Made by a program: the position numbers and the translations under genes. A stretch of DNA of 64,000 nucleotides. Origin: Bacteroidota bacterium (GTDB lineage Bacteria; Bacteroidota; JABWAT01). Under the pieces are notes generated by a model. The model was not told the origin of the DNA. It saw only the letters and a list, made by a program, of their open reading frames with translations, and made no database searches. Location: assembly GCA_023151185.1 (NCBI GenBank), contig JAKLJL010000002.1, positions 321,058 to 385,057 of the forward strand, in the 5' to 3' direction. Every line of letters starts with the position of its first letter. Positions within the stretch are counted from its first letter, which is position 1. Shown here in pieces: positions 1 to 64,000 of this stretch.

Positions 1-1257
1 AAGGAAGTCCTCGATGCAGGTATTTCAGCCCAAAATCTGGATTCCATTCCTGTTTATTTTACCAATCTCGGATCAGGACTTTACGGGGTAACCGAACAAT
101 TTCAGGACGGACAGATCCGGATTTCAATTAACTGCAAGGTAAACGGACCTCAAACAAAGGGGATGAACATGGTAAGGGTTACCCTTGCACATGAATTTCA
201 TCACGTTTTACATTTCCAGCACAGACTCTGGGAAGAAGCATTCCTGTTTTATTATGAAATGAGTGCTACCTTTTTCGAGGAGGTCTGCTACGATGACATT
301 AACGACTACCGGTTTTACCTGCAAAACGGAATTTACCAGAAAGTGAATGTGAGTTCGTTTTATGGCAGTGGCGGAAGTTTGATTTATGGCGGTGCAATCC
401 TGTTTCAATTTATCCGGGACCGGTACGGACTTGAAAAAGCCGTTGAAATTGATAAGGATATCATGACGTATTCAGATCAGTACTCCCCGGCCGTTTCTTT
501 GGCAATGTCAGTTGAATCCAACCTCGGAATCGGGATGGATGATTTTTTTAATCAGTTTGCGCTGGCGACCCTTTTTACCCGGTCCGCCTCAGACCCGGAC
601 CGGTTCTTCAGAGAAGGAGCCTTCTTCCCGGGTTTCAGAAACAACAGGTCCCTTGAGGATACACTTTCGGTTCCGGCATCTGGTGAAATAATAGCTGCAA
701 TCCCCGTTTCTCAGACCGGTTTTTCAGTTCGTTGGCTTAAAACAGCAAATGGAATTTTTCCGGCTGCGATTTCACAGGGAAATTTTAAATATTTTCAAAC
801 TGCGGAAAGCACTTCCGGGCAGGATACGGTTTATCTCAGAGCCGGTTCAGAAATTGAGGGCGGGACCCGGCTTTCTTCAGATCTGGCAGTTCAATTTTCT
901 TCATCTGCGAAGGAACAAAATCCGGTAGCCCGGATATGGGTCCCTGAAAACAGTTCTTCGGTCCTCGTTCCGGTGCAAAATATGAACTTTGGCGAAAACA
1001 AAAGCATTTTGCTTTACCCGAATCCTCTGGTCTTTAATCAGGCTGCCGGTTTTTATCTGTCTGGTGTTCCGGATAGCCGCACCATCCAAATTCAGATTCT
1101 GTCTATTACCGGGAGAAAGGTGTTTGATTACGAAACGACTTCCCTGCTGAACTTTATTTATGTACCCTTTTCAGGGCAGTCTTCCGGAATTTATATCGTA
1201 TCGGTTTTTTCCGGCCAAAAACTTCTTAAAACAGTTAAACTTGCCGTGGTTAAATGA
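1..1257 (+). CDS. Secreted zinc metallopeptidase with T9SS sorting domain (5' partial)
   Basis: The frame is open from base 1, so the N-terminus lies outside the window; the first ATG in view (163) is inside the protein. Numbering from the edge, an AHEFHH motif at residues 63-68 (HExxH, bases 190-204) is a gluzincin-type zinc and catalytic site, so a secreted peptidase is likely. The last ~80 residues (from about base 1002) begin with LLYPNP and contain SITGRKVFDY and GIYIVSV, which is the type A sorting domain that directs export and surface attachment by the type IX secretion system. The stop overlaps the next start by 4 bases (ATGA), so the two are probably co-transcribed. The substrate cannot be told. 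Confidence 0.85.
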   Translation, partial: KEVLDAGISAQNLDSIPVYFTNLGSGLYGVTEQFQDGQIRISINCKVNGPQTKGMNMVRVTLAHEFHHVLHFQHRLWEEAFLFYYEMSATFFEEVCYDDINDYRFYLQNGIYQKVNVSSFYGSGGSLIYGGAILFQFIRDRYGLEKAVEIDKDIMTYSDQYSPAVSLAMSVESNLGIGMDDFFNQFALATLFTRSASDPDRFFREGAFFPGFRNNRSLEDTLSVPASGEIIAAIPVSQTGFSVRWLKTANGIFPAAISQGNFKYFQTAESTSGQDTVYLRAGSEIEGGTRLSSDLAVQFSSSAKEQNPVARIWVPENSSSVLVPVQNMNFGENKSILLYPNPLVFNQAAGFYLSGVPDSRTIQIQILSITGRKVFDYETTSLLNFIYVPFSGQSSGIYIVSVFSGQKLLKTVKLAVVK

Positions 1258-1883
1258 CCGGATCACTGACACTTACCGCCGAAAAAACCGGACACCGGTT
1301 CGGAAGCCAATGGCTTTTCAGAGGGCTTTCGTTTTCTGCTGCAAAGGGTGAAATCCTGATCGTAAAAGGCAGAAACGGGTCGGGGAAATCGACCTTGCTG
1401 CGGATTTCTGGCACTCTACTAACTCCATCCGAAGGAAAAGTATCAATTTTCCCTGAAACCGGTTACCACCGGATGAACCGCCACCTCTGGCTGGGATATT
1501 GTGCGCCCGGTATGAATCTATACGGCGATCTTTCCGGCATTGAAAACCTCAATCTGGCCCTGAAAACCCGCGGTAAAACCGAACCTGCCTGGCTTGGACT
1601 GGCATTGGCTGACTCAGGAATGACTGCCCGCGACTGGAATAAACCTTATAAATCTTACTCTTCGGGAATGAAACAAAGAGCCCGGTTTCTGGCTTCTTTA
1701 CTTCACCAGCCGGAGGTTCTGCTTCTTGATGAGCCTTTTTCCAATCTGGACCGCCAGGGAAAACTCTGGATCCGTCAGATCCTCCCGTTTGTGACTCCGG
1801 CCGCCATCACCCTGATTGCCTCGAATGACGAAGAAGATTTTTCTCTTTCTCCTTTATCCATCCGTGTTGACCGTGACACCTAA
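1254..1883 (+). CDS. ABC transporter ATPase, CcmA-like, without a visible permease
   Basis: A 209-residue ABC ATPase. Visible motifs are Walker A GRNGSGKST (39-47), signature SSGMKQ (136-141), Walker B LLLDE (156-160) and the D-loop SNLD. The size and the ENLNL and KSYSSGMKQRA segments resemble CcmA, the ATPase of the cytochrome c maturation haem exporter, but no CcmB, CcmC or other permease lies nearby. The switch region reads IASNDEED, with Asn where ABC ATPases normally have the H-loop His, so its catalytic cycle may be altered. It begins inside the upstream peptidase stop codon (ATGA) and its end overlaps the start of the M28 peptidase, suggesting one transcript. Function beyond ATP binding is inference. 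Confidence 0.8.
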   Translation: MTGSLTLTAEKTGHRFGSQWLFRGLSFSAAKGEILIVKGRNGSGKSTLLRISGTLLTPSEGKVSIFPETGYHRMNRHLWLGYCAPGMNLYGDLSGIENLNLALKTRGKTEPAWLGLALADSGMTARDWNKPYKSYSSGMKQRARFLASLLHQPEVLLLDEPFSNLDRQGKLWIRQILPFVTPAAITLIASNDEEDFSLSPLSIRVDRDT

Positions 1884-3426
1884 TTCATTTTTTCTGGTTC
1901 TCCTAGCCGGACTGGCAGTTTCCTGCTCAACACCAAAACCTGCTGCCGCTCCGGAAAAAGGCCCCGGGTTTCTGGCGGTTTCGGGCGACAGTCTTCTTCA
2001 AACAGCCTTCAGCCTGACCTCGCCTGCCTTCAAAGGCCGCCTTGCAGGCAGCCCGGATTTTGATTCTGCGGGTTCATCCTTACTGACTTCGTTCCGCCGG
2101 TGGGGACTTAAACCCGTTCTGCAGGATTCTTCCTGGATTCATACCTTTCCTGTCGTCATCCATGATTTTGATCCTGATTCGGCTTTTCTTTTACTGGGGG
2201 AATCAGTTTTAAAGTTTGGCAATGACTTTACACCCTATTATCCCGATCACCTGGTCAGTCACCGGTCAGGATCTGAGGTTCTGTTCGATGGATACGGGTT
2301 CAATTCGGCCGGGTTACCCGAGCCTGGTGTTCCTGTAACTGCGACAGGTAAATGGGTAGCTATTGCCGCCGGTTACCCAGAGATCCTTCCGAAGGGAACC
2401 CGAAAGCTGAATCTGGACCCGGGCGGACTTTTTTCCAAACTGAACTGGTACTATGCTGCTTCTGCTTCCGGCATTCTGGTCATTCCCGATTCTGCCTCTC
2501 TTTCAGAGTTTAAGGACCGGGCACAGTTTCTGACCGGACTGAATATGGCACTTCCCGGCTCTGATCAGGGACTTCCGGCGGGTAAAAAATTGCCGGTTTA
2601 TTTCCTGTCAGAATCGGCTGCAAACACCTTGCTTTCCCTTGGCGGCCTTGACCCTTCTGAATTCAGGCGTGCCCAGACTTCCGGGAAAATGCTTCCGTCC
2701 GCAAAATCTGGCGTTAGGCTTTCATCAGTATTGAAACTTCGGAGGCGGGAAGAAAAGATCGGGAACCTGATTGCCGGAATACCTGGAAAATCAAAGGATG
2801 AGGTTCTGGTTATCGGGGCACATCTCGATCATCTGGGCTCTGTGACGAATGGGGAATTTTTCCCCGGCGCAGATGACAACGCCTCAGGAGTTGCAGTTTT
2901 GATGGAATTGGCCCGGGTGCTCTCACTTGATTACCAATCTGGCTGGAGGCCTGATTTAACCCTGATCTTTGCCGTTTTCACAGCAGAAGAAGAAGGACTC
3001 CTCGGTTCCTTTTCCCTTGCTCAGGACCTGGATGGTTCTCATTTCAAAATCCGGACAATGGTGAATCTGGATATGGTCGGCCGGGAATCAGAAGATAGTA
3101 TTGAAGTTATCGGCGATGACCGGAAAGACCCGAACCTTCATCAACTGATTAATTCACTTTCAGGAAAAAACGGCCTGTTTTTCAGCCGGAAGCTCAATCA
3201 GCCCGGAATACCCGGGGACCTGTTTTACAGAAGTGATCACTACTCATTTGCAAGATTCGGAATACCGGTTGTCTTTTTTACGGATGGAATGGGTGAGAAT
3301 TACCGCCGTCATAGCCCTGCCGATGATTATCATTCGGTCACAGATTCCCCCGAAAAGTTGAGCCGAACCAAACTGACCCGGGTTACTCAATCAGTTTACC
3401 TTCTGATCCGGCATCTGACCCGGTAA
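1825..3426 (+). CDS. M28 family zinc peptidase, probable lipoprotein
   Basis: A co-catalytic two-zinc aminopeptidase or carboxypeptidase of family M28. The metal and catalytic set is complete in order: HLDHLG (about 333), GADDN (about 348), AEEEG (about 387, catalytic and zinc Glu), NLDMVG (about 415) and SDHYSF (about 470). The N-terminus is hydrophobic and ends LAVSC, a weak lipobox, so it is probably anchored in the outer membrane or periplasmic. The start is uncertain: ATG 1825 gives a long leader; GTG 1864 or GTG 1873 would give a more normal signal peptide; all overlap the end of the upstream ATPase gene. It is last in the three-gene run from base 1. Its role is probably peptide scavenging. 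Confidence 0.85.
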   Translation: MTKKIFLFLLYPSVLTVTPNSFFLVLLAGLAVSCSTPKPAAAPEKGPGFLAVSGDSLLQTAFSLTSPAFKGRLAGSPDFDSAGSSLLTSFRRWGLKPVLQDSSWIHTFPVVIHDFDPDSAFLLLGESVLKFGNDFTPYYPDHLVSHRSGSEVLFDGYGFNSAGLPEPGVPVTATGKWVAIAAGYPEILPKGTRKLNLDPGGLFSKLNWYYAASASGILVIPDSASLSEFKDRAQFLTGLNMALPGSDQGLPAGKKLPVYFLSESAANTLLSLGGLDPSEFRRAQTSGKMLPSAKSGVRLSSVLKLRRREEKIGNLIAGIPGKSKDEVLVIGAHLDHLGSVTNGEFFPGADDNASGVAVLMELARVLSLDYQSGWRPDLTLIFAVFTAEEEGLLGSFSLAQDLDGSHFKIRTMVNLDMVGRESEDSIEVIGDDRKDPNLHQLINSLSGKNGLFFSRKLNQPGIPGDLFYRSDHYSFARFGIPVVFFTDGMGENYRRHSPADDYHSVTDSPEKLSRTKLTRVTQSVYLLIRHLTR

Positions 3427-3450
3427 TAAATTGTCCAGTTTTATGGACAT

Positions 3451-3573
3451 TTAGTCCTCATTCTCATTGGAATCAGATTCAATATCCAGTTTCCGTCTGG
3501 ACTTCCGGTCTGCAAGAGTCCCGCTGTAAAAGGTCTTTCTAACCCATATTCCCCCTGTACTGGGTTTTTTCAT
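3451..3573 (-). CDS. Candidate 40-residue small protein
   Basis: A short frame in the gap between two genes, on the opposite strand. It starts ATG-AAA-AAA and encodes 40 residues with a basic middle (RKSRRK) and an acidic tail (ESDSNENED), a composition more protein-like than a chance frame usually gives. No good ribosome binding site is visible (only AAGAG about 12 bases upstream). I do not recognise a family. The start codon lies 5 bases from the sigma-54 element read on the other strand. It could be a real micro-protein or coincidence. Confidence 0.3.
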   Translation of the reverse strand: MKKPSTGGIWVRKTFYSGTLADRKSRRKLDIESDSNENED

Positions 3574-3577
3574 TTTT

Positions 3578-3593
3578 TGGCATAACTCTTGCA
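3578..3593 (+). promoter_or_regulatory. Sigma-54 (-24/-12) promoter
   Basis: TGGCAT, five bases, then TTGCA: the -24 GG (3579-3580) and -12 GC (3591-3592) are exactly 12 bases apart. It matches the RpoN consensus TGGCAC-N5-TTGCA at all but one core base. The start point would be near 3604, about 29 bases upstream of the lipoprotein ATG at 3633. A bacterial enhancer-binding protein would be needed; none is encoded in the window. Confidence 0.75.
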
Positions 3594-3632
3594 TTCTGAT
3601 CGGGCGAATTTAAAATTCAAAAAGGAAAGAAA

Positions 3633-4352
3633 ATGAAAAAAGTACTTGTTTTTATCTCTGCCCTGATCGTTCTGGCCGGATGTTCATCCGATCCGAAAAA
3701 TGTTCAGGAATTTCAGGATCTGGTTCAAAAACTGGATGCAAAAAATCAGGACATTCAGTCCATCAATAAAGAAATCAGAGACATGGTGAAGGAATATAAC
3801 ACCACCGTCGGTGCCGGTCAGCAAATCAATTTCACCGGTGTTGATTCTCTTGGCTTTGATGAAAATCAGCAAAAAGTTCTCAAGGAAATGCTGGATAAGG
3901 AAGAGAATGTTTCCTACCGCGGTATGATTCAGAAAATCGTAGATAAAAATGCTGAAATTCAGTCACTGAATGATCAGTTAGCCGAATTAAAAGCCAAACT
4001 GCCGGCTCCCCGCAGGGTTAAGCTGAACCAGACCCACCTTCAGCTTTCGCTTGATTATCTGACTCAGGAAAAAGGGCTCGATAAGAAAACTGCTAAGGAA
4101 ATTGTCGAAAAAACCATGTTGATTGATGAACTCGTTCCCGGATTTGATGTCTGGATGTATTTCAATGAAGGAACTTTCGGAACGTTTGTCACACAGGGTT
4201 CTGCCCCCGTTTCTCCGAATAAGTATAAATATTCCATCCGGAAAGAACAGATTGAACGTGCCGCCCAAAAAGGAATTCAGGCTTACAAGGATTCTCTGGC
4301 TGCTGCCGGACTGGATACAACCAAGGTTCAGCTTCCCGAAGAAATGCAATAA
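3633..4352 (+). CDS. Coiled-coil lipoprotein of unknown function
   Basis: A 239-residue lipoprotein: the leader ends in a clear lipobox LAGC with Cys17. Residues about 25-60 and 95-125 are heptad-like (runs such as QDIQSINKEIRDM and NAEIQSLNDQLAELKAKL), predicting coiled coils. The C-terminal half is charged and has no motif I recognise. It is monocistronic: a sigma-54 promoter precedes it, AAAGGAAAG serves as ribosome binding site, and a strong hairpin terminator follows. Sigma-54 control suggests a response to nutrient, envelope or surface signals, but that is inference. Confidence 0.85.
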   Translation: MKKVLVFISALIVLAGCSSDPKNVQEFQDLVQKLDAKNQDIQSINKEIRDMVKEYNTTVGAGQQINFTGVDSLGFDENQQKVLKEMLDKEENVSYRGMIQKIVDKNAEIQSLNDQLAELKAKLPAPRRVKLNQTHLQLSLDYLTQEKGLDKKTAKEIVEKTMLIDELVPGFDVWMYFNEGTFGTFVTQGSAPVSPNKYKYSIRKEQIERAAQKGIQAYKDSLAAAGLDTTKVQLPEEMQ

Positions 4353-4376
4353 GGTGTTGTTTGTGTGAGTGTGAGG

Positions 4377-4411
4377 GCCCGGTTTCAGAAATGGAACCGG
4401 GCTTTTTTTTT
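4377..4411 (+). terminator. Rho-independent terminator
   Basis: Arms GCCCGGTTTC (4377-4386) and GGAACCGGGC (4393-4402), ten pairs with one G-T wobble and a 6-base loop, followed by nine Ts. It ends the lipoprotein gene; the stop codon of the converging leftward gene touches its T-tract. Confidence 0.9.
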
Positions 4412-5249
4412 ACATCCGGTAACAAACCAGTTCAGACGGCCCGGCAACCACCATCAGCAAATTTCCCTTCAGAAGAAACAAATCACCGGCCTGCCCCTTT
4501 AACTGAACCGCAAGTACCCGGCTCAGAACTGATTTCCCCGTTTTCCCGCTGGTCACTGTAAGCCCGTATGAAAGCCCGTCCTTGTTTCCCCGGAAATGAA
4601 ATCCGAACACCACGGAGTCTCCGGCTTCCAGAACGTCCAGCCCATGTTCTGCCAGGATTTTATGCCCGGTTTCCTTTTCTATCAATTCAGCAAAGTCAGG
4701 AAACAAATCTCCATTCGGCATCAGTTTGGAGGGCCAGGAAACGTCACCAAACCCTTCATACAGATCACTGCCTCCTCTGATGGCATCTGCTTCGTCCTGG
4801 GTTAGCTCACCGGTTTCTGTTCCAGAAACAGGATCTAGCGATAAAAAAGTCCGGTCCTGCATGGTTTGGCGGTAAGCGGCAAGATAACTCCCTCCCGCAT
4901 GGTAAAAAGCCAGATCCTGGCGGTACCAGAGTAAATCGCCTGTGGCAAGTGAAACGGCGTAAATTCCCCGATGTTCAGGCATTTGAGGATCGGCATAACC
5001 ATGAAGATAAACGGTGCCGTTCTTCACAGTTTCAAGCCCGGAATACCAGTTTTCATCCAGTGAAAAATCCTTCCACACCGGTAGCCCATCCCTGAAATCA
5101 AGGCATAAAAACCGCGTGGATTTCATTTCTTTTAACCGTTCCTCGATAACCAGTTGGGTTTCTGAAGAAAACAGAAACCGCCAGATAATCCCTTCGGTGC
5201 GGAAGGTCCAGACCGGCTGAAGTTGTTTTTTGGAAAAAAAGGAAAACAT
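4410..5249 (-). CDS. Hypothetical protein, DUF4905-like / PQQ-repeat-like
   Basis: A 279-residue protein without signal peptide. It is built of repeated short beta-strand blocks with phrases such as WTFRTEGIIWRF, RFLCLDFRDGLPVWKD, GIYAVSLATGDLLWYRQD and RTFLSLDPVSGTETGEL. The pattern aromatic-x-LD-x-x-x-G-x-x-x-W is what PQQ-like beta-propeller repeats look like, and the overall text resembles the Bacteroidota family DUF4905. No enzymatic residues can be named. It lies 18 bases downstream of the MFS transporter on the same strand, so the two are probably an operon. The ribosome binding site is AGGA before ATG 5249. Confidence 0.7.
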   Translation of the reverse strand: MFSFFSKKQLQPVWTFRTEGIIWRFLFSSETQLVIEERLKEMKSTRFLCLDFRDGLPVWKDFSLDENWYSGLETVKNGTVYLHGYADPQMPEHRGIYAVSLATGDLLWYRQDLAFYHAGGSYLAAYRQTMQDRTFLSLDPVSGTETGELTQDEADAIRGGSDLYEGFGDVSWPSKLMPNGDLFPDFAELIEKETGHKILAEHGLDVLEAGDSVVFGFHFRGNKDGLSYGLTVTSGKTGKSVLSRVLAVQLKGQAGDLFLLKGNLLMVVAGPSELVCYRM

Positions 5250-5267
5250 AACAATCCTGTTTAGTGC

Positions 5268-6488
5268 CTAGTAAAGATCCAGGTTTCGTAATTCCCGTGC
5301 TTTCCAGGCAGTTACGCCGACAACCCCTAGGGTCATCAAACCACCGAAGACTACCGATGGAACCAACCCAAGAATCCGGGCTGCAAGACCCGACTCGAAC
5401 GCCCCGATTTCATTAGAAGATCCGATAAAAATCGAGTTTACGGCAGAAACCCGGCCTTTCATGGAATCGGGTGTGTACAGTTGCATGATGGTCGCCCGGA
5501 TCACCACTGAAACCCCGTCAAAGATCCCGCTCAGGAAAAGCAGGAGCAGCGACAGCCAGAACCAGGTGGAAAGTCCAAAACCGATCATCGTCATGCCGAA
5601 TAACGCAACCATGACCAGAAGAAGTTTCCCGGCCTTCTTCCTGACCGGATTTTTCGCCAGCCAAAGGGCGACAACAACCGAACCGACGGCCGGGGCAGCC
5701 CGTAAAATTCCCAGCCCCTCAGGACCGGCCGAGAGAATTTCACTTGCAAAAACCGGGAGAAGGGCAACTGCCCCGCCAAAAAGAACGGCAAATAAGTCAA
5801 GAGAAATGGCAGACAGAATCATCTGGTTTCCAAAAACAAACCGGATACCTGAAAACAGGCTTTCCTTTAACTCCATTTTTTTATCGTGGACCGGGACTGG
5901 CCTTGACCGGATCATCAGTACAGAAAGAAAAGCTCCCGATACCAGAAAAATATTCAATCCATAAGTCCAGCTTCCACCAAAAAAACCATAAAGGAGTCCG
6001 GCAACAGCGGGCCCGCCGACTGCTGCTGTCTGCCAGGCTGTGGTGCTCAGCGCTGAGGCTTTTCCCAGTTCCTCCCGGCGAATTATTTCAGACAGAAGTG
6101 CAAAGACAGACGGCCCCTGAAAACCTCTGGCGAGACCCGTAAGAAATACAGCAGCATAAACCGGAAAAGTGCCGTAAATTTTAAGGATCTGTTCACCGTT
6201 CAGGGTAAAAATCCATAAGGATACTGAACAGATAAATAAAAGAGTGTAGGCTGACAGAACGATTCTGCGGCGGACCGAATGATCGGCAAGATGCCCGGCA
6301 AACAGGGCAACCCCGATGGCAGGAATCGCCTCTGTCAGCCCGATGAGACCCAGCGCAAGCGGATCCCCCGTAAGCTGGTAAATCTGCCAGCCTACCACCA
6401 CAGACTGAATCTGGATATTCAGGGTTATTAAAAAACGGGCGGAAAGAAAAAACCGGAACTCGGAATTGGAAAACGGATTTGAAGACAA
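5268..6488 (-). CDS. MFS transporter, EntS/MFS_3-like exporter
   Basis: A 406-residue major facilitator superfamily protein with about 10-12 hydrophobic segments. The N-terminal half has the loop 2-3 region LFAGHLADHSVRRRIVL, matching the MFS motif A (G-x-L-aD-x-x-x-rkx-x-l). The arrangement and the segment GLARGFQGPSVFALLSEI resemble the EntS/MFS_3 exporters for siderophores or drugs. The start is TTG 6488, preceded by AGGA at a good distance; no ATG is available before the second membrane segment. Substrate unknown. First gene of the leftward pair with the DUF4905-like gene. Confidence 0.85.
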   Translation of the reverse strand: MSSNPFSNSEFRFFLSARFLITLNIQIQSVVVGWQIYQLTGDPLALGLIGLTEAIPAIGVALFAGHLADHSVRRRIVLSAYTLLFICSVSLWIFTLNGEQILKIYGTFPVYAAVFLTGLARGFQGPSVFALLSEIIRREELGKASALSTTAWQTAAVGGPAVAGLLYGFFGGSWTYGLNIFLVSGAFLSVLMIRSRPVPVHDKKMELKESLFSGIRFVFGNQMILSAISLDLFAVLFGGAVALLPVFASEILSAGPEGLGILRAAPAVGSVVVALWLAKNPVRKKAGKLLLVMVALFGMTMIGFGLSTWFWLSLLLLFLSGIFDGVSVVIRATIMQLYTPDSMKGRVSAVNSIFIGSSNEIGAFESGLAARILGLVPSVVFGGLMTLGVVGVTAWKARELRNLDLY

Positions 6489-6593
6489 GAAACGGTCCTG
6501 ACTAGGTAAAAAGATATAATGCGAACAGGTTTAAAAATCATCAATTCGGGTGATATTATCCACACCAGGGTGCAAAATGTCCGGATTTCTTTT

Positions 6594-6601
6594 TACCTTT
6601 G
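6594..6601 (+). promoter_or_regulatory. Bacteroidota-type -7 element (TAnnTTTG)
   Basis: TACCTTTG lies 40 bases upstream of the GH16 start at 6641. A clear -33 TTG is missing at the usual distance. It also argues against any start codon near 6599, which would fall inside the promoter. Confidence 0.5.
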
Positions 6602-6640
6602 GACTTCCAAACCAGTCCACAAAATCCAGGAAAAAATCCC

Positions 6641-7456
6641 ATGAAAAACCTGCTTATGCTGCCCATCCTGCTGCTTTCGATGTCATTGTATGCCTGCAAT
6701 AAAGACGATGAAGGCGATTCCACCCAAACGGATAAAACCTATCAACTGGTCTTTTCTGATGAATTTGACTATTCCGGCCTTCCCGATAAAACCAAATGGA
6801 CCATGGAAACCGGTGGTCATGGCTGGGGAAATGCTGAGCTTCAGTATTACACCAACAGCCAAAATAACGCCACTGTGTCGAACGGTACACTGAAGATACG
6901 GGCGTTGTATGAATCTTATGGAAGTAATGCCTTTACCTCAGCCCGGCTCAATTCAGTCCAGAACTGGACTTACGGCAAGATGGAAATCAAAGCGAAAATT
7001 CCGAAAGGAAAAGGAACCTGGCCGGCAATCTGGATGCTCGGCGCCAACATCAGAACCGGAACAAGCTGGCCCGGCTGTGGTGAAATTGATATTATGGAGC
7101 ATGTCGGCAAAGACCTGAACCGGGTTCACGGATCCATTCACTGCGATGCCTACAACCACCCGAAAGGAACTCAGAAAACCGCCAATCTGGTCATCCCGAC
7201 GGCAACAACCGAATTCCATGTCTACAGCATTGAATGGACGTCTGAACAGATTGATTTCTATATCGACGGGCAGAAATACCTGACTTTTAAAAACGAACAC
7301 AAAACCAACGCCGAATGGCCTTTCGACAAGCCCCAATTTATGCTGCTGAATGTGGCAGTTGGCGGAGGCTGGGGCGGCCCGGATATTGACTATGCCGCTT
7401 TCCCTCAGTATACATTCATGGAAATTGATTACGTCAGGGTATACCAGAAAAAATAA
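6641..7456 (+). CDS. GH16 beta-glucanase lipoprotein (laminarinase-like)
   Basis: A 271-residue glycoside hydrolase family 16 enzyme. The catalytic signature EIDIME is at 148-153: Glu148 nucleophile, Asp150 assisting, Glu153 acid/base. Flanking family features are WPAIWMLG and the C-terminal WPFDKPQFMLLNVAVGGGWGG. The leader ends SLYAC with Cys19 as lipoprotein anchor, so the enzyme probably sits on the cell surface and cuts beta-1,3 or mixed-linkage glucans. ATG 6641 has AGGA upstream and lies downstream of the -7 element. It is followed by a terminator and so is monocistronic. The GH3 beta-glucosidase at 29.4 kb could finish its products. Confidence 0.92.
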   Translation: MKNLLMLPILLLSMSLYACNKDDEGDSTQTDKTYQLVFSDEFDYSGLPDKTKWTMETGGHGWGNAELQYYTNSQNNATVSNGTLKIRALYESYGSNAFTSARLNSVQNWTYGKMEIKAKIPKGKGTWPAIWMLGANIRTGTSWPGCGEIDIMEHVGKDLNRVHGSIHCDAYNHPKGTQKTANLVIPTATTEFHVYSIEWTSEQIDFYIDGQKYLTFKNEHKTNAEWPFDKPQFMLLNVAVGGGWGGPDIDYAAFPQYTFMEIDYVRVYQKK

Positions 7457-7481
7457 GACATCAAATCTGATCTGATTGATT

Positions 7482-7510
7482 AACGGAGGCTGCAGCCTCC
7501 GTTTTTATTT
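7482..7510 (+). terminator. Rho-independent terminator
   Basis: A perfect palindrome at 7482-7503 (AACGGAGGC-TGCA-GCCTCCGTT) followed by TTTTATTTT, directly after the GH16 gene. Confidence 0.9.
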
Positions 7511-7605
7511 TCCCCGTTTTCAACCGCCTCTCCGTTGTGCCCTGAAAAGTTAATACTATCTGATAGAGAAAATTGATAACTTCCCCTGAAGAAATCACCT
7601 GAATT

Positions 7606-7693
7606 CATTAGCATGAGTTGCTCCAATCATTAGCACTGGTTGGGGAACTCTTCAGCATGAGTTTTGGAAAGCATTGGCATGAGTTTGGGCAAG
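7606..7693. repeat. Four-unit 22-bp degenerate tandem repeat
   Basis: Four head-to-tail units of exactly 22 bases start at 7606, 7628, 7650 and 7672. They share the core CAttaGCATGAGTTktgG (for example CATTAGCATGAGTT in unit 1 and CATTGGCATGAGTTTGGG in unit 4). One or two more decayed units can be followed to about 7740. There are no spacers, so it is not CRISPR. The rest of the 308-base gap 7457-7764 holds the GH16 terminator and, at 7552-7562, a small dyad CTATC-T-GATAG; I see no gene in it. Function unknown. Confidence 0.75.
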
Positions 7694-7764
7694 GGTGCCA
7701 GAAGGTTGGAAAAGAGTCAGAATTGTTGGGTTGATTTCCCCAAACAATACCTCCCGCCTTTGCG

Positions 7765-8232
7765 TCAGACGATGGGAATCCGGTGCTGGGACGAGATCCA
7801 ATCCGGGCCGGAAATCAATGAATATGCTGCGGTAAGCCCGGCTTTTTGTGCTGGTAAAGGTAAAAGTTCAACCGCCTTTTCAACCGGAAGCCACTGAAAA
7901 TCATCATGTTCAGCATCCAGCTTTACGGGATCATTTCCCGTAAGTAATGCAAAAACCGGGATCGTGCTGATCCGGTCTGACTCCCATTCATAAAACTGAT
8001 TGATATAGGGAACCGACCAAAAGTTCAGAGGTAATAGTCCTGTTTCTTCCCAAACTTCTCTGAGGGCTGCTTTCCAGGCTGGTTCGTCATCTTTGATTTT
8101 CCCGCCCACCATCCGCCAATTTCCTGCATAAATCCGGTCAGCAGACCGTCGTAGAAGAAGGCACTCCAGGTCGCCGGTTTGCTGCCTTCTGAAAACAAAA
8201 CAGTCGATCACCCGGATAACCGGAGTTTTCAT
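7765..8232 (-). CDS. Nudix hydrolase
   Basis: A 155-residue Nudix pyrophosphohydrolase. The Nudix box is perfect: Gly44, Glu50, Arg58-Glu59, Glu62-Glu63, Gly65-Leu66 (G-x5-E-x7-REV-x-EE-x-GL). The N-terminal strand VIRVIDCFVFRR and the LLLRRS segment are typical of the (di)nucleoside polyphosphate or dNTP-cleaning subfamilies; the exact substrate cannot be read. Its ATG overlaps the stop of the upstream CYTH gene (ATGA), so the two are translationally coupled. Both act on polyphosphate-bearing substrates, which may be meaningful. Confidence 0.9.
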   Translation of the reverse strand: MKTPVIRVIDCFVFRRQQTGDLECLLLRRSADRIYAGNWRMVGGKIKDDEPAWKAALREVWEETGLLPLNFWSVPYINQFYEWESDRISTIPVFALLTGNDPVKLDAEHDDFQWLPVEKAVELLPLPAQKAGLTAAYSLISGPDWISSQHRIPIV

Positions 8233-8762
8233 AACTGCTCCTGAACAGGTGAATCTGCTCCGCCGGCCAGATCAGAGTATGAACCGGCAATTTCGTCAAC
8301 CGGATCAATGGAAAAATGGCTTTTCAGGAAATTAAACAGGTTCCGGTCATTTTCAGTTACCTCACGGGAACCGGCCATAACTTCAAACTCTGCAAACCAG
8401 CCGGCCCCGTCAACTTCATCAAGATGAATCCGGGCATTCTGAAACAGCCAGACCTGCCGGGTTTTTTCGACTACCTGCCAACGGGTTAAAAATCCGTCCA
8501 GAAATCCCTCTGCTTTATCTGCGGGCACAAGGTCAAGAAGGTCATACCGGCTGATTTTATTTTCTGTCTGATCCGGCCGGTGATAATGGATAAACTGAGC
8601 CTGTTTACCGTTTATCAGCCTGAGTTTCAACCTGCCTGACGGGACTGTATAATAAATATCTTTTTGCCTGAGACATTCCCTTCGGTGCGGCGGAAGTTCT
8701 TCAGCCCGCCGGATAAAGAGTTCCGGTTCCCTGCACCGGCATTTTAATTCCAGATTCTGCAT
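8229..8762 (-). CDS. CYTH domain protein (CyaB-like / triphosphate tunnel)
   Basis: A 177-residue protein opening with LELKCR, a variant of the ExExK signature of CYTH enzymes, followed by QKDIYYTVPSGRLKLRL, the Asp/Tyr and Arg-Lys-Leu-Arg block typical of class IV adenylyl cyclase-like CyaB proteins. The first Glu of ExExK appears to be Asn (NLELK), so the tunnel is slightly altered. Members are cyclases, thiamine or inorganic triphosphatases; the sequence does not decide. It is the first gene of a two-gene leftward operon with the Nudix hydrolase. Confidence 0.75.
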   Translation of the reverse strand: MQNLELKCRCREPELFIRRAEELPPHRRECLRQKDIYYTVPSGRLKLRLINGKQAQFIHYHRPDQTENKISRYDLLDLVPADKAEGFLDGFLTRWQVVEKTRQVWLFQNARIHLDEVDGAGWFAEFEVMAGSREVTENDRNLFNFLKSHFSIDPVDEIAGSYSDLAGGADSPVQEQL

Positions 8763-8849
8763 AATTTCCCCAGCTTTTTACAAAATTACTGGACTTTTGG
8801 ATGATGCCAGAAAAAAGAGTAATTTTTAATTCACAGAAAGGAAAAAAAC

Positions 8850-9275
8850 ATGAAACCTGCCGCTATTTATCTCAACTTTAACGGAACTGCCGAGGAAGCT
8901 TTTCTTACTTACAAGTCGGTGTTTGGCGGAGAGTTTACGACCCTTCAACGGTTTTGCGATAACCCGGGTTCAGACTCACTTCCACCGGAAGCCCGGGAAA
9001 AAATTATGCACATTGCCCTTCCGCTTCCATCAGGTCCTGTCCTCATGGCGACTGATGCTCTGGAATCTGCCGGTTTCAACCTGGTTCAGGGTAATGCCTT
9101 CCATATTGCACTGGATGCAGAGAACCGGACTGAAGCCCAATACCTTTTCAACCAACTTTCGGCAGGAGGAAAAATTGAAATGGATCTGCAGGAAACATCC
9201 TGGAGAGCCTATTTTGCTATTTTTACCGACAGGTTCGGCGTACACTGGATGATCAATTGTGATTCTCCTGTTTAA
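8850..9275 (+). CDS. PhnB-like VOC/glyoxalase-fold protein
   Basis: A 141-residue protein of the glyoxalase/bleomycin-resistance fold, PhnB subgroup. Family signs are YLNFNGTAEEAFLTYKSVFGGE at the N-terminus, KIMHIALPLPSG in the middle, and a C-terminal DRFGVHWMINC. PhnB-like proteins are common cytoplasmic proteins of largely unknown substrate; several lack metal ligands. A good AAAGGA ribosome binding site precedes ATG 8850. It stands alone, divergent from the CYTH gene. Confidence 0.88.
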   Translation: MKPAAIYLNFNGTAEEAFLTYKSVFGGEFTTLQRFCDNPGSDSLPPEAREKIMHIALPLPSGPVLMATDALESAGFNLVQGNAFHIALDAENRTEAQYLFNQLSAGGKIEMDLQETSWRAYFAIFTDRFGVHWMINCDSPV

Positions 9276-9387
9276 GATTGGGTTTTTTCTGAAGCCTGTG
9301 TAACTTTCGGGATCAATCCGGGTAAAATCGTGCCGGACCCGCTAATCCGGCCGGAATTGCTATCCAGAACTGTTTCGGGAGTATCCA

Positions 9388-11838
9388 ATGCCCTTTTCAT
9401 CCAGAATAAACCCAGCCCTTTTCTTCCTTGCTGCAGCCGGACTGATTGTTTCCTTCTGGCTTGCCGGTGACATTTTCCCTTATATTTCCTTCGACAACCG
9501 GATCGACCGGAAAGAGGCTATTGAAACAGCATCCCGGTTTCTGAAGGAACGGGGATATAACCCCGATGAATACTCGGCAGTAACCTGGATTACCGATACA
9601 GATGATCACCGTCTTGCCTGGATTTATCTGGGACTGAAAGCTGCCGACTCACTTGCAGAGGTCTTTCCTGCCGGTCTATTTTCTTCCCGCTGGCAGGTTC
9701 ACTTTTACCAGAATGTAAATCAAAGTGCTCCGCAGCGGAAATTTCATGTCTTTCTGGATGGATCAGGACAGGTAAACGGATTCAGTTTCCTGCTCAGCGA
9801 AAAACTGACCAACACCGGGTTTGGAGACCCCCAGATCAGTCAGGATTCTGCATTGGCTATTTTCAACAATGCCCTATCTGAAGCCAGGCTGGATACCTCT
9901 GGCTTTAAGCTGGCAGAAGCTTCGGGTGAAAAGCAGCAGAACCGGATGGTTTACACTTTTAAATATCAAAAACCGTTTCCACCCCTCAACAGCACCCTGC
10001 AGATTTATGGAATGGTCCAGGGCAGTGAACTGACTCAGTTTATCTATGAACTGAATCAGCCTGAATCATTTACCCTGGCCCGGTCAGACTATCAATCCTT
10101 TGTCTTTCTATTGGTAATGGGATCCATTGTCATCTTTTTCTTCATGCTGGTGCTTCAACTGGGTGTTTTTCTTAAAAAATACCACGAAGGTGAAGTTGGT
10201 GTAAAAACAGCCGGAAGTATCTTTTGGCTGGTTTTTGTCCTGAAAGGTCTGCAGGCGATCAATGAATTCCCTGCTTCGGGTTATGGATACGGATTTGGTG
10301 AACTTTCCTATGACTGGATCAACATCGTGATCCTGATTTTCAAGGTTCTGGTTCTGAATCCACTCTATGGTCTGGCCGCATTTTCGGCCTGGAGTATCGG
10401 TGAGTCCTGGCTTAGAGAGAAACACAGCGATAAACTGGCCTCTCTTGACGGACTTTTAAGCCGCCAATGGCGTGACAGGAGGTTCGCTGTTTCTACCGCC
10501 AGAGGGTATCTCTTCGGGCTCGCCGGATTGGGGCTTTTTATTGGTCTTGGCTGGAGTCTGATGACCCTAACCGGGGGAACCAACAACCAGACCTTTTTCC
10601 ATGAAATTCTGACGGCCTGGTTCCCTGCCGGTGCACCTTTTTTAAATGCAGTTTCTGCCGCACTTCTGGGTGAACTTCTGTTCAGGCTGTTCGGCAACCT
10701 GTATCTGGAAAGAAAAACAGGACTCCGCTGGCTGGCTACACTGATCTCATCGGTAATCTGGGCTGTTTTCGCCACCATTTTCTGGCGGATTCAGTTTTTT
10801 GTGGAACCTATCTGGATAACCTTCCTGATTCCGTTTGTCTTCGGAATTTATTTCTCGGTTCTGTTCTGGAAATATGACCTGCTCACAACGGTTATGGCAA
10901 GTTTTACTGTCGTCGCAGGCTTGCTTCTGGTCCCCTTTCTGGTTTCGGCAGGACCAGGTTTTATTCCGGATCTGATAGTTTCGGTGGTTTTGATTCTGCT
11001 GCCGGCAGTTTTAATGGCTGCCGGTTTCCTTTCAGGAAAGGAATTCTCCTATCAACCGGATACGACACCGGCCCATATCCGCCGGATCACCGAACGGGTA
11101 AGAATGACCCGGGAACTCGAAATTGCCCGCCAGGTTCAGATGAAACTGCTGCCGAAACGAAGTCCCGAAATTCCCGGATTCGATATTGCCGGAATCTGTA
11201 TCCCGGCTCTGGAGGTGGGTGGCGACTATTACGACTTTATTGACCTGCCGGACGGAAATATCGGTATTGCAGTTGGGGACGTTTCAGGAAAAGGACTGCC
11301 CGCTGCTATTTACATGACCCTGACCAAGGGGATTGTTCAGTCTCATGCCGATCACCAGTTGCCACCCGGTGTTGTTCTTTCAAAAGTAAATCAGCTTTTA
11401 TACCGGTCCATTGAAAAAGGGAATTTTGTTTCCATGTTCTATGCGGTTCTTTCAGTCAATTCCCGCAAAATGACCTTAAGCAGGGCAGGTCACAACCCGG
11501 CTGTCTTTCTGTTTGAAAATGCCGGACAGATCAGCCTTAAACCCAACGGACTTGCTCTCGGAATTGAAAAAGGTGAAGTTTTTGACCGGGTGATTCAGGA
11601 TCAGGACCTACAGCTTTACCCGGGGAATGTTATTTTATTTTACACCGACGGGTACACCGAGGCAATGAATGAACAGAAAGAGGAATTTGGAGAGGACCGC
11701 CTGATTGCTGCTCTCCAGGAAGTCAGACACCTTCCGTCGGAAAAAATCATTTCCCACATCAGTCAGAAAATCCGTCAGTTTGCCGGATCGGCTCCTCAAC
11801 ATGATGATATGACCATGGTAGTTGTCAAAGTGGTCTGA
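9388..11838 (+). CDS. SpoIIE-type serine phosphatase with large membrane sensor
   Basis: An 816-residue protein. Residues 10-30 form a first membrane helix. Residues about 45-225 are extracytoplasmic and hold two PepSY-like repeats (IDRKEAIETASRFLKERGY; ISQDSALAIFNNALSE). From about 235 to 560 there are many membrane helices; near 425 is ALLGELLFRLFG and later FVFGIYFSVLFWKYDLLTTV, which read like a degenerate CPBP (CAAX protease-like) domain without its second Glu and its His. From about 577 (EIARQVQMKLLP) to the end is a complete PP2C SpoIIE domain: GGDYYDF, GDVSGKGLPAA, GHNPAV, FYTDGYTEA, HDDMTMVVV. Such phosphatases usually control anti-sigma or anti-anti-sigma partners; none is adjacent. 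Confidence 0.9.
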   Translation: MPFSSRINPALFFLAAAGLIVSFWLAGDIFPYISFDNRIDRKEAIETASRFLKERGYNPDEYSAVTWITDTDDHRLAWIYLGLKAADSLAEVFPAGLFSSRWQVHFYQNVNQSAPQRKFHVFLDGSGQVNGFSFLLSEKLTNTGFGDPQISQDSALAIFNNALSEARLDTSGFKLAEASGEKQQNRMVYTFKYQKPFPPLNSTLQIYGMVQGSELTQFIYELNQPESFTLARSDYQSFVFLLVMGSIVIFFFMLVLQLGVFLKKYHEGEVGVKTAGSIFWLVFVLKGLQAINEFPASGYGYGFGELSYDWINIVILIFKVLVLNPLYGLAAFSAWSIGESWLREKHSDKLASLDGLLSRQWRDRRFAVSTARGYLFGLAGLGLFIGLGWSLMTLTGGTNNQTFFHEILTAWFPAGAPFLNAVSAALLGELLFRLFGNLYLERKTGLRWLATLISSVIWAVFATIFWRIQFFVEPIWITFLIPFVFGIYFSVLFWKYDLLTTVMASFTVVAGLLLVPFLVSAGPGFIPDLIVSVVLILLPAVLMAAGFLSGKEFSYQPDTTPAHIRRITERVRMTRELEIARQVQMKLLPKRSPEIPGFDIAGICIPALEVGGDYYDFIDLPDGNIGIAVGDVSGKGLPAAIYMTLTKGIVQSHADHQLPPGVVLSKVNQLLYRSIEKGNFVSMFYAVLSVNSRKMTLSRAGHNPAVFLFENAGQISLKPNGLALGIEKGEVFDRVIQDQDLQLYPGNVILFYTDGYTEAMNEQKEEFGEDRLIAALQEVRHLPSEKIISHISQKIRQFAGSAPQHDDMTMVVVKVV

Positions 11839-11862
11839 TCCGGAAATAACTCCGGTACTGAA

Positions 11863-12300
11863 TCAACCCTTTCCGGATCGCTGAAGAACCATCTGGTACC
11901 CTATTGCGTAGGTTTTGATTTTTTTCACCATAGCTGCCAGTCCGTTCGTCCGGTTTTGGGAAAGGTGCTGATCCAAACCGATTTCTTTCAGAAAATCAGG
12001 TGGAAACGCCAGAATATCTGCCGGGGTTTGGCCGGAATATATTCTCAGCAGCAGGGCAACCAGACCTTTGACAATGAAGGCATCACTGTCAGCCAGGAAT
12101 ACCACCCGGTTTCCGTCGAGATCAGCCTTCAGCCAAACCTGAGACTGGCATCCGTTTACCTTATAGTCATCCGTTTGAAAGCCGGATGGAAACACGGGCA
12201 ATGCCTTTCCCATCTGGATTAAATGGCGGTATTTGTCTTCCCAGTCGGTAAACTGCGAAAATTCCTGAATCACCTGATCTTTGGTTTCCTGAATCGTCAT
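11863..12300 (-). CDS. sufE: Cysteine desulfuration protein SufE
   Basis: A 145-residue SufE. The acceptor Cys51 sits in NGCQSQVW, the expected context, preceded by WEDKYRHLIQMGK. SufE takes persulfide sulfur from SufS and passes it to the SufBCD scaffold for iron-sulfur cluster assembly in the cytoplasm. No other suf gene is in the window. The start ATG 12300 has AGGA upstream. It converges with the SpoIIE phosphatase gene. Confidence 0.93.
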   Translation of the reverse strand: MTIQETKDQVIQEFSQFTDWEDKYRHLIQMGKALPVFPSGFQTDDYKVNGCQSQVWLKADLDGNRVVFLADSDAFIVKGLVALLLRIYSGQTPADILAFPPDFLKEIGLDQHLSQNRTNGLAAMVKKIKTYAIGYQMVLQRSGKG

Positions 12301-12376
12301 GGAGTGTCCTTTAAATCTGCGAAAATAACCACTGCCCGCTTCATTTTCAGCCTGAACAGTTAAAACCTGCGGGATG

Positions 12377-12408
12377 TTTCAGTTCCCTGCCCCCTGGTTT
12401 TATCTTTG
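12377..12408 (+). promoter_or_regulatory. Bacteroidota-type promoter of the SMR gene
   Basis: TTTC (12377-12380), 20 bases, then TATCTTTG (12401-12408), a perfect TAnnTTTG -7 element. The start point would be near 12413, giving a leader of about 25 bases. The leader holds no guanidine riboswitch. Confidence 0.65.
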
Positions 12409-12437
12409 AAAGGAAAAAAGAAAGAAAAGGTCACGGT

Positions 12438-12761
12438 ATGGTTTCAAATGGGTGGTTGTATCTGATTATTGCCGGCTTTCTTGAAATTGCATGGGCTGTT
12501 GGATTGAAATACACGGAAGGTTTTTCAAAGATGAAACCAACAGTATTTACAGTCATTACCATGATTCTCAGTTTTGTTTTTCTCTCAAAAGCAGTAGACA
12601 AACTTCCCGTCGGAACGGCCTATGCCATCTGGACAGGAATTGGGGCAGTTGGGACGGCTGTTCTGGGAATGGTGTTGTTTAAGGAGCCGGTTACGGCCGC
12701 ACGGATGGTTTTTATGCTTCTGATAATTTCGGGAATTGCCGGACTTAAACTCACAAGCTGA
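12438..12761 (+). CDS. sugE: SMR family exporter, SugE/Gdx type
   Basis: A 107-residue four-helix small multidrug resistance protein. The N-terminal segment GWLYLIIAGFLEIAWAVGLKYTEGF has the essential membrane Glu and the SugE-like W-A-x-G-L-K-Y-T sequence; PVGTAYAIWTGIGAVGTAVLG is the SMR helix 3 signature. SugE proteins (Gdx) export guanidinium ions in exchange for protons; EmrE-type drug export is the alternative. After the stop, 12759-12783 can form a 10-pair stem with one mismatch but no T-tract. Confidence 0.88.
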   Translation: MVSNGWLYLIIAGFLEIAWAVGLKYTEGFSKMKPTVFTVITMILSFVFLSKAVDKLPVGTAYAIWTGIGAVGTAVLGMVLFKEPVTAARMVFMLLIISGIAGLKLTS

Positions 12762-12800
12762 TCTTTCCGGAGTGGAAAAATCAGCCTGGCCTGAAAGGTT

Positions 12801-13322
12801 TTAGAGATTTTCTTTGATCACTGCTATCAGTTTTTTAATGTCTGAATCCGACAGTTTTCCTGCTTTTTCAAAAATCACTTTACCGGTTTTATCAAACGTG
12901 ATGACATGATAATTGTCATCAGCCAATCCCCACTTCCTAACCAGAACTTTATCCTTGTCCATGACATAAATGGTATGAGGAAAATCCTTTTGCTTTCCGT
13001 CAAGGATCATTTTGATCACGGCATTGGGTTTCCAGGTGGCATCCATGTTGATCATGGCGATGGAAGCATATTTATCCCGCGGGAAATTCTCTTTTTTTAG
13101 AGCCTGTTCAACGGCTTCATTCACATCTTTTTCATCCGGATCCACATACATCATTGTAAAGACTTTCCCGGAAATTTCAGAACTGCTCCACAGCGTTCCG
13201 TTCAAACGTCCGCCGGAGTCTCCAGAAAGATCGACTTTTGGAAGTGATTTCCCGACGGAAATCTGAGCAGAGGCCAGCACCGGAACGATCATCAGGACCA
13301 GCAGTGACAGAAGGGTTTTCAT
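12801..13322 (-). CDS. YtfJ-like periplasmic thioredoxin-fold protein
   Basis: A 173-residue protein with a cleavable signal peptide (ends ASAQ). The body matches the YtfJ family of thioredoxin-fold proteins: VGKSLPKVDLS, KENFPRDKYASIAMINMD, VMDKDKVLVRKWGL, ITFDKTGKVIFEKAGKLS. It has no CxxC, so it is not a dithiol oxidoreductase; YtfJ function is unknown. The ribosome binding site is AAGGAT before ATG 13322. The small membrane protein gene upstream is on the same strand, 35 bases away. Confidence 0.85.
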   Translation of the reverse strand: MKTLLSLLVLMIVPVLASAQISVGKSLPKVDLSGDSGGRLNGTLWSSSEISGKVFTMMYVDPDEKDVNEAVEQALKKENFPRDKYASIAMINMDATWKPNAVIKMILDGKQKDFPHTIYVMDKDKVLVRKWGLADDNYHVITFDKTGKVIFEKAGKLSDSDIKKLIAVIKENL

Positions 13323-13357
13323 GGTTTTATCCTTTTTGGTTGGTAAAATAAACCGGA

Positions 13358-13576
13358 CTATTTCAGGCGGAGATTAATGAAAAGGGCAAAGGCACTCAAG
13401 CCAGCCATGATCAGCGATGCCAGCCACCAGTCGGGAAAAAAGAAAATGTAGGAAATAAAAACTACCGTCAGTACCGAGAAAAGGACAGATCGGGTTGTCC
13501 GTTTAAATTGCAGTGGTTTGTTTTCTTTGCTCATCACAGTTCGGATTGTTTCATCCAAATTAAAGCGGAAGGGCAT
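13358..13576 (-). CDS. Small two-helix membrane protein
   Basis: A 72-residue protein with two hydrophobic segments in its C-terminal half (SVLFSVLTVVFISYIFFF and SLIMAGLSAFALFINL) and a basic N-terminus. No family recognised. The start is unclear: ATG 13576 is used here, but ATG 13534 (beginning MSKENKPLQF) would give a tighter 58-residue membrane protein; neither has a clear ribosome binding site. It lies between the response regulator and the YtfJ gene, all leftward. Confidence 0.55.
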   Translation of the reverse strand: MPFRFNLDETIRTVMSKENKPLQFKRTTRSVLFSVLTVVFISYIFFFPDWWLASLIMAGLSAFALFINLRLK

Positions 13577-13599
13577 GATTGTCAAACTGTAGGGCCGGA

Positions 13600-14265
13600 T
13601 CAGGTTCCCTTCGGACCGGAAATGAATTTATTCTGAATAGCAAACCGGACCAGTTCATTCAGGGTATGAAGCCTCAGTTTCCGCATCAGATTGCTTCGGT
13701 GGGTTTCGATGGTTTTATAACTCAGTGTCATCGCTTCAGATATTTCACGTGTCGAATGACCCTCTGCAATCCGGGTTAAAATTTCCTTTTCCCTGAGGGT
13801 CAGAACATCTGTCTTTGACGGAACCGGATGTTTTTTCAAAGCCAGAAAGGCAGAAATCAGTTCGGATGAGGATGCCGGCGTTAAATATTTCTTCCCGGAA
13901 AGCACCAGATCAACCGCCTCTTTAAATTCGGAAGCAGTTGCATCCTTCTTTAAAAATCCCATGGCCCCAGCCTCGAGTGATGGAATAAGGTATTCTTTTG
14001 GGTCATTCATGGTTATCATGATCACTTTTGCTTCCGGATTTTTGCTTAGAATCTGCTGGCAAACATGAATTCCGTTCAGAAAGGGAATGGTGATATCCAA
14101 AATGATCAGATCCGGCATTTTTTCGAGGGCAATAGCCAGTGATTCAATTCCGTCATCAGATTCAAAAACATCACCCAACGGATATAGATCCCGCATCATC
14201 TGAATAATGCCTTTCCGGGTAAAGGTGTGGTCATCAGCAACAAGCAGGGAAATTCTGGTATTCAT
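13600..14265 (-). CDS. NarL/LuxR-family response regulator
   Basis: A 221-residue two-domain response regulator. The receiver has Asp11-Asp12, phosphoacceptor Asp57 (LIILDITIP), Thr85 and Lys106/107. The C-terminal LuxR-type helix-turn-helix (about 155-215) includes LTLREKEILTRIAEGHSTREISEAMTL and KTIETHRSNLMRKL. ATG 14265 is preferred because GAGG lies just upstream; a longer frame would need TTG 14292. It is divergent from a secreted protein, 7-TM protein and histidine kinase, so the kinase at 15.7 kb is the likely partner and the 229-base gap the likely target. Confidence 0.93.
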   Translation of the reverse strand: MNTRISLLVADDHTFTRKGIIQMMRDLYPLGDVFESDDGIESLAIALEKMPDLIILDITIPFLNGIHVCQQILSKNPEAKVIMITMNDPKEYLIPSLEAGAMGFLKKDATASEFKEAVDLVLSGKKYLTPASSSELISAFLALKKHPVPSKTDVLTLREKEILTRIAEGHSTREISEAMTLSYKTIETHRSNLMRKLRLHTLNELVRFAIQNKFISGPKGT

Positions 14266-14494
14266 CACAGCCTCAGATTGATTTTTCTTCAAAAATGAGA
14301 AAAAAAATATAAAAAGTCTCTCAGGTGAATACCGTATTTTTCACCAGTTTTCACCCTTAGATGATCTCAGGGTTTTCCCTCTAAACCCTTGTTCTCAAGC
14401 ACTTTGGCTTCGTTTTAGCCGGTTTCACGCCTGTTATCGATTTTTAACCAGGCGGAATATTTTTCATTTGATATCCACTAAAAAGAGGACAAAA
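14266..14494. promoter_or_regulatory. Divergent regulatory region of the signalling cluster
   Basis: This gap separates the response regulator from its divergent operon. It holds two copies of TTTTCACC 11 bases apart (about 14338-14357), and a dyad CGCCTG (14428-14433) / CAGGCG (14449-14454) with a 15-base spacer. The sequence TATTTTTC at about 14459 is one base off the TAnnTTTG -7 element for the rightward operon. Regulator binding here is inference. Confidence 0.4.
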
Positions 14495-14941
14495 ATGAAA
14501 ACAAACTGGTTCACAACCGCCTTAATTTTCCTGTTTCCGGTACTGGCCTTTTCCCAGACTGCCGGTGAGCTTTTTACAGAAAGTACTGCACTTGACCTGT
14601 TTGGTGCACCGCTTGCCAATGTAACGGTAAACCATGCCGAGTTTGAATCTGCTGTTACCTATGCATCTGCTTCTGGTGATAAAATCTGGTTTTGGTTTGA
14701 TGAAACCCGGATTGAGTTTGTAATTACCGGACGCGACCAGAAGCCATTATATTTTAATGGAACGCCTGATTTAGAAGGAAAACTGGCCCGTCTTGCCAGC
14801 ATCAGTCTGGTTCAGGACCTGTTAAATTCAAACCCAGGTCAGCCGGTTCATTTACAAATCCGGCCAAATCATGTATTTTCGGTACAATGTGGCGGTACTG
14901 TACTTGAACGGATCTGGCCGTGCCCACCATCCTGTAACTGA
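14495..14941 (+). CDS. Secreted protein with Cys-rich C-terminus, unknown
   Basis: A 148-residue protein with a clear cleavable signal peptide (hydrophobic core then FSQ). The mature part is small and beta-rich and ends CGGTVLERIWPCPPSC, so three cysteines lie within the last 20 residues. No family recognised. ATG 14495 has AGAGGA upstream. It is the first gene of a tight operon with the 7-TM-like protein (17-base gap) and the histidine kinase, and divergent from the response regulator, so it may be an extracytoplasmic ligand-binding or accessory part of that signalling pathway (inference). Confidence 0.75.
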   Translation: MKTNWFTTALIFLFPVLAFSQTAGELFTESTALDLFGAPLANVTVNHAEFESAVTYASASGDKIWFWFDETRIEFVITGRDQKPLYFNGTPDLEGKLARLASISLVQDLLNSNPGQPVHLQIRPNHVFSVQCGGTVLERIWPCPPSCN

Positions 14942-14958
14942 ACATTTTGATTGGAATT

Positions 14959-15780
14959 ATGGCACAAATTGCAGTAATCCTTTTTCTATCAGCGCTTTCC
15001 GGATATCTCGTTTATGCCTTTTCCGCTAAAATTCAAACAGCCCGGGGAATCGGTTTTCTTCTGTTCGGAGTCTGCACACTGTTTTTTGGTGGTTTCTTTT
15101 TTTCAGTCGACACCATTGGTCTTTTCAGACTCATTTTGCTCACTTCTGCCGGTTTATGGGGCGTTGTCTGGCTTTTTCAGGAAGAAGCACTGTTTAAAAA
15201 AGTATTACTGCCCTATGCCATCTATATGTTATCGGCAATCCCCTTCTTTCTAATCAGTTGGGAGTTTCCGGAAATCAGAGCCAATTGGCCGGGATTTGGA
15301 TCATTTAAAGTAACAGTTTCCGAACTATTGCTGTTTGCTGCCCAAAGCTTTGTCATCTGGTCTTTTTTAAAAACAGGCAGAATACTGGTAATTGCCGGTC
15401 AAATTACCATTTCGATGATTTTTATATTTGCGTTTATTGGCGGAATGGAATTTTACCGGCTTTCCCTTTTCCCGGTCACTGATTTGATTCTGATTATGCT
15501 GACTCTCAAAATTATCTTATCTGAAACCCATTTTTCCGGGAAACTTCGGATAGATCTTTTGGTCCTGGCCACTTTATTTATCCTGTATCTGGTCGATGAC
15601 CTTTCATTGTTATTTGACTCAGTGAATGTGGGACCTGAACAAAAAGATATGAAAGAAGATCCTTACATTCGATTTTTATTAAACCAATTACCCCAATATG
15701 TCATTTTATTTTATTTTTCTTTACATCCGTCAGTTCGACGCCGATTTTTTCTGGGGATGGGAAAACCCAATCTGGGTTAG
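14959..15780 (+). CDS. Multi-helix membrane protein, probable sensor part of the kinase
   Basis: A 273-residue protein with about seven or eight hydrophobic segments and short loops, no enzymatic motif. ATG 14959 is chosen over TTG 14947. Its last 83 bases overlap the start of the histidine kinase in another frame. The layout, seven helices followed at once by a helix, coiled coil and kinase domain, is that of a single 7-TM sensor kinase cut in two; either the proteins are separate and translationally coupled, or a frameshift joins them. No family recognised. Confidence 0.7.
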   Translation: MAQIAVILFLSALSGYLVYAFSAKIQTARGIGFLLFGVCTLFFGGFFFSVDTIGLFRLILLTSAGLWGVVWLFQEEALFKKVLLPYAIYMLSAIPFFLISWEFPEIRANWPGFGSFKVTVSELLLFAAQSFVIWSFLKTGRILVIAGQITISMIFIFAFIGGMEFYRLSLFPVTDLILIMLTLKIILSETHFSGKLRIDLLVLATLFILYLVDDLSLLFDSVNVGPEQKDMKEDPYIRFLLNQLPQYVILFYFSLHPSVRRRFFLGMGKPNLG

Positions 15781-16651
15781 CCTGGCTCTGATTTCGGTTG
15801 TCGTTATTCTGATCGTCAGTTTTCTCAAGTATCTGATCTGGCCTCAGCAGAAGAGGCTTCTGGAACAGCACCATGAAATCTCCAAACTGACAACTGACCG
15901 GGAAACCCTGTCGAACCAGGTCACTGAACTGAATACCCACCTTTCCTATGCCCGCACAGATGCAACCAAACTGGAATCCTCTTACGCCGGGCTTGACGCA
16001 CAAACCGATGCCCGGTTCAAACGGCTTGACAGAGCTTTACACGATTTCGCCAACTTTATCAATTCTCCGCTGATGAGTCTGAAAGTCCTGGCCACCAAGC
16101 TGAACCAGTCCGAAAATAAACCAGAATCCAGAGAATTGATCGATGAAATCAACCGTGAGCTATCTGAGCTGAAAGACTATGTTCCCCAGATCCGGGAAGA
16201 ATTTAAATCCGGTACGCTGACCGGTAAATTCTGGAGACTTGATCTTTTGCTTCCCAAATCAAGAACCATGCCCCATCTAACCCTTGAAGTAACCGGAAAC
16301 AGGGGATGCAGAGTTTATACCCACAAGGAAACCGCAGATGGTTTGGTTGCCAACCTGATCTCGAATGCACTGCGGTTCGGTGCAACCAGGATTCTGATTA
16401 ATATTGAGGAAACTCCCCGGGAAATTCACCTTCAGTTTTTCAACAACGGTGATCCTCTGAGCCGTGAAGCAGGCGACAAACTGTTCCGGGTTCCTTTCAC
16501 GACAGGTGGAACAGGTCATTTATTTACTTCCCTCATGGAGTTAAAATCAATCCATCCGTCCCACCGGGCAGAAGTACTCAGAAACCAGCTTCCTGATCAG
16601 TTTACAACCGGATTCCGGATCACCTTTCCTGCGATCAGGGATTTTTTCTGA
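15698..16651 (+). CDS. Histidine kinase-like protein (degenerate boxes)
   Basis: A 317-residue protein: one membrane helix (about 26-46), a coiled coil (50-105), an H-box with His115 (ALHDFANFINSPLMSL), and an HATPase domain with N-box DGLVANLISNALRFG. The G1 box reads FFNNGDPLS and the G2 region TTGGTGHLFTS, both off the usual DNGxG and GxGLG, so the ATP site is degenerate but recognisable. No ribosome binding site precedes ATG 15698, which lies inside the upstream membrane gene; no other start exists before the helix. The likely partner is the response regulator at 13.6 kb. Confidence 0.75.
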   Translation: MSFYFIFLYIRQFDADFFWGWENPIWVSLALISVVVILIVSFLKYLIWPQQKRLLEQHHEISKLTTDRETLSNQVTELNTHLSYARTDATKLESSYAGLDAQTDARFKRLDRALHDFANFINSPLMSLKVLATKLNQSENKPESRELIDEINRELSELKDYVPQIREEFKSGTLTGKFWRLDLLLPKSRTMPHLTLEVTGNRGCRVYTHKETADGLVANLISNALRFGATRILINIEETPREIHLQFFNNGDPLSREAGDKLFRVPFTTGGTGHLFTSLMELKSIHPSHRAEVLRNQLPDQFTTGFRITFPAIRDFF

Positions 16652-16722
16652 GGAATTGTCCCAAAACCGGGTTCTGAACCTTATTCTTTTCTGATTTTGC
16701 CGTTAATTCTTGTTTACTCAGA

Positions 16723-16746
16723 TTAACTACAGTATGTAGTAGTTAA
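16723..16746. promoter_or_regulatory. Operator-like dyad upstream of the TIR-like gene
   Basis: Perfect arms TTAACTAC (16723-16730) and GTAGTTAA (16739-16746). Nested inside is a second perfect dyad ACTACA-GTA-TGTAGT (16726-16740). ACTACA/TGTAGT half-sites resemble those of BlaI/MecI-type repressors. It lies about 75 bases upstream of the ATG at 16821; a -7-like AAACTTTG is at 16790-16797. No BlaI gene is in the window. Confidence 0.5.
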
Positions 16747-16820
16747 ATTATACGGTGTTTCCTGTATTTCCTTTTTCCCTGATCCGGGCAAACTTTGCAC
16801 TGGTCAGGTCAAAGGAAAAT

Positions 16821-17357
16821 ATGACGATACCGGATATGCAGGATTTCAGAAAGTTTCTTCAGGGAGACAACCCGGGATCTGGGAACACCACCCGAAACTG
16901 CCGGGTTTTTCTCTTTCATCAATCTGAAGATGCCGATCCGGCAAGGTTGGTTTACCGGTATCTGAAATCAACCGGTGTTGAGGTTGATGGACCTGAATAT
17001 CTGACCGACCCGGTCCCGCCAGGTCACTCCACCCGGTTTTTACGGGATGTCATATCAGAAAAGCTTGACGGGTGTTCCCACCTTCTGATTCTTGTTTCCG
17101 ACCAGACTCTTTTTAATCCGGTATTTCCCTGGCTCATGACGTGGTGTTCAGGAAAACTGAACCTGTCACTGGTCAAGCTCAAGGGAACCCGCAAGGACAA
17201 GCCAGAGTATTTCAGGTCGGTTGACTGGATTCAAAATACACAGCAAATGGAAACCTGGATTTCTACTGTAAAAAATGAACCCGGCGGCCTGCTTCCTTTT
17301 CACCGGAAGTCCCGAAAAACAGATCACCACCCGCTAAAACTCGTACTCGAACATTAA
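16821..17357 (+). CDS. TIR-like domain protein
   Basis: A 178-residue soluble protein. Residues about 25-140 have the order of a TIR fold: a first strand with RVFLFHQSEDADPARLVY (compare VFISHSSED), a second strand GVEVDGPEY, RFLRDVISEKLDGCSHLLILVSDQTLF, then PWLMTWC. The helix that carries the catalytic Glu in NADase TIR domains reads FPWLMTWCSGKLN and has no Glu, so it may be a binding rather than an enzymatic TIR, or only TIR-related. ATG 16821 with AAAGGA is preferred over a start at 16755. It sits alone between the kinase operon and the TonB receptor. Fold assignment is by eye. Confidence 0.55.
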   Translation: MTIPDMQDFRKFLQGDNPGSGNTTRNCRVFLFHQSEDADPARLVYRYLKSTGVEVDGPEYLTDPVPPGHSTRFLRDVISEKLDGCSHLLILVSDQTLFNPVFPWLMTWCSGKLNLSLVKLKGTRKDKPEYFRSVDWIQNTQQMETWISTVKNEPGGLLPFHRKSRKTDHHPLKLVLEH

Positions 17358-17494
17358 CCGGCCAGTCTCCCGATCCCCATTTGGTGACTTCATCAGGTAA
17401 TTTCATCTGGCAAGAGCCGTATTTCATCCGGAAACCGCCCAAAATCATCCGGTTCCTTAAGACCTTTGTATCAGTCAAAAACACAGGAGTTAAA

Positions 17495-19831
17495 ATGAAT
17501 CGGATCGTTCTTGTCCTCTTTCTGCTTTCTTCCGCAATCCAGGTCAGTGCAAACCCTCCCGGTACCCCGGTGGCCGGAGAAAGTAAATTCAGCCGTATTT
17601 ACGGAAAAGTCATCGACCGTGCTACCAAGGAACCTCTGATTGGGGCCAATGTGATTGTGGTTTCCCCACTTTTAGGATCGGCAACTGATCTTGACGGCAA
17701 GTACACCATAGATAAAGTTCCCAGCGGTGTTGTTTCGGTAAAATTCTCAATGCTGGGCTACATCCCGGTGATAAAATCGGATATTGCGGTCAGCCCGCTG
17801 AATCCGACCTATCTGGTTGTTGAACTGGAATCCTCAGCCATCGAACTGAAGGAAGAAATTGTGGTCGAAGGATCCTACTTTTATAAACCAACCGAAACCC
17901 CTACCAGCCTCCAGACTTATTCCTATGAGGAAATCCGGCGGGCACCAGGTGCTGCCGGAGATATTTCCCGGATGATCCAGACCATGCCGGGCGTTGTTCA
18001 GACAACGGATGCCAGGAATGACCTGATCGTCAGAGGCGGAAGTCCCGCAGAAAACCTGAATCTTGTCGACGGGTTTGAAATTCCCAATATAAATCACTTT
18101 GGGTCAATGGGATCATCCGGTGGACCGATCGGGATGATGCAGACTGAGTTTATTTCGGAAGCCAACTTTCTGACCGGCGGCTTCCCTTCGCTGTATGGAG
18201 ATAAACTGTCTTCAGTTCTGGATATCCGCCTGCGGGAAGGAAATCCGGACCGGATCACCGGAAATATGGAAATGTCGATGGCGGGTGCTGGCGGTACACT
18301 TGAAGGTCCGATCGGGAAAAGCACGACTTTTATGTTCAACGCCCGCCGGTCCTATCTGGATCTGATCAACGATGCCATTCAATTGGCTGCAGTTCCTCAA
18401 TACACCAACATTAATGCCAAGGTCACCCACACAATCAACGAAAAAAATTCACTGAATTTTGTGGCACTGGCCGGATTCGATTATATCCATTTCAAGGACG
18501 ATGAAAAAGAAAAGGATCTCGATAAACGCCTGAGTGAGGATGTTGAATCGGGTGGATACCAATACCTGCTCGGCGCCTCCTGGCGGCATTTATATGACAA
18601 TAAATCCTTCGGCAACCTGTACGTCTGGAATACCTGGAATGATTTCAACGCCAAAGTGATTAATCTCTTGAAGGATAAAAATGCCCCGGACCGGGTTATG
18701 GTTGACAATCAGTCCAATGAAAACCTGGCCGGAGCAAAATATATGTTTTCGACATACCTGGGCAAACAGATAGAACTGAACGCCGGCGGGTCGATCCGGC
18801 AAACCGGATTCAGTTATGACCTGACTTATGGCGGAGATACAAATGCTTACGGAACTTACAGTAAACCCTATACACTGTCCACCAAAAAGTCGTTTCTGAA
18901 ATCTGATGTCTATTCCCAACTGGTTTACAAACCACTTGAAGACTGGAAATTTACTTTCGGTGGCCGTCTCAATTACTTTGAAGCCCTGAAGGAAAAAGTG
19001 TCTTTTGATCCCCGCATCGGAGCTACCTGGTCGGTTCTTCCGTTCCTGAACCTCAATGCATCCTGGGGAATTTTTCATCAGTCGCCTGAGTGGATCTGGC
19101 TGTACGGAAACGAATTCCCGAACCGGGACCTGACCTTCGTAAAAGCCATGCATTCAGTTCTGGGAGTTGATTATTATCCCGATTCTGATATGAAAGTTAC
19201 GCTTGAGGGATATGTGAAGACCTATTCTGACTACCCGGTTTCAGTTACCGACTCAATGATTTCCCTTGCCAACACCGGCGACGATTTCGGGCCCAACGGA
19301 ATCGCTGACATGAAAAGCACAGGAACAGGCCGGAGTGTCGGGTTTGACCTATTCGTTCAGAAAAAACTGACTGAAAACTGGTATGGTCTCATTTCTTACT
19401 CCTGGAGTGAAACCCGTCATAAAGCATTGGATGGGGTTGAACGGCCGGGCAGTTTTGATATTCCCAATGTCCTGACCCTGACCGGCGGGTATAAATTCAG
19501 TGAAACCCTTGAGTTTTCAGGAAAATACCGGTTCATTTCAGGCAGACCTTATACACCCGTTGATATGGATTCCTCACGTTCCGTCAACCGGATGGTTCTG
19601 GATAAAAACCGGATCAATGACACCCGGCTGCCTGATTATTTCCGTCTGGACCTGAGGGCAGATCACCGGACAAATTTTGACTCCTTCACCATAGTGTCCT
19701 TCTTTGAACTCCAGAACGTCACCGGTCAGAAAAACCTGTACGGATATACGTGGAACAAGCGGAGTCATGACACGATGAAAGTCTATCAATGGGACCGCCT
19801 TTTCATCGGCGGAGTTAAAATCGAGTTTTAA
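17495..19831 (+). CDS. TonB-dependent outer membrane receptor
   Basis: A 778-residue outer membrane receptor. After a signal peptide comes a carboxypeptidase-regulatory-like domain (about 30-115: GKVIDRATKEPLIGANVIV...TDLDGKYTIDKVPSG), then the plug (SRMIQTMPGVV, DLIVRGGSPAENLNLVDGFEIPN) and a 22-strand-type barrel ending in FIGGVKIEF with a terminal Phe. ATG 17495 follows AGGAG. The receptor is shorter than SusC proteins and has no SusD beside it, so a small ligand or peptide is more likely than a glycan. A terminator follows. GACCTTTG about 34 bases upstream is a one-off -7 element. Confidence 0.92.
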   Translation: MNRIVLVLFLLSSAIQVSANPPGTPVAGESKFSRIYGKVIDRATKEPLIGANVIVVSPLLGSATDLDGKYTIDKVPSGVVSVKFSMLGYIPVIKSDIAVSPLNPTYLVVELESSAIELKEEIVVEGSYFYKPTETPTSLQTYSYEEIRRAPGAAGDISRMIQTMPGVVQTTDARNDLIVRGGSPAENLNLVDGFEIPNINHFGSMGSSGGPIGMMQTEFISEANFLTGGFPSLYGDKLSSVLDIRLREGNPDRITGNMEMSMAGAGGTLEGPIGKSTTFMFNARRSYLDLINDAIQLAAVPQYTNINAKVTHTINEKNSLNFVALAGFDYIHFKDDEKEKDLDKRLSEDVESGGYQYLLGASWRHLYDNKSFGNLYVWNTWNDFNAKVINLLKDKNAPDRVMVDNQSNENLAGAKYMFSTYLGKQIELNAGGSIRQTGFSYDLTYGGDTNAYGTYSKPYTLSTKKSFLKSDVYSQLVYKPLEDWKFTFGGRLNYFEALKEKVSFDPRIGATWSVLPFLNLNASWGIFHQSPEWIWLYGNEFPNRDLTFVKAMHSVLGVDYYPDSDMKVTLEGYVKTYSDYPVSVTDSMISLANTGDDFGPNGIADMKSTGTGRSVGFDLFVQKKLTENWYGLISYSWSETRHKALDGVERPGSFDIPNVLTLTGGYKFSETLEFSGKYRFISGRPYTPVDMDSSRSVNRMVLDKNRINDTRLPDYFRLDLRADHRTNFDSFTIVSFFELQNVTGQKNLYGYTWNKRSHDTMKVYQWDRLFIGGVKIEF

Positions 19832-19859
19832 TTTCAGGCTTGCCCTGAATTGTGGTGAA

Positions 19860-19899
19860 GCCCCGGGGAATCTTTATGAAACTCCGGGGCTTTTTTTTT
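19860..19899 (+). terminator. Rho-independent terminator
   Basis: Arms GCCCCGGGG (19860-19868) and CTCCGGGGC (19882-19890), one wobble pair, then nine Ts, after the TonB receptor. Confidence 0.9.
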
Positions 19900-20005
19900 G
19901 CAAGAAATAGTTTAACCTTTCCACCCGTTTTCCCTTCATATACTAATCCATTTTCGCTGCAGATTTATTATTTAATCTTTTAATCACCTTATAATGATAT
20001 AACGA

Positions 20006-20013
20006 TACTTTTG
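20006..20013 (+). promoter_or_regulatory. Bacteroidota-type -7 element
   Basis: TACTTTTG, a perfect TAnnTTTG, in the AT-rich gap 67 bases upstream of the ATG at 20080. No clean TTG -33 box is at the usual spacing. A small dyad TTATA-atga-TATAA lies at about 19990-20003. Confidence 0.45.
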
Positions 20014-20079
20014 TCTTGTTTGTTAATAAAACCCTTTCCATCTTGCCGGTGTCCTATTGGATGAAAAAGGAGAAGAAAG

Positions 20080-20682
20080 ATGAAGCAGCCTGTAAAACTA
20101 TCTGCCCCGGGACTGATTTTTTCAACGACCCGGCATGCCATCGACAATGACTGGGAAGTCTATACCGGAAAAAACTGGATGTTCGGCGAATGCAGAAACT
20201 TCCAGCAGCATCAAACAGCCCCCGGATCAGGAAAAGATGACCTTCAGCAGGGACTTGCCTATGCCCGTGAACATGAAGATCTTCCCTTTTATCTGGAAGA
20301 ATCCCGTTACAGAGAAGTTCCCCCATTTGAACTGGCTCTTCAGGACTGGTATCATGAACCGGCAGTCACCCATGCCGAACTTCAGCCAAGCTCAGATCCT
20401 GCATTTGTTCTGCTCCGGTTTTCTGTTCAGCATCCGGTAACCCTGAAGCTGTGCCAGGTCGAGGTTTTTGAAGGCGCGGGGCAGGAGTTTCTTTTTTCGG
20501 GAGGTGCACGAATAATCAGCCGTACCGGAACCTGCTACGGGCTTTTAATTCCCAAACATCATTTGGAAAACCGGGCCTCTCTGAATCTTAAATTTACTCT
20601 CAAGAGTATGTCTGAATCTGTTTCTTCCTGGATGTTCGAGAAAGTACCGGCAAGTCCAGCCGAGGTTGCAGAGGCTGTCTAA
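20080..20682 (+). CDS. Conserved-looking hypothetical cytoplasmic protein
   Basis: A 200-residue protein without signal peptide or membrane helix. I do not recognise it. It has a Trp/Tyr-rich N-terminal half (DWEVYTGKNWMFGECRNF, ALQDWYHEP) and a C-terminal half of alternating strands. AAGGAG precedes ATG 20080. It has its own -7 element and its own terminator, so it is a separately controlled single gene between two TonB-related genes. Base and codon use match the neighbours. Confidence 0.75.
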   Translation: MKQPVKLSAPGLIFSTTRHAIDNDWEVYTGKNWMFGECRNFQQHQTAPGSGKDDLQQGLAYAREHEDLPFYLEESRYREVPPFELALQDWYHEPAVTHAELQPSSDPAFVLLRFSVQHPVTLKLCQVEVFEGAGQEFLFSGGARIISRTGTCYGLLIPKHHLENRASLNLKFTLKSMSESVSSWMFEKVPASPAEVAEAV

Positions 20683-20708
20683 CCCGCTTAACGGAGTGGG
20701 TGTTTTGT

Positions 20709-20736
20709 AAAGCCGGCAATGTCCGGCTTTTTTTTT
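20709..20736 (+). terminator. Rho-independent terminator
   Basis: Arms AAAGCCGG (20709-20716) and CCGGCTTT (20723-20730), loop of 6, followed by a T run to 20736. Confidence 0.9.
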
Positions 20737-20807
20737 CTCAAAGAAATCTGAAAGAGGCAGATGGATCCTCTTAATTCAATCTGGTTTTGGCTGCCGTTCA
20801 AACTTCC

Positions 20808-21578
20808 TTATTTCAGTCTGAAATGAACCGGAAGTGTCAGAAAAGCAGATACTTTCCTGCCCTGATGAACAGCCGGTTGAAACTGGGATTTGTAAATAGT
20901 GGAAATGGCGGCATCATTTAAAACAGGATGAGCCTTTTTCAGAATATCAATCCGGATTGGCTCTCCTTCTGCCGAAACAAGTATCTTAACAACAACCTGA
21001 CCTTCTATATTCATCCGTTTGGCCAGCTCCGGATACTCGATATTTTTTATAATTGCTTTCAGGCCGCCAACCGGTTCCGGCTGCAAATCCGGGAACTCTT
21101 CGAATTGGGTTTCCTCATTGGTTGAATCTGGTGCAGTCTCTCCTGCCGGCTGATCTGCTGCAACCGGTATCAGTTCAACAGCGGCAGGTTGAACAGTTGG
21201 GGTGGAAGTTGCTGCAGGTTCCTGTTCTTTTGGTGTTTCTCCGTTTGTGACGGCACTTTTTGTCTTTTCTGCCAAGTGTTTGAACGGAATTTGAATCCGC
21301 ACGGTAAAGTTATCATTTACAACCACCTCTTTAAAAAAATCATCAAACCCGGTTTTTCTGACCCTCAATGTGTACCGTCCCGGATCCAGACCCGTGAAGC
21401 TGAAATTTCCTGCCGGGTTCGTTCTGACAGCTCCCAGCGGCTCATCCCGGCTGATCAGCGTTACAATGGCTGAACTCACCGCCATGCCGTTTTCGGCAGA
21501 AACTACCTTTCCCGATATTTTTCCACCGGGCATATCCGACACCAGAAACGAACCGAAAAGCACCATCAGGACTATCAT
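20808..21578 (-). CDS. Carboxypeptidase-regulatory / TonB C-terminal fusion protein
   Basis: A 256-residue protein: a short N-terminal membrane segment, a carboxypeptidase-regulatory-like domain (about 20-95: GKVVSAENGMAVSSAIVTL...NPAGNFSFTGLDPGRYTLRV), a Pro/Glu/Thr-rich linker (about 105-165), and a TonB C-terminal domain (about 170-256: IEYPELAKRMNIEGQVVVKILVSAEG, KSQFQPAVHQGRKVSAFLTLPVHFRLK). TonB C-domains contact the TonB box of receptors. The regulatory-like domain in the periplasm is unusual for a TonB. No ExbB/ExbD is adjacent. The start has a perfect GGAGG. It is divergent from the TPR gene. Confidence 0.88.
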   Translation of the reverse strand: MIVLMVLFGSFLVSDMPGGKISGKVVSAENGMAVSSAIVTLISRDEPLGAVRTNPAGNFSFTGLDPGRYTLRVRKTGFDDFFKEVVVNDNFTVRIQIPFKHLAEKTKSAVTNGETPKEQEPAATSTPTVQPAAVELIPVAADQPAGETAPDSTNEETQFEEFPDLQPEPVGGLKAIIKNIEYPELAKRMNIEGQVVVKILVSAEGEPIRIDILKKAHPVLNDAAISTIYKSQFQPAVHQGRKVSAFLTLPVHFRLK

Positions 21579-21772
21579 AAAACCTCCAAAACAGAGACAA
21601 AGGTCGTTTTTTAAGGCTATAGAAAAATCAAGACCCGGCTATCTTTTCGTTTTGTTTATGTCCTGAAGAAAAACATCGTCAGAAAATATCGTTGAACACC
21701 CTGAATTGTTTGATTTTAATTAAAATTGGATCTGAGTTGACCTGTGGACGACGGGATTTGGACCGTGTATCC

Positions 21773-21780
21773 TAAATTTG
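21773..21780 (+). promoter_or_regulatory. Bacteroidota-type -7 element
   Basis: TAAATTTG, a perfect TAnnTTTG, 22 bases upstream of the ATG at 21802; start point near 21785. No good -33 box at the usual spacing. Confidence 0.5.
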
Positions 21781-21801
21781 AATTTATTTCCCGGAGGTAG
21801 T

Positions 21802-22809
21802 ATGAAATTGGTTATCTGGATTTCGGCCTGTTTTCTGACAGGAAATTTTATTTTTGCACAGGTCCCCCCGACCCCTGCCGAAGTGCTCAAAGTGATGGAA
21901 AAGTCTGATTTAAGTTATAATCTAAGTGAACTTGAGGGTGAAATCACCTGCCCGGACCAGTCAAAAAACACGATCAGTGAACATTACGTCCTACTGACTG
22001 CTGAGAACGGAAAAAGCCTTGGAATCCAGTCAATCCGGAAAGATGCAAAGGTGGAATTTGATAAGGCTGAAAATTTCTTTTCCTCAGGGAACTGGGACAG
22101 CACGGTTTATTATTACCAAAAGGCACTCGAAAAAGACCCCTCCGTTTCCTACATCATGACCTATCTGGGTCAGATGTACGGCCAGAAAAAGCTGTATTCA
22201 GAGGCAGTGGTCTGGTATGAACTGGCCATTAAAACAAACCCTCTGGATTTTATGGCCCACTGGTTTTTGGCAGATACTTACTGGATTATGGGAAAAACCG
22301 AATTGGCAGTCAATGAAATCACCCTTGCCTGGATTCTGAACCGGAACAATCCAAGAATCAAGATTTCCTTTTTTAATATCATGAAATCTGCCGGTAATTC
22401 AGAACAGGATTTTGATTTTTGCCCACAGTACACTCTTGAAGGAAACGAAACTGAAGTTGACCTGAAATTCCATCCAGCCTGGGCTGGCTATTCCATGGTT
22501 AAAGCTTTGTGGAAATTTGAACCCGGATACAGCGAATCAAAAGGTGTAAAAAGGGGACTATATTCCAGCCAGGAAGAGAAAGAAGCAATGGCCAATCTGG
22601 TTGCCCAGCTTCAGAGTTCACCAGATTTGATCCCAACGAATCCTGCCTTTTCATGTCTGATGGCGGCAGCAGAAACTGGCCATTTTTCAGACTTTTATCT
22701 GTTTGAAATGATGATGAAAGTAAGTCCGGTTATTTCCTGCACCTTACCTGAGGACGTTCTGGAATCATTAAAAAATTACATTCTTAAAGTCCGCCAGAAA
22801 AAGAAATAA
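21802..22809 (+). CDS. Secreted TPR-repeat protein
   Basis: A 335-residue exported protein with a cleavable signal peptide (ends IFAQ). Residues about 95-200 hold three tetratricopeptide repeats (FSSGNWDSTVYYYQKALEKDP; YGQKKLYSEAVVWYELAIKTNP; WIMGKTELAVNEITLAW). The C-terminal half is alpha-helical with no family I recognise. TPR proteins act as binding scaffolds. ATG 21802 follows GGAGG; a longer frame from 21778 would start inside the -7 element. Own promoter and no downstream partner, so a single-gene unit. Confidence 0.82.
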   Translation: MKLVIWISACFLTGNFIFAQVPPTPAEVLKVMEKSDLSYNLSELEGEITCPDQSKNTISEHYVLLTAENGKSLGIQSIRKDAKVEFDKAENFFSSGNWDSTVYYYQKALEKDPSVSYIMTYLGQMYGQKKLYSEAVVWYELAIKTNPLDFMAHWFLADTYWIMGKTELAVNEITLAWILNRNNPRIKISFFNIMKSAGNSEQDFDFCPQYTLEGNETEVDLKFHPAWAGYSMVKALWKFEPGYSESKGVKRGLYSSQEEKEAMANLVAQLQSSPDLIPTNPAFSCLMAAAETGHFSDFYLFEMMMKVSPVISCTLPEDVLESLKNYILKVRQKKK

Positions 22810-22908
22810 TGCGAATCAGAATCAAATTGTCAGCCGTCATCCAAAAACCGGTTTTTTCTTTTTTTCGGATTTCTGAAACCTGTATTTTTATAGGAAAATG
22901 AGGTTAAT

Positions 22909-23922
22909 ATGCATCAGGTTGTCTTAATTCCAGGAGATGGAATCGGGCCGGAAATAACCCGGTCGGTCATAGCAGTATTTGAGGCGGCAAACATCCGGAT
23001 TAACTGGATTCCGGCGGTTGCTGGAATGGCAGGAGTTGAAACTGCCGGCGACCCGTTACCCGAAAACACCCTGGAACTAATCCGCAACTATAAAGTTGCA
23101 CTGAAAGGTCCGCTTACCACACCAGTAGGCGGGGGGTACCGGTCAGTCAACGTGACCCTGAGAAAAACGTTCCACCTGTATTGCAACATCCGTCCTGCTT
23201 TTTCAATCCCGGCAATCCAAACCCCTTTTCCGGGTGTGGATATGGTTCTCTTCAGGGAGAATACACAGGGGCTTTACATCGGGCAGGAAAAATGGCTCGA
23301 TGAAGACCAGACCATTGCAGAAAGCAAAGCCATTGTCAGCCGGGAGGCGAGTATCAAAATTATCAGAGCCGCTTTTGATTTTGCCAGATCTGAAGGCCGG
23401 AAAAAGGTAACACTCGTGCACAAGGCAAACATCCTGAAACTGACTACCGGACTTTTCCTTTCTGTCGGAAAAGAAATTGCGGCAGACTACCCGGATATTC
23501 AGTTCGAGGACCTGATTGTTGATAATATGGCCATGCAAATGGTCATCCGTCCGCAGCGGTTCGATGTGATTGTGACAACCAACCTGTTCGGGGATATTTT
23601 ATCTGATCTGGCATCCGGGCTTGTTGGTGGACTTGGTGTTACCGGATCGGCCAATATCGGTACCGGATCGGCTATTTTTGAGGCGGTTCACGGATCTGCA
23701 CCGGATATTGCCGGGCAGGGAAAAGCCAATCCGACAGCCTTTTTATTCTCGGCGTGTATGATGCTCGATTACCTGAAAGAACAGGAAAAAGCCAGCCTGA
23801 TCAGAAAAGCTGTACTTAAATCGCTTGAAAACAAAGACCTCTGCACCGCAGACGCCGGTGGAAAAGGGACGACCGAAACGTTTACTGCTGAAGTGATCCG
23901 GCAACTAAGGCCGACCGTTTAG
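22909..23922 (+). CDS. NAD-dependent isocitrate dehydrogenase
   Basis: A 337-residue member of the isocitrate/isopropylmalate dehydrogenase family. The N-terminus LIPGDGIGPEIT, the substrate loop TTPVGGGYRSVNVTLRK with the Ser-x-Asn-x-x-x-Arg typical of isocitrate binders, the Tyr in ENTQGLYIG, and the metal-binding Asp in NLFGDILSDLASG are all present. The length and loop match NAD-linked bacterial isocitrate dehydrogenases related to eukaryotic IDH3 rather than LeuB. It converts isocitrate to 2-oxoglutarate and CO2, feeding the 2-oxoacid oxidoreductase at 44-46 kb. TATTTTTA at 22883-22890 is a near -7 element. Its stop overlaps that of the converging gene by 4 bases. Confidence 0.88.
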   Translation: MHQVVLIPGDGIGPEITRSVIAVFEAANIRINWIPAVAGMAGVETAGDPLPENTLELIRNYKVALKGPLTTPVGGGYRSVNVTLRKTFHLYCNIRPAFSIPAIQTPFPGVDMVLFRENTQGLYIGQEKWLDEDQTIAESKAIVSREASIKIIRAAFDFARSEGRKKVTLVHKANILKLTTGLFLSVGKEIAADYPDIQFEDLIVDNMAMQMVIRPQRFDVIVTTNLFGDILSDLASGLVGGLGVTGSANIGTGSAIFEAVHGSAPDIAGQGKANPTAFLFSACMMLDYLKEQEKASLIRKAVLKSLENKDLCTADAGGKGTTETFTAEVIRQLRPTV

Positions 23923-25019
23923 TAGCTGGCCGCCAGTTTCAGCATCAGCCTGAAAGAAGTTCCCGGGCTGTCAACCTGATTGACTGTTCCGGTAAAGAAC
24001 AGATCTTTTTCAGGGCAGTAAAATGCAAAAGCTCCAGACAGTCCGGAATGGCCGATCAACTGCAGATCGGGGGAAACCAGCGAGAAGATCCAGGGAAGTT
24101 TAAACCGGGTGATTCCGGTTCCGGCTTCCAGCGGGAAAAAAATATCATTCCAGACCTGTAATCCGGCCCAATTTTCTCTGGGGAAAAAATACCCGTTCCT
24201 GAAAGCCCTGAGGAATTTCATCAGATCGCCCGATGTTGAAATCAGGCCACCATCCGGACCAAATGAGTTCATTGCCAGCGGTATGTTCAATGGTTTTGGG
24301 CCCAGGTTCAGCCCAACATCCGGGGTGGATGAGTTTTTTGAACACATTCGTGTATTTCTCATTTCCAGCGGCATCAATATCAGCGAATCAATAACTTCTG
24401 CAACCGGTTTGTGTTCCCTGCTTTCAATGATTTTCCCCAGAAGCTGGAAATTGGTATCCGAATACAGCGCTTTTCCCTCTTCACCGGGCTTAAACTCTGG
24501 CTCCTGCTGCTTCGACCAGGATACAGCATCTTCAAACGTCCAAGACCGGTCCCTGCCTTGTTTTAATTCCTCAATCAAGCTGGTCCCATCCGGCCGGATT
24601 CCTTCAAAATAATCGGGAATACCCGAGGTATGTGAAAGCAGATGCCGAATGGTGATGTAACCTGAATACTCTGCACCGTTCATCCGGTGAAGTCCGTTTA
24701 TAATATCGGATGGAAGGTATTTCCCGACCGGATCATTCAGGGAAAGCTTTCCGTCCTGTTCAAGTTTCAGGACAAGTGCTGTAATAAAAATCTTGGTGGT
24801 ACTGGCAATAAAAAAGGTTGAACCTGCAGTGAGGTTTCCTGATGCGCCGGCCCAGGAAAATGATCTGTCGCCGGATTCAACCGTTACAACCACCCCCGGG
24901 AAGTCTTCATCGGCTGTCAGGTCAGAAAGAATTTCCTGATACTCCTTTCTGAGTTCTGCAAACCGGGAAGTATCGGGAACGGTTACAGAAAGAACCATGC
25001 AAAAAACTGCAGTCAGCAT
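23919..25019 (-). CDS. Serine beta-lactamase-like hydrolase (S12)
   Basis: A 366-residue exported protein of the class C beta-lactamase / DD-peptidase fold. The nucleophile motif is STTK (S-x-x-K), the second motif is YSDTN (in place of YxN), and the third is GHSG (in place of KTG). These are the usual signs of S12 esterases and peptidases such as those acting on D-amino peptides, not of a true cephalosporinase. A signal peptide opens the protein. AGGAG precedes ATG 25019. The 120-base gap to the next upstream gene suggests its own promoter. Converges with the isocitrate dehydrogenase gene. Confidence 0.87.
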   Translation of the reverse strand: MLTAVFCMVLSVTVPDTSRFAELRKEYQEILSDLTADEDFPGVVVTVESGDRSFSWAGASGNLTAGSTFFIASTTKIFITALVLKLEQDGKLSLNDPVGKYLPSDIINGLHRMNGAEYSGYITIRHLLSHTSGIPDYFEGIRPDGTSLIEELKQGRDRSWTFEDAVSWSKQQEPEFKPGEEGKALYSDTNFQLLGKIIESREHKPVAEVIDSLILMPLEMRNTRMCSKNSSTPDVGLNLGPKPLNIPLAMNSFGPDGGLISTSGDLMKFLRAFRNGYFFPRENWAGLQVWNDIFFPLEAGTGITRFKLPWIFSLVSPDLQLIGHSGLSGAFAFYCPEKDLFFTGTVNQVDSPGTSFRLMLKLAASY

Positions 25020-25139
25020 GAGGCTACTCCTGAAATTGATAAAAACTTACTGGCAGGAAGATGGAAATCTGCATAAAGAGAGGAAAATCCCGGTCGATGA
25101 AACCAAAAGAATACCGGGTGAAGCCAGAAAAAAAGCCGA

Positions 25140-26183
25140 TCAAAGAAAACGGGTCACATTCGCTTCAGGATGAAGGGATTCCCCGTTCTGGAGGTGATTC
25201 AGAAAATGATGGACAAACCAGGGAATCAGAGAAACGCCTTTTGTTCCAAATCCGTTTAAGATCCCGATTGATTTGTTCACCGGGCTCCAGCCGATAAACG
25301 GCCGCCGGTCTCTCACCGTCGGGCGGACACCCGCATCATGAGCCATAATTTCGAACGGAACGTTGATCATGGATTTCACTTTCAGGATCAGTTCTTCCCT
25401 TCCGGCCGGAGTTGGAGAAAAGGTGAGATCATCCCAGGAGTAAGTTGCCCCAACTTTGAACAGGCCTTTTTTCAGCGGCAAAATAAACCCGCTTCTTGAA
25501 ATTATTTCATCCAGATCAAGCAAGGGGGCCGAGATTGTAAGGACTTCACCTTTTGTCGGGACAAAAGGAAGAAAATTAAACCAGGGAGAAACCGGTCCAT
25601 ACCAGCCGTCAGCCATAATCAGGTATCTGGCTTTTTGTTTTTTCCACTGAAAACCATCCGGAAGAATTTCAATCTGATCCGGGTGAAATTCAGTCAGATG
25701 AAGAATGCCCTGACTCACCAGTTTCTGATGGACAGCATCCAGAAAAACATCGGTGTTGAGCCATCCGCCTCCCGGGATCACAAGGCCGCCATGAGGGTGA
25801 ATCACGGCTGGGTGAAGGGTACCGGGAGCAAATGGAACCGGTGTAAACGGGGCCGGGTCTTCTTCTTCAATTTTATTCAGGAATTCCATTTTCTGCTGTT
25901 CAGATGCAAAAATCCGGTAAATCGGTGACGGATGGTAAAAGGAAAGTCCGGTTTCCTTTTCAAGCCCTGTATAAAACTGTTCTGCAAAGGGGAAAATTTC
26001 GTCCGCCATCCAGGTTTTAACAAACCGGCGTCCGGTAATCGGGTTAAACAAACCGCCTGCGACTCTGGAAGAAGAGTTCTGCCTGAAAACATCGGCTACC
26101 AGAACAGAAAGTCCACGTTTCTGGGCCTCAAGTGCAAGAATAGAACCTGCAAGTCCCTGTCCCACAATGAGCAGATCTGTCAT
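25140..26183 (-). CDS. FAD-dependent oxidoreductase, DAO family
   Basis: A 347-residue flavoprotein. The dinucleotide motif GQGLAG (8-13) opens a Rossmann fold, SRVAGGLFNPITGRR follows, and near the C-terminus is GVRPTVRDRRPFIG and NGFGTKGVSLIPW, the D-amino acid oxidase/glycine oxidase family pattern. The GLFNPITGRR segment is also found in the C-terminal part of MnmC and in uncharacterised Bacteroidota paralogues. It oxidises a small amine or amino acid, exact substrate unknown. It lies 15 bases downstream of the membrane HExxH gene, so the leftward genes from 27.4 to 25.1 kb form an operon. Confidence 0.85.
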   Translation of the reverse strand: MTDLLIVGQGLAGSILALEAQKRGLSVLVADVFRQNSSSRVAGGLFNPITGRRFVKTWMADEIFPFAEQFYTGLEKETGLSFYHPSPIYRIFASEQQKMEFLNKIEEEDPAPFTPVPFAPGTLHPAVIHPHGGLVIPGGGWLNTDVFLDAVHQKLVSQGILHLTEFHPDQIEILPDGFQWKKQKARYLIMADGWYGPVSPWFNFLPFVPTKGEVLTISAPLLDLDEIISRSGFILPLKKGLFKVGATYSWDDLTFSPTPAGREELILKVKSMINVPFEIMAHDAGVRPTVRDRRPFIGWSPVNKSIGILNGFGTKGVSLIPWFVHHFLNHLQNGESLHPEANVTRFL

Positions 26184-26198
26184 AAACCAACCAGGAAG

Positions 26199-27065
26199 TT
26201 AATGATTGCGAGAAAATAACCAGTATCCGGTTTTGAGCCGGTGAAGTAAATTCAGAAGGAAAAACCAGAATCCCAAATTCAACCCTGAAAAAAAGAGGGC
26301 TGCAGTCATGATTCCGGTCACGTACAAGGAAACCGATAGCAGCCAGCCTGTGTTTACTTCAGGCAAACCGACTGCTGCGCCGGCCAGCACATATCCCGAA
26401 TAAAGTATAAAAAGCAGAATCCAGCCGAAAACAGTGCCCTTCAGGTCGGCAACTGACGGGGCCATGTGCATTGCAATGGCCGAAGCAGTATACAGCCAGA
26501 CCCAGTTCAGAGGGGAACTAAAAAAACCAGGGCTAAAAACCTGCCTTCCAATCTGATGCCAGATGGAATGGATCAGGCTGAAATGCCGGAGTGCAATTTC
26601 CTTCAGGCTTTCTGTTTCTGTCTGAGAAACCGGAAATACCGGGAAATCACTTCCGAACGCACCGGTGAAAAACAGAATTGCGGCAAGAACCGAAGCACCG
26701 GCAACCAAAGGAGCAAGGCCGATCATCCATCTGCCGATCCAGTGAAACGGATTCCATTTCTGATACGAATACCTGACATAGCCCAGAACAGAACTTTCCG
26801 GATCCGGGATAAAAAACCGGATTTCTTTTACGGAACACCTGAATATAAAGCACATCAGGGCATGGGCGGATTCATGAACCGGTGTTCCCAGCCACGCTGT
26901 CACCCAAACGAGTTTAACGCCGCCGGTCCGGATCATCCAGGAGGTTACCCATCGTTCAGCCAGATAAATCAGAAAAGAAATGAGAACCGGGAACGCAAAT
27001 ATCAAAATGAATCCGGCAGCAGATTCTGCAAACGCCCCGGATGCCTGATTCACCCATTCAGGCAT
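26199..27065 (-). CDS. Integral membrane protein with HExxH motif (M50-like)
   Basis: A 288-residue membrane protein with about seven helices. TPVHESAHALMCFIF carries HExxH inside a helix, as in site-2 or other membrane-embedded metalloproteases, and PLVAGASVLAAILFF follows a basic loop. The NPDG motif of true M50 enzymes is not visible, so the proteolytic role is inference. Its start overlaps the end of the MmcQ/YjbR gene by 8 bases and it is followed closely by the FAD oxidoreductase. Confidence 0.7.
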   Translation of the reverse strand: MPEWVNQASGAFAESAAGFILIFAFPVLISFLIYLAERWVTSWMIRTGGVKLVWVTAWLGTPVHESAHALMCFIFRCSVKEIRFFIPDPESSVLGYVRYSYQKWNPFHWIGRWMIGLAPLVAGASVLAAILFFTGAFGSDFPVFPVSQTETESLKEIALRHFSLIHSIWHQIGRQVFSPGFFSSPLNWVWLYTASAIAMHMAPSVADLKGTVFGWILLFILYSGYVLAGAAVGLPEVNTGWLLSVSLYVTGIMTAALFFSGLNLGFWFFLLNLLHRLKTGYWLFSRNH

Positions 27066-27408
27066 AGTTTTTCCGGATGGAGGCCGGCAGCGACATTAAA
27101 ACAAGGTGATAGGATTGCAGAATCATGGAGAAAATGGCTGTTTGATCCGGTTTTCCGGTAACCTTTACTGTATTCCAGTGTTTTTTATTCATGTGGTAAC
27201 CGGGTAAGACATCCCCGGGAAACTGATCCCTAAGCTGTACCGCAAGCTCCGGGTCACATTTCAGGTTTACAGATGAAGGGTCGGACAGGCTGGTCAGGAG
27301 AAAAATTTTTCCGCCAATCCGGAAGGCAAGTGTATCTTCATCGAAGGGGAGATCTTCGGTTACACCATTCAGTGACAGGCAAAAGGTTCTTATTTCGTCG
27401 AGATTCAT
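27058..27408 (-). CDS. MmcQ/YjbR family protein
   Basis: A 116-residue protein of the MmcQ/YjbR family, a small double-wing DNA-binding-like fold of unknown role. Family signs are LSLNGVTEDLPFDEDTLAFRIGGKIF, VNLKCDPELAVQLRDQFPG and PGYHMNKKHWNTV, near the full family length. It is first in a leftward operon with the HExxH membrane protein and the FAD oxidoreductase. Confidence 0.88.
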   Translation of the reverse strand: MNLDEIRTFCLSLNGVTEDLPFDEDTLAFRIGGKIFLLTSLSDPSSVNLKCDPELAVQLRDQFPGDVLPGYHMNKKHWNTVKVTGKPDQTAIFSMILQSYHLVLMSLPASIRKNYA

Positions 27409-27511
27409 TAGATTTACCGGCGTTAATGGGACAAAATCCGGTATTATTTCGGGGAATTCAAGATTTTTGATTATTTTAGGCAGATTAACCGTTAATCCGA
27501 TTGCTGAACTG

Positions 27512-29386
27512 ATGATTCGTGATATACCGCTCCATATTCTGAATATTACGGGACAAAAACTTCCTGATCTGACTGATTTTCCTTCCCGTCTCTTTCTTGC
27601 AGAAAATGAACCCGGCGATTTGGAGTTTCTGAAAACTCAGCTCACCCGGATCCCGCCGAATGAACCTGCAGTTATTTTCTGCAGGTTCAACCAGTTTCTC
27701 ACTCTGTCTCAAAAAGAAATACAGGATCCTGATCATTATTACTGGATCGTGGTTGATCAGGAATCTGAAGTACCGGTTTCGGATCTGAACCGGTACATTG
27801 CCGACGGACTTCTTTTTGATGTTCTCGAAGGGTTTCCATCCCAAAGAAAAACCGAAACTACCCTTACCCGGTTGCTCAGACATTACACTAAAAAGTACGA
27901 ATTTGATGAGGTTAAAAATCACCTCCGCCGATTAAACAAAATTGCCATTGCCCTCTCAACCGAAGAAGAAATTTCAATAGTACTTGATTCCATTTTATCT
28001 GTTGCCCTTGAACTGACCGATGCAGACAGCGGAACTCTTTATTTTCTGGAACAAAAAACCCAGACCGACCTTCCGTTGAAAACCAGTTCCCGAAACAAGC
28101 AGATGCGGTTCATTTACACGAAAAATGAATCGGCACCGGTTGCCCTGAAAAACGAGGTCATGGAATTGAATACATCGAGTCTGGCCGGATATTGTGCAGT
28201 TACCGGTGAGATTCTGGAATTTGAGGATGTGTACAGAATTCCGCCGGGGAAGCCCTACTCCTTCAACCGGAGTTTTGATGAAAAAAATCAGTACCGTTCA
28301 AAGTCAATGCTCATCGTTCCGCTGAAAAACCACCGGAAAGAGACTATTGGGGTCCTGCAGCTCATCAACAAAAAAAGCATCCATCATGCAGTGTTGACCA
28401 CGCCCGAAATTACCGATCAGGTAGTTATTCCCTTCACCGAATTTGATAAGGAAATCAGTGAATCATTCGGATCACAGGCAGCGGTTGCCTTTGAAAACAA
28501 ACAGCTTTTTTCGAATCTTCAGGCCCAGTTTTCCCGTGTTGAATCTGCCCAGCGGGAGAAGATGAACAGCCTTGTCTCGCTGGTTTCGGGAATTGCCCAC
28601 GAGGTTAACAACCCGATCAATTATATCTCAAACAGTGTTCAGCCCATCCGGCAGGATTTAAGTGAAATCAGCCATATTATTTCGGTTCTCGCATCTCTTT
28701 CAGAAGTAAACCGGGAGGATGTTGAGGCAGTTCAGGTTCCGGATCATGCTCAGGAATTCAAAGATTTATTTATCCGCCTGGTAGAGTATGCACATGAACA
28801 AAACCTGACTGAAGTTGCCGACGAAATTCTGGAACTTGCCGTTATTATTGATAAAGGAGCTGCCAAAATAACCGGGATTGTTCGGTCTCTGATGTCTTTT
28901 AATCTTCTGATTGAAAGCAACCGTCAACCGGTAAATCTGCCTCAGATTCTGGAAATGGCCATTCAGTCCACCCAAAAGGAAATCAGGAAACCATTACCGG
29001 TTATCCCCGATTTCGGTCCGATTCCTACCGTGGAATCCAACTCGGACATGCTTCACATTATTTTTTCGAATATTCTTAAGAATTCAGCAGAAGCCATTCC
29101 GGCAGATGGCGGAGAGATAAAAATAACCATGACCGGCAATGAGGATTTCGTCACGATCCGCATTCAGGACAACGGACCCGGAATACCGTCTCACGTAATA
29201 CCCCGGATTTTTGATGCGTTTTACACTACTCAGGAAAGCAAGGGAAAGATCGGGATGGGATTATTTGTAGCTTACAATATGGTCCAAAAGCTGAATGGTG
29301 TTCTGAAATATGATCCGTCACCAGCCGGAGCCTGTTTTATTCTTCAGCTTCCTACCAACCAGGCAAATCTGGAAATCACCTATTAA
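27512..29386 (+). CDS. GAF-domain sensor histidine kinase
   Basis: A 624-residue cytoplasmic kinase. Residues about 1-120 look like a degenerate receiver (HILNITG..., YWIVVDQE, ADGLLFDVLEGFP). A GAF domain (about 135-345) includes ALELTDADSGTLYF, EDVYRIPPGKPYSFNRSFDEKNQYRSKSMLIVPL and GVLQLINK. Then comes a DHp with SGIAHEVNNPINY and an ATPase with NILKNSAEAIP, DNGPGIP, FDAFYTT and GKIGMGLFVAYNMV. The start is uncertain: TTG 27467 would add 15 residues and neither has a clear ribosome binding site. No response regulator is adjacent. Its GAF is related to that of the 48.98 kb protein. Confidence 0.87.
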   Translation: MIRDIPLHILNITGQKLPDLTDFPSRLFLAENEPGDLEFLKTQLTRIPPNEPAVIFCRFNQFLTLSQKEIQDPDHYYWIVVDQESEVPVSDLNRYIADGLLFDVLEGFPSQRKTETTLTRLLRHYTKKYEFDEVKNHLRRLNKIAIALSTEEEISIVLDSILSVALELTDADSGTLYFLEQKTQTDLPLKTSSRNKQMRFIYTKNESAPVALKNEVMELNTSSLAGYCAVTGEILEFEDVYRIPPGKPYSFNRSFDEKNQYRSKSMLIVPLKNHRKETIGVLQLINKKSIHHAVLTTPEITDQVVIPFTEFDKEISESFGSQAAVAFENKQLFSNLQAQFSRVESAQREKMNSLVSLVSGIAHEVNNPINYISNSVQPIRQDLSEISHIISVLASLSEVNREDVEAVQVPDHAQEFKDLFIRLVEYAHEQNLTEVADEILELAVIIDKGAAKITGIVRSLMSFNLLIESNRQPVNLPQILEMAIQSTQKEIRKPLPVIPDFGPIPTVESNSDMLHIIFSNILKNSAEAIPADGGEIKITMTGNEDFVTIRIQDNGPGIPSHVIPRIFDAFYTTQESKGKIGMGLFVAYNMVQKLNGVLKYDPSPAGACFILQLPTNQANLEITY

Positions 29387-29403
29387 AGCAAAAGGTAATT
29401 TTA

Positions 29404-29435
29404 AAAAAAAGGGATCCTGAGTGATCCCTTTTTTT
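29404..29435. terminator. Bidirectional terminator
   Basis: AAAAAAAGGGATC (29404-29416) pairs with GATCCCTTTTTTT (29423-29435), 13 pairs with a 6-base loop. A/T tracts on both sides let it serve the kinase gene and the converging bglX gene. Confidence 0.9.
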
Positions 29436-29449
29436 GTGTCTCAAAAGTT

Positions 29450-31711
29450 TTACTTTTCCCAGTTCAGAACTGCCGACTTCACTTCTGCCGAATTGGTTCC
29501 GGCATGAATGACAAACTCCCCGCCTTCCCAGTCCCAGGACAGATCTGAGTGAATAAACTTCAGTTGTTCAGGGGTGATAGTAAAGCGGACTTCTTTGCTT
29601 TCACCCGGTTTCAGAAAGATTTTTTCAAAACCTTTCAGTTTTTTAACCGGCTGATTCACTGATGCGACCGGATCTGAAATATAGAGCTGAACAGTTTCGC
29701 CACCGGCAAATTTCCCGGTATTTTTTACAGTAACCGATGCAGTAACTGAAGTTAGCCCTTTGGGAGCAGAAGTACTCAGTTTCAGGTCAGAATATTCAAA
29801 TGTTGTGTAGCTGAGCCCATAACCAAACGGATACAGCGGTTCATTCACCACATCCAGATATTTAGATTTGTATTTGTCCTTCAGGTTTCCGTCATAAGGC
29901 CGGCCGGTGTTTTTATGATTGTAGTAAAGCGGAATCTGCCCGACATTTCTCGGAAAAGTTGCCGTGATTTTTCCGGAAGGATTATAATCACCGAAAAGAA
30001 CATCGGCAACCGCATGACCGGCTTCAATTCCGGGAGCCCAGGCTTCAAGAATTGCCGGTACATGTTCTGCTTCCCAGGTCAGGGTAAGCGGTCGTCCGTT
30101 CATCAAAACCAGAACAACCGGCTTCCCGGTATTAACCAGTGCTTTCAGAAGGTCTTTCTGGTTTTCAGGAATTCCGATATCAGACCGGCTTGCAGCTTCG
30201 CCGGACATTGCTTCAGATTCACCCAGAACAGCAACAACAACATCCGATTTTTTAGCAGCATCTACGGCTTCTGCGATCAGATCTGCCGGGTTTTTCTTCA
30301 CATAGGTGTGGGTTAGATCAAGTTGTGCCAGAAGCATAGGGTCTTCTGAAATGTTGGCCCCGAGTGCATAATTGACCCGCACAGAATTCCCCAAAACGTT
30401 TTCGAACCCTTTTCTGACTGTTACGGCGGAATTCCAGTCGCCGGCTACAAACCAGGTTCCCATCGGATCTTTCAGATTATCGGCAAGCGGACCAACCAAA
30501 GCAATTGTACCGGATTTTTTCAGGGGCAGAAGCTGCTTTTCATTTTTCAGAAGAACCATTGAACGGGCACCGGCTTCACGGGCCAGTTTGCGGTTTTCGG
30601 GGGATAGGATTTCGGATTTTTCCCGCTTTTCATCGAGGTACCGGAAGGGATCTTCGAACAACCCAAGTTTATACTTTGCTTCGAGAATTCTGCGGCAGGC
30701 GGTTTCAATATCGGAAAGAGATACCTTTCCTTCTTTCAGCGACTTTTCGAGGGTAGTTAAAAAGCCCTCGCCAACCATATCCTGGTCAATACCGGCTTTA
30801 AGAGCCTTTGCAGAAACTTCCTGAAGGTTTCCTGCTCCGTGCATTGTCATCTCATTGATTGCGGTATAATCGGTAACGACAAACCCTTTAAACCCCCAGG
30901 TTGACCGCAAAAGGTCGGTCATGAGATAGTGACTTCCGGTAGCCGGAATTCCATCAACTTCATTAAATGAACTCATAACCGTTGCAACTCCGGCTTCGAC
31001 TGCAGCCCGGTAAGGGGGCAGATAAAATTCATGCATCTGAACCCGGCTCATATCAACCGTATTATAATCACGGCCGGCCTCAGCAGCTCCATAAAGAGCA
31101 TAATGCTTCACACAGGCCAAAATTGTATTTGGTGCCGCAAGATCTTTTCCCTGATACCCTTTTACCATGGCACCTGCAATCAGGCTTCCCAGATACGGAT
31201 CTTCACCGTTTCCTTCGGCGATCCGGCCCCACCGTGGGTCACGTGCGATATCCACCATGGGTGAAAAAGTCCAGTTAACCCCGACTGCACTGGCTTCGGC
31301 AGCAGCAGCCCGGGCGGTTTTCTCGATCAGTTCAAGATCCCAACTGCTGGCAAGCCCCAAAGGAACCGGGAAGGTCGTTTTTAATCCATGGATCACATCC
31401 AGACCAAAAAGAAGGGGGATCTTCAGGCGGGAGTTTGTCACGGCAAGGGTTTGTGCTCCTTTTATATCCTTGAATGAGGACGATCCGAACAATCCGCCAA
31501 CCTGGCCTTTCCGGATTTTGGCATCGACCCCGCTGCTGACAACGGCACCAGTCTGGATTTCACCAAAAGTTACCAGGTTAAGCTGTCCGATTTTTTCCTC
31601 GAGTGTCATTTTGGACATGAGGTCAGAGACAAACGCCTCCATTTTGGCATCCTGAGCCAGTACGGCACCGGAAAGCAGTAAACTGAAACAAATAAACAGG
31701 ATTTTTTTCAT
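29450..31711 (-). CDS. bglX: GH3 beta-glucosidase, BglX type
   Basis: A 753-residue periplasmic beta-glucosidase, close to the 765 of E. coli BglX. A signal peptide ends VLAQ. The GH3 N-domain has GLDVIHG, NWTFSPMVDIARDPRWGR, GEDPYLG and KHYALYG; the nucleophile is Asp281 in VVTDYTAI. The second GH3 domain carries LKNEKQLLPLKKSGTIALVGPLAD, and a C-terminal fibronectin-like domain closes the protein (SVTVKNTGKFAGGETVQLYI). It releases glucose from beta-glucan fragments and may work with the GH16 enzyme at 6.6 kb. AGGAG precedes ATG 31711. Confidence 0.95.
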   Translation of the reverse strand: MKKILFICFSLLLSGAVLAQDAKMEAFVSDLMSKMTLEEKIGQLNLVTFGEIQTGAVVSSGVDAKIRKGQVGGLFGSSSFKDIKGAQTLAVTNSRLKIPLLFGLDVIHGLKTTFPVPLGLASSWDLELIEKTARAAAAEASAVGVNWTFSPMVDIARDPRWGRIAEGNGEDPYLGSLIAGAMVKGYQGKDLAAPNTILACVKHYALYGAAEAGRDYNTVDMSRVQMHEFYLPPYRAAVEAGVATVMSSFNEVDGIPATGSHYLMTDLLRSTWGFKGFVVTDYTAINEMTMHGAGNLQEVSAKALKAGIDQDMVGEGFLTTLEKSLKEGKVSLSDIETACRRILEAKYKLGLFEDPFRYLDEKREKSEILSPENRKLAREAGARSMVLLKNEKQLLPLKKSGTIALVGPLADNLKDPMGTWFVAGDWNSAVTVRKGFENVLGNSVRVNYALGANISEDPMLLAQLDLTHTYVKKNPADLIAEAVDAAKKSDVVVAVLGESEAMSGEAASRSDIGIPENQKDLLKALVNTGKPVVLVLMNGRPLTLTWEAEHVPAILEAWAPGIEAGHAVADVLFGDYNPSGKITATFPRNVGQIPLYYNHKNTGRPYDGNLKDKYKSKYLDVVNEPLYPFGYGLSYTTFEYSDLKLSTSAPKGLTSVTASVTVKNTGKFAGGETVQLYISDPVASVNQPVKKLKGFEKIFLKPGESKEVRFTITPEQLKFIHSDLSWDWEGGEFVIHAGTNSAEVKSAVLNWEK

Positions 31712-31941
31712 CCGATAGACTCCTGAGACGGCCTGGGTTAAGGATAAGTGTACAGTAAGCCTTTAGATTTTCATCTGGGCTGAGAGGTATTTTCCGGAAT
31801 GATTGCGGGCAGACTCCGGCCGGTGAAGTTTGCCGGGTAAAGGTGGGGAAACGGGCCCGAAAAATCAACCCGGAGTGGCTGGGTGGAAGCGGTTCTTGTT
31901 GTCTTGTTTTGTATCGTGATCTGAAATCGTGTCAATGTTAG

Positions 31942-33075
31942 CTAAAGTTTCTGTAAAACCCGCAGGATCGTTTGCCCGGCTGTTGTCCAGTTTAGTTTTT
32001 GCCTGAACCTCTCATAGGCCTGTTCCGACATGCGGGTGTACCGGTCGGGGGATGAGAAAACGGATCCGATTTCATCAGAAAACCGGGCAGGATCCATTTC
32101 CGGATCGAGTAAAATTCCAGTGACGCCATCCGAAATTACAGAAGGAATTCCTCCGGTCAAATAAGAAACAGAAGGAAGGGCAAAGGCTGAAGCTTCAGAA
32201 AAAACAACACCAAATGCTTCGGCTTTCGAAGGAACCATCAGAAAACTGGACTGAAGAAATAACTTCCGGAAATAATCCCGGCCTGCCTGGTCAGATTTAG
32301 AAATAAATCCATGAAAAAAAATCCAGGAGTCCCTGGTTTTTACCGGGTTTTTGTGAAGTCCGGCAAGATGCAGTTCGGCCTCTACTCCCTGCTTTCTGAG
32401 CCTCTTCACCGTTTCCAGTACCGTGGAACCCCCTTTTCTTTCCCAGTCAACCCCCAGAAACAAAATCCGGCAGACATCAGATTTCCGATTTGAGATTATC
32501 CCGGCAATTTCAGACGGGGCAGGCGGTTTTTCAATATTTGCGCCATAAGGAACCACTGTGATTTTCCCGGGGTCGGCCTGATAGAACTTAACGGCTGTAC
32601 TTTTCGCCCAGTCCGAAGCATAAAAAATATGATCAGCCCGCTGGATGGCCAATGCTTCGGCCAAATGACCATCTCTGAGTGTTTTTTGGCTCAAATCAGA
32701 AAATTCTGGGTAGTAATCAACCATTCCGGCAAAGCAGCTCCCGGTATAAAATGCCTTCCTTACCGGTGCTTCTACACGGGAAATATAGGGGGATCCGGGA
32801 GAGAAAATCCAGTCAGTATCCCGTTCAAGTCTTGAAAGAATTTGCCGGGCAATGTGGGCAAGGACGACAGGATCCCGGTCCAGGTAAAACTTTTTGCCGG
32901 AAAGAAGAGCCAGCATTTTATTTGCCCAGATTTCGGGGGTTTTCAGCTTTTTCAGGCTGGAAATATATTGAATTTCGGCACCTGCATTTTCCAAAGCCTT
33001 TGAAATGAATAAACCAAGCCCAGACCAGGAATGCACATCGAGCGGATTGTACCCAGTTGGATAAGCGATTTTCAT
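31942..33075 (-). CDS. Glycosyltransferase family 4
   Basis: A 377-residue GT-B fold glycosyltransferase. The C-terminal domain shows the nucleotide-sugar site: VVPYGANIE, FLGVDWERKGGSTVLE, LHLAGL, and the family E-x7-E as EAFGVVFSEASAFALPSVSY followed by GGIPSVISDGVTGILLD. The N-terminus, PTGYNPLDVHSWSGLGLFI, starts the acceptor domain. Acceptor and sugar unknown. It is alone on its strand, with 230 bases to bglX in which I see no terminator and no gene. Confidence 0.9.
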   Translation of the reverse strand: MKIAYPTGYNPLDVHSWSGLGLFISKALENAGAEIQYISSLKKLKTPEIWANKMLALLSGKKFYLDRDPVVLAHIARQILSRLERDTDWIFSPGSPYISRVEAPVRKAFYTGSCFAGMVDYYPEFSDLSQKTLRDGHLAEALAIQRADHIFYASDWAKSTAVKFYQADPGKITVVPYGANIEKPPAPSEIAGIISNRKSDVCRILFLGVDWERKGGSTVLETVKRLRKQGVEAELHLAGLHKNPVKTRDSWIFFHGFISKSDQAGRDYFRKLFLQSSFLMVPSKAEAFGVVFSEASAFALPSVSYLTGGIPSVISDGVTGILLDPEMDPARFSDEIGSVFSSPDRYTRMSEQAYERFRQKLNWTTAGQTILRVLQKL

Positions 33076-33194
33076 CGACCTGGGTCCGGAACCGGTTTAG
33101 TTTTTATTTCCTTTGAGTTCACACCCTATCCTTCAAATATCAACGAAGTTCAATTTACCGACTCTTGTTGCTTTCATCCAAACGGCTTGTCATG

Positions 33195-33202
33195 TATTTT
33201 TG
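33195..33202 (+). promoter_or_regulatory. Bacteroidota-type -7 element of the dnaX operon
   Basis: TATTTTTG, a perfect TAnnTTTG, 20 bases before the dnaX ATG. The nearest -33 candidates are TTG at 33165-33170 (24 bases or more away). This fixes the dnaX start downstream of it. Confidence 0.5.
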
Positions 33203-33222
33203 CACGGTTAACGGGAGGTCCA

Positions 33223-35028
33223 ATGGAATTTCAGGCGTCTGCCCGCAAATGGCGGCCAGATTCATTTACGGATGTTGTTGCTCAGAATCACGTTGCATCG
33301 ACTTTAAAAAATGCAATCCGGAAAGAACGGATCGGGCATGCCTATATTTTCTCGGGACCGAGGGGAGTCGGAAAAACCACTGCTGCCCGGATTTTTGCGA
33401 AAGCCATCAATTGCCTGACACCTCAGGACGGGAATCCCTGTAACACCTGCGAAAACTGTGTCGATATTAAAAACGGCAGGTTCATTGATCTTTTCGAAAT
33501 TGACGGCGCCTCAAACAATGGCGTCGACAACGTCAGAGACATCCGGGATGCACTGCGGTATCCGCCCCAGAAAGGAAAGTACAAAACTTACATTATCGAT
33601 GAAGTTCACATGCTGTCCATCGGGGCCTTCAATGCCCTGCTGAAAACACTTGAAGAACCACCTCCCTATGCAATTTTTATTTTTGCCACAACTGAAATTC
33701 ATAAAGTTCCGGCAACTATTCTGTCACGCACCCAGCGGTTTGATTTCAGACGGATTACAACCAGCGAAATCATGGACCGCCTCAGATTCATCTGCGGGGA
33801 GGAAGGAATTTCTGCTGATGAAGAAGCCCTCCTGATCATTGCAAAAAAAGCAGACGGGGCCATGCGGGATGCCCTTTCGATTCTCGATCAGCTTGTGGCT
33901 TTTTTCGGACGGGATCTTTCCGGACCAGAGTTAGCCGGAATCCTGAATGTCGTCGAACAGGATTTATTCTTCAGGGTAACAGATTCCATTCTGGCCAAAG
34001 ATGTGAAGGGCATTCTTAATTTTGTCAATGATCTGATGATTCGGGGATATGATTTAAGTGAATTCCTGCAGGGACTTGCTGAACATTTCAGGAATTTACT
34101 TGTCGTAGTGACTACCGGCGAGGCATCTTTACTTGATATTTCGGACTCTTACCGGGAACGGTACCTTCAGGTTGCATCACATTACCATTATATGGATCTG
34201 ATCCGGTACCTGAATCTCCTTTCTGAAGCCGAGACCCAGCTTAAACAGTCGAATAACCCCCGTTTGAAAACAGAACTGGTTCTCTCCCGGTTATGTACAA
34301 TGGAACAGACAGTTCAAATTACCCAGTTGCTTCAGCAGATTTCAAAAGTTGAAAAACTGATTCAGCAGGCCACCGCTACCCGGGGCAGCGAGCCTTCTGT
34401 TGCTTACTCAGCCCAACCAGAGGCGGTTCCTTTTCCCCTGCCACCTGCACCACCGGTCAGGCAACCGGATCAGTCAAAACCGGACAAACCGGTGCCTTCG
34501 GATGGACCTGTTCAACCGGCGTTTACCTATCCGGTTCCCAAACCTGAACCCAGACCACCGGGCACCAAACCTGTTTTTCCTGCATTAAGTGGCGCCCGGC
34601 AACAGGCAAAACCGGAAAACCTGCCCGCCGGAGAGATTTCCAAAAAACCGCTTCAGGGTCTGCCTGTATCTGAAACAGAGATCCGGGAAAAGTGGGGATC
34701 ATTTATTGAATTTCTGACCAATCAGCAGAAAATGGTTCTGGCATCTGTTCTTTCCCACACCGAACCCGGAGCCTGGTCGGGTGATCATTTTTCAATCCGG
34801 GTATTCAGAAGTTACGAAAAAACCCAGATTGAACGGTCAGCCCTTGAATTGTCTGACTTATTCGCCCGGTTCTTCAGGACAAGACCGGTAATTATCGCCG
34901 ATTTTAAACCCGATCAGATTCCGGAATCCATGAAAAATGATCCGGCGGTGGTTTTTGAGCAGTTAAAGCAGACCTCGCCACTGGTCAGGCTGATTTCAGA
35001 TGAATTTAACGCAGAACTTTTAGATTGA
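33223..35028 (+). CDS. dnaX: DNA polymerase III subunit gamma/tau
   Basis: A 601-residue clamp-loader ATPase. Walker A GPRGVGKT (45-52), zinc cysteines 64, 73, 76 and 79, Walker B IIDEVH (124-129), sensor segment ATILSRTQRFDFRRI, then domain III and a Pro-rich linker (about 390-480) leading to a C-terminal tau-like domain (WGSFIEFLTNQQKMVLASVL). ATG 33223 is chosen because GGGAGG is 7 bases upstream and the promoter lies just before it; a longer frame from 33031 would run through the promoter. First gene of the dnaX-ybaB-recR run, a classic order. Confidence 0.96.
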   Translation: MEFQASARKWRPDSFTDVVAQNHVASTLKNAIRKERIGHAYIFSGPRGVGKTTAARIFAKAINCLTPQDGNPCNTCENCVDIKNGRFIDLFEIDGASNNGVDNVRDIRDALRYPPQKGKYKTYIIDEVHMLSIGAFNALLKTLEEPPPYAIFIFATTEIHKVPATILSRTQRFDFRRITTSEIMDRLRFICGEEGISADEEALLIIAKKADGAMRDALSILDQLVAFFGRDLSGPELAGILNVVEQDLFFRVTDSILAKDVKGILNFVNDLMIRGYDLSEFLQGLAEHFRNLLVVVTTGEASLLDISDSYRERYLQVASHYHYMDLIRYLNLLSEAETQLKQSNNPRLKTELVLSRLCTMEQTVQITQLLQQISKVEKLIQQATATRGSEPSVAYSAQPEAVPFPLPPAPPVRQPDQSKPDKPVPSDGPVQPAFTYPVPKPEPRPPGTKPVFPALSGARQQAKPENLPAGEISKKPLQGLPVSETEIREKWGSFIEFLTNQQKMVLASVLSHTEPGAWSGDHFSIRVFRSYEKTQIERSALELSDLFARFFRTRPVIIADFKPDQIPESMKNDPAVVFEQLKQTSPLVRLISDEFNAELLD

Positions 35029-35043
35029 ACAGGAGTTAATTTT

Positions 35044-35382
35044 ATGATGATGAACAAAGGCGGTATGGCCGGCATGATGAAACAAATGCAGGCTATGCAG
35101 GCGAAAATGGATAAAATTCAGGCTGACCTGGAAACCAAATCATTCACTTTCGAGTCTGGCGGCGGGCTGGTTAAAGTTACCGCAAACGGCAAGCAACGGG
35201 TTACTTCAATTAAAATTGACCCGCAGCTTATTGCTGACAATGATCTGGAAATGATGGAAGATCTGATTGTGGCTGCCGTTAACAAAGCTGTGGATGAGAC
35301 CGGAAAAATCAGCCAGGAAGAAATGAAAAAAGCTTACTCAGGTATGCTGCCCAACATTCCGGGAATGGATAAGTTATTCTGA
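35044..35382 (+). CDS. ybaB: YbaB/EbfC nucleoid-associated protein
   Basis: A 112-residue YbaB/EbfC protein: Met-rich amphipathic helix (GGMAGMMKQMQAMQAKMDKIQ), the strand GGGLVKVTANGKQRVTSIKIDP and AAVNKAVDETGKI. It binds DNA as a dimer and usually lies between dnaX and recR, as here. AGGAG precedes three ATG codons in a row (35044-35052), so the exact first Met is uncertain by two residues. The stop is 1 base from the recR start. Confidence 0.94.
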   Translation: MMMNKGGMAGMMKQMQAMQAKMDKIQADLETKSFTFESGGGLVKVTANGKQRVTSIKIDPQLIADNDLEMMEDLIVAAVNKAVDETGKISQEEMKKAYSGMLPNIPGMDKLF

Positions 35383-35383
35383 G

Positions 35384-35986
35384 ATGATTTCACTTTCAGA
35401 TCATCTGGATGAACTCGTCCATGAATTTTCCAAACTTCCCGGAATCGGCAGAAAAACAGCCCAGCGCCTGGCCTATTTTATTCTGAAACAGCCGGAAGCC
35501 TCGGCTTCTCAACTTGCCGAGAGTCTCATCCGGGTGAAGAAGAATGTTCATCAGTGCCGGATCTGCGGCAATATCACCGACGACGAGATTTGCAGAATCT
35601 GTTCCAGCCCAAGGCGTAATCAGCAGTTAATTTGTGTGGTTGAAGAACCCACAGATGTTCTCGCCATTGAAAAAACCAATGAATATCAGGGTGTTTACCA
35701 TGTTCTGGGCGGTGCCATTTCACCTCTCGACGGCGTTTCACCTGAACAACTGAATATCACCTCCCTGCTCGACCGTGTTGGCACCGTGGAGTCTGCAGAA
35801 ATAATTCTGGCAATGAATCCGGATGTGGAAGGTGAAGCCACAACCCTGTACCTGACCCGGCTCCTGAAACCCTTTTCTCACCTCTCTGTTTCCCGGATTG
35901 CACGTGGAATTCCTGTGGGCGGAGATCTGGAATATTCGGATGAAGCAACCTTATCGCGTGCACTGGAAGGCCGGGTTAAAATATAA
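35384..35986 (+). CDS. recR: Recombination protein RecR
   Basis: A 200-residue RecR of normal length. A helix-hairpin-helix region KLPGIGRKTAQRLA, a zinc finger with Cys58, 61, 70 and 73, and a Toprim domain (ICVVEEPTDVLAIEKT, AMNPDVEGEATTLYL) are present in order. RecR acts with RecFO to load RecA at gaps. Last of the dnaX-ybaB-recR run. Confidence 0.96.
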   Translation: MISLSDHLDELVHEFSKLPGIGRKTAQRLAYFILKQPEASASQLAESLIRVKKNVHQCRICGNITDDEICRICSSPRRNQQLICVVEEPTDVLAIEKTNEYQGVYHVLGGAISPLDGVSPEQLNITSLLDRVGTVESAEIILAMNPDVEGEATTLYLTRLLKPFSHLSVSRIARGIPVGGDLEYSDEATLSRALEGRVKI

Positions 35987-36059
35987 TCCGGCCACCGGCC
36001 TCTTCTTCACCGCTTCCCTTTGATTTTTAACCCGGAAAAACCGACTTTTATCTGTTTTT

Positions 36060-36539
36060 ATGCTCAAAGAAGTAGTTATTTATACCGACGGCGCCTGCTC
36101 CGGGAATCCCGGACCTGGTGGATGGGGTGCAATCTTAATGTTTGAAGGTGTTACCCGTGAACTTGCGGGATATGAACCTTCAACGACGAATAACCGGATG
36201 GAATTAACCGGAGTAATCCGGGCCCTTGAAGCCCTCAAAGAACCCTGCAACGTCCGGGTACATTCTGACAGTGCCTACATTATCAATGCCTTTAATGACG
36301 GCTGGATTCAGGGATGGATTCGGCGGGGTTGGGTAAAATCGGATAAAAAGCCGGTTGAAAACCAGGACTTGTGGAAAAAACTGATTGCCTTGGTGAACCG
36401 GAACCAGGTTACCTGGATAAAAGTGAAAGGACACAGCAATGATCATTGGAATAACCGGGCAGATGCCCTTGCGACCGGCGCAATTAAAAACCCTCCTGCC
36501 GGTGCTGTTCAGCAGTCTTCTGTTCCTTCCGGCTTGTGA
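36060..36539 (+). CDS. rnhA: Ribonuclease HI
   Basis: A 159-residue RNase HI. The catalytic acids are Asp10 (IYTDGACSGNPGPGGWGA), Glu48 (NNRMELTGV), Asp70 (VHSDSAYI) and Asp135 (NNRADALA), with His125 in the flexible loop. It removes RNA from RNA-DNA hybrids. The last ~20 residues are an unconserved tail whose DNA also encodes, in another frame, the signal peptide of the next gene. No ribosome binding site is visible before ATG 36060; the T-rich sequence there suggests a very short leader. Confidence 0.96.
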   Translation: MLKEVVIYTDGACSGNPGPGGWGAILMFEGVTRELAGYEPSTTNNRMELTGVIRALEALKEPCNVRVHSDSAYIINAFNDGWIQGWIRRGWVKSDKKPVENQDLWKKLIALVNRNQVTWIKVKGHSNDHWNNRADALATGAIKNPPAGAVQQSSVPSGL

Positions 36540-37443
36540 TAAACCTGATCCGGCAGAACCTTTCACACCTCCGGGAAAGGAAGTCTCTGCGCTTTTTGAT
36601 CAGTTTGACAGTTCTTATATCGGTGTTGGATACTGGGATCTGAAAAAAAGCCGGGAAAATCCGTCTTTTGACACTCTGATCCCCCTGATTCTGCCGTCGG
36701 TGACTTCAGAACAGGGATTGGGAATCCTGCAAAACGGGGTAATCTTCCTGGATTCAGCCGGGATTTCCTTCCGGGATGATCTTGATTATTGTGCAATAGC
36801 CTTATTCCCTGATACAGATTCTACCTTCGAAATTGCTGTTGTTGTTGAAGGAAATCTCAGGGAAAAAAACTGGCAGAAGGCATTGGTTCCGTACCAGTCT
36901 GAAACGGAGAAAACGGATTTTACCTGGTTTAAAACACAATCGGGTTCATATTGGGTTGCTTTTCCAAAACCGGGACGGGCAATAATAACTGCTAACCGGA
37001 GCTGGATACGGTATACTGAAGGAAACGGAGCCCGGCTATCAGCCGAACTGGCAGCCAACTGTTCCCAGATTCCCCAGCAATCTGAAGCCTTCCTGTACAT
37101 CCGTCACCTTAAAAACGGGTCCACCTGGAACCTGGGTAAAACCGGCGAAGCTAAAGCGTCAATTAATAGTGACGACCTGAAGCAGGTTTATGCAGCCCTT
37201 TATTTCCGGGAAAACCTTCGGGTTGAAGGCCGGGCTGATCTAAAATCGGATTCCGGTGTCCGGACATCCAGTTTTCTGATTAATACAGCTTTGAATTTTG
37301 TCTCCCTGAAAGGCCTGCTGACCAATGAGTCGGTATTAACTGATTATATCGATGTTGAGTCACAGGATTCCTCACTTGTTTTTAAACTGAATGCCCCGGT
37401 TTCAGCGTTTGCTGAGGACCGGTCACCGGAGTCTGATCAATGA
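36463..37443 (+). CDS. Lipoprotein of unknown function
   Basis: A 326-residue lipoprotein with a clear lipobox LPAC (Cys25). No family recognised; the mature part is beta-rich with alternating strands (IAVVVEGNLREKNWQKAL, SEAFLYIRHLKNG), the look of a DUF3352-like or outer membrane assembly protein, but I cannot name one. ATG 36463 lies 77 bases inside rnhA in another frame; an earlier ATG (36439) gives a poorer leader. Its stop overlaps the next start (ATGA), so it is coupled to the CoA dehydrogenase gene. Confidence 0.8.
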   Translation: MPLRPAQLKTLLPVLFSSLLFLPACDKPDPAEPFTPPGKEVSALFDQFDSSYIGVGYWDLKKSRENPSFDTLIPLILPSVTSEQGLGILQNGVIFLDSAGISFRDDLDYCAIALFPDTDSTFEIAVVVEGNLREKNWQKALVPYQSETEKTDFTWFKTQSGSYWVAFPKPGRAIITANRSWIRYTEGNGARLSAELAANCSQIPQQSEAFLYIRHLKNGSTWNLGKTGEAKASINSDDLKQVYAALYFRENLRVEGRADLKSDSGVRTSSFLINTALNFVSLKGLLTNESVLTDYIDVESQDSSLVFKLNAPVSAFAEDRSPESDQ

Positions 37444-38360
37444 TCCATTCTCTTGAAGAATTGAAAACCGGAAAATCACCCTCCGGTGAGTCCAGATTTA
37501 TACCGCATATCGCAGTTCTTGGCGGCGGTATTATGGGTCAGGGTATCGCCCAGACCGCAGCATCAAATGGAATAGAAGTCATCCTCGTCGAGAAAAATGA
37601 AAAACTCGCTGAAAAGGCTCTGAAACAGCTCGAAGCAAGCATGAATTCAGAAATTGCCCGGTGGTCGCTGACCATTGGTGAAAAAAAGTCGATCCTCTCC
37701 CGAATTAAAACAACCGGAAAACTCGAGGATGCAGCTCACTGCCCAATCATTATTGAAGCGATCAATGAGGATTTTGGTTTAAAGAAAAGGTTGTTTCACC
37801 TGATTGATCAGGCCTGCGACCCGGCAACAATCCTGATCTCAAATACCTCTACCCTGAATCTGACCAAACTCGCTGAAGAGACCAACCGGCCCGATAAAGT
37901 TATCGGGATGCATTTTCTGAACCCGGTTCCCAAAATCCCGTTAGTCGAACTTATCCGGGCAATGAAAACGTCTGACGAGACCTTTAATACTGTGAAGGAA
38001 TTTGCAGAAACCCAACTCGGGAAAAAAGTAGTCGAAGTTTTTGAGTATCCCGGTTTTGTAACAACCCGTGTGGTGATCCCCATGATCAATGAGGCCATGC
38101 AGGTTTTTAGTGAAGGAATTGCCACTGCAGAAGGAATTGATACAGCAATGAAACTGGGGTACGGTTTCCAGACCGGGCCGCTTGCACTTGCCGATATGAT
38201 GGGGCTGGATGATGTTCTGATGTGGATGGAACAGCTCTGGCAGCAACTGGGGGAACCCAAATTCCGGCCGGCACCGGTTTTACGCCGGATGGTACGGGAA
38301 GGAAAGCTGGGCAGAAAATCAGGAGAAGGCTTCTTCCGGTATGACGAAACCAACAGTTAA
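37440..38360 (+). CDS. 3-hydroxyacyl-CoA (3-hydroxybutyryl-CoA) dehydrogenase
   Basis: A 306-residue dehydrogenase. The NAD motif is AVLGGGIMGQGIAQ; the CoA and catalytic segment is ISNTSTLNLTKLAEETNRPDKVIGMHFLNPVPKIPLVE with the catalytic His in GMHFLNP; the C-terminal domain has PGFVTTRVVIPMINEAMQ and GPLALADMMGLD. It interconverts 3-hydroxyacyl- and 3-oxoacyl-CoA in fatty acid or butanoate metabolism. The first ~20 residues are an extension before the Rossmann fold. Coupled to the lipoprotein gene upstream and followed after 23 bases by ackA. Confidence 0.93.
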   Translation: MIHSLEELKTGKSPSGESRFIPHIAVLGGGIMGQGIAQTAASNGIEVILVEKNEKLAEKALKQLEASMNSEIARWSLTIGEKKSILSRIKTTGKLEDAAHCPIIIEAINEDFGLKKRLFHLIDQACDPATILISNTSTLNLTKLAEETNRPDKVIGMHFLNPVPKIPLVELIRAMKTSDETFNTVKEFAETQLGKKVVEVFEYPGFVTTRVVIPMINEAMQVFSEGIATAEGIDTAMKLGYGFQTGPLALADMMGLDDVLMWMEQLWQQLGEPKFRPAPVLRRMVREGKLGRKSGEGFFRYDETNS

Positions 38361-38383
38361 ATCACCCTATTAAACAAGTTGCC

Positions 38384-39607
38384 ATGCTTATCTTAACACT
38401 GAACTGCGGTTCTTCTTCCATCAAATACCAGGTTATCGAACAGGAAACAGAGGAAACCCGTGCCAAAGGGACTGTTGAACGGATCGGAATGTCCGGTGCG
38501 ATCCTGACCCACCAGCGGGATCACGACCAACCCATCAAAGTTACGGGCGAAATTCTGGATCATGGTCAGGCACTTGAATACATTCTCGGCGTTCTGCTGT
38601 CGAAGAATCACGGCATCATGCAAAATCTGAATGAAATTGCTGCGATTGGCCACCGGGTTGTTCATGGAGGCGAAACCTTTAACCATTCGGTTCTGATCAC
38701 TCCAAAGGTTTACAATGAAATCCGGGATTGTATTGAGCTTGCACCTCTGCACAACCCGGCCAATCTGAAAGGGATTGATGCCTGTTCCAGAAATCTTCCC
38801 GGTAAACCCCAGGTTGCGGTTTTTGACACGGCTTTCCACCAGACTTTGCCGGAAAAGGCCTTTTTATACGGACTCCCCTATGTCTTGTATAAACGCCATA
38901 AAATCCGCCGGTATGGGTTTCACGGAACTTCACATTTCTATGTCAGCAACCGGCTTTATGATGTTGCCAACCTTGAAAAGGAAAACTCTAAAGTTATAAC
39001 CATTCACCTGGGCAACGGGTGTTCAATGGCAGCAATTGAAAATGGTAATTCGATTGATACGTCAATGGGTTTTACTCCGCTTGAAGGCCTTCTGATGGGG
39101 ACACGAAGCGGGGATCTGGATCCGTCGACGATTCTGTTTATCATGACAAAAGAGGAATTGACACTCAGTTCTGCCAATACCCTGCTGAATAAGCACTCCG
39201 GTCTAATGGGTATTTCGGGTGTTTCAAGTGACATGAGGGAAATTATTCAGGAAATGCTCAACGGGGATAAAAAGGCCAGAAACGCCTTCGATGTTTTCTG
39301 CTACCGGGTTAGAAAATATATCGGTTCCTATGCAGCAGCACTTGGCGGTGTTGATGGAATCGTTTTTACAGGCGGTATCGGGGAAAATGCAGCCCTCGTT
39401 AGGGAGCACATTCTTGAAGGACTCGAATTTTTAGGCGTGAATCTGGATAAGGATGTTAACGAAAACGGGCCGAAAGAGCGCCGGATTACGACTTCTGACT
39501 CCCGAACTCATGTCTGGGTCATCCCGACAAACGAAGAACTGGTAATTGCCCGCGACACAATCCGGATTATTTTCGGACCTCAACCCACAACCGAACCGCT
39601 TACCTGA
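38384..39607 (+). CDS. ackA: Acetate kinase
   Basis: A 407-residue acetate kinase. The N-terminal LTLNCGSSSIKYQ, IGHRVVHGG, FDTAFH, RRYGFHGTSH with the catalytic His, and FTGGIGENAALVRE are all present. It makes ATP and acetate from acetyl phosphate. No phosphate acetyltransferase gene lies nearby. Last gene of the rightward run; its stop overlaps the converging proA by 8 bases. Confidence 0.96.
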   Translation: MLILTLNCGSSSIKYQVIEQETEETRAKGTVERIGMSGAILTHQRDHDQPIKVTGEILDHGQALEYILGVLLSKNHGIMQNLNEIAAIGHRVVHGGETFNHSVLITPKVYNEIRDCIELAPLHNPANLKGIDACSRNLPGKPQVAVFDTAFHQTLPEKAFLYGLPYVLYKRHKIRRYGFHGTSHFYVSNRLYDVANLEKENSKVITIHLGNGCSMAAIENGNSIDTSMGFTPLEGLLMGTRSGDLDPSTILFIMTKEELTLSSANTLLNKHSGLMGISGVSSDMREIIQEMLNGDKKARNAFDVFCYRVRKYIGSYAAALGGVDGIVFTGGIGENAALVREHILEGLEFLGVNLDKDVNENGPKERRITTSDSRTHVWVIPTNEELVIARDTIRIIFGPQPTTEPLT

Positions 39608-40850
39608 TTTGTCCGTTTCCACTGACCAGCCATTTGTAACTGGTCAGTTCATTTAACGCCATCGGCCCACGGGCATGAAGTTTTTGGGTCGAAATCCCGA
39701 TTTCAGCGCCCATTCCGAATTCACCTCCGTCCGTAAAAGCAGTGGTTGTATTGGCATAAACAACAGCGGCATCAACCGCCTGCATAAATTTCCGGCAGAT
39801 TTCCTCATCTTCAGAGATAATGGCCTCACTGTGCCCAGAGCTGTGCTCCGCAATATGATCAAGTGCTTCCTCCAGAGAGCCAACCGTCCGGACTGCCAGT
39901 TTCATTGACAGGAATTCAGTCCCGAAATCTTCAGATGCAGCAGGCTGAACCGGTCCGGCATATTTTAACCGGAGCACATCAAAAGATTCGGGATCACATA
40001 CCAGTTGGCATTGATGTTTTTCGCCGAGTTCACTTAAAAGATCCGGTAAATCCTGAAGTCTTGACCGGTGAATTAAAACTGTGTCGAGTGCATTGCAGAC
40101 ACTGACCCGCCTTGATTTTGCATTGGTAATGATTCGTTTACCCTTTTCAAGAGAACCGGCCTGATCAAAATAAGTATGTACGATCCCGGCTCCGGTTTCA
40201 ATGACAGGAATCCGGGAGTGTTCTCTGACAGCCAGGATCAATTCCTGACTTCCCCGGGGAATAATCACATCAATCAGACCGGTTGCCTGCAAAATAACCG
40301 GAAGGCTTTCCCGTTCAGAGGGTGCCAGCCAAACCGCTTCATGAAGACCAAAAGGCTCAAGTGCTTCCCGGATCACAGCCGCAATCGCTGAATTGGACTC
40401 AGAAGCATCCCGGCTTCCTTTCAGCACACAGGCATTTCCCGATTTCAGGCAAAGCGCAGCAACATCAAAGGTTACATTGGGCCGGGATTCATAGATTATA
40501 CCAATAACTCCCAGGGGGACGGAAACTTTTCTCAGGTTAAGTCTATTCGGGAGCACACGGCTTTCAAGTTCCCTGCCGAGGGGTGACGGAAGGTCAGCAA
40601 CTTTCCGTATGTCATCCAGAATTGCCCGGAGCCGCTGATCATTGAGCAGCAGCCGGTCATATTTTGGGTTCGACTGATCCATACGGCTCAAGTCAGCCAG
40701 ATTGGCTTCCAGTATTCTGTTTTTCTGATTTTCTGCGTGACAGGCAATTGCTTCCAAAACCGGCCGGATTTGCTCATCAGTCAGACCGGATAGCTTTCGT
40801 GAAGCTGCCTTTACCCGTCTGAGTGCACTCAAAATGTCATCTTGCTTCAC
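39600..40850 (-). CDS. proA: Glutamate-5-semialdehyde dehydrogenase (gamma-glutamyl phosphate reductase)
   Basis: A 416-residue ProA. Segments ALCLKSGNACVLKGSRDASESN and the catalytic Cys in SRRVSVCNALDTVLIH are visible, with GGEFGMGAEIGISTQKLHARGPMAL at the end. It reduces gamma-glutamyl phosphate to glutamate semialdehyde in proline synthesis. The start is GTG 40850, preceded by AAGGAAG. It lies 18 bases downstream of proB. Confidence 0.96.
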   Translation of the reverse strand: MKQDDILSALRRVKAASRKLSGLTDEQIRPVLEAIACHAENQKNRILEANLADLSRMDQSNPKYDRLLLNDQRLRAILDDIRKVADLPSPLGRELESRVLPNRLNLRKVSVPLGVIGIIYESRPNVTFDVAALCLKSGNACVLKGSRDASESNSAIAAVIREALEPFGLHEAVWLAPSERESLPVILQATGLIDVIIPRGSQELILAVREHSRIPVIETGAGIVHTYFDQAGSLEKGKRIITNAKSRRVSVCNALDTVLIHRSRLQDLPDLLSELGEKHQCQLVCDPESFDVLRLKYAGPVQPAASEDFGTEFLSMKLAVRTVGSLEEALDHIAEHSSGHSEAIISEDEEICRKFMQAVDAAVVYANTTTAFTDGGEFGMGAEIGISTQKLHARGPMALNELTSYKWLVSGNGQIR

Positions 40851-40868
40851 AACTCTTCCTTTAGTTAA

Positions 40869-41936
40869 TCAGGGTTCAATTACCAGGAAATCATAATGGA
40901 TCAATGGTTTTTTCCCTGATATTCCCATCCATTCCCTGGCCCGCTCAGAAGGATAATTTGCCAGTCCGACACCGATCTGCTGACCGGCAGAATCCAATAC
41001 ACGGATCACATCCCCTTTTTTGAACTCACCTTCAATGGCCGTAACACCGACAGGAAGCAAACTTTTCACTGCATCCTTTCCGGTTAAGGCGTCTGCTGCG
41101 CCCTGGTTTATCCAAACAGAAGCCCGGGATTCGGCCAGATTGGAGGCAATCCACTTCTTGATACCCGAAACCTGAGTCTCAGGAAGGATCACGGTTCCGG
41201 TTTCTTCCCCGGCTGAAATTTTCCGGAGCACGTATTGTGATTTTCCGTTTGCAATCACAACCCGGATCCCCATCCGGGCAGCTTTTACCGCCATCCGGTA
41301 TTTCGTCTGCATCCCTCCCCGGCCAAAGCTGGATTTTAACGGGAGCACAGTGATGGTTTTCTTTTCTGAAACCCGGATCACAGGTATCCGGTTACTGCCT
41401 GCCTCCCCCGGGATACCCTGATAAATTCCGTCAACATTGGTCAGCAGGACCAGGAGATCTGCATCAATCATACCCGCAACCAGACCAGCCAGTTCATCAT
41501 TGTCGGTAAACATCAGTTCACTCACCGAAATGACATCGTTTTCATTGATGACCGGAATAATTTCATCCCGAAGCAGAGCGGTCAGGCAGTTTCTCATGTT
41601 CAGATAATGACTTCTGTCCCTGAAATCCTCCCGGGTTGCAAGAACCTGGCCGCAGAAAAGTCCGAACTGAGAAAAAAGCTCCGAATATTTTTGCATAAGC
41701 CTTACCTGCCCAACCGAAGCAAATAACTGCCGCCGGATAACCGGATTGGTTTCAGAAATATGCCGGAGTGCCGAACGGCCGGCACCAACTGCGCCAGAAC
41801 TGACAATCAGAATCTGGAATCCGGCCTTTTTCAGATCCGCAATCTGATCTGTCAGGTGAGACATCGTTGTCAGATCGGGCGATCCGTCTTCCCGGGAAAG
41901 CACATTCGTGCCGATTTTAATAACAATTCTTTTCAT
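40869..41936 (-). CDS. proB: Glutamate 5-kinase
   Basis: A 355-residue ProB: an amino acid kinase domain (IVIKIGTNVLS, IVSSGAVGAG, INENDVISV, DADLLVLLTNVDGIYQ, RGGMQTKYRMAVKAARMG) followed by a C-terminal PUA domain (about 270-355, ending near ANYPSERAREWMG). It phosphorylates glutamate as the first, usually feedback-inhibited, step of proline synthesis. Operon with proA, divergent from the pyrophosphatase gene. Confidence 0.96.
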   Translation of the reverse strand: MKRIVIKIGTNVLSREDGSPDLTTMSHLTDQIADLKKAGFQILIVSSGAVGAGRSALRHISETNPVIRRQLFASVGQVRLMQKYSELFSQFGLFCGQVLATREDFRDRSHYLNMRNCLTALLRDEIIPVINENDVISVSELMFTDNDELAGLVAGMIDADLLVLLTNVDGIYQGIPGEAGSNRIPVIRVSEKKTITVLPLKSSFGRGGMQTKYRMAVKAARMGIRVVIANGKSQYVLRKISAGEETGTVILPETQVSGIKKWIASNLAESRASVWINQGAADALTGKDAVKSLLPVGVTAIEGEFKKGDVIRVLDSAGQQIGVGLANYPSERAREWMGISGKKPLIHYDFLVIEP

Positions 41937-42074
41937 ATTTTTTGGGGATAATGGCTGTCTGGCTCACAAAATCGGAATTACCCCGGGTGAATTCCACAAA
42001 ATCACAGGGAAAATCCCTGACCCAGATTGATTTTAAGCCTTAATTACCTGAATTTCGGATAAAAGGAGAATCAA

Positions 42075-42758
42075 ATGGCCAGAAAAAAGGATTCAGTTTG
42101 GAAAATGATGGGAATGCTGTTCCGTTCCCACCCCTGGCACGGAATACCAATCGGGGATAATGCTCCCGAAATAGTGAGTTCCTACATTGAAATCGTGCCA
42201 ACTGATACAATCAAGTATGAGCTGGATAAATCAACCGGATTTTTAAAGGTTGACCGGCCGCAGCTTTTTTCAAATATCTGTCCGACTCTGTACGGGTTGA
42301 TCCCGCAAACTTACTGTGACGAACTGGTGGGTGAGTATTGTGCAGAAAAAACCGGCCGCCCCGGTATCATGGGTGATGGTGATCCTCTGGACATCTGTGT
42401 TCTGACTGAGAAAAATATTTCGCACGGTGATTTTCTGCTTCAGGCTATCCCGATCGGCGGAATGAGAATGATTGACGGGGATGAAGCAGATGATAAAATT
42501 ATTGCAGTTATGAAAGGCGATGCTCTTTACGGGAAATGGAATGATATCGGTGACGTACCCATCGGGATTATTGAACGCCTTCGCCACTATTTTCTGACTT
42601 ATAAATACATCCCGGGATCAACTCCCCGCAAAAAAGTGGAAATCACCCATATCTACAATAAAATTGAAGCTTATGAAGTGATAAACCGCAGTCATGAAGA
42701 CTATCACCGGCAATATGGTGATATTGAGGATATGCTGAATCAGGCGCTTAAAGGGTGA
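42075..42758 (+). CDS. ppa: Inorganic pyrophosphatase, family I
   Basis: A 227-residue soluble pyrophosphatase. The metal-binding signature DGDPLDIC has Asp101, Asp103 and Asp106; KYELDKSTGFLKVDR is the family substrate segment and a C-terminal extension with HIYNKIEAYEVINRS follows. It is longer than the E. coli enzyme (175) and resembles the larger bacterial group. It hydrolyses pyrophosphate to drive biosynthesis. AAAAGGAG precedes the ATG; a terminator follows. Confidence 0.93.
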   Translation: MARKKDSVWKMMGMLFRSHPWHGIPIGDNAPEIVSSYIEIVPTDTIKYELDKSTGFLKVDRPQLFSNICPTLYGLIPQTYCDELVGEYCAEKTGRPGIMGDGDPLDICVLTEKNISHGDFLLQAIPIGGMRMIDGDEADDKIIAVMKGDALYGKWNDIGDVPIGIIERLRHYFLTYKYIPGSTPRKKVEITHIYNKIEAYEVINRSHEDYHRQYGDIEDMLNQALKG

Positions 42759-42765
42759 CTGACTG

Positions 42766-42793
42766 ACCCGGCAGTCACCCTGCCGGGTTTTTT
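42766..42793 (+). terminator. Rho-independent terminator overlapping the pirin stop
   Basis: Perfect arms ACCCGGCAG (42766-42774) and CTGCCGGGT (42780-42788), loop of 5, then Ts to 42793. The last codons and the stop of the converging pirin gene lie inside it. Confidence 0.9.
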
Positions 42794-43818
42794 ACCCCAC
42801 CGGGATGTTCTGCTTCCCTATCCCCCGCATATCTGGCAAACCGGCCGGCATCCCTTGAGTGGACCTTTTCATATTCCGGGAATGGCCACCCCCCGAATTC
42901 TGTTTTCCGGTAATCACTGAAAGCCTGATAAATTTCTTCCTGGGTATTCATCACAAAAGGCCCGTACTGAGCTACCGGTTCGCCGATTGGTTTTCCCTGA
43001 AGGACAAGGATTTCTGAAGGCTCAGATCCATTAACCCATTCAGATTCCGCCTCAGAAACCAACTCGGCAGCCGTTCCGGACCGGAGTTTTTGCCCGGCTA
43101 CAGTCAAACTTTCGCCTCTGTAAAAATAAAGAAAACGGGTGAGCCCGGTCCTGGCAGCAGGAAGGTCAAAAACTGCACCAGGCTCGATCCGGATCAGCCA
43201 GACTGCGACCTGATTTTCGGGATCAGAAGCCCATGAATCCGGTGCAGGCGCCGGCGGAATTACCCCGTTAAATGAACCAGCAATAACTTTAATTTCCGAC
43301 TTTTTCCCTGAGCTATCGGTTGTAAAAACCACCGGAATTTGTTCAGACCAGAGCATTTTATAAAAGGGGCGGGACATTTTCTTTTTCCCGGGCAGGTTCA
43401 GCCAGATCTGAAAGAGTTCGGCAGGATTTGGTTCTGTCCGGTTAAGCAAAGGAAACATTTCGCAATGCTGCAAGCCACTTCCTGCCGTCATCCATTGAAC
43501 GTCTCCTTCACCGTAACGGCCTTCAGAACCATGTGAATCAGAATGATCCACAAATCCTCTGTTAACGACCGTAACTGTCTCAAATCCACGATGCGGGTGT
43601 GCAGGAAATCCGGGCACATTCCGGCCGTGGTACATTCTCCATCCGTCCCTGACGGTAAAATCTTCGCCGATATTGCGCCCGTTAAGAGGGGCAGCCGGAC
43701 CCAGATTTTCATTTCCCGGCGGGTAGTGATCTTCATGCCAGGCACAGAACAAAAAGGGATCCCTGACCGGAAACTGAAATCCGATCGGGTGGATTTTAAG
43801 AATAGGGCTGGAAGACAT
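42775..43818 (-). CDS. Pirin family protein
   Basis: A 347-residue bicupin of the pirin family. The metal-binding N-domain has FPAHPHRGFETVT, VDHSDSHGS and GLQHCEMF, giving the three-His-one-Glu iron site. The C-domain is a second cupin ending in YGPFVMNTQEEIYQAFSDYR. Pirins are quercetinase-like or regulatory iron proteins; the role here cannot be said. Ends with a short basic tail overlapping the ppa terminator. CCGGAG precedes ATG 43818. Confidence 0.92.
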   Translation of the reverse strand: MSSSPILKIHPIGFQFPVRDPFLFCAWHEDHYPPGNENLGPAAPLNGRNIGEDFTVRDGWRMYHGRNVPGFPAHPHRGFETVTVVNRGFVDHSDSHGSEGRYGEGDVQWMTAGSGLQHCEMFPLLNRTEPNPAELFQIWLNLPGKKKMSRPFYKMLWSEQIPVVFTTDSSGKKSEIKVIAGSFNGVIPPAPAPDSWASDPENQVAVWLIRIEPGAVFDLPAARTGLTRFLYFYRGESLTVAGQKLRSGTAAELVSEAESEWVNGSEPSEILVLQGKPIGEPVAQYGPFVMNTQEEIYQAFSDYRKTEFGGWPFPEYEKVHSRDAGRFARYAGDREAEHPGGVKNPAG

Positions 43819-43892
43819 AACACTCCGGAGAAAAATCGGTTTTAACTAGCCGGTTTAACTCCGGAAAGATCAAAAAAGTTCGGCATTGAGGT

Positions 43893-45218
43893 TCAGACAG
43901 AAAACCCCGTTTCCCATCCGGCATTGAAAGCAGCCAGACTGGATTCCAGCCAGGCGGCTTTTTGCCCGATCCCGATGGCTGCTTCAACGGATTCTTTGGA
44001 AAGCCAGCCTGTTTTTGAAAGCAAAACTCCAAGTCCGACCAAAGCAACCGAGTTCCGGTCTACTTTTTTTGCAATGGCTTCGAAAGGAACTCTTATAATC
44101 TGGGCCTGGGTTACCGGTTCAGGCAGACTCTGTTCCAAAAACACGAAGCTACCCGGTCCCATTTCCTTCAGTTTATCCTTTTCCTTCTGAAATCCCTCAA
44201 TTGACAGAATCAAGGCGGCTGAAGGTGACATCATTCCGGTAAAATCGATGGGCTCAGGACTTAAAATCACCTCGGCTGAAGAATAGCCTGTTTTTACCGT
44301 TATCGGATAATCATCCTTCTGTGAGGCGTATCCACCAGATAAAATTGCCGCCTGTCCAAGAATTCCGGCAGTTGATTTTATTTTCTGCCCGGCACCACCG
44401 GCCAGAATCAATTCCAGTTTTCCGGACTTAAGAGTTCCGAATCTGGGAGAAAGATCCGGTGGCAGTTTGGTTTGTTTTGCCGGTTGGGCAGCCAGGTTTG
44501 TTGTATACTCCCGGCGGTCGGTCCGGTTAACAAGAATGCCAAACGGAAGAGAATGAGCTTCAGAAATTGCCAGCATGGCCTGTTTATCCAGGTCATTTCT
44601 TGGCGAGTAATAAGCCGTGCAGAATTCCCAGATATCCAGAACGGAAAAACCGGGAAATTCAATAGCCTGCGCCATGATTGAGGGTAATTCTTTATCAAAA
44701 GTCGTCAGCCGGGCCCCAAAACCGGCTCCACAGACCTGAGAAAGGCCTATCACATCCAGCGGCGTTTCAATATTTCCGCCCGATGTGGTAACGGTCAGTC
44801 CGCCAATTGGGGTGGTAACAGAATGTTCCCCGCCGGTCATTCCGAAATTGAAATTATTGAAGACCATAACGGTAATCCCAACATTCCGTCTGGCAGCATT
44901 TACAAGGTGGTTACCGCCGATACCACATCCGCCATCTCCCATGAGAACGATAACTTTCAGTTCGGGGTTAGCCAGCTTTATGCCGGTTGCATAAGTTATG
45001 GACCGGCCGTGAAGCCCGTGAAAGGCATGAACATCGAAATACTGATCGGACAACCCAACACACCCGATATCGGTAACAATGACCGTTTTTTTCGGATCAG
45101 CACCCATTTGAACCAGTGCTTTATCGAGATGATGCAAATTGGTTGTATGTCCGCATCCCGGACAGAACGGGAAGGATTTAACTTCCGGTTTCAGATAAGA
45201 CTGGATGGATTCAGGCAT
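43893..45218 (-). CDS. 2-oxoacid:ferredoxin oxidoreductase, beta-gamma fusion subunit
   Basis: A 441-residue fusion. Residues about 1-265 are the thiamine-diphosphate beta subunit: CPGCGH (Cys19, Cys22), TDIGCVGLSD and FCTAYY supply iron-sulfur ligands and MGDGGCGIGGNHLVNAARRN is the TPP/Mg motif. Residues about 270-441 are the gamma subunit (LILAGGAGQKIKSTAGILGQAAILSG, GYSSAEVILS). Beta and gamma are normally separate. It decarboxylates a branched-chain 2-oxoacid or 2-oxoglutarate with CoA and ferredoxin. ATG 45218 follows GGAGG; it overlaps the alpha gene by 8 bases. No ferredoxin-like delta subunit is present. Confidence 0.9.
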   Translation of the reverse strand: MPESIQSYLKPEVKSFPFCPGCGHTTNLHHLDKALVQMGADPKKTVIVTDIGCVGLSDQYFDVHAFHGLHGRSITYATGIKLANPELKVIVLMGDGGCGIGGNHLVNAARRNVGITVMVFNNFNFGMTGGEHSVTTPIGGLTVTTSGGNIETPLDVIGLSQVCGAGFGARLTTFDKELPSIMAQAIEFPGFSVLDIWEFCTAYYSPRNDLDKQAMLAISEAHSLPFGILVNRTDRREYTTNLAAQPAKQTKLPPDLSPRFGTLKSGKLELILAGGAGQKIKSTAGILGQAAILSGGYASQKDDYPITVKTGYSSAEVILSPEPIDFTGMMSPSAALILSIEGFQKEKDKLKEMGPGSFVFLEQSLPEPVTQAQIIRVPFEAIAKKVDRNSVALVGLGVLLSKTGWLSKESVEAAIGIGQKAAWLESSLAAFNAGWETGFSV

Positions 45219-46332
45219 GGGAAACCTCCAACAAAGCTTCAGCAATCCGTTTAGGATGAATCAGTTCTGAGTTTATCTGATTCAACGGTATAATTTTGGT
45301 TCCAACCGGTTTAAGACGTTCTATTTCAAGGAGATACTGACCATGATTCATTTCAGGCACTAAAATGGTTTCAGCTTCTGCCAGATAGGTTTTAAGAACA
45401 GTTTCCGGAACCGGCCAAAGCGTTTTGAGAATCAAATGCCCGGTTTCCCGGTTTTTTATTTCTCTGAGTGCCTCATTAACCGACCGGGAAACGATTCCAT
45501 AACTGATGATCAGGGTCTTTGGTTTTTCAGGGCCTGAATAAGCCCAGAGTGCAACATCATCCGCATCAATCTTTGTATTCAGGTGATGGTTCAGACTGGC
45601 AATAACCTCCGGAGACTTTGTCAGGTTTCCCCACTCATCATGGCTCGATCCGGTGAACCGGCTCAACTCTTCGCCGCCGACAATCCCGATCGGCTGCATC
45701 AGTTCATTCGCAAAGGAAACCGCTTTGGCTTTACCTGACCCGGTGGAAGCCGGTGAAGTCCGTTCCAGGATTTCGGGCAGGGCGACCAGATCCAGATCAG
45801 CCCTCATCCGTGTTTGGGCAATTTCCTTCGAGGACAGGATAAAAACCGGCGTCCGGTACTTTTCGGCAAAATTAAACGCATGAACGGCAAGAAGGTAGCA
45901 ATCTTCAACCGAAGAGGGTGCAAGTGCAATTACCGGATACCCTCCCGAAGTAATCCACCTGACAAACTGGATATCCATACTGGCATCTTTGGTTGCCGAG
46001 CCTGTTGCCGGCCCAAGCCGCTGAACATCCACGATCACCAGAGGAACTTCGCCCATTATGGCCAGCCCAATGTTTTCTGAGTATAAGCTCAGCCCGGGCC
46101 CGGAAGTGGCCGTCAGAGCTTTTTTGCCGGTCATTGCTGCACCGATACAAAACCCGATCGAGGCAATTTCATCTTCGCCCTGTATGGCTGTAAACCCACG
46201 GGCCGGGAGTTCAGACATCATTGAAAGGAGAATCGGGGTTGCCGGTGTAATCGGGTAACCGGCAAAAAAATTACACCCGGCTTTTAAAGCTCCCTGTACC
46301 AGAGCCTCATTGCCGTCGATAAACTGAATCAT
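45211..46332 (-). CDS. 2-oxoacid:ferredoxin oxidoreductase, alpha subunit
   Basis: A 373-residue alpha subunit with the pyrimidine-binding domain: FFAGYPITPATPILLSMM, IQGEDEIASIGFCIGAAMTGKKALTATSGPGLSLYSE, and VDVQRLGPATGSATKDASMD. The pattern is that of the VorB/KorA group. The start may be ATG 46332 or the GTG 2 codons upstream (46338). It is first of a two-gene operon with the beta-gamma fusion and would link amino acid or TCA intermediates to reduced ferredoxin and acyl-CoA. Confidence 0.93.
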   Translation of the reverse strand: MIQFIDGNEALVQGALKAGCNFFAGYPITPATPILLSMMSELPARGFTAIQGEDEIASIGFCIGAAMTGKKALTATSGPGLSLYSENIGLAIMGEVPLVIVDVQRLGPATGSATKDASMDIQFVRWITSGGYPVIALAPSSVEDCYLLAVHAFNFAEKYRTPVFILSSKEIAQTRMRADLDLVALPEILERTSPASTGSGKAKAVSFANELMQPIGIVGGEELSRFTGSSHDEWGNLTKSPEVIASLNHHLNTKIDADDVALWAYSGPEKPKTLIISYGIVSRSVNEALREIKNRETGHLILKTLWPVPETVLKTYLAEAETILVPEMNHGQYLLEIERLKPVGTKIIPLNQINSELIHPKRIAEALLEVSHA

Positions 46333-46420
46333 GGTCACTCATCCTTCATGGAATAAAAACAACAAGATAGCACACCTGATTTATATAGGTGATTAGAGTT
46401 TTGTTAAATAGAAGATCCGG

Positions 46421-48850
46421 TTAAAAAACAGATTTTCCCAACTGAATCAATTCAAGTTTTGCCAGGTTTTTAATGGATTTGAACCGGGTTGTTGAATACA
46501 GATTTTGCAGAACCGGCACAACCCGGTCCGCAGGAAAGGAGGCAGCATCCGGCAGAAGAGACTCGACAAGCATTTCATCATCTTCACGGGTAAAAACCGA
46601 AATCCATGCAGACAGGGTCTTTTCATTTTTCGGATCAAGCTGTTTCATTGCCCGAAGGGCAGCTTCCCTGATCTGCCGTTCATTCGGAGCTTTGGAATAC
46701 CCTTCAAGCCAGGATAAATCCTGCTGAATCACTCCGTTTTCACCGGCTTCACGTAAAATCCGGGCTTTGATATCCCTGTGAAGCGGTGTTGTTGCCATCC
46801 TGGTTTTCAGCCAGGAAAGGGCATCCAGTTTTTTCAGATTGACCAGTTCCTCAAGAAGAATAAACTGAACCCGGTAACTTTTATCCGAAGAAAACCAGTC
46901 TTTGCCAAGCCGGAAAGCTTCTTCTTTTTCTCTGACAGCGGACAATTGCCGGGCTGCAGCAGCACGAACCAGTGAACTGGTATCTTTCATGGCTTCACGA
47001 AGAAGATCCAGTTTGAGAGTCCGTTTATCAAGAGCAAGGAAATTCAGGGCTTCCATCCGGATGTTCTGATAGGGATGTGATTTCACCGCTGAAAGCAGGA
47101 TTTCCTGAACTTCCCGGGAGTAAACGGTATCTGCCAGACCCGTCAGGGCATCATACCAGTCAGAAAACGTCTCCCCGGTTTTAAATTGGTATACCCACAT
47201 AGAATCCGGTTTCCGGAAGGTATTCTGATCAAGAATCCAGTTCTGTTTATCAAATATGATATTTTTCAGATTCGAAATACCTTTGAAAAAGTAGGTTGTA
47301 TCCTGTGAGGCCGTCCAGAGTTTATGAAGTTCCCGGCCGGAATTCTGATCAATTTCAAGCAGGAACGGTGTTTTAAAAATTCCTGTCAGTGAATCCAGAA
47401 CCTGAGTTTGCTGAACCCTGACCGAAAGCAGCCCTGAAGCCGGATCGAGGGAGTAGGAAATATCAAACTGAGGATACCCCGCCTGATAAATCCACTCATC
47501 AAAAAACCAGTACAGATTCTGCCCGGTTACTTCTTCAATGGCCGTCATCAGATTTTCGGTGGTTACCGGCTGGAACCGGTGCTTTTTAAGGTAATGGCGC
47601 AGTGACTGCTGAAATCCGTCATCGCCCAGAATAAATCTGAGCATGTGCAGGATGCTGGCTCCCCGCGGATAGAGATTGGTCGTGAAGGATTCGGGGTGAA
47701 AAACCGGACGACGGCCCTGTGACCGGTCACTCTGGATACCGGCATACTGGTTGTCATAAATTTCTGTTTCAAATTCTTCCTGAGATTTAAACCGTTCGGT
47801 ATAGAGCGTTTCAAAATAAGTAGCAAAAGATTCATTCAGCCAGAGATGCCTGAAATCTTTGCAGGTGACCACATTTCCCCACCATTGATGCGAAAGTTCA
47901 TGGGCCACCAGGGCATCTGATCCACCATCGAGCAGATCAGAATCGTTCAGATTCACAGACTCATCCTGCATCGTAGTTGCCGTGGTATTTTCCATTCCGC
48001 CGAACATAAAATCCTGAATGACAATCTGGGCATATTTTTCCCAGGGATAGGTCATGCCGGTGTAGTCTTCATAAAACTTCAGGATCCGGGGGGTGGCACT
48101 GAACCCACGGATTCCTTCTTTTTTCAAATCAGGATAAACCCAATATTCAAGCGGTACCTTTCCGGCTTTTTCACGTACAATTTCATACTCTCCGGCAGCG
48201 GCCATAATCAGATAAACGGAATGGGGGTTATCCTGCTTCCAGTGCCAGGTTGTTTTGCCGGATTTCCGGTTTTTGACCTTCCCTGCAAGCCTGCCGTTGC
48301 TTAAAGCTTTCAGGCTGTCGGCAACTGTGATCAGGACCTCACTGGTTGCTTTATCAGACGGGTAGTCAAAACAGGGGAACCAGAAGTGCGAATCACGGTC
48401 TTCGCCCTGAGTCCAGAACTGAAGCCGCCGGTATGGGGTATTGACGGTCGGGACCCTGAAGTACAACCCTTTTTCAGGATGGTCGATCCGGTAGGCAAAC
48501 TGAATGGTGAGAAGTTTCCCCTTTTGAAGGCGGCCGGGAAAGGATAAATACACTTTTCCGGATTCGGTCCGGAAGGAAACCGGCTTCCCGTTGCACGTAA
48601 CCGAAGTGAAATCGAGACCGGAGGCATGAAACCAGATGACCGTATCTGCCGAATTCAGAGGAACAAGGGTTATTTCTGCCCCGGCACTGACCAGCCGATT
48701 TGAAAAATCGGGTTCTACCGAAATTTTGTAGTGACGCACGTCATAGCTGCGGTCTTCAGGCTGACCGTTTGATCTGGTTCCAAATAGCGATTGAGCAAGG
48801 CTGATAAAGGAAAACGCCAGAAAAACAGCCAGAATCAGTACTTTTTTCAT
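46421..48850 (-). CDS. M1 family aminopeptidase with HEAT-like C-terminus
   Basis: An 809-residue exported aminopeptidase; the signal peptide ends SLAQS. The exopeptidase motif is GGMEN (variant of GAMEN), the zinc site HELSHQWWGN (about 315) with the third ligand in LWLNESFATYFE 18 residues later. After the catalytic part (~550) come alpha-helical repeats (ALNFLALDKRTLKLDLLREAMKD, VRAAAARQLSAVREKEEAF). It trims peptides in the periplasm or outside. ATG 48850 is preferred over a longer frame from 48904. Confidence 0.93.
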   Translation of the reverse strand: MKKVLILAVFLAFSFISLAQSLFGTRSNGQPEDRSYDVRHYKISVEPDFSNRLVSAGAEITLVPLNSADTVIWFHASGLDFTSVTCNGKPVSFRTESGKVYLSFPGRLQKGKLLTIQFAYRIDHPEKGLYFRVPTVNTPYRRLQFWTQGEDRDSHFWFPCFDYPSDKATSEVLITVADSLKALSNGRLAGKVKNRKSGKTTWHWKQDNPHSVYLIMAAAGEYEIVREKAGKVPLEYWVYPDLKKEGIRGFSATPRILKFYEDYTGMTYPWEKYAQIVIQDFMFGGMENTTATTMQDESVNLNDSDLLDGGSDALVAHELSHQWWGNVVTCKDFRHLWLNESFATYFETLYTERFKSQEEFETEIYDNQYAGIQSDRSQGRRPVFHPESFTTNLYPRGASILHMLRFILGDDGFQQSLRHYLKKHRFQPVTTENLMTAIEEVTGQNLYWFFDEWIYQAGYPQFDISYSLDPASGLLSVRVQQTQVLDSLTGIFKTPFLLEIDQNSGRELHKLWTASQDTTYFFKGISNLKNIIFDKQNWILDQNTFRKPDSMWVYQFKTGETFSDWYDALTGLADTVYSREVQEILLSAVKSHPYQNIRMEALNFLALDKRTLKLDLLREAMKDTSSLVRAAAARQLSAVREKEEAFRLGKDWFSSDKSYRVQFILLEELVNLKKLDALSWLKTRMATTPLHRDIKARILREAGENGVIQQDLSWLEGYSKAPNERQIREAALRAMKQLDPKNEKTLSAWISVFTREDDEMLVESLLPDAASFPADRVVPVLQNLYSTTRFKSIKNLAKLELIQLGKSVF

Positions 48851-48982
48851 AAATTCCCGGTTACTTACCTCTGCAAATAAACTACTAAAAATCCAGTTTG
48901 CCAAACCATCCTGACACCTTCCTGAAATTATTTGAATTCCTGTTACATTTCATTATCTTAACCTTGTCAGCCCGGAGACGAT

Positions 48983-49735
48983 ATGAAACAGATACCGAAA
49001 GAAAATCTGCCTGGCCTGCTGGACGCTGTATTGACAGCCGCAGGCAAGGGAGAACAAATTGTTGTTACCGAGAATAAAAGACCACTGGCTCTTATTTCCG
49101 GATTCGACGGAGACCTGGCCAGGGATCTTCAGTTCCATAAAACCCTGACGGAAAAGCTGATCCGGGATGTGTTGCCATTGGGACTTTCCCTTGCCGCAGA
49201 AAAGGACCTCACCCGTTTGCTGGAACGGATTCTGTATGAATCACAGGACCTTTGTCATGCTGATGGTGGAACGTTGTATCTGCGTGGCCGGAATCATGAA
49301 CTGAAATTTATTGCTCTCAGAACAAAGTCACTCAAACTTGCTGCAGGGGGAACAACCGGAAATCCGATTGCCCTGCCACCACTTAAAATCCTGGAAGACG
49401 GATCCGGAAAACCCAACCTGAAATTTGCCTCTACCTGGGTGTGTATCCAGGGAAAAACACTGAACATCCCGGATGTTTACCATTCAGAGGAATTTGATTT
49501 TTCGGGAGCAAGGAAATTTGATCAGGCAAATCAGTACCAAACCCAGTCCTGCCTTACCGTGCCTTTGAAAGATAACGGAGGGAATGTTCTGGGGGTAATT
49601 CAGCTCATTAACGCAACAGACCCGGCATCCGGAAACCGGATCAGTTTTAATCCCTATGTCGTTCAGATCGTTGAAATTCTGGCTGTTTTGGCCTCTGCAA
49701 CCCTTCAAAACCATCTTGAGAAACTAAAAGCCTGA
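48983..49735 (+). CDS. Phd-like N-terminus fused to a GAF domain
   Basis: A 250-residue cytoplasmic protein. Residues 1-45 (IPKENLPGLLDAV, GKGEQIVVTENKRPLALISGF) read like the Phd/YefM antitoxin DNA-binding fold. Residues about 75-245 are a GAF domain (ILYESQDLCHADGGTLYL, TLNIPDVYHSEEFDF, FDQANQYQTQSCLTVPL, GVIQLINA) related to that of the 27.5 kb kinase. No toxin gene is adjacent. GGAGA precedes the ATG. It may be a ligand-responsive regulator, and its downstream neighbour is a membrane histidine kinase. The Phd assignment is by eye. Confidence 0.6.
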   Translation: MKQIPKENLPGLLDAVLTAAGKGEQIVVTENKRPLALISGFDGDLARDLQFHKTLTEKLIRDVLPLGLSLAAEKDLTRLLERILYESQDLCHADGGTLYLRGRNHELKFIALRTKSLKLAAGGTTGNPIALPPLKILEDGSGKPNLKFASTWVCIQGKTLNIPDVYHSEEFDFSGARKFDQANQYQTQSCLTVPLKDNGGNVLGVIQLINATDPASGNRISFNPYVVQIVEILAVLASATLQNHLEKLKA

Positions 49736-49777
49736 GAAAATATGTTTGTTTCTTTTTACGGACCTTTTTGAAATTTT

Positions 49778-51175
49778 ATGCCTCACACCCCCTGTTCAAA
49801 CTTTCAGGAAACTATTGTCGGAAGCCGGAATGAGTTCAGTCTGAATAGCCGGATTCTGAATGGTGCTTTTTTTGTTGGGTTCATTCTGACCGTAAACGGT
49901 GAAATTTTTAACTGGTTTTTCAATTTTTCGCCGCTGATTCACGCAGTTATGATATTTGGCGGATTAAGTTATGCAGGGTTGTACTATTTTTCCCGATTCA
50001 GAAAGCAAAACAAATACTCCAAACCGTTTCTTTTCATAAACTCGGTTCTCATTATATCAACCGGCTGGTTTACAATGGACGGAATCAACGGTTCGGTCCC
50101 GACTCTGTTTATCCTGGCCTCGGTTGTCTTTCTGACGGTATTTCCCAGGCGGTACCGGATTTTATCGGCAGTAACTCTGGTCGGACTTCTGGGTGCACTT
50201 TTTTTGATTCAGGTTTATTTCCCGGGATTATTTGACAAATATCCGTCTGACAAAGAACGGATTGCCGATATTCTGTTTTCCATTACTTTTTCCATCGTTC
50301 TTCTTTCCTTTTTCATTCTGGCTCTTAAAAACTCATACGAAACTGAACGTGAAATCGTACTCGAGCAAAAGGCTGAACTGGATGCTGCCCACCAAAAACT
50401 GGTCGAGGTTAATGAAACCAAAGAAAGGTTATACTCTGTCATCGCACATGACCTGCGATCCCCGTTTCAAAGTATTCATGGTTTTGCAGACTTTCTTCTT
50501 GAATACCGCCAGACCTTCACGCCTGAAGAAACAGAAAAGTACCTGAACCTGATAAAGAAATCTGCCGAAGATACCCTGGGTCTGCTGGAAAACCTGCTCG
50601 ACTGGACCCGGTACCAGCAAGGTATTCTGGAGGTCCAGATTGAGGCATTCAGTCTGTCTGATCTAATCAATGACGTGGTTGCACTGGTAACCCCTGCTGC
50701 TGAGCTGAAGGACATTACTTTCCAGGTATATACTGAAAAAAGCGAATCTGTTCACTCTGACCGCAATATTATCCAGGCTATCTTGAGAAATTTGCTATCC
50801 AATGCAATCAAATATACCTCTCACGCCGGTCATATTGTTGTCCGGTATTTTGTGCAGAACGGGCAGTTTGTTGTCGAAGTTGCAGATGACGGAATCGGGA
50901 TGTCAGAAGAACAGGTTCAACGGATTTTCAGTCCGGACAAAACAGTGAGGAAAAAGGGACCGAGGAGTGAAAGCGGTGCCGGACTTGGATTGAAATTGTG
51001 TCTGGATTTTACCGAAAAACTTAAAGGGAACCTTCAGATCAGAAGTGTACAGAATCAGGGAACTTCAGTTATTCTGACTTTCCCGGACGAAGCGGGCGTA
51101 ACCGGCGGTGTTTCACGGCTATCTCAGTTCCAGCCAGAAGAATCATCACCAGCGTTCCCGGATAAAAGGGACTGA
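49778..51175 (+). CDS. Membrane histidine kinase
   Basis: A 465-residue kinase: six membrane helices (about 28-180), a coiled coil, a DHp with SVIAHDLRSPFQSIHG (His224), and an HATPase with NLLSNAIKYTS, DDGIGMS and SGAGLGLKLCLDF. The linker between G1 and G2 (RRIFSPDKTVRKKGPRSES) is a normal ATP lid. No response regulator is next to it. Its last 107 bases overlap the converging symporter gene. The upstream GAF protein, 42 bases away, is probably co-transcribed. Confidence 0.9.
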   Translation: MPHTPCSNFQETIVGSRNEFSLNSRILNGAFFVGFILTVNGEIFNWFFNFSPLIHAVMIFGGLSYAGLYYFSRFRKQNKYSKPFLFINSVLIISTGWFTMDGINGSVPTLFILASVVFLTVFPRRYRILSAVTLVGLLGALFLIQVYFPGLFDKYPSDKERIADILFSITFSIVLLSFFILALKNSYETEREIVLEQKAELDAAHQKLVEVNETKERLYSVIAHDLRSPFQSIHGFADFLLEYRQTFTPEETEKYLNLIKKSAEDTLGLLENLLDWTRYQQGILEVQIEAFSLSDLINDVVALVTPAAELKDITFQVYTEKSESVHSDRNIIQAILRNLLSNAIKYTSHAGHIVVRYFVQNGQFVVEVADDGIGMSEEQVQRIFSPDKTVRKKGPRSESGAGLGLKLCLDFTEKLKGNLQIRSVQNQGTSVILTFPDEAGVTGGVSRLSQFQPEESSPAFPDKRD

Positions 51176-52481
51176 CCTTAGCCAGAAAACCTGAAGTATC
51201 CGAAAAAATCAGTCCGCCTGCCCACCAACCTGCAGAAACGGAAACCGTTGCCAGCATCCACCACGTCATTTTTCTGACCGGCAATCTGACTGGTGAATAG
51301 GACAACAGCAAGGGAAAAAGCAAGCCGGGCAGTACCACCGAGCCCAGTGCATACCAGATTGAAATGATATGATCGGCGAGAAGTGCAACCAGAAAGCTGA
51401 AAACAGAAACCAGCAGGAGAGAGATCCGGAATACCCGGACTGATTTCCCTTCCTCAGTTCCCCTTAGTTTCATCCAGAAATCCCGGCCCAGAGCCTGAGC
51501 AGCCAGAAAACTGAACCCGTTCAGTGTTGAAAGAACAGTTGCCAGCATCCCCGTGAAAAACAATCCTTTTGCTACCGGCGGCAGAACGGCATCTGCCAGT
51601 GACGGATAAGAAAATGCCGGGTTGTCGAGATCAGGTAAAACAGAACGGGCATAAAGACCGGTAAACGTTGTGCAGAAATCAAACAAAAGCCAGAACCCGA
51701 TACTGATTAAAATTCCATTTCTGGCAGTTTCAGGAGTTTTTGCCGAATAACATCTCTGGTAAAATCCCGGGTCTGCCAGAGTAAGTGAGGCCAGAAAAAA
51801 CCAAACGATCAGGCTGCTGCCAGCACCTTCGGGAATCCATTCCAGATGCCCCGGAGGTAAAGTTTCGGTAAGGAACTGCCATCCGCCATACTGAACCCAG
51901 ACCACCGGAAGAATTATAAAAAAGCCCCCGAACATCAGAGCAAACTGCAGGAAATCAGTTGTGATGAGTGTTTTATAACCTCCGGCGGCAACAAACAAAA
52001 GAGAAACACCCAGGGCAATTATCAAAGCCATCCACATGGGAACAGGTAAAATCAACGAAATCAGAATGCCGGACATGAGGAGGTATGGTGCAGGAGTGAC
52101 CATGAAAAAGGTCAGGATGGCACTTACCAGTCCGGCCGAACGGCCATAAACGGAAGCAATCTGGTCGGGGATGGAGATCAGCCCGGTTTTTCGGATTTTT
52201 GGGGCAAGCCAAAGGGCAAAAATCAGAGCAAAAACATAATAAGGGAAACCAAAAGCCAGCCAGTTCGAAAGTCCGTAAAGATAGGAGTATTCACCAACCC
52301 CGAGAATTCCGCCATACCAGGTTGAAACCAGAGTAACCACGAAACCAGGTAAAGTCACTTTACGGCCGGCAAGCAGAAAATCATCTTCAGACTGCCCTGA
52401 TTTAGCTGCACGGAATCCCAGAATCAGTAGCAACAGAAAATAGAGCCCGAGTACAGAATAATCTGCCGGTGAAAAAGTCAT
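51069..52481 (-). CDS. Sodium:solute symporter (SSS family)
   Basis: A 470-residue transporter with about 12-13 helices. Family signs are FRAAKSGQSEDDFLLAGRKV, STWYGGILGVGEYSYLYG and the sodium-site region of helix 8 (GLFFTGMLATVLSTLNGFSFLAAQALGRD). It overlaps the thiamine pyrophosphokinase start/stop by 4 bases (ATGA), so the two are coupled. In this setting a thiamine or precursor transporter is plausible, but the substrate cannot be read. Its last 107 bases lie antisense to the histidine kinase gene. Confidence 0.88.
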   Translation of the reverse strand: MTFSPADYSVLGLYFLLLLILGFRAAKSGQSEDDFLLAGRKVTLPGFVVTLVSTWYGGILGVGEYSYLYGLSNWLAFGFPYYVFALIFALWLAPKIRKTGLISIPDQIASVYGRSAGLVSAILTFFMVTPAPYLLMSGILISLILPVPMWMALIIALGVSLLFVAAGGYKTLITTDFLQFALMFGGFFIILPVVWVQYGGWQFLTETLPPGHLEWIPEGAGSSLIVWFFLASLTLADPGFYQRCYSAKTPETARNGILISIGFWLLFDFCTTFTGLYARSVLPDLDNPAFSYPSLADAVLPPVAKGLFFTGMLATVLSTLNGFSFLAAQALGRDFWMKLRGTEEGKSVRVFRISLLLVSVFSFLVALLADHIISIWYALGSVVLPGLLFPLLLSYSPVRLPVRKMTWWMLATVSVSAGWWAGGLIFSDTSGFLAKVSPFYPGTLVMILLAGTEIAVKHRRLRPLRPGKSE

Positions 52482-53098
52482 GCGAGAAGTTCCATGAGAA
52501 TCAGATTCCCCGATTCATGCCGGATCGAAACCGGACCGGTCGTTACCCGGTTCAGGGTTCCGTTTCTTTTTCCGAATTCAAGGGAGTCATTTTCCAATTC
52601 CCACTCCAGCCCAGAGGTGGTAATACCGCCGGCAACAGGAACCGGAAGTAAGGAAAGAGTCGTGCCCGGGCTAAAGTTCCCCGACCACCCCCCAGGAAGG
52701 CGCCAGGCCGTATGCAGATTGGATTTAAGGGTAATATCCAGACCGGTTCCCAGCCGGATGAGTGAAGACAGATTCCCGAAAGTGTGATCAATCCGGAGAC
52801 CAAGTGCTCCCCAAATGATGATTTTTTCAGGACATTCCTTTCTGCAGAACAGCAGAACTTTTTCAAAATCAGTGGTTTCCTGATCGTCGATCCTGACTTG
52901 TCTGACATCACTGAACGCCAAAAGGACCTCCGGGAGAACCGAGTCAAAATCTCCGATAATCAGGTCAGGTTTCATTCCGAAGTTATAAGCCGTATTGGCC
53001 CCGCCATCTGCGCAGATAAATAATCCGGCAGCTTCTCTGTCTTTGATCAGGCGGGAGCGTTCGGGGACTTCTCCGTTGCATAAAACCAATACGGTCAT
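52478..53098 (-). CDS. Thiamine pyrophosphokinase
   Basis: A 206-residue TPK. The ICADGGANTAYNFGMKPDLIIGDFDS segment holds the pyrophosphokinase signature, QETTDFEKVLLF the next, and LGLRIDHTFGNLSSL the third; the C-terminal thiamine-binding part has GLEWELEND and NRVTTGPVSI. It converts thiamine to thiamine diphosphate, the cofactor of the 2-oxoacid oxidoreductase at 44-46 kb. No TPP riboswitch is visible upstream. Coupled to the symporter gene. Confidence 0.92.
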   Translation of the reverse strand: MTVLVLCNGEVPERSRLIKDREAAGLFICADGGANTAYNFGMKPDLIIGDFDSVLPEVLLAFSDVRQVRIDDQETTDFEKVLLFCRKECPEKIIIWGALGLRIDHTFGNLSSLIRLGTGLDITLKSNLHTAWRLPGGWSGNFSPGTTLSLLPVPVAGGITTSGLEWELENDSLEFGKRNGTLNRVTTGPVSIRHESGNLILMELLA

Positions 53099-53140
53099 TG
53101 GGCGGGCTGTAGTCGGGTAAGCATGATCGTGCGGGAAATC

Positions 53141-53165
53141 AAAACCCTCCCGGTCAGAGGGTTTT
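53141..53165 (-). terminator. Hairpin terminator overlapping the end of bcp
   Basis: Perfect arms AAAACCCTC (53141-53149) and GAGGGTTTT (53157-53165), loop of 7. Read leftward it follows the bcp stop with a T-rich tail. The bcp stop codon lies inside it. Confidence 0.65.
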
Positions 53166-53618
53166 CAGATCATTGAGAATTTCGAGTGCATGATTTTCCG
53201 GTTTTACCTTCGGGTAGGCCTTCAGAATTTTGCCGTTTTCATCCAGGAGAAAAGTAGCCCGGTGAATTCCCATATACTTCCTGCCGTACATCGATTTTTC
53301 GCCATAGGCACCAAAGGCCGATGAAAGCTCATTTGCTGTATCCGCCCAGAGAGGAAAATTCAGTGAAAATTTGGAAATAAACTTCTGGTGAGATTTTTCA
53401 TCATCACCCGAGATTCCAATAACCTGGATTCCTGCCGCACGAAGTGCCTCATTTTCATCCCGGAAACTGCAGGCTTCTTTGGTACAGCCGGGTGTGTCAT
53501 CCTTCGGATAAAAATAGACCACTGCTTTTTTTCCCTTCAACCCGCCAATGGAAACCGGATTTCCGTTTTGATCTTTAATCATAATTTCAAGAGGGGCCAA
53601 ATCACCTGCTTTTAACAT
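53154..53618 (-). CDS. bcp: Thioredoxin-dependent peroxiredoxin (Bcp/PrxQ)
   Basis: A 154-residue peroxiredoxin. The peroxidatic Cys45 and resolving Cys50 sit in DDTPGCTKEACSFRD, the exact spacing of E. coli Bcp; FPLWADTANELSSAFGAYGEK and GIHRATFLLDENGKI follow. It reduces hydroperoxides in the cytoplasm with thioredoxin. AAGGTG precedes ATG 53618. Confidence 0.95.
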   Translation of the reverse strand: MLKAGDLAPLEIMIKDQNGNPVSIGGLKGKKAVVYFYPKDDTPGCTKEACSFRDENEALRAAGIQVIGISGDDEKSHQKFISKFSLNFPLWADTANELSSAFGAYGEKSMYGRKYMGIHRATFLLDENGKILKAYPKVKPENHALEILNDLKTL

Positions 53619-53710
53619 ACTGCACCTTTAATTGAATCTACATTTCACAGACCGAATCTGCAGGTCAGATGCAGATTCAGGATCCGGTCACTCAAACACG
53701 ATATTGACAC

Positions 53711-54850
53711 TCAGGATTCCTGCATTACCAGATTGGCAAGAGAAACTCCGGTTTTTTGATCAAAAAAGTGGAATTTCCGGCAATCAAAACCAATATCAGC
53801 AACAGTTCCGTGACGTGGAATGGTTTCCAGGTACGACCTTGAAATCAGGGAATGACCTTTTAAGTTACCCGTGGCAGTGGTTAAATGGGCAAAAACTTCA
53901 TTTCCCATGGGTTCACAAACCTCAACCAAAGCTTTTCCCCAGACCAGACACTCATTTCCGTTCCGGGTCATATGAATATCCTCCGGGCGGATACCGGCCA
54001 GAATAACCCCATCATCAGAAAGTTCGGCAAGACCAGAGTAACTTTCGGGCAGTTCAAGCTGCAGCGGACCATTTGCCTCAGAAAACAGGATCTTCCCTTC
54101 TGACCGGGAAATGATTCCCTCAATGAAATTCATCGCCGGAGATCCGATAAACCCGGCGACAAACCGGTTAACCGGGTGATGGTACAGTTCAAGCGGAGCC
54201 TCGGTCTGCTGAATCAATCCGTCTTTCATAACGGTAATCCGGTCACCCATGGTCATGGCTTCGACCTGATCATGAGTTACGTAAATCATGGTTGCTTCCA
54301 GTTTTTTATGGAGCCGGGAAATTTCTGTCCTCATCTGAACGCGCATTTTGGCATCCAGATTGGAAAGGGGTTCATCAAATAAAAACACCTTGGGTTTTCT
54401 GACAATGGCCCGGCCAACCGCAACCCGTTGTCTCTGCCCGCCTGAAAGTGCTTTGGGCTTCCGTTCAAGGTATTCGGTCAATCCCAGAATTTCTGCTGCT
54501 TCATAAACCCTGTGCCGGATTTCCTCTTTACTGAATTTTCTAAGCTGAAGTCCAAACGCCATATTTTCATAAACCGTCATGTGCGGGTAAAGAGCATAAT
54601 TCTGAAACACCATGGCGATATCGCGATCCTTGGGCTGAACCTCGTTCATCCGTTCGCCGTCAATGTACAAATTGCCCGAGGTGATGGGCTCAAGCCCGGC
54701 AATCATCCTGAGGGTAGTCGATTTCCCACACCCCGAAGGGCCGACCAAAACCATGAATTCCTTATCCCGGATGGTAAGAGAAATATCTTTTGCTGCAAAA
54801 ATGCCATTGTCATATTGTTTGCAGATCTCTTTCAGGATAACTTCAGCCAT
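53711..54850 (-). CDS. ugpC: Sugar ABC transporter ATPase, UgpC/MsmX type
   Basis: A 379-residue carbohydrate-import ATPase. Walker A GPSGCGKST, Q-loop region VFQNYALYPHMTVYEN, signature LSGGQRQRVAVGRA, Walker B VFLFDEPLSNLDAK and the H-loop IYVTHDQVEAMT are all intact. The C-terminal third is the TOBE regulatory part (GIRPEDIHMT). No permease or binding protein is adjacent, so it is probably a shared ATPase of the MsmX kind. GAGG precedes ATG 54850. Confidence 0.92.
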   Translation of the reverse strand: MAEVILKEICKQYDNGIFAAKDISLTIRDKEFMVLVGPSGCGKSTTLRMIAGLEPITSGNLYIDGERMNEVQPKDRDIAMVFQNYALYPHMTVYENMAFGLQLRKFSKEEIRHRVYEAAEILGLTEYLERKPKALSGGQRQRVAVGRAIVRKPKVFLFDEPLSNLDAKMRVQMRTEISRLHKKLEATMIYVTHDQVEAMTMGDRITVMKDGLIQQTEAPLELYHHPVNRFVAGFIGSPAMNFIEGIISRSEGKILFSEANGPLQLELPESYSGLAELSDDGVILAGIRPEDIHMTRNGNECLVWGKALVEVCEPMGNEVFAHLTTATGNLKGHSLISRSYLETIPRHGTVADIGFDCRKFHFFDQKTGVSLANLVMQES

Positions 54851-54895
54851 AAAAAACCTCGTATGGATTAACCGGCATGGAACCGGTGTTGGTGA

Positions 54896-56176
54896 TCAGG
54901 AATTACCGGCAAGGATTTCCCAGAATGCCGGATAGGAGATTTTGACACAATCTGAATTTTGAATACGGGTTTCACCGGATGCTGCCAGAGAGGCAATGGC
55001 GAAACTCATGGCGATTCGGTGGTCATGAAAAGTCTCGATAACTGCTCCGGTCAGTTTTCCCGTTCCGGTTATTTTCATTCCGTCCTTGAATTCCTCGGCT
55101 TCACCGCCCATGGCTTTAAGGTTCTGGACAATAGCAGATATGCGGTCACATTCTTTAACTCTAAGTTCCTCTGCACCCCTGATTTCGGTTATGCCATCGG
55201 CAAAGGCAGCGGCAACCGCCAGAACCGGGATTTCGTCGATGACATTCGGAATGATTTCACCTGCAATTGTCACCCCTTTCAAAGAAGAACTCCGGATCTC
55301 AAGAGTACCAACCGGCTCTTTCTGGCATTCACCCGTAACCGTGACTGTCAGATCTGCCCCCATTTGTTTCAGGACATCAATGAACCCCGTCCGGGTTGGG
55401 TTCAGCAGCACATTTTCGATTCGGACCAGAGAATTGGGTACCAGGCAGCCGGCCACAGCCCAAAATGCAGCAGAGGACGGATCACCGGGAACAGTAATAT
55501 CCGGAAGGTCAAATTCATGGGATGAAGAGGATTCCGTAACAAAATATCCGTCTTTTTCGACAGTTGTCAGGTTCAGCATCCGTTCAGTGTGATCCCGTGT
55601 TTTGACTTTTTCCCTGACGATGGTCTTTTCTTTCGTATACAAACCGGCAAGCAGGATGCAGGATTTCACCTGGGCAGAAGAAACTTCCATAGTGTGATCG
55701 ATGGCTGCAAGACGGCTCGTTCCGGTTATTTTCAAAGGTGCACGGCCTTCGTTAACCGATTCAATTCCCGCCCCCATCTGGGTCAGAGGCCGGATGATCC
55801 GGTTCATGGGACGTTTACGGATAGAAGAATCCCCGGTCAGTTCAGAAACAAAAGGCTGACCGGCGAGGATCCCACTCATCAGCCGGATGGTGGTTCCGCT
55901 GTTGCCGACATCCAGAACTCCCGAAAAGGGCTTAAATCCGGTACGGCCAACCCCTTTAACTTCCCAGATTTCCCCTTTTTTCCGGATAGAAACACCCAAC
56001 TGGGCCAGAACTGTCCGGGTGGACATCGGGTCGGCTGCTTCAGAAAGGCCACTGATCAGGGTTGTTTGTTTTTTCAGGGCAGAAAACATGAGAGCACGGT
56101 GAGAAATGGACTTGTCGCCGGTCAGGAAAACCGTCCGGTGAAAACTGGTTTGCGGGGATAAAACGGTCTGGGCCAA
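54896..56176 (-). CDS. aroA: 3-phosphoshikimate 1-carboxyvinyltransferase (EPSP synthase)
   Basis: A 426-residue AroA. The phosphoenolpyruvate and shikimate-3-phosphate sites are visible as GDKSISHRALM (20-30), LDVGNSGTTIRLMSGILAG, RPMNRIIRPLTQMGA, and the C-terminal DHRIAMSFAIA. It joins shikimate-3-phosphate and PEP in the route to aromatic amino acids. The start is TTG 56176 with AGGA upstream; no ATG is in the right place. Confidence 0.95.
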   Translation of the reverse strand: MAQTVLSPQTSFHRTVFLTGDKSISHRALMFSALKKQTTLISGLSEAADPMSTRTVLAQLGVSIRKKGEIWEVKGVGRTGFKPFSGVLDVGNSGTTIRLMSGILAGQPFVSELTGDSSIRKRPMNRIIRPLTQMGAGIESVNEGRAPLKITGTSRLAAIDHTMEVSSAQVKSCILLAGLYTKEKTIVREKVKTRDHTERMLNLTTVEKDGYFVTESSSSHEFDLPDITVPGDPSSAAFWAVAGCLVPNSLVRIENVLLNPTRTGFIDVLKQMGADLTVTVTGECQKEPVGTLEIRSSSLKGVTIAGEIIPNVIDEIPVLAVAAAFADGITEIRGAEELRVKECDRISAIVQNLKAMGGEAEEFKDGMKITGTGKLTGAVIETFHDHRIAMSFAIASLAASGETRIQNSDCVKISYPAFWEILAGNS

Positions 56177-56291
56177 AAGAGATCCTGTTGTTGAATGAAA
56201 TTAAGTCCTTCTGACAATCGTCAGTAAAAAAGAAGATACTCATCCACCGGGTTCAAATCAAACCGGAAAATGAACCCGAACGGTCAAAAAT

Positions 56292-57326
56292 TCAGTCTTT
56301 AACACACCTGACCGGAAATCCGTACCAGGGAGAAAGGTTGCTGTCAACAGATGACCGACTGGAGGATAAAATCAAAAAACCTGGCGTGTCAGACGGACCA
56401 GAAGAGGTAATCCAGCAGTTAAAAACCGGAATAGCAGGTTCTGGAGAAGTTCCGCAGAAGGGTGCCCCCTCACCATACGGGCTCAGGTCAGACCAATTGA
56501 CATACCTGGCTGAAAACCCACTTAAATTGGTGTAAGAATATCTGGGATCCGGTCTGACCTGTTCAAACATCCAGAGTTTCGGAACGGCAGCTTCCATCCC
56601 GCCCAATTCCTGAATGAGCTGATTCCACTCAGTTTCAGATGGAATATGCCATCCTTCTGGTGCAAGCCCGCGAGGATCATTAACCGCAGTTAAATTATAT
56701 AAAAAACCGGGATCGTTTTCACGGAGATTGGTTTCAAATGTATTCTGGCAACAAGCAGCTTCCCCAATCACTGACCATTCCTTTAAGGAAGTTGCTTTTT
56801 TAATCGGATCTCCATTCCGGAAACGGGAAACCTGCAGGTTTTCTGCCATCCACCACTTGCTTCCGATTTTAACCGTAACATAGGTTTTTCCATCCCGGTC
56901 AGTTACTATGCCGGTTTCAACGGAAGCTTCAAGTGTTCTGAAAACTTGCACTTCACCGTAGGAAACTCCGTCAGAGTTAATTGCATAAGCTCTTAAATAA
57001 TAGAGAGTTCCGGGCTTCATGCCGGAAGGATGGTTAAAAAAGATCCTGGCACCGTTAATAGCGGTCTGTTTCGAATTGGAAAGGGTTGGGTTTGGTGATT
57101 CTGCCCAGCAAACGCCTCGTTCCGAAATTGCTGACCCGCCATCGTCCGAAACTGTTCCGCCTGCAACAACCGATTCAGAGGTGATGCCGGATACCAGCCA
57201 GGTATTAACTTTTGGCAGGCTGGCAGGGTCGTTTTTCACTCCTACACTTCCAGTCTGTTCCCGGTCACAGGAATAAAGGCCAATCAAAATCCCGGAGAGA
57301 AGTATTACACGTCGCAAAATCCCCAT
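56292..57326 (-). CDS. FISUMP-domain lipoprotein
   Basis: A 344-residue lipoprotein with lipobox LYSC (Cys20). Residues about 35-125 look like a fibronectin-like repeat region (SESVVAGGTVSDDGGSAISERGVCWAESPNPTLSN; GTLYYLRAYAINSDG), and the C-terminal part is the FISUMP domain typical of Bacteroidota and Fibrobacter: VKIGSKWWMAENL, GFLYNLTAV, GWHIPSETEWNQLIQELGG, ending FPVRCVKD. Surface location is likely, function unknown. GAGG precedes ATG 57326. Confidence 0.88.
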   Translation of the reverse strand: MGILRRVILLSGILIGLYSCDREQTGSVGVKNDPASLPKVNTWLVSGITSESVVAGGTVSDDGGSAISERGVCWAESPNPTLSNSKQTAINGARIFFNHPSGMKPGTLYYLRAYAINSDGVSYGEVQVFRTLEASVETGIVTDRDGKTYVTVKIGSKWWMAENLQVSRFRNGDPIKKATSLKEWSVIGEAACCQNTFETNLRENDPGFLYNLTAVNDPRGLAPEGWHIPSETEWNQLIQELGGMEAAVPKLWMFEQVRPDPRYSYTNLSGFSARYVNWSDLSPYGEGAPFCGTSPEPAIPVFNCWITSSGPSDTPGFLILSSSRSSVDSNLSPWYGFPVRCVKD

Positions 57327-57423
57327 AGGAACCTCAGGATAAATTCTCCTTAAACTTATCGGATTACGGGAATAAAAGCAACTCCGGAAGGAAGGTTTCT
57401 TCCGGAGGTGACAGAGTTCCTTT

Positions 57424-58410
57424 TCAGGATTTGGGTTTCAAACTGGCTATGGCCCATTTCGAATAAAAAGAAGAAGCAGGAACCTGAACAAAGAAAGCCA
57501 GCGCAATTGCCAGAACTACCTGTGAACTTTCTGAGCCAGTGCCAAGAAGCGGAACGGCGATTCCAAGACCGAGTGCCAGATACCGGACTGAAGTCCCGAA
57601 TACGACTGCAATTCTGGATGGGTACGGAAGACTTTTAGTGAGAATCGTGCTGACCGTAAAAAGCACCAGATAGTAAATCAAAAGCGGAATCAGGGTTTTA
57701 ACAACCAAAACCGGATTTTCGGCAAGCTGGCGGTTGGCATCCAACGACATGATCAGAAACAGTACAAGTAAAAGCCCCATCGATGAAAGTCCGCTGAACA
57801 GTGGTTTTAATTTTTTAAAGCCCTCCTGCCCGTTCTTTTTCACCAGATACCGCCGGGTCAAATCTCCCAATATCAGGGGAATAATAATCACCAGAAGAAT
57901 TCTCTGAAAGATAAACCAGGGACCGGCTTCGAGCAGGTTTCCTGCAAAAACCGGAAGCGCAACCGGCAACAGCAGAATAACCAGAAACAAACTCACCGCA
58001 ATGATTGAAAGTGCCGCTTTCAGATTTCCGCCGGAACGTTCCGTCCAGGTGGCGGTCATCCCGCTGGTTGGAATTAAGGAAATCAGCATTAGGCCTAAGG
58101 CCAGGTAGGGCTCGCCGGGAAGTAAAAAATACCCCAGACCCCATGCCAGAGCCGGTGAAAAGATAAAATTGATCAGAACCGACAGCACCACCGGAACCCG
58201 GTGCTGGCCCATTTCCATCATATCTTCAATGCGCAGATTGATGAACATCGGGTAAATCATCAGAAAGGAAGCCGCGGCACAGATTCCCAGATTGAACGGA
58301 ATCCCGCCAAAAAAGTAGCTGTTCGCAACTCCCAGAATCATTACAGATAAAATCAGTTTGGTCAGGTGAGTCTGAACGAAGGACGTCAGTTTTTGAATTT
58401 CAGGTAACAT
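57424..58410 (-). CDS. BASS/ACR3-like membrane transporter
   Basis: A 328-residue, ten-helix transporter of the bile acid:sodium symporter / arsenical resistance-3 superfamily (SPALAWGLGYFLLPGEPYLALGLMLISLIPTSGMTAT). The helix-4 Cys essential to ACR3 arsenite pumps is absent here (IPTSGMTA), so it is not a canonical ArsB/ACR3. ATG 58410 has AGGAG at the right distance; a longer frame from 58521 has no such signal. No ars genes are nearby. Confidence 0.8.
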   Translation of the reverse strand: MLPEIQKLTSFVQTHLTKLILSVMILGVANSYFFGGIPFNLGICAAASFLMIYPMFINLRIEDMMEMGQHRVPVVLSVLINFIFSPALAWGLGYFLLPGEPYLALGLMLISLIPTSGMTATWTERSGGNLKAALSIIAVSLFLVILLLPVALPVFAGNLLEAGPWFIFQRILLVIIIPLILGDLTRRYLVKKNGQEGFKKLKPLFSGLSSMGLLLVLFLIMSLDANRQLAENPVLVVKTLIPLLIYYLVLFTVSTILTKSLPYPSRIAVVFGTSVRYLALGLGIAVPLLGTGSESSQVVLAIALAFFVQVPASSFYSKWAIASLKPKS

Positions 58411-58526
58411 AGATCTCCTGTAAAAATTTAAGGTTTCTGCCCGCCGGGCAGGTGTTTTTCGTGAACTCTGATGCCGTTTATTCTGTTTTGTGTCATGACA
58501 CCGAACTCCGGCTTTTAACATCTGAG

Positions 58527-58557
58527 TTGGTACTCTGACCCGTAATAAATATTTTTA
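58527..58557 (+). promoter_or_regulatory. Bacteroidota-type promoter, near-leaderless
   Basis: TTG (58527-58529), 20 bases, TATTTTTA (58550-58557), one base off TAnnTTTG. The expected start point falls within about 3 bases of the ATG at 58562, so the M61 mRNA would be leaderless or nearly so; no ribosome binding site is present. Confidence 0.5.
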
Positions 58558-58561
58558 TCGC

Positions 58562-60334
58562 ATGAGCAAACTACTTTTTTCCCTCACAACTCTTGTCATG
58601 ATGATTTCAACTCCGCTTCCGGCCCGGACGTCACCGGAAATATCCTACACCGTCGGGTTCTCAGAGCCGAACTCTCATCTTATCCGGATTTCAGTTACCG
58701 TTTCTTCTCACGGGAGAAAGGAATTAACCTTCCGGCTGCCGGCCTGGCGCCCGGGACGGTATGCCATTCAGAATTATTCCCGGCTGGTTCAGGAGGTAAA
58801 AGCTGTTTCTGAAAACGGGAACTCTCTTCCTGTCCGGCGTGAAAGCAAAGATGCCTGGGTTGTGTCTGTTCCCGGGATGGAACAAGTCACCTTTTCCTAT
58901 CGTTTTTTTGCCAATATTCTGGATGCCGGATCAACCCTTTACACCCAGGACGAGATTTACATCAACGGATCCAACTGCCTGGTTTGGGTGGAAGGATTAC
59001 AAGCCCTTTCACCTGTCATTTCATTCGAATTCCCTGATGGCTGGAAAACTGCAACCGGATTGAAGCGGAATCAGAACGGTTCATTCACTGCACGTGATTA
59101 TGAAGAACTGATCGACTGCCCGGTCATCATCAGTCCGGATCTGGTTCACGAAGAAATCAAAGTCCGGGAAATCCCGATCCACCTGTGGGTTCAGGGAAAG
59201 ACAAATGGAAACCTGTCCAGACTGGCAAAGGATATCGGAAAAATTGCCGAAGCCCAGTTCGGATTCTGGGATGGTATTGTTCCCTTCTCTGAATTCCATT
59301 TTCTGATTCACCTGGTTGACTACCGGAGTGGTCATGGAGTTGAACACCGGAACAGTACGTCTCTGGTCATTGGACCGCTGACCGATATGCCTGACCCGAA
59401 TGATTTTTCCCTGCTTCTCGGAACTGCTTCCCATGAATTTTTTCATGCCTGGAATGTAAAAAAACTCATCCCGGCAGATCTGGTTCCCTACGACCTGACG
59501 AAAGAACAGTACACCACTTTTCTCTGGTTTTCTGAAGGATTTACCAGCTACTATGATAATTATCTGAATTTCAAAGCCGGCCTGATGACTGAAGAAGGGT
59601 TTTTCAGAGAAATGGCAACCCAGCTAAAAAGTCAGGAGCAGAATCCGGGAAGAAAAATAACCAGTTTGTCCGAAGCCTCTTTTGATTCCTGGCTGACCGG
59701 TTATTCCACTGACGGCAACCGGAATAAATCTGTCAATTTTTATGGAGCCGGTGAACTGACAGCGTTTTTCGCTGATCTGAAAATCCGGACTGAAACCGGC
59801 GGTAAAAAATCATTGCGGGACGTCATGCTTTTACTCTACCGGGAAACAGTACCTTCAGGAAAAGGGTTTACCCGTCAGGACCTGCTTCAGGCGTTTAAAA
59901 CGGTTTCCGGGGTATCCTTTGAGGATTTCTTCAGCCGTTATATTGACGGAACTGAGCCCTTTCCGGCGGGGGACATTCTTGAAGCGGCCGGACTTACTCT
60001 GACAAAAGAACTGGCCCCCCCTACTTTTCGAACGGCGCTGGGAATTGATCTCAGGCGGGTAAATTCAGCCTGGGTCATTGATAATGTGCTTCCAGGAAGT
60101 CCTGGTTTTAAAGCTGGACTCGATTTCGGTGACATCCTCATCGGATCAGAAAACAACCCGGTCCCTGACTCAAAACCCGAAGACTGGCTCCAGAAACTTG
60201 ATTTAACAAAGCCACTCCAACTGGATATTAAACGGAAAGGACAAACCAAACACCTTTCTGTTCCGGATGTTAACCCGGATAATTTCACCTACAAAATCAC
60301 CAAAAACTGGTTTAAGGCGGCTGTATTTAATTAA
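58562..60334 (+). CDS. M61 family peptidase with PDZ domain
   Basis: A 590-residue exported peptidase. After a signal peptide come a beta domain, the zinc site HEFFHAWNVKKL (291-295) with the third ligand in WFSEGFTSYY, and a C-terminal PDZ domain (about 480-580: PGSPGFKAGLDFGDILIGSE). This is the M61 glycyl-aminopeptidase plan. Followed after 22 bases by the DPP-IV gene, so the two peptidases form an operon. The start has no ribosome binding site (see promoter). Confidence 0.93.
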   Translation: MSKLLFSLTTLVMMISTPLPARTSPEISYTVGFSEPNSHLIRISVTVSSHGRKELTFRLPAWRPGRYAIQNYSRLVQEVKAVSENGNSLPVRRESKDAWVVSVPGMEQVTFSYRFFANILDAGSTLYTQDEIYINGSNCLVWVEGLQALSPVISFEFPDGWKTATGLKRNQNGSFTARDYEELIDCPVIISPDLVHEEIKVREIPIHLWVQGKTNGNLSRLAKDIGKIAEAQFGFWDGIVPFSEFHFLIHLVDYRSGHGVEHRNSTSLVIGPLTDMPDPNDFSLLLGTASHEFFHAWNVKKLIPADLVPYDLTKEQYTTFLWFSEGFTSYYDNYLNFKAGLMTEEGFFREMATQLKSQEQNPGRKITSLSEASFDSWLTGYSTDGNRNKSVNFYGAGELTAFFADLKIRTETGGKKSLRDVMLLLYRETVPSGKGFTRQDLLQAFKTVSGVSFEDFFSRYIDGTEPFPAGDILEAAGLTLTKELAPPTFRTALGIDLRRVNSAWVIDNVLPGSPGFKAGLDFGDILIGSENNPVPDSKPEDWLQKLDLTKPLQLDIKRKGQTKHLSVPDVNPDNFTYKITKNWFKAAVFN

Positions 60335-60356
60335 CCAGATTTGAAACGGATGCATT

Positions 60357-62519
60357 ATGAAACGTCTTGCCTTTTTTTTCACCGGTCTTCTTGTTTCCGG
60401 CCTCTCTTTTTCACAGTCACTCTCGCTTGAAGATATTTATCTGACTCCTAAATTTGCTCCGGACTATCTGACCGGAACCAAATGGGTCCCTGGACGGGAT
60501 GCCTATTCCTGGCTGGAATCCAACAGGGAAACCGGCCTGAAGGATATAATGATGTTGGATTGTAAATCCGGAGAGAAATCGGTCCTGATTGCGGGATCAA
60601 CCTTGAAAAACGGGGAGAATCCATTCAATACAGAATATCATGACTGGACTTCGGACGGAAAATATTTGCTGCTTTCAGGACTTCTGGAAGCCCGTTCGGT
60701 TAAAACCGGCGGTGAACTGGGAATTTATTCCGTTGAAAAGAAAACCTTAACAGTTATTCCTTCAGACGGTGCAGAACTTAAAATTGCCCGCCTTTCTCCC
60801 GACGGAAAAACTCTGGGCTACGTAAAAAACAACAACCTTTTCCTTTATGAACTTTCCGGCGGAAAGGAAACTCAAATTACGTTTGACGGAACTGACCAGA
60901 TCCTGAACGGAAACTTTGACTGGGTTTATGAAGAGGAATTTTCGATTATAAACGGCTGGGAATGGTCTCCGGATTCAAAAAGAATTGCCTTTTGGCGGTT
61001 AGACCAGACCCAGGTCCCTCAGTTCAAAATCTCACTTTACACCCAAAAATATCTGGATTTCAACGAGTATAAATACCCAAAGGCCGGGGATCCGAACAGT
61101 TCAGTTAAAATCGGAATTTTCAGTACTGAAACCGGGAAAACAGTTTGGGCGGAAACAGGCAATGACCCGGATTTCTACATTCCAAGAATGAAATGGACCC
61201 GGAATTCCTCTGTATTGAGCATTCAGAAGCTGAACCGCCGGCAGGATAAACTCGAACTATTGCTGACGGATGCCGAATCAGGAAAATCAAAAGTAATTCT
61301 GACGGAAACGGGCCCGGCCTGGGTTGAAGTTCATGACAACCTGACCTTTCTGAAAGACGGGAAGTCCTTTCTCTGGACTTCCGAAAAAGATGGGTATAAT
61401 CACCTTTATCTGTTTGACCTGGCAGGTAAGCAGATCCGGCAGTTAACGTCCGGGAATTGGGAAGTTGATCAGGTTTTTGGTGCAGATCAGGAAAAAGGCT
61501 GGGTATATTTTTCATCCGCAAAGGAAGCTCTGCAGAATTCAGATTTATTCCGTGTTCCGCTTTCTGGCGGTAAAATCAGCCGGCTCACTTCAGGTTCAGG
61601 ATACCATTCTATCTCCTTTCATCCACAATTTTCGTGGTATATTGACCGGTATTCTGCAGCAGCAACCCCTGCCGTAACCAGTTTGTTCACCCCCAAAGGA
61701 AAACTGGCACGGGTCCTTTTGGAATCGAAATCCGATCCGGTAAAGACCTTTTCCCTGCCCATTCCTGAATTCAGGACCATCCCGGGTGCTGACGGAACAC
61801 CACTTGCCGCATCCATCCTGAAACCATCCGATTTTGATTCTACAAAAAAATATCCGGTTTTATTTTTTGTTTATGGCGGACCGGGTTCTCAACTGGTTCT
61901 GAATGTGTATGCCGGGCAGAATTATTACTGGCATTCCTTACTTACTCAAAAGGGGTACATCATTGTCACAGTAGATAACCGGGGAACCAATGGCCGGGGT
62001 TATGCTTTCAGAACGTCTGTTTACAAAGCTTTGGGAAAGAAAGAAGTTGAAGACCAGATTGCTGCTGCGAACTGGATGACTTCCCGTTCCTGGGTAGATG
62101 CAAGCCGGATTGGAATCTGGGGATGGAGTTATGGCGGTTTTATGTCTGCTCTGGCTCTCTTTACCGGAAATGATGTTTACAAGGCGGCTATTTCAGTTGC
62201 CCCGGTGACGGACTGGAAATTTTATGACTCAATTTATACGGAACGGTTTATGCTGCAACCATCAGAAAATCCGGAGGGTTATGGGTATTCACCACTGGGA
62301 ATGGCAAAGAATTTAAAAGGCAACCTGCTGCTGGTTCACGGCACAGCCGATGATAACGTCCACTTTCAAAATTCCATTGAACTGGTTCGGGAATTGCAGG
62401 CTCAGGGCAAACAATTTGAAACCATGTACTACCCCGACCGCTATCATGGCATTCATGGCGGAAAAAGCCGGTATCATCTGTTCAGTTATATGACCCGGTG
62501 GCTGGAAAAAAACCTGTAA
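60357..62519 (+). CDS. Dipeptidyl peptidase IV (S9B)
   Basis: A 720-residue exported prolyl dipeptidase. The beta-propeller has NFDWVYEEEFSI, whose Glu pair binds the substrate N-terminus, and SPDSKRIAFWRLDQTQVP. The hydrolase domain has the nucleophile Ser in GWSYGG (about 590), Asp in GTADDNVHF (about 663) and His in YHGIHGG (about 697). It releases X-Pro dipeptides from peptides. Signal peptide ends FSQS. Second gene of the M61-DPP operon. Confidence 0.95.
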   Translation: MKRLAFFFTGLLVSGLSFSQSLSLEDIYLTPKFAPDYLTGTKWVPGRDAYSWLESNRETGLKDIMMLDCKSGEKSVLIAGSTLKNGENPFNTEYHDWTSDGKYLLLSGLLEARSVKTGGELGIYSVEKKTLTVIPSDGAELKIARLSPDGKTLGYVKNNNLFLYELSGGKETQITFDGTDQILNGNFDWVYEEEFSIINGWEWSPDSKRIAFWRLDQTQVPQFKISLYTQKYLDFNEYKYPKAGDPNSSVKIGIFSTETGKTVWAETGNDPDFYIPRMKWTRNSSVLSIQKLNRRQDKLELLLTDAESGKSKVILTETGPAWVEVHDNLTFLKDGKSFLWTSEKDGYNHLYLFDLAGKQIRQLTSGNWEVDQVFGADQEKGWVYFSSAKEALQNSDLFRVPLSGGKISRLTSGSGYHSISFHPQFSWYIDRYSAAATPAVTSLFTPKGKLARVLLESKSDPVKTFSLPIPEFRTIPGADGTPLAASILKPSDFDSTKKYPVLFFVYGGPGSQLVLNVYAGQNYYWHSLLTQKGYIIVTVDNRGTNGRGYAFRTSVYKALGKKEVEDQIAAANWMTSRSWVDASRIGIWGWSYGGFMSALALFTGNDVYKAAISVAPVTDWKFYDSIYTERFMLQPSENPEGYGYSPLGMAKNLKGNLLLVHGTADDNVHFQNSIELVRELQAQGKQFETMYYPDRYHGIHGGKSRYHLFSYMTRWLEKNL

Positions 62520-62629
62520 GCCGGTTCAGTTTGGCAATTAAAATTTTTTGGTCCGGAACCTGATTCCGGTCAGGACTGTTACTGGCCTGGCAGAACCGTA
62601 TCGTTCACTCTCATGAAATTGCGTTCTCC

Positions 62630-62660
62630 TTGGGATTTTTAGGTTTAAAATTTAACTTTG
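62630..62660 (+). promoter_or_regulatory. Bacteroidota-type promoter of the metal-like operon, near-leaderless
   Basis: TTG (62630-62632), 20 bases, TAACTTTG (62653-62660): perfect -7 element and optimal spacing. The start point is expected at about 62664-62667, that is, at the ATG of the next gene. A translation start inside the element (62658) is excluded. Confidence 0.7.
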
Positions 62661-62663
62661 CAG

Positions 62664-62993
62664 ATGGTCAACCGGAAAAATAAATATTCCGCACTGATTC
62701 TGGCGGTGATTTTTGGGGTTTTGAGCAGCACTCAAACCTTCTGGCACTTCCATGCGGTTGGCATTCCTTCTGACCACCTGACCGTTTCCGGAAAAGTTTC
62801 GGGTCACACGGTTTCCTTCAACGAAGAATTCTGTCTGATCCACCACACGTTCAGTACGGGTCTGACGGTGAGTTTTGATCTGATTTCGCCTGACATTCAG
62901 ATCCAGCCGGTTCTACCTGCAAAAAACCAGACTGAAATCCGGTACTTCTCTGATTCCGTTCCCCAAAGAGGCCCTCCCGTTTCCCTGATTTAA
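62664..62993 (+). CDS. Small membrane-anchored or secreted protein with His/Cys motifs
   Basis: A 109-residue protein with one N-terminal hydrophobic segment and then HFH (28-30), His38, CLIHH (Cys57, His60, His61). Such clustered His/Cys ligands suggest metal binding. I do not recognise the family; small proteins of this kind are often found beside metal-related TonB receptors in Bacteroidota. ATG 62664 is at the expected transcript start. It is first of an operon with the lipoprotein and the TonB receptor. Confidence 0.7.
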   Translation: MVNRKNKYSALILAVIFGVLSSTQTFWHFHAVGIPSDHLTVSGKVSGHTVSFNEEFCLIHHTFSTGLTVSFDLISPDIQIQPVLPAKNQTEIRYFSDSVPQRGPPVSLI

Positions 62994-63063
62994 TCCGAAC
63001 GTATCGTTTCCTGATCGGGCGTTAAACCCAGATCACCTTTCATATTAAATCAAAGGAATTTTT

Positions 63064-63612
63064 ATGTTCTCTGTTTTTTCCAATAGTCTCAGACTTTCTG
63101 TTATCGTATTATCTGTTTTCACGCTTGCAATCCTGGCCGGGTGTAAGGAAGATTCAGTTTCATCGCATGAAGATCATTTTGATGCACAGGGGATTTACAT
63201 TTCTTCTGGCGGAATTAAAGTGATTGATTATTACGGTCCGGATATTACAACCGGTACCAATACCGTTCTGGGCCCAGTCCCGATCCTGGTAGGCGAAAAC
63301 GGCCACTGGGATGTGCAGTTTTACAACTCCAAAAAAGAAATCGTTGACGGACCTGCCGATGAAGCAGATCACTTTATGGTGGTTGAACTGAAAGATTCGA
63401 CCGTTGCAACTGTTGACGATGAACATAAGGAACTGCGGGATAAACCGACTTTGGTGGATGGCTGGTATCAGTACCGGTTCAATTCAGGCGTATATGATTT
63501 CCACCTTGAAGGAATCCAATCGGGGGCTGAAACCAACCTGCGCCTGAAAGTATTTCATGTGGATCATGCCGATTTCACCTCACTTCAGGTTAAAGTGAAA
63601 GTTGGTGAGTAA
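63064..63612 (+). CDS. Lipoprotein with His-rich segments, metal-associated type
   Basis: A 182-residue lipoprotein, lipobox LAGC (Cys27), with HEDHFDAQG just after the anchor and HVDHADF near the end. The middle (VPILVGENGHWDVQFYNSKKE, WYQYRFNSGVYDFHLEGIQ, GAETNLRLKVFHVDHADF) resembles small lipoproteins encoded next to zinc or other metal TonB receptors; periplasmic metal delivery is an inference. AAAGGA precedes the ATG. Its stop is directly followed by the receptor start. Confidence 0.75.
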   Translation: MFSVFSNSLRLSVIVLSVFTLAILAGCKEDSVSSHEDHFDAQGIYISSGGIKVIDYYGPDITTGTNTVLGPVPILVGENGHWDVQFYNSKKEIVDGPADEADHFMVVELKDSTVATVDDEHKELRDKPTLVDGWYQYRFNSGVYDFHLEGIQSGAETNLRLKVFHVDHADFTSLQVKVKVGE

Positions 63613-64000
63613 TTGACCCGGAAAAATTTGTTTTCCCCACTTTCCAGCCGCCAGGTTTTCCTGACGGTTGGTTTAGTGCTCCTTTTACCCCTGACAGTTC
63701 TCCCCTTATCGCCAGATGGTGATTTTACCGGTAAGGTTGTTGATGCCGAAACCAATAAACCGATCCCGGATGTGGTTGTCCGGATCGAAAATCTCGATTT
63801 GACTGAAAAAACCTCTGCAACCGGTGAGTTTGTCCTCACCCGGTTGAAAGGCGGAACTTATACCCTCCGGTTCCTTCACGTCGGTTATCAGGAAGTTTAC
63901 AAGACAATCCGGATCTCAGATTCCACCAATCTGAATTACATCGTTTTGCTAACTCCCCGCATTTTCAACCTCAACGAAGTTGTAGTCACATCAGAACACT
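63613..64000 (+). CDS. TonB-dependent receptor, N-terminal part (3' partial)
   Basis: A frame open to the window edge, starting at TTG 63613 directly after the lipoprotein stop, with GGTGAG as ribosome binding site. It encodes a signal peptide (LLLPLTVLPLSPDG) and a carboxypeptidase-regulatory-like domain (TGKVVDAETNKPIPDVVVRI, GGTYTLRFLHVGYQEVY), reaching LNEVVVTSEH, where the plug begins. So it is a TonB-dependent receptor cut by the edge. With the upstream His-motif proteins it suggests metal or metal-chelate uptake. Confidence 0.85.
   Translation, partial: MTRKNLFSPLSSRQVFLTVGLVLLLPLTVLPLSPDGDFTGKVVDAETNKPIPDVVVRIENLDLTEKTSATGEFVLTRLKGGTYTLRFLHVGYQEVYKTIRISDSTNLNYIVLLTPRIFNLNEVVVTSEH

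Follow-up and report, generated by a model that had tools for sequence, protein, structure and literature searches.

A conserved gene module of Bacteroidota comprising a small CPPxC protein, a polytopic membrane protein, a histidine kinase and a response regulator

Four neighbouring genes, encoding a small protein with a C-terminal Cys-Pro-Pro-x-Cys motif (the CPPxC protein), a polytopic membrane protein, a histidine kinase and a response regulator, form a conserved module of the Bacteroidota that is widespread and apparently undescribed. It is described here from a locus in a 64,000-nucleotide stretch of a Bacteroidota genome (the window; contig JAKLJL010000002.1, positions 321,058 to 385,057) and from related loci in other genomes. 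The set is far wider than the window suggests, and includes relatives that are not exported as well as a phage version. The gene set and its conservation, the predicted topologies and folds, dual coding and the co-variation between partners were all computed. The explanation that we favour, and consider probable, is that the CPPxC protein, once exported, engages the outer face of a membrane protein that serves as receptor, and that this receptor in turn drives a separate kinase and regulator.

The open reading frames and domain matches in the window agree with an initial annotation of the locus, which had placed four genes here, among them a divergent NarL-type regulator, a 148-residue secreted protein with a Cys-containing tail and a kinase (Table 1). 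Both regulator domains, the receiver (Response_reg) and the output domain (GerE), pass the Pfam cut-off. Inspection of the gap between the regulator and the operon for operator repeats revealed no convincing inverted repeat. The CPPxC protein of the window has Cys residues at positions 133, 143 and 147 and ends in ERIWPCPPSCN. Other genes lie close by. The ORF immediately 3' of the kinase (16797-17354) has a weak TIR_2 match (E = 0.057) and is not a conserved part of the module, and a YtfJ-family exported protein (12801-13322; PF09695, 6e-22) is encoded two genes past the regulator. A large membrane protein at 9388-11838 carries a SpoIIE phosphatase domain and a weak CAAX-protease-like stretch; its ortholog directly adjoins the module in one congener (L028, 4937-7390).

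Table 1. Features of the module in the window (positions in the window).
Feature	Position	Strand	Remarks
NarL/FixJ-type response regulator	13600..14265	-	Divergent from operon; Response_reg 2.8e-21, GerE 1.9e-18 (Pfam)
Gap between regulator and operon	14266..14494	.	Candidate promoter/operator region, by position only
Exported CPPxC protein, 148 aa	14495..14941	+	Mature part predicted as one sliding-clamp-like domain; family of at least 79 loci
Probable Sec signal peptide MKTNWFTTALIFLFPVLAFS	14495..14554	+	Basis: sequence
C-P-P-S-C motif, C-terminal	14921..14935	+	C, P, P and C kept in 83 sequences (one has CLPLC)
Polytopic membrane protein, proposed receptor half	14959..15780	+	Nine helices, N-out/C-in predicted
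Histidine kinase; single N-terminal membrane helix, sensor domain absent	15698..16651	+	HATPase_c 3.8e-7; G1/G2 unusual
Dual-frame coding region (3' end of membrane-protein gene, 5' end of kinase gene)	15736..15780	+	Drop in third-position divergence

In 79 loci that make up the first branch of the family, a membrane protein of about 190-280 residues is encoded directly 3' of the CPPxC gene in 76, the other three being broken off by contig ends; a kinase is found nearby in 65 and a regulator in 64. For a control drawn from the window's own 54 other genes, such a membrane protein was directly downstream of one, a kinase lay within three genes of 15 and a regulator accompanied two. Chance clustering is ruled out by these co-occurrence counts (76/79 versus 1/54). 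Together with 46 loci of a second branch, described below, the neighbourhood and co-occurrence checks place the four genes together in other genomes. The initial annotation knew of no named system with this exact set; in the part of the literature that was covered, we likewise found no paper on the gene set or the motif and no paper naming the four genes, and no curated family (Pfam, NCBIfam) names the four genes as a set or covers either branch.

Two congeners carry orthologs of the CPPxC protein and of the kinase (the latter 54-56% identical) in the same gene order as the window, and a regulator ortholog (52% identity) is near the module in both; it is adjacent and divergent in one of them, and in the other it lies at a distance of about 2.8 kb. 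Across genomes the genes follow three layouts: (i) a HisKA_3-type kinase and a NarL regulator followed by the CPPxC and membrane genes, (ii) the CPPxC gene, the membrane gene, a kinase and a CheY-like regulator and (iii) the window type with its divergent NarL regulator. The output found beside the constant CPPxC and membrane pair is a HisKA_3 kinase with a NarL regulator, a HisKA kinase with CheY or a membrane-anchored LuxR protein. At one locus (L029, 6423-6878) an ORF that by eye resembles an IS200-type transposase separates the regulator from the CPPxC gene.

A profile search with the first branch found CPPxC homologs in 34 of 395 genomes of the phylum. Homologs also occur in the class of genome G018 (69 of 391 genomes), which includes an Ignavibacteriales MAG, and when genome contigs were scanned with one family member (L063) the single MAG matched was an Ignavibacteriales bacterium. 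In another family of the phylum, every relative ends in C-P-P-x-C and is followed by a membrane protein. The secreted protein of the window has no match in Pfam, NCBIfam, PADLOC or the PDB sequences, and membership of an unrelated known family, which would have spoken against the initial annotation, was thus looked for in these collections and not found. Neither a pattern search of viral contigs nor tblastn against phages and plasmids gave a match.

Most of 83 sequences share the C-terminal consensus T-L-E-x-[SAG]-x-x-C-P-P-x-C-x(0-4). Both Cys residues and the second Pro are invariant in these tails (the single exception to CPPxC is one CLPLC), and positions -4, -2, -1, +3 and +5 are hypervariable, with entropies of 3.3-3.7 bits. 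Several paralogs with differing tails can occur in one genome. At the L078 locus (5480-6292) two CPPxC domains are fused head to tail and agree at 49 of 110 body positions versus 12 of 12 tail positions; identical tails on bodies that are 55% different suggest that one partner reads both. An export signal was judged to be present in 70 of 76 first-branch members, a count set after inspection of ten members scored negative by a script, and absent in six. Seven members are lipoprotein-like.

The AF2 model of the window protein (pLDDT 91.9) is a folded domain up to its end. The top Foldseek matches among PDB and viral models are sliding clamps (probability of about 1.0, E of 5e-3 to 5e-2, TM-score of 0.4-0.54, mostly below 0.5), and we take this as a predicted clamp-like fold, a resemblance of fold rather than membership of the sliding clamps. 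DnaN, PCNA and gp45 form an intracellular ring of clamp domains around DNA, whereas the CPPxC protein is a single domain with a signal peptide, is exported and has no detectable sequence similarity to them.

The membrane protein of the window has no relative in Pfam, NCBIfam, PADLOC or the PDB by sequence or structure, and a scan of genome contigs with it gave no match. It had been described as 7-TM-like; it is indeed polytopic, but the AF2 model of the window copy (pLDDT 85.8) has nine helices, while most relatives are best read as having seven. The positive-inside rule predicts an N-out/C-in orientation for all 43 first-branch and all 39 second-branch membrane proteins, with no conserved catalytic residue in these 82 proteins; the conserved columns of the 43 first-branch members contain neither Cys nor His. 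With this topology and no conserved Cys or His, the protein looks like a receptor and not like a peptidase. One locus (L027, 9884-10726) has a second membrane-protein paralog, 37% identical to the first, 5' of the CPPxC gene.

The HATPase_c domain of the window kinase scores above the Pfam cut-off (31 versus 26.4 bits), and its HisKA match lies below (13.6 bits; E = 0.071); an LHDF[AN]N[FI] box is present in three congeners. Its G1 and G2 boxes (NNGDPLS and GGTGH), first described as degenerate, are unusual, but both congeners carry matching boxes (NNGEPLS and GG[ST]GHSF), which points to a trait of the lineage and not to decay. With one membrane helix and no sensor domain, the kinase probably takes its input from a partner. 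The suggestion that the kinase and 7-TM parts would together make one classic sensor kinase is supported by these features and by the overlap of the two genes, as the pair looks like one split receptor.

In the window the kinase ORF opens out of frame within the 3' end of the membrane-protein ORF. In the two within-genus pairs that include the window, third positions of the membrane-protein frame show a divergence of about 0.7 that drops to 0.13 over the final 15 codons (about 45 nt). In layout (ii) the kinase frame likewise begins within the membrane gene, with an offset of +1, and the diversity at third positions of the membrane-gene frame declines from about 0.6 to 0.14-0.32 beginning at codon -35, where an internal ATG lies. 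This constraint indicates that both frames are coding, and the end of the membrane-protein gene and the start of the kinase are thus both under selection. A programmed frameshift that would fuse the two proteins was considered, since the +1 offset is common to most loci. It is disfavoured for the large group by the onset of constraint at the internal ATG, some 97-106 nt 5' of the stop codon, which fits a separate overlapping start. In L140 and L142 the kinase frame at the end of the membrane gene has no usual start codon near the conserved N-terminus; the two share an ATC 7 nt after AAGGAG, which may be an unusual start codon or reflect a frameshift.

Smaller relatives (L145-L150) emerged from weak profile matches, and with a profile built from these, members of a second branch were found in 39 of the 395 phylum genomes. 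Among its 46 loci, a membrane protein of about 200-230 residues lies alongside in 43 (by automatic count), a kinase in 44 and a regulator in 38. Profile-profile comparison of the small proteins of the two branches (probability of 96.7, E = 3.5e-10, over about 60 C-terminal columns) supports a common origin; the corresponding match between the membrane proteins is weak (35%). The second branch spans the phylum, and most of its members have no signal peptide. The Cys pair is kept in all eight exported members versus 28 of 43 non-exported members, some tails having lost one or both Cys residues. In L170, L182 and L184 the CPP motif is gone from the tail and the membrane protein, kinase and regulator are retained; two of these three tails end in Thr- or Trp-rich sequence.

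Co-variation between the partners was assessed with partial Mantel tests, which can overstate significance for related sequences, and the effects are modest. Across 20 loci of layout (ii), the distances between tails correlate with those between membrane proteins when the kinase is held constant (partial r = 0.29, p = 6e-4), compared with a partial r of 0.04 between tail and kinase with the membrane protein held constant; the tail follows neither kinase nor regulator. In an independent set of loci the tail again follows the membrane protein when body, regulator or kinase is controlled for (r of 0.12-0.21, p <= 0.002); over all tests with kinase, regulator or body constant the partial r is 0.12-0.31 (p <= 0.002). 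The outer half of the membrane protein correlates with both tail (r = 0.20) and body (0.31), and the inner half with neither (-0.04 and 0.02, respectively). The kinase follows both halves (0.47 outer, 0.31 inner), as does the small protein of the second, non-exported branch. The secreted and membrane proteins have median identities of 40-41% versus 56-61% for the kinase and regulator, and they also diverge faster than most flanking genes; taken alone, such fast divergence would be ordinary. The earlier proposal of a secreted ligand-binding partner needs a change: because the variation of the tail follows the outer face of the membrane protein, the CPPxC protein is more likely to be the ligand of that protein, or its ligand-facing subunit, than a generic ligand-binding partner.

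One copy of the module lies in a Mu-like prophage (L031), recognized by MuA, MuB and head and neck proteins (PHROGs) and by a Mu-transposase C-terminal domain (Pfam); further upstream ORFs read as tail and head genes. Here a CPPxC gene with a signal peptide, a membrane-protein gene and a gene for a LuxR-type HTH protein (GerE, 6e-14) with a membrane helix of its own occupy positions 6960-8402, between a leftward regulator-like (repressor-like) ORF and MuA. A related prophage (G535, L193) has regulator-like genes and MuA with none of the cassette genes in between, and the L031 module therefore looks like an acquired control cassette. Its position between repressor and transposase favours a role in communication. 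In viral contigs, a pattern search for the transposase of this phage gave no match, and the LuxR query matched relatives in the HTH region only.

In the mechanism that we favour, the CPPxC protein would be exported and fold as a single clamp-like domain, with the invariant Cys-Pro-Pro-x-Cys frame of its tail presenting a few hypervariable residues. The N-out membrane protein would be the receptor, and the tail would dock on its outer face. The kinase beside it would take its input from this receptor, the gene overlap keeping the pair in step, and would phosphorylate the NarL-type regulator, which would then act on DNA. In this scheme we infer the docking, the direction of signal flow and the phosphotransfer. 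Several observations count against it: export is not universal (most second-branch and six of 76 first-branch members have no signal peptide), the second-branch small protein follows both faces of its membrane partner, some second-branch tails are short of one or both Cys residues and roughly one first-branch locus in five has no kinase in its neighbourhood. That the four genes are mere neighbours without a shared function might be read from the loci that have no kinase or regulator, but it is hardly credible given co-occurrence in 79 and 46 loci and in three different gene orders. The gene order also resembles that of agr-type operons, as if the membrane protein were an AgrB-like processing peptidase or exporter of the CPPxC tail and the kinase sensed the product directly; with no Cys or His in the conserved columns of 43 members and a kinase that has no receptor region of its own, we regard this as very improbable.

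As to the CPPxC protein itself, the mechanism can take two forms, and we rate a self-made extracellular ligand as more likely than a periplasmic sensor that stays with its cell. The first form, a diffusible self-signal of the quorum-sensing kind that may be trimmed to a short tail peptide with a disulphide ring, is a realistic prospect, if somewhat short of an even chance. It would account for the invariant tail frame with its hypervariable positions, for a tail that follows the outer receptor face, for several paralogs with different tails per genome and for the prophage cassette between the repressor-like gene and MuA that a related prophage does not have. However, the protein is well folded to its end, unlike peptide pheromone precursors, and no conserved protease or exporter gene is found in the neighbourhoods. 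The seven lipoprotein-like members also count against a diffusible signal and would instead suit a resident periplasmic sensor subunit (for redox, a metal or a small molecule) that serves its own cell only. Kinases that work with a periplasmic partner are an established kind, and the two invariant Cys residues of exported members would fit such a role; we nevertheless find it doubtful, as the hypervariable motif positions and the identical L078 tails fit recognition better and the Cys residues are missing from some second-branch members. The small protein might also be ancestrally cytoplasmic, regulating the kinase or the membrane protein, with export arising later in the lineage of the window. 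A phylum-wide second branch mostly without signal peptides, in which the small protein follows both membrane-protein faces, is what this would predict, but first-branch tail and body follow the outer half only, and we judge it unlikely.

Among known systems, the 7TMR-DISM proteins (PF07695) are similar in that an N-out 7-TM unit and a beta-rich domain outside the cytoplasm together pass input to a histidine kinase or another output. In the module, however, these roles are divided among three proteins (outer domain, membrane unit and kinase), encoded by separate genes in the loci examined, and PF07695 matches neither the window protein nor any of the 43 first-branch members and only one of 39 second-branch members, weakly (4.5e-4). 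LytS/BtsS-type 7-TM kinases respond to a cue from outside through a seven-helix unit that drives the kinase (PMC10653868); these differ in being one polypeptide with a small-molecule ligand, a LytTR regulator and no secreted protein partner. Agr-type operons likewise encode a signal precursor, a membrane protein of about 200 residues, a kinase and a regulator together. The module differs from them in having no AgrB-like catalytic residues, a folded exported protein, a one-helix kinase and, in the window, a regulator with GerE (NarL-type) in place of LytTR. The arbitrium and phage LuxI/LuxR systems place a phage-borne signal and regulator in the lysis-lysogeny region (PMC13345283). Judged by its position, the L031 cassette resembles them in this; it consists of a signal-peptide protein, a membrane protein and a membrane-anchored LuxR, whereas those systems use an intracellular peptide receptor or an acyl-homoserine lactone.

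Bacteroidota are abundant in soil, water and the gut, and we know of no comparable protein- or peptide-based signalling system in this phylum. As a speculative and somewhat unlikely extension, CPPxC proteins could constitute a large family of Bacteroidota protein pheromones read by a split 7-TM receptor kinase, from which phages captured the signal-receptor pair together with a membrane-anchored LuxR to time lysis. If the CPPxC protein is a ligand, many two-component kinase-regulator pairs that have no assigned cue would gain a candidate signal and a testable receptor, and the outer-half co-variation suggests which receptor face is relevant for mutation. The phage copy would represent a new way for viruses to sense what is around them. 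Even if the protein is a sensor, two large nameless families would gain a common function.
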